A DNA stretch of 7,132 bases from Desulfovibrio sp. (GTDB taxonomy: Bacteria > Desulfobacterota > Desulfovibrionia > Desulfovibrionales > Desulfovibrionaceae). Where the stretch lies: the NCBI GenBank assembly GCA_022837365.1, contig JALHHV010000080.1:1-7132 (forward strand), written 5' to 3'. The translations under genes and the position numbers were made by a program. Below, piece by piece: positions 1 to 7,132 of the stretch (position 1 is the first letter of the stretch; each line of letters starts with the position of its first letter). Below the pieces are notes generated by a model. That model did not search any database, was not told the DNA's origin, and saw only the letters and a list, made by a program, of their open reading frames with translations.

Positions 1-1191
1 TCCACCCCGCACGCCTCGTTGAACAGCTTGGTCTGCGACAGGGCGTTCTGGCCGGTGGTGGCGTCGATGACCAGGATGGAGCGGTGCGGCGCGCCGGGGT
101 GCTTGCGTTCCAGCACGCGGCGGATCTTGTGCAGTTCTTCCATCAGGTTGACCTTGGTGTGCAGGCGGCCCGCCGTGTCCACGAACACGATGTCGTAGCC
201 GCCCGCCAGGGCCACGTCCATGGCCTCGAAGGCCACGGCGGCCGGGTCGGACCCGGCGGTCTTGGCGTGGAAGTCGGCCCCCACGCGCTTCGCCCACACT
301 TCCAGCTGCTCGATGGCCGCCGCGCGGAAGGTGTCCGCCGCGGCGATGAGCACCTTCTTGCCCTGCATGCGGGCGCGGTGGGCCAGCTTGGCGATGGTGG
401 TGGTCTTGCCCACGCCGTTGACGCCGATCATCAGCACCACCTCGGGCGGGGTCACGGCGGCGATATTCGGCGCGCAACAGGTCGCGGAAGGCGGCCGGGT
501 CGTCGGTGTCGGCCTTGCGGGCGCGCTCCTTCAGGCGGCCCACCAACTGCATGGCGGGCTCGAAGCCCACGTCGGCCATGATCAGGATTTCTTCCAGCTC
601 TTCCCAGAACTTAGCGTCGATGCGGCCGTGCGAGGCCAGCAGGGCGTCGATGCGGCCGGTGATCTGCTCGCGCGTGCGTGCGAGGCCCTCGGTCAGCTTC
701 AGGAACAGGCGGTTGCGCTCGTCCTCCTCGTCCTCCAGGTCAAGGGCGAGGGCCAGGCGGTATTGCAGTTCGGAGCGAAAGTCGCCCACGTACCGGTAGT
801 CCATGGCGGAGAGCCAGCGCCGGAAGTCCGCGATGAAGGCTTCGGCCTCGGCGTCCGGGGTTTCCAGCGCGGCGAACAGGAAGCGCAGCCGTTCCCACAA
901 GGCGTCGCCCGCCTCGTCCACACCCGCCAGCACGTGGCCCAGCCACACCGAAAGGCGCGGCTCGGACTGGCGCAGGGCGCGGGCAAGCTCGGCCCGCCAC
1001 GGGGCGTCCTGTGCGCCGGGCACGCCGGGGGTACCGGGCGCTTCGGGTGCGCCGGCTGCGTCGGACGCAGCCGCTTCCGGGGCCGCAGCGGCCTCGGCCT
1101 GGGCCCCGGCTTCCGGGGTTCCGGGCGGGGCCTTGGGCGCGTCCGTCTCGCGGGGCGTCCACAATTTCTTGATGGCGCTGAAGAAACCCAT
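1..1191 (-). CDS. ftsY: Signal recognition particle receptor FtsY (3' end outside window; frame break near 468)
   Basis: FtsY is the membrane-associated SRP receptor GTPase that docks Ffh-ribosome complexes at the translocon. The start ATG at 1191 gives MGFFSAIKKLW, a likely amphipathic membrane-targeting helix, and is preceded by GGAGGA (1198-1203) at 6 nt spacing. An Ala/Pro-rich linker and an acidic-rich region follow, then the N domain (IDALLASHGRIDAKFWEELEE, around 601-665). The G domain is seen in a different frame: P-loop GVNGVGKTTT (about 396-425), DTFRAAAIEQL, DTAGR and IDATTGQNA, ending at NEACGV at the window edge. The N domain reads in the frame of the start codon up to ...DLLRAE (466-474). 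The G domain reads one frame away from NIAAVTPPEVVLMIG onward (467 downward). From memory of E. coli FtsY, the N-G junction is also about ten residues short, so a deletion of about 29 nt fits better than a single inserted base. FtsY is normally essential, so an assembly error is as likely as a real lesion. Confidence 0.93.
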   Translation of the reverse strand, partial: MGFFSAIKKLWTPRETDAPKAPPGTPEAGAQAEAAAAPEAAASDAAGAPEAPGTPGVPGAQDAPWRAELARALRQSEPRLSVWLGHVLAGVDEAGDALWERLRFLFAALETPDAEAEAFIADFRRWLSAMDYRYVGDFRSELQYRLALALDLEDEEDERNRLFLKLTEGLARTREQITGRIDALLASHGRIDAKFWEELEEILIMADVGFEPAMQLVGRLKERARKADTDDPAAFRDLLRAEYRRRDPARGGADDRRQRRGQDHHHRQAGPPRPHAGQEGAHRRGGHLPRGGHRAAGSVGEARGGRLPRQDRRVRPGRRGLRGHGRGPGGRLRHRVRGHGGPPAHQGQPDGRTAQDPPRAGTQAPRRAAPLHPGHRRHHRPERPVADQAVQRGVRGG

Positions 1192-1272
1192 ATGTCGTCC
1201 TCCGGATGCGGGGGAAGTGGCGGTGGGGAGCGGCGGCGCGGGCCGGAGCCGTGCCGGTCGCAGGGCCGCCAC

Positions 1273-1301
1273 AACTTTGCCCAGAACCCCCGGCGAGTCA
1301 A
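1273..1301 (-). promoter_or_regulatory. Possible ftsY promoter (weak)
   Basis: On the minus strand TTGACT (1296-1301) is a good -35 hexamer. It is followed after 17 nt by AAAGTT (1273-1278), which is a poor -10. It lies about 80 nt upstream of the ftsY start in the 278-bp divergent gap (1192-1469). The rest of that gap is very GC-rich and I see no convincing promoter for the kinase in it. This is a pattern match only. Confidence 0.22.
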
Positions 1302-1469
1302 GGTGACGGGCGCGGGGGCGGCGCGCACGGGCCGCGCCGCCCGCATTTCCGTCGCGCCGCGCCGCCGCCGCTCTTTCCATCGCATGGCGCATCGTGTACG
1401 TTGTCGTAAACCGGAAGCCCCACGCGCCGCGCGGTGCTTCGAGACAGGCGACGGGGACATGACGCCCGC

Positions 1470-3785
1470 ATGAGCAACACCACCGCCAGCAAAGGACTCT
1501 CCGTCCCGGACATCATCAAGGGGCGCTCGCTGTCGCGCGACCTCACCGTGAGCCTCGTGGTGATGGTGCTGGTGGTGGTGGCGGCGCTGTTCTCGTTCGT
1601 CTACGTGCAGATTTCGCGCGACATGCTGCACGAGGTGGACCGCAAGGCCGACGAATACATCACCCGCCTGGCCGACATCCTGTCCATTCCCATGTGGAAC
1701 TTCGACGCGCGCACCATGGACCAGATCGGCTCGGTGTTCGCACAGTACGAACTGATCAACGAAATCCACATCGAGGACGCCCAGGGCAACACCCTGTTCC
1801 GGGTGCGCAAGGGCACCGACCCCGACGCCACCGTGTTCCGCGAGCGGGCCGTGCGCTTCGAGTCCGAGACCATCGGCCGGGTATCCATGGTGGTCACCCT
1901 GCAGGAATACCGGCGCAGCCTGGAGCGATTGCTGAAGGCCAGCGCCCTGATCATGGGCAGCGTGCTGGTGGTGTTGCTGGCCTCCACCGGGGTGCTGCTG
2001 CGGGTGTTCCTGCGCCGCCCGCTGGAGGCGCTGCAATCGGGCATGGACCAGATCGCCCGGGGCGACTTCGCCTACGACATGGGCTCCATCGCCCATGCCG
2101 AGCTGGCCCAGATCGCGGAAAACTTCTCGCGCATGTGCAGCCAGGTGGAGCAGCGCGAGAACGAACTGCACGCCATCAACACCAAGCTCCAGGACGAGAT
2201 CCACAACCGCCGCCAGACCGAGTTGGCCCTGCGCGCCAGCGAGGAACGCTACGCCCTGGTGGTCGGCGGCACCAGCGACGGCATCTGGGACTGGGACCTC
2301 GTCACCAACACCGTCTATTTCTCGCCGCGCTGGAAATCCATCGTGGGCTACGAGGACCACGAACTGCCCAACCGGGTAGAGGAGTGGAAAGAGCGGATCC
2401 ACCCGGACGATGTGGACCTCGTGCTGCGCGGCCACGACGACTATCTTGCCCGGCGCGTGCCCGAGTTTCAGGTGGAATACCGCATGCGCCACAAGGACGA
2501 CAGCTACCGCTGGATCCTGGGGCGCGGCGCGGCCCTGTGGGACGCCAACGGCGTGCCCGTGCGCATGGCCGGGGCCCACACCGACATCACCACCCGCAAG
2601 GAAGTGGAGCAGGAACTGCGCGAGGCCAAGAACAACCTCGACAACATCCTGAACGCCATGCCCTCGATCATCGTGGGGGTGGACCAGTCCGGCAGCATCA
2701 CCCTGTGGAACCGCACGGCCGAGCGGGTCACCGGCCAGCCGCGCGACGCGGTGCTGGGCAACCCCGTGGGCGAGGCCCTGCCCGACTTCGGCTTTCTGCT
2801 GGACGAAATCCGCCGCTCCATCGCCGAGGGCGGCACCATCTCGCTGGACAAGACCCCGGTGCCCGGCCCCGGGGTGACCCGGTATTTCGACATCGTCATC
2901 TACCCCGTGGTCTCGCGGGGCAGCTTCGGCGCGGTGGTGCGCCTGGACGACATCACCGGCCGCATCCGCATCGAGGAGATGATGGTGCAGACCGAGAAGA
3001 TGCTGTCGGTGGGCGGCCTTGCGGCGGGCATGGCGCACGAGATCAACAACCCCCTCGGGGGCATCCTTCAGGGCGCGCAGAACATCCAGCGCAGGCTGGA
3101 CCCGGAGTTTGCCCCCAACGTGGTGGCCGCGGAAGAGTCGGGCTGCTCCATGGACTCCATCCGGGGCTACCTGGACCGCCGGGGCATCCTGCGTTTTCTG
3201 GACGGCATCCGCGAGTCGGGCAACCGCGCGGCCAACATCGTCTCCAACATGCTGGAATTCAGCCGCCGCAGCGAATCGCGCTGGCAGCGGGTGTCGCTGC
3301 CGTACCTGGTGGACCGCACTCTGGAACTGGCGGCCAACGACTACGACCTGAAGAAGAAGTACGACTTCCGGCACATCGACATCGTGCGCGACTTCGCGCC
3401 CGACCTGCCCGACCTGCCGTGCATGCCCACCGAAATCGAGCAGGTGCTGCTGAACCTGTTCAAGAACGCCGCCCAGGCCATGCACCTGCGCGGCGAACGG
3501 CCCGACCCGCCGCGCATTTCCGTGACCCTGCGGCGCGAGGGCGGCATGGTGCGCATCGACGTGGCCGACAACGGCCCCGGCATGGAAGAGGACGTGCGGC
3601 GCAGGGTGTTCGAGCCGTTCTTCACCACCAAGAGCGTGGGGGAGGGCACCGGCCTTGGCCTTTCGGTGTCGTACTTCATCATCACCACCAACCACGGCGG
3701 CACCTTCACCGTGGAGTCGGAACCGGACCGGGGCACGGTGTTCACCCTGCGGTTGCCCGTGGAGCAGCGCCACGTGACCACGTAG
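1470..3785 (+). CDS. Membrane-bound PAS sensor histidine kinase (HAMP, two PAS, HisKA, HATPase)
   Basis: This 771-residue protein is an orphan two-component sensor that autophosphorylates a histidine in response to a signal. Domains in order: TM1 (about 25-46), a periplasmic sensor of about 110 residues with the motif LSIPMWNFD (71-79), TM2 (about 157-181), HAMP (about 182-232), a coiled linker, PAS1 with PAC (about 258-378, ERYALVVGGTSDGIWDWD), PAS2 (about 390-500), an H-box with phospho-acceptor His523 in MAHEINNPLGG, and a HATPase domain with E657/N666 (N box), DNGPGM (D700), FEPFFTTK and GTGLGLSV (about 726-733). The catalytic motifs are intact. H523 to the LEFSRR end of the second helix spans about 74 residues, some 30 more than a minimal DHp hairpin, so the hairpin carries an insertion (AAEESGC...YLDRRG). 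I prefer ATG 1470, with GGGGA at 1453-1457, over the in-frame GTG at 1434, which lacks a ribosome site. No response regulator adjoins it. The stop codon lies inside the stem of element E1. The ligand is unknown. Confidence 0.95.
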   Translation: MSNTTASKGLSVPDIIKGRSLSRDLTVSLVVMVLVVVAALFSFVYVQISRDMLHEVDRKADEYITRLADILSIPMWNFDARTMDQIGSVFAQYELINEIHIEDAQGNTLFRVRKGTDPDATVFRERAVRFESETIGRVSMVVTLQEYRRSLERLLKASALIMGSVLVVLLASTGVLLRVFLRRPLEALQSGMDQIARGDFAYDMGSIAHAELAQIAENFSRMCSQVEQRENELHAINTKLQDEIHNRRQTELALRASEERYALVVGGTSDGIWDWDLVTNTVYFSPRWKSIVGYEDHELPNRVEEWKERIHPDDVDLVLRGHDDYLARRVPEFQVEYRMRHKDDSYRWILGRGAALWDANGVPVRMAGAHTDITTRKEVEQELREAKNNLDNILNAMPSIIVGVDQSGSITLWNRTAERVTGQPRDAVLGNPVGEALPDFGFLLDEIRRSIAEGGTISLDKTPVPGPGVTRYFDIVIYPVVSRGSFGAVVRLDDITGRIRIEEMMVQTEKMLSVGGLAAGMAHEINNPLGGILQGAQNIQRRLDPEFAPNVVAAEESGCSMDSIRGYLDRRGILRFLDGIRESGNRAANIVSNMLEFSRRSESRWQRVSLPYLVDRTLELAANDYDLKKKYDFRHIDIVRDFAPDLPDLPCMPTEIEQVLLNLFKNAAQAMHLRGERPDPPRISVTLRREGGMVRIDVADNGPGMEEDVRRRVFEPFFTTKSVGEGTGLGLSVSYFIITTNHGGTFTVESEPDRGTVFTLRLPVEQRHVTT

Positions 3786-4159
3786 GAGCTGTTTCTAACT
3801 AGTCCTTTCGCTCGTTGGCATCCGACCCGAAGGGCGCGAAGCGTGCCCGTTGGGCGAGCTTGCGAGCCTTACGGGCATCGTGCGCAGAGCGGTCAAACTT
3901 CGCCTGCCATAGCTCTGCTGTCCTTATCCGTAAGACTCGCGCTGTGCGCTCGCCTAACGGCTAAGGCTCGGTCGAATACGATAAGAGTACGCTCTGCGGT
4001 CGCCATCCGTAAGGTTCGCTTCGCTCACCTAACGGCTGCCGCGCTCTGCGGTCCTCATCCGTAATGCTCGTAGACTCGCATAACGGCTGAGGCACTCCCT
4101 CATGGCAGGCTCGTTTTCCTGGCCAACGAATGAAAATCCTGAGTTAGAAACAGCCCCTA
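3783..4159 (+). repeat. Element E1: 377-nt structured palindromic 3' element, expanded copy
   Basis: This is the largest of three related elements. The outer arms are 3783-3800 and 4142-4159 (TAGG[A/G]GCTGTTTCTAACT, 17 of 18 paired), and the kinase stop TAG is the first three bases of the arm. Nested helices follow: TTTC/GAAA (3806-3809/4132-4135), CGTTGGC/GCCAACG (3813-3819/4122-4128) and GCCTGCCAT/ATGGCAGGC (3902-3910/4102-4110). The apical motif CGGTC-GAAT-AC-GAT-AAGAGT-ACG-CTC is at 3969-3993. Compared with E2, three stretches are extra: 3820-3891, 3911-3967 and 3990-4093. Removing them leaves 147 nt, the length of E2. The stretch 4094-4120 (27 nt) and the 19 nt GTCAAACTTCGCCTGCCAT (3892-3910) are identical to E2. 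Short open frames across it are not conserved between copies, so I read it as non-coding. It fills most of the gap between the kinase and the porin. Confidence 0.85.
3847..4086. repeat. Four nested mini-hairpin modules inside E1
   Basis: A module of the form CCGTAAGgCTCG...GCTCGCCTAACGG, itself able to fold with CCGT/ACGG ends, occurs at 3928-3960, 4007-4035 and 4059-4086 on the plus strand. It occurs once inverted, at 3847-3874. The loops differ between copies. The three plus copies are each led by GCTCTGC(T/G)GTC (3912, 3991, 4043). The flanking stem extends with compensating bases: CCTTA/TAAGG in the first and CCTCA/TGAGG in the third, with one mismatch in the second. The inverted copy is followed by GCAGAGCGGTC at 3883-3893. 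None is present in E2 or E3, so these look like a second repeat that has colonised the loops of E1. Confidence 0.75.
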
Positions 4160-4195
4160 GGGCGCGCCACTCCGCGTGCCGCACGGCCTTCTTTC

Positions 4196-4224
4196 TTGCC
4201 ATCAGGCACAAATGTTTCTACATG
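4196..4224 (+). promoter_or_regulatory. Possible promoter of the FadL-like gene (weak)
   Basis: TTGCCA (4196-4201) and TACATG (4219-4224) are separated by 17 nt, in the most AT-rich part of the 210-bp stretch (4160-4369) between E1 and the porin start. This would leave a leader of roughly 140 nt, in which I see no recognisable riboswitch. The -10 match is poor, so this is only a candidate. Confidence 0.22.
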
Positions 4225-4360
4225 TTGCCGCTCGGCACTGCACGATGTGGACAAGGGCGGCCAGCAGCCGTCCGCCATTGGCGCGCGAGGGAACGTTGTC
4301 CGGTTTCGGGCGGCGTGCGCGCCGGGTTGTCGCACGGCCATTTCCGGCCGCATGCATATC

Positions 4361-4365
4361 GGAGG
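4361..4365 (+). promoter_or_regulatory. Ribosome binding site that favours the GTG start at 4370
   Basis: GGAGG at 4361-4365 lies 4 nt before GTG 4370. It lies inside the reading frame if ATG 4352 is used instead, and that ATG has no purine-rich site upstream. The spacing is short, so the choice is favoured but not proven. Confidence 0.55.
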
Positions 4366-4369
4366 CAAT

Positions 4370-5590
4370 GTGTTCCGCGTTCTTCTGGCCGCGATGCTCT
4401 GCGTCGCGGCATGGGCTCCTTTTGCCGAAGCAGCGGGCTTCGCCATGTACGAATTCAGCGCCCGGGGCAACGCGCTGGGCGGGGCCATGACGGCCCGCCG
4501 CGCCGACCCTTCGTCCATCGCCTTCAACCCCGCCCTGGTCACGCAACTGGAAGGCACCCAGACCCTGGCCGGGGCCACCGTGGTGGCGCCGCAGGTGTCC
4601 GTGGACGTCAACGGCCACACCACCGATGCGGAGTCCAACATGTGGACCATTCCGCACGCCTACGCCACCACCCAGATCAACGACAACCTGTTCCTGGGCG
4701 TGGGCACCTTCTCGCGCTTCGGCCTGGGCACGGAGTATCCCTCCGGCTGGGTGGGCCGCAACGACCTGCGCTCGGTGAACATCCAGTCCATGTCGGTGAA
4801 CCCGGTGCTGGGCGTGCGCAACGGCAACCTGGCCCTGGGCCTGGGCGTCGAGGCCATGTGGTTCGAATACGACCAGCGGCAGGCCACCACCGTGGGCGCC
4901 ACCGACATCGACGGCCGGGTCAAGGGTGATTCCACCGGCTTCGGCCTGAACGGCGGCCTGTGGTGGAAGGCCACGGACAGCGTGGCCCTGGGGGCCAGCT
5001 TCCGCACGCCCATCAAGCAGGACCTGGAAGGCCGCGCCACCTTCGACAAGAACGGCGCGCCGGTGCCGTCCACCTGGTTCAGGGATACCGGCGCCGAAGG
5101 CGCCGTGACCCTGCCCGGCGAGGTGCGCATGGGCGTGGCGTGGGAGCCGGACGACCGCTGGAGCGTGGCCGTGGACGTGACGCGCACCTTCTGGAGCAGC
5201 TACGACGAACTGCGCATCGGCTATGACGACGCACTGGCCCCCGGCGTGACGGAAAGCCTGAAGACCACCGAATGGCGCGACGTGTGGCGCCTGGGCATCG
5301 GCGTGGAATACCGCCTGACCGGCATGGTGGACCTGCGCGCGGGCTACGTCTACGACTGCGAGCCCGTGAACCCCGACCATCTCGACTTTCTGGTGCCCGC
5401 CAACGACCGCCAGTTGTACAGCCTGGGCGTGGGCCTGCACGACGGCCCGTGGAGGGTGGACGTTTCGTACACCTATTTGTGGATCAAGGGCCGCGACGGC
5501 GAGGTGGAGGGCAGGAACGGCATCTACGACGTGCGCTTCCACGACGGGGATGCGCAGTTGGTCGGGCTTTCCGCGGGCTGGCAATTCTAA
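4370..5590 (+). CDS. FadL/OmpP1/TodX-family outer-membrane transport protein
   Basis: The family forms 14-stranded outer-membrane barrels that take up long-chain fatty acids or aromatic hydrocarbons by lateral diffusion. With the GTG start the product is 406 residues, typical for the family. It begins with a signal peptide (FRVLLAAMLCVAAWAPFAEA) and probable cleavage before AGFAMYEFSARGNALGGA. That segment, followed by RRADPSSIAFNPALVTQL, is the hallmark N-terminal hatch region of FadL proteins (AGF...GNA..G.A....D.S....NPA). The rest is alternating aromatic/Gly-rich beta strands (LFLGVGTFSRFGLGTEYPSGWVGR and so on), ending in AGWQF with the C-terminal Phe recognised by the BAM machinery. An in-frame ATG at 4352 would add six residues, but GGAGG at 4361 favours GTG 4370. 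The gene stands alone, with E1 upstream and E3 starting on its stop codon. The substrate cannot be read from the sequence. Confidence 0.92.
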   Translation: MFRVLLAAMLCVAAWAPFAEAAGFAMYEFSARGNALGGAMTARRADPSSIAFNPALVTQLEGTQTLAGATVVAPQVSVDVNGHTTDAESNMWTIPHAYATTQINDNLFLGVGTFSRFGLGTEYPSGWVGRNDLRSVNIQSMSVNPVLGVRNGNLALGLGVEAMWFEYDQRQATTVGATDIDGRVKGDSTGFGLNGGLWWKATDSVALGASFRTPIKQDLEGRATFDKNGAPVPSTWFRDTGAEGAVTLPGEVRMGVAWEPDDRWSVAVDVTRTFWSSYDELRIGYDDALAPGVTESLKTTEWRDVWRLGIGVEYRLTGMVDLRAGYVYDCEPVNPDHLDFLVPANDRQLYSLGVGLHDGPWRVDVSYTYLWIKGRDGEVEGRNGIYDVRFHDGDAQLVGLSAGWQF

Positions 5591-5722
5591 GGGCGCAAGG
5601 GTCCTTTTGCCCTCTGCCCTCGTCAGAAGCCTTTTTTATTCCGGTCACGCACGGAAGAGTGCGCTCCCTGCATAAAAAAGGACTTCTTCCTTGGCAGAGA
5701 ACAAAAATCCTCCTTGCGCCTT
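5589..5722 (+). repeat. Element E3: 134-nt structured palindromic 3' element
   Basis: This begins on the last two bases of the porin stop TAA. Helices are: GGCGCAAGG/CCTTGCGCC (5592-5600/5712-5720), TTTTG/CAAAA (5605-5609/5702-5706), CTCTGCC/GGCAGAG (5612-5618/5693-5699) and GAAG plus CCTTTTTTAT with ATAAAAAAGG plus CTTC (5626-5639/5672-5686, one bulged A). The apical 32 nt (5640-5671) contain CGGTC-ACGC-AC-GG-AAGAGT-GCG-CTC, with CGCAC/GUGCG able to pair around GGAAGA. It shares helix order, inter-helix sequence (GTCCTTTTGCCC on one side, AACAAAAATCCT on the other) and apex with E1 and E2. Every main helix has a different sequence yet remains paired. Confidence 0.8.
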
Positions 5723-5785
5723 CATGCGCAGACGAGGTGAGGCCGCTTTTGCAGGCATGCAACGAGGCGAGTGCGTTGGAAATGA

Positions 5786-5825
5786 AAAGGGGAGGAACCT
5801 TGCGGTTCCTCCCCTTTGGTTTTGT
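5786..5825. terminator. Strong intrinsic terminator, probably bidirectional
   Basis: A perfect 14-bp stem AAAGGGGAGGAACC / GGTTCCTCCCCTTT (5786-5799 / 5804-5817) closes a TTGC loop. On the plus strand it is followed by GGTTTTGT. On the minus strand the loop reads GCAA and the stem is followed by TCATTT. It sits between two convergent units, after E3 for the porin and after E2 for the minus-strand genes. I see nothing else in 5723-5785. Confidence 0.85.
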
Positions 5826-5833
5826 GTGCCTTA

Positions 5834-5980
5834 AGAGGCCGTTTTCAAATTAGGATTTTTGTTCGTTGGCGAGGAAAACGAGCCTGCCATGAGGGAGTAT
5901 ACTCTTGCTGTATTCGACCGAAATGGCAGGCGAAGTTTGACGAAGCCAACGGGCAAAAAGACAATTTGAATACGGCCTCT
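5834..5980 (-). repeat. Element E2: 147-nt structured palindromic 3' element, compact copy
   Basis: Read on the minus strand, it starts on the last two bases of the TAG stop of the 5979-6473 gene. The outer arms 5963-5980 and 5834-5851 pair 17 of 18 (AGAGGCCGT[A/T]TTCAAATT). Inner helices are TTTTTG/CAAAAA (5856-5861/5954-5959), CGTTGGC/GCCAACG (5864-5870/5945-5951) and GCCTGCCAT/ATGGCAGGC (5882-5890/5923-5931). The apical 32 nt (5891-5922) read CGGTC-GAAT-AC-AGC-AAGAGT-ATA-CTC on the minus strand. It is in the same orientation to its upstream gene as E1 and E3, and is nearly identical to E1 in the core while differing from it in the outer arms. Confidence 0.85.
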
Positions 5981-6473
5981 AGATCAGTTTGTCGAAAATG
6001 AGCTTGTACGTGGAGCGGATGTGCAGGGCCAGGCGCAGGCGCAGGGCCTTGGCCTCGGCGTCGCCCAGCGAGAGCAGCGAGACCAGGTGGTGGGCCGCCT
6101 CGGAGAAGTCGGCGTCGCCCTTGTGTTCCAGCATGTCCACGTAGGCGCGCACCTTTTCCGCCAGCGCGGCCGCCTCCTTGCGGGCGGCATTGCGCGGCGG
6201 GGCCTGCTGGAAGCGTTCCAGGAACGTCTCGAAGATCACCCCGAAGTCGTCCGGAAACGATCTGCGCAGGGCCAGCCGCCACAGGGCGATGAACAGGGCC
6301 CGCAGGTCCTGCAGCGCGCGCTTGCGCCGCAGGAACTGCATGCGGCCGATGCCCATGGCGTCGATTTCCGGCGTGAAGTCGAAGGAATCGAGCAGGGCGG
6401 CGAAGTTGTCCAGCACCTCGTCGATGGTGTAGGCGGGCGATGCGCTCATGCCCGGCAGTGGACCGGCGCTCAT
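5979..6473 (-). CDS. Conserved-looking small helical protein of unknown function
   Basis: This is a 164-residue protein that I do not recognise. It has no signal peptide, no membrane segment and no catalytic motif that I can see. It is Leu/Ala/Arg-rich and predicted to be almost all helical: an N-terminal acidic segment (YTIDEVLDNFAALLDSFDF, about 15-33), a basic helix pair (FLRRKRALQDLRALFIALWRLALRR, about 48-72), a middle segment around FGVIFETFLERF, and a C-terminal helical region ending in YKLIFDKLI. The start ATG at 6473 overlaps the TGA of the upstream gene as ATGA, so the two are probably translationally coupled. A second ATG at 6449 (MSASPAYT) is possible. Neither has a clear ribosome site, which favours coupling. 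The frame is intact and codon use matches its neighbours, so it is a believable gene. Its stop overlaps the arm of E2. A cytoplasmic partner of the upstream protein is possible but is inference. Confidence 0.8.
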   Translation of the reverse strand: MSAGPLPGMSASPAYTIDEVLDNFAALLDSFDFTPEIDAMGIGRMQFLRRKRALQDLRALFIALWRLALRRSFPDDFGVIFETFLERFQQAPPRNAARKEAAALAEKVRAYVDMLEHKGDADFSEAAHHLVSLLSLGDAEAKALRLRLALHIRSTYKLIFDKLI

Positions 6474-7132
6474 TCGGCGTCGGCCTCCGCGTGGTGTGCC
6501 GCACCATCTGCATGACCCTCGCCGTCCGCATGGCTTTCACCTTCGGGGGCCGTCCCGGCGGGCTTCTTGCGGCGGCGGCGTCTGCGGCGCTTGGCGGGCG
6601 TGGCCGCGTTGCCGGGGGCGGCGTCCTCGGGGCCGTGCCCGTCGGGCGCGTCGTCGAACTCGTCGTCCAGACCGTCGTCAAGGTCGTCGCCGCCACCCAG
6701 CGCATCGGTCAGCACGGGCTGTACCGGGGCCGCCTTGGGGGCCGATTGGGGGGCCGCCTTGCCCTTGGCGGGGGCCTTGCCCCTGGACGGGGCCTGCGCC
6801 CTGGTCCCGGAGGGCAGCCGCTGGCCGAACACGCTGCCCACCGCAGCAGGGGCATGCCGTCGTCATCGTCCTCGTCGGGGGTCTTGCCACGGGGCGCGGC
6901 CTTGCCCTTTTCGGGCTTGGCGGGCTCGGCCTTGCCGCCCTTGCCCCTGCCGCGCCGCGCGGCGCGCGCGGGCTTGGCTTCGGCGTCGTCGGCGGGTCCT
7001 GCATCGGCATCGGCAGGCGAGGCATCGGGGGTGTCCGCGTCGGCCTTTTCGGCATCGGCCTTGGCGGCACGGCCGGTGGCCTTGCCCCGGGCCGGGCGCG
7101 CGGGTTTGGCCCTGCCGGGCTTGTCGGGGGCG
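6470..7132 (-). CDS. 3' part of a low-complexity Lys/Ala/Pro-rich protein (partial; frame break near 6843)
   Basis: The gene enters from the right edge, so its N-terminal domain is not visible and its function cannot be assigned. The visible part is disordered: repeats of the AKPARPARGKA / ADAEKADADTPDA type, an acidic patch DEDDDDG, a second acidic patch (DDLDDGLDDEFDD), a run of basic residues (AKRRRRRRRKKPAG) and a His/Asp/Ala tail. Such tails occur on DEAD-box RNA helicases, RNase E/G-type proteins and histone-like proteins, so nucleic-acid binding is plausible but unproven. The frame from 7131 runs to ...DDGMPLL (6844). The frame that ends at the TGA (6470-6472) begins at GTG 6841 (VGSVFGQRLPSGTRAQ). 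Two bases (6842-6843) are left between them, so loss of one base in the CGGTGGG run would explain the break. The gene overlaps the next one by 4 bases. Confidence 0.6.

Follow-up and report, generated by a model that had tools for sequence, protein, structure and literature searches.

Palindromic repeats inserted at stop codons in Desulfovibrio and related bacteria are probably miniature transposable elements

Introduction

Among described repeats, the closest counterpart of the elements treated here is ERIC, of enterobacteria and Yersinia, which PMC10969869 in its relevant part describes as a 127-bp palindromic repeat with 5'-TA-3' ends that is present in many copies and co-transcribed. The likeness lies in the palindromic form, the TA ends and the copy number; as far as that account of ERIC goes, the present elements differ in lying within the stop codon itself. 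By the same account, they also differ from ERIC in that old copies are mostly in sense orientation, a conserved core is combined with varying ends, hairpin modules are optional, and one subfamily is matched by an insertion sequence whose ends are almost the same. Correia/NEMIS elements of Neisseria are likewise palindromic MITEs with TA ends, by description, and are cut in mRNA by RNase III (passages of PMC2229807 and PMC10969869), although their host differs. RUP of Streptococcus pneumoniae (107 bp, TA target) is similar in having a resident insertion sequence with similar ends, IS630-Spn1, as its proposed mobiliser; the transposase family is another one, and the portion of PMC2229807 consulted reports no stop-codon or strand preference. 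The insertion sites of IS5 of E. coli, given as CTAA or CTAG in the section of PMC11677980 consulted, correspond to the YTAR pattern found here, so that target and transposase type are shared, but IS5 is autonomous whereas the present element has no gene.

Two further systems fit less well. REP/BIME sequences, found near Y1 transposases (RAYT), are palindromes of 20-40 nt and do not match an element of about 150 nt. Integron attC sites also come after stop codons, but the TA duplication and the IS5-type ends speak against that reading. The openly licensed literature on Desulfovibrio repeats, MITEs, stop codons, IS5 and ERIC, in the parts consulted, yielded no description of the family, which is weak evidence of absence, and the consulted part of PMC12858298 held nothing useful on it.

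Results

Three members of one family

The window, that is, the whole 7,132-nt stretch of Desulfovibrio sp. DNA that was analysed, contains three elements, E1, E3 and E2 (Table 1), which are members of one large family. A preliminary description had placed them at these positions, E2 at 5834-5980 on the minus strand, and had noted their common helix order, inter-helix sequence and apical motif; this stands, with the start of E3 at about 5588. Overlooked there was that each element starts at the stop codon of its upstream gene in sense orientation, and that E1 is longer than E2 and E3 because it carries four extra hairpin modules within the 150-nt core. Such modules, of 50-70 nt each, are optional in the family, and those of E1 occupy positions at which other copies also bear them. 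The arms of E1 (3783-3800 versus 4142-4159) are 94% complementary. The basic form of the element measures 147-151 nt and has complementary arms; shortness and terminal inverted repeats are traits of bacterial MITEs.

Table 1. Coordinates of the elements, their parts and the adjoining genes in the window.
Feature	Position	Strand	Remarks
Sensor histidine kinase (HAMP, PAS, HisKA, HATPase_c)	1434..3785	+	ORF; gene upstream of E1
TAG stop of histidine kinase	3783..3785	+	Host TA plus first G of E1
E1	3783..4159	+	TA at both ends; within TA of the histidine-kinase stop codon; long form, four hairpin modules
E1 left inverted repeat	3785..3800	+	First G completes the TAG stop
Module A in E1	3823..3891	+	Similar insert at this position in further copies, among them L119, L136, L137, L147
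Module B hairpin in E1	3911..3968	+	From module comparison with other copies
Module C hairpin in E1	3989..4042	+	From module comparison with other copies
Module C, second copy in E1	4043..4092	+	Direct-repeat family D1
E1 right inverted repeat	4142..4157	+	
Outer-membrane transport protein (PF03349)	4196..5590	+	Listed ORF, of which the true start is probably later; gene upstream of E3
E3, short form	5588..5722 (start approximate)	+	Begins at TAA stop of OmpP1/FadL-type porin gene; R1 88.5 bits
Terminator-like hairpin between E3 and E2	5786..5817	+	Retained in relatives without E2
E2, basic 150-nt form	5834..5981	-	Begins at TAG stop 5979-5981 of the 164-aa gene; R1 176.3 bits
164-aa protein	5979..6473	-	No Pfam match; gene upstream of E2

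Further copies, which the preliminary description had proposed to seek with a covariance model, are abundant, and their arms do not mismatch freely. More specifically, a model built on 50 element copies (R1) gave 120 matches at E <= 0.1 in the genome of the window and 105 and 128 matches in two other genomes; matches also occurred in 80 of the 297 genomes searched, and those listed by a class-wide search all fall within the same order. E2 as a lone query returned 118 candidates, 40 of them scored as matches, from the same genome, and zero matches from a plasmid collection. No Rfam family reached its gathering score when the window was scanned.

Insertion at stop codons

The E1 site is empty in five relatives, which read TA-GGGCG at that place. 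E1 has thus been inserted into the TA of the TAG codon that ends the kinase gene, the 2-bp TA target being duplicated, and because the host TA followed by the first base of E1, a G, again reads TAG, the end of the kinase protein is preserved. An element-free TAG stop was found at the same place in 7 of 10 comparisons of filled with empty sites (E2 versus L166, L167 and L168; L119 versus L007; L011 versus L116; L056 versus L128; L007 versus L119), while L128 versus L056, L027 versus L056 and L025 versus L129 were not clean. The L157 copy of genome G263 has orthologs without the element in G169 and G115, the G169 gene ending elsewhere. TAG is the stop at 62 of 71 element-bearing stops in genome G007, against 132 of 259 in the background (p 1e-8), and most young G263 copies have TA within YTAR flanks, a target-site duplication being a further MITE trait.

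E3 is found at the same stop in G005, G007, N. liaohensis, N. oxamicus, Desulfovibrio sp. A2 and Rs511_bin20, where its arms differ in sequence and are still paired. Between sister-species groups E3 is 73-84% identical or unalignable, compared with 87-96% for its coding flanks, a divergence that outpaces simple descent and perhaps reflects replacement.

Mobility and insertion sequences

Near-identical copies are dispersed in G263, as is typical of MITEs: 44 of 117 copies have a partner at >= 97% identity, in unrelated places and mostly with YTA/TAR flanks. L155 and L156 are identical over 149 bp and L156 and L157 over 152 bp, with unrelated flanks. The same genome has an insertion sequence, about 825 bp long, that encodes an IS4/IS5-type transposase; its ORFs (L199) match PF13340 (E 3e-22) and PF01609 (E 1e-13), and its ends, GGACCTGTTAACACTA and TAGTGTTAACAGGCCA, are nearly those of the element (GGGCCTGTTAACGCTA and TAGTGTTAACAGACCC in L158). 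For this GGGCCTGTTAAC subfamily, element and insertion sequence share 14 of 16 bases per end in G263 and 15 of 16 in G015, so that the subfamily has an autonomous insertion sequence with matching ends, another trait of MITEs. G015 contains five PF13340 matches of equal score; the one inspected, L224, lies inside an insertion sequence that measures about 825 bp and has the ends GGGCCTGTTAACACTA. What the preliminary description had called the outer arm of the elements is a terminal end like that of an insertion sequence.

No insertion sequence with the ends of the window subfamily (GGGGCTGTTTC...) was found in eight same-genus genomes searched by PF13340, seven of which had no match while G007 had one with other ends, or by an end and ORF scan of 20 stretches around such ends in G007, G263 and G015. 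Three ORFs from two of those stretches gave a pentapeptide-repeat protein and otherwise no Pfam match. Because no such insertion sequence was found, mobilisation of the window subfamily in trans is something we infer by analogy with the other subfamily.

Fold and covariation

The elements fold strongly, at -180.1 kcal/mol (E1), -62.6 (E3) and -60.8 (E2), with z scores of -7.0, -6.8 and -9.4 against dinucleotide shuffles, none of which equalled the real energy. The earlier claim that the helices vary in sequence yet stay paired is borne out by 41 copies from many genera, in which 95.2% of pair cells are formed, 34 of 39 pairs show a double change and one-sided states are rare (34 cells versus 414 two-sided). 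The covariation score of this alignment, which was fitted to the model and so leans towards structure, was 0.70, compared with 0.20 when shuffled and <= 0.11 with a slid partner. Unpaired bases are mostly conserved across genera, although the apex differs in 6 of the 41 rows, and covarying helices with conserved loops are a trait of structured-RNA families. The hairpin core is alike across genera; the ends vary between subfamilies. A test for compensatory change in 13 pairs of orthologous loci gave 43 double changes against 14 expected but is not relied on: L036/L092 and L166/L168, which may both be replacements, supply 27 of the 38 kept doubles, and L014/L127, L049/L089 and L055/L101 are misaligned through module A.

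A second trait of structured-RNA families, an excess of G-U well above A-C, was not seen in the three element sets. With only those rows retained in which at least 85% of the pairs form (70/96, 63/76 and 40/41), G-U versus A-C counts were 33 versus 60 in G007, 70 versus 63 in G263 and 45 versus 27 in the cross-genus set, the last a weak excess (p 0.04); without the row filter, the counts were 46 versus 30 in A5, 49 versus 100 in A3 and 26 versus 24 in A4. A small control of 11 tRNAs of the same loci gave 8 versus 0. Since two of the three sets show no excess of G-U over A-C, helix pairing is likely maintained at the DNA level. Some use of the structure is nevertheless indicated by the conservation of unpaired bases and by the strand bias among old copies.

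Orientation and copy age

In G007 (5 weakest of 100 matches left out beforehand), 71 of 95 copies are in sense with the stop at most 20 nt away, and 9 more by an arm-matching rule and 5 by eye bring the total to 85; 3 are antisense and 7 elsewhere. In G263 (11 weakest of 128 left out beforehand; gene models of both genomes being our own codon-usage calls rather than annotation), sense copies at stops rise from 15/44 young through 14/28 middle to 30/45 old copies (34% to 67%; trend p 0.002), while antisense copies at stops number 3, 2 and 1, that is, 59 sense versus 6 antisense (p 5e-12). Away from stops lie 26/44 young, 12/28 middle and 14/45 old copies, the young including two low-scoring, mutually identical matches without TA ends (143687 and 2436836). 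Young copies are at stops in 18 of 44 cases, compared with 51 of 528 of all YTAR sites (p 5e-8) and with 24 of 93 non-ORF CTAG sites in sampled G263 DNA (p 0.04). Because young copies at stops are already biased to sense, 15:3, targeting could explain part of the sense bias.

Discussion

The explanation preferred here, with a probability of roughly 0.8, is that E1, E2 and E3 are copies of a miniature transposable element that is inserted in the TA of stop codons and that an IS5-type transposase likely moves in trans. Of the readings offered in the preliminary description (an RNA fold under selection, a single-stranded DNA fold under selection, or a mobile palindrome), the mobile palindrome gains from the empty sites, the TA duplication, the near-identical dispersed copies and the IS5-type ends, and the RNA fold loses from the G-U and A-C counts. 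A separate insertion sequence would have moved each subfamily, which would then bear the ends of that sequence. New copies would land at YTAR in either orientation and many would be lost; sense copies at stops would be kept, the hairpin that opens the 3' untranslated region being harmless or useful, possibly by setting mRNA stability as ERIC elements reportedly do. The arms may be kept matched through a DNA-level process, either template switching or selection that acts on a single strand in its folded state. Because older copies mostly share the direction of the gene, host use is probable, and we infer some benefit to the host. Points against the miniature-element explanation are the missing insertion sequence of the window subfamily, the sense bias already present in young copies, the old G263 copies that lie elsewhere (14 of 45) and the divergence of E3.

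A wider reading, offered tentatively and at somewhat less than even odds, is that of a transposon module domesticated throughout the order, in which a hairpin core would have swapped ends between IS5-type transposases, would enter stop codons, rewrite them to TAG and then be retained in sense, as a standard component of the 3' end of about a hundred genes per genome, with arms kept matched at the DNA level and loops by selection.

The strongest of the alternatives, a serious one though rather less probable than not, is a purely selfish element without host use, with stops serving simply as harmless YTAR sites near genes and template switching restoring the match between the arms. Template switching can keep stems paired in a single step, according to PMC8794818, and the fewness of one-sided states agrees with this, as does the comparison of young copies with the CTAG background. 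The predominance of sense over antisense at stops (59 versus 6 in G263; 85 versus 3 in G007) is, however, not predicted, and the internal loops are conserved, yet template switching should erase them.

That the elements are cis-acting structured RNAs of 3' untranslated regions, selected at the RNA level and only secondarily mobile, is unlikely. Covarying helices, mostly conserved unpaired bases across genera, strong folds, the sense bias of old copies and the weak cross-genus excess of G-U all agree with it, but G007 and G263 show no excess of G-U over A-C, even though the aligner favours G-U, and tRNAs of the same loci do show one; moreover, no Rfam match reaches the gathering score, and more than half of the young and 12 of 28 middle G263 copies lie away from stops. 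We consider it similarly improbable that selection acts on the structure as folded single-stranded DNA, which a recombinase or replication protein would read. Covariation nearly all between Watson-Crick pairs, about equal rarity of G-T and A-C, and mostly conserved unpaired bases would suit this reading, but there is no protein candidate, and the ends, like the TA duplication, are in keeping with a double-strand DDE transposase. A family of transcription terminators is very improbable: a terminator-like hairpin is clear after the stop in 4 of the 5 relatives empty at the E1 site and missing beside the E1 insertion, and T in the 12 nt past the inner helix averages 4.4 in sense versus 2.3 in antisense copies, but the element ends without a T-tract, and intrinsic termination as a general function was rejected on the E2 and L056 alleles, which, filled or empty, both keep a separate terminator-like hairpin.

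Returning to the miniature transposable element, the family is unusual in its insertion at stop codons, its sense-biased old copies, its conserved core with differing ends and its optional modules. Strong covariation, which is usually taken as proof of an RNA fold, occurs here without a clear G-U signature, and this calls for caution in covariance-based RNA discovery. Because TAA and TAG fit the IS5-type YTAR target and the first base of the element restores the stop, the stop codon is a safe harbour for a mobile element, the protein staying at full length. In genomes with many copies, the same hairpin opens the 3' untranslated region of up to about 100 genes, and with such genomes the question of when a transposon turns into a regulatory part becomes directly testable.

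Distribution of the element family

A search with E2, one of the three element copies in the window, yielded 40 scored matches within the genome that carries it, and 13 of 59 genomes, that one included, had matches. A covariance model of the element (151 positions, 39 pairs, built from 50 copies) returned 120 matches in the same genome and 105 in the related genome G007 at E <= 0.1, and 128 at E <= 0.001 in G263, a genome of another genus. At the latter threshold, 60 of 199 genomes (15 of 44 genera) were positive in a family-level sample and 80 of 297 (19 of 55 genera, four families) in an order-level sample, own genome included in both; many of the sampled genomes hold few copies or none. The family is a real, large set of MITEs across an order, which, judging by the names of the relatives, we take to be Desulfovibrionales. 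The kind of element is itself already known; its unusual features here are the landing site, a stop codon, and the strong strand bias.

Several variant arrangements were observed. Five copies lie head-to-tail with 152-nt spacing in genome G129 (L075:1501-2257), and one copy of the core motif adjoins the end of a 964-aa ORF on an IMG/VR viral contig (L303:6350-6376). Four G263 loci (L200, L201, L202, L203) hold foldback relatives of 128-271 bp, some longer and some shorter, with similar ends and rearranged modules, L200 having the usual core in reverse.

Insertion into stop codons

The folds of E1, E2 and E3 are each far stronger than those of shuffled sequences, and each element begins at the stop codon of the preceding gene and runs in the same direction as that gene.

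Positions of element starts and neighbouring features in the window
Feature	Position	Strand	Remark
FtsY-like GTPase gene	1-1191	-	in two frames: ORF 3-455 and a frame upstream of ~480
E1 start	TAG 3783-3785	+	stop of histidine kinase
Stretch just after E1	4160-4230		~140-185 nt of the relatives' kinase stop-porin interval, including a terminator-like hairpin, missing
E3 start	TAA 5588-5590	+	stop of OmpP1/FadL-type porin
E2 start	TAG 5979-5981	-	stop of 164-aa protein
ORFs among which the frame shifts	6470-7131

The assembly comprises 589 contigs, and the split FtsY-like gene and the frame changes among the last ORFs may be sequencing errors. Its named relatives are Nitratidesulfovibrio liaohensis, N. 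oxamicus, Desulfovibrio sp. A2 and the MAG Rs511_bin20.

E1 is an insertion in a stop codon. The element is absent from the locus in five relatives, in which the empty sites after the kinase read CCACG-TAGGGCG or CCACC-TAGGGCG, while the filled site in the window reads CCACG-TA-[GGAGCTG ... CAGCCCC]-TA-GGGCG. The element thus lies inside the TA of the TAG stop, with the TA duplicated and its own first G restoring TAG. Seven of ten further filled/empty comparisons (E2 against three relatives, and four other loci) likewise have a TAG stop and no element at the same place; the remaining three are not clean. Orthologs without the G263 insertion L157 occur in G115, where the gene end is also CTAG, and in G169, where the gene ends elsewhere.

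Mobility and transposon ends

The family has moved recently in G263: pairs of copies show no difference over 149 and 152 bp although their flanks are unrelated, and among the 117 G263 copies examined 44 match a partner at >= 97% identity. Most of these copies have YTA to their left and TAR to their right, and a left TTAG sometimes stands opposite a right CTAG or CTAA, indicating that the duplication is the TA within a YTAR target. A second repeat (AGAGCGTTTTGATATTGAAAATATC...) adjoins several young G263 copies, for example at the right flanks of L158, L159 and L156, and its CTAG may be their target.

The same genome carries an insertion sequence of ~825 bp (829 with the flanking CTA/TAG letters) whose two overlapping ORFs match PF13340 and PF01609. 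Its ends are GGACCTGTTAACACTA and TAGTGTTAACAGGCCA; those of the element (L158) are GGGCCTGTTAACGCTA and TAGTGTTAACAGACCC, a match at 14 of 16 bases on each side. Genome G015 has five PF13340 matches of equal score; the one inspected belongs to an insertion sequence of equal length, whose ends are alike in 15 of 16 bases. For E. coli, one report describes IS5 copies flanked by CTAA or CTAG (PMC11677980). The outer arm of E1, E3 and E2 in the preliminary description is therefore identified by these ends and the YTAR target as a transposon end, and the elements are likely mobilised by IS5-type transposases. Variants of this arm (GGGGCTGTTTC, GGGCCTGTTAAC, GGNGGTGNCGNCAC and others) would derive from different insertion sequences, whose ends a single core would have borrowed. 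No partner of the window's subfamily was found among PF13340 matches in eight same-genus genomes or in 20 stretches around such ends. An 846-bp PF13340 insertion sequence in G007 (L220, C1:3541738) has other ends (TAGATAGTGTCGTCATTTG), and no element with those ends was noticed.

Orientation, stop choice and age

Among 95 elements in G007, 71 are sense with a stop within 20 nt, and an arm-matching rule and inspection by eye add 9 and 5; three lie antisense with a stop no more than 20 nt away, and the other seven are elsewhere. The stop is TAG in 62 of the 71, whereas background genes have it in 132 of 259 cases (p 1e-8), an excess expected if the element provides the G. In G263, where age is divergence from the nearest copy and thus only a proxy, sense copies at stops number 15/44, 14/28 and 30/45 at best-partner identities of >= 97%, 90-97% and < 90% (trend p 0.002), with 3, 2 and 1 antisense at stops and 26, 12 and 14 elsewhere. 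Stops account for 24 of 93 CTAG and 51 of 528 YTAR non-ORF sites in sampled G263 DNA; because these backgrounds differ, the enrichment at stops among young copies (18/44) is modest or strong according to the assumed target. The pattern looks like landing at YTAR sites, after which sense-at-stop copies would be selectively retained. Targeting may contribute part of the sense bias, the excess being already 15:3 among young copies.

Covariation and the level of pairing

An alignment of 41 copies from many genera has standard pairs in 95.2% of 1592 pair cells and a double change at 34 of 39 pairs, with a covariation score of 0.70 against 0.20 when shuffled and 0.08-0.11 with the partner slid. The unpaired stretches CGTCA, GGTCGARTAC, AAGAGTAYACTCCC and CTTCCTTG are conserved in most rows, the apex differing in six (L074, L160, L079, L080, L081, L087). 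Helix sequence is thus free with partners tied, while most bases in the loops are fixed. Additional hairpins occur at three positions in E1 and in many other copies: modules A (~70 nt), B (~52 nt) and C (~50 nt), which are present or absent by species at a single locus (L001/L131, L021/L143, L027/L128, L028/L144).

A fold selected in the transcript is expected to hold G-U pairs far above A-C mismatches. The counts are 33 versus 60 in G007 (70 of 96 rows kept), 70 versus 63 in G263 (63 of 76) and 45 versus 27 across genera (40 of 41), the last a weak excess (p 0.04); in a small control, eleven tRNAs from these loci had 8 G-U and no A-C in 132 acceptor and T-stem pairs. The pairing is not clearly RNA-type, and because G-U fails to far outnumber A-C, a DNA-level process likely maintains it, either template switching or selection acting on a single strand in its folded form. 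One template-switching event can re-match stems, as described in one study (PMC8794818). Acting alone, this process is expected to remove internal loops, yet these are still intact.

E3 occupies the same porin stop in six relatives, and its arms vary in sequence and length yet remain paired: GGGGGTGCGTCACGAGC/GCTYGTGACGCACCCCC in A2 and Rs511, GGCGG...CACAAG/CTTGTG...CCGCC in N. oxamicus and GGGCGCAAGG/CCTTGCGCC in the window. Compared between the three groups, the coding flanks have 87-96% identity, whereas the elements reach only 73-84% or cannot be aligned by BLAST; within groups the elements are 92-99% identical. Judged from these sequences, either rapid concerted change or the replacement of one copy with another may have produced the divergence.

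Possible function

A general terminator function was rejected, as the E2 and L056 loci have their own terminator-like hairpins whether or not the element is present. At E1, a single case, four of the five relatives clearly have a terminator-like hairpin after the stop, and it is absent beside the insertion. In Yersinia, ERIC elements are described as affecting mRNA in an orientation-dependent manner, with an RNase E site that ribosomes expose (PMC2229807). By analogy with this model, the present elements would likely act on the mRNA of the preceding gene, a putative use by the host.
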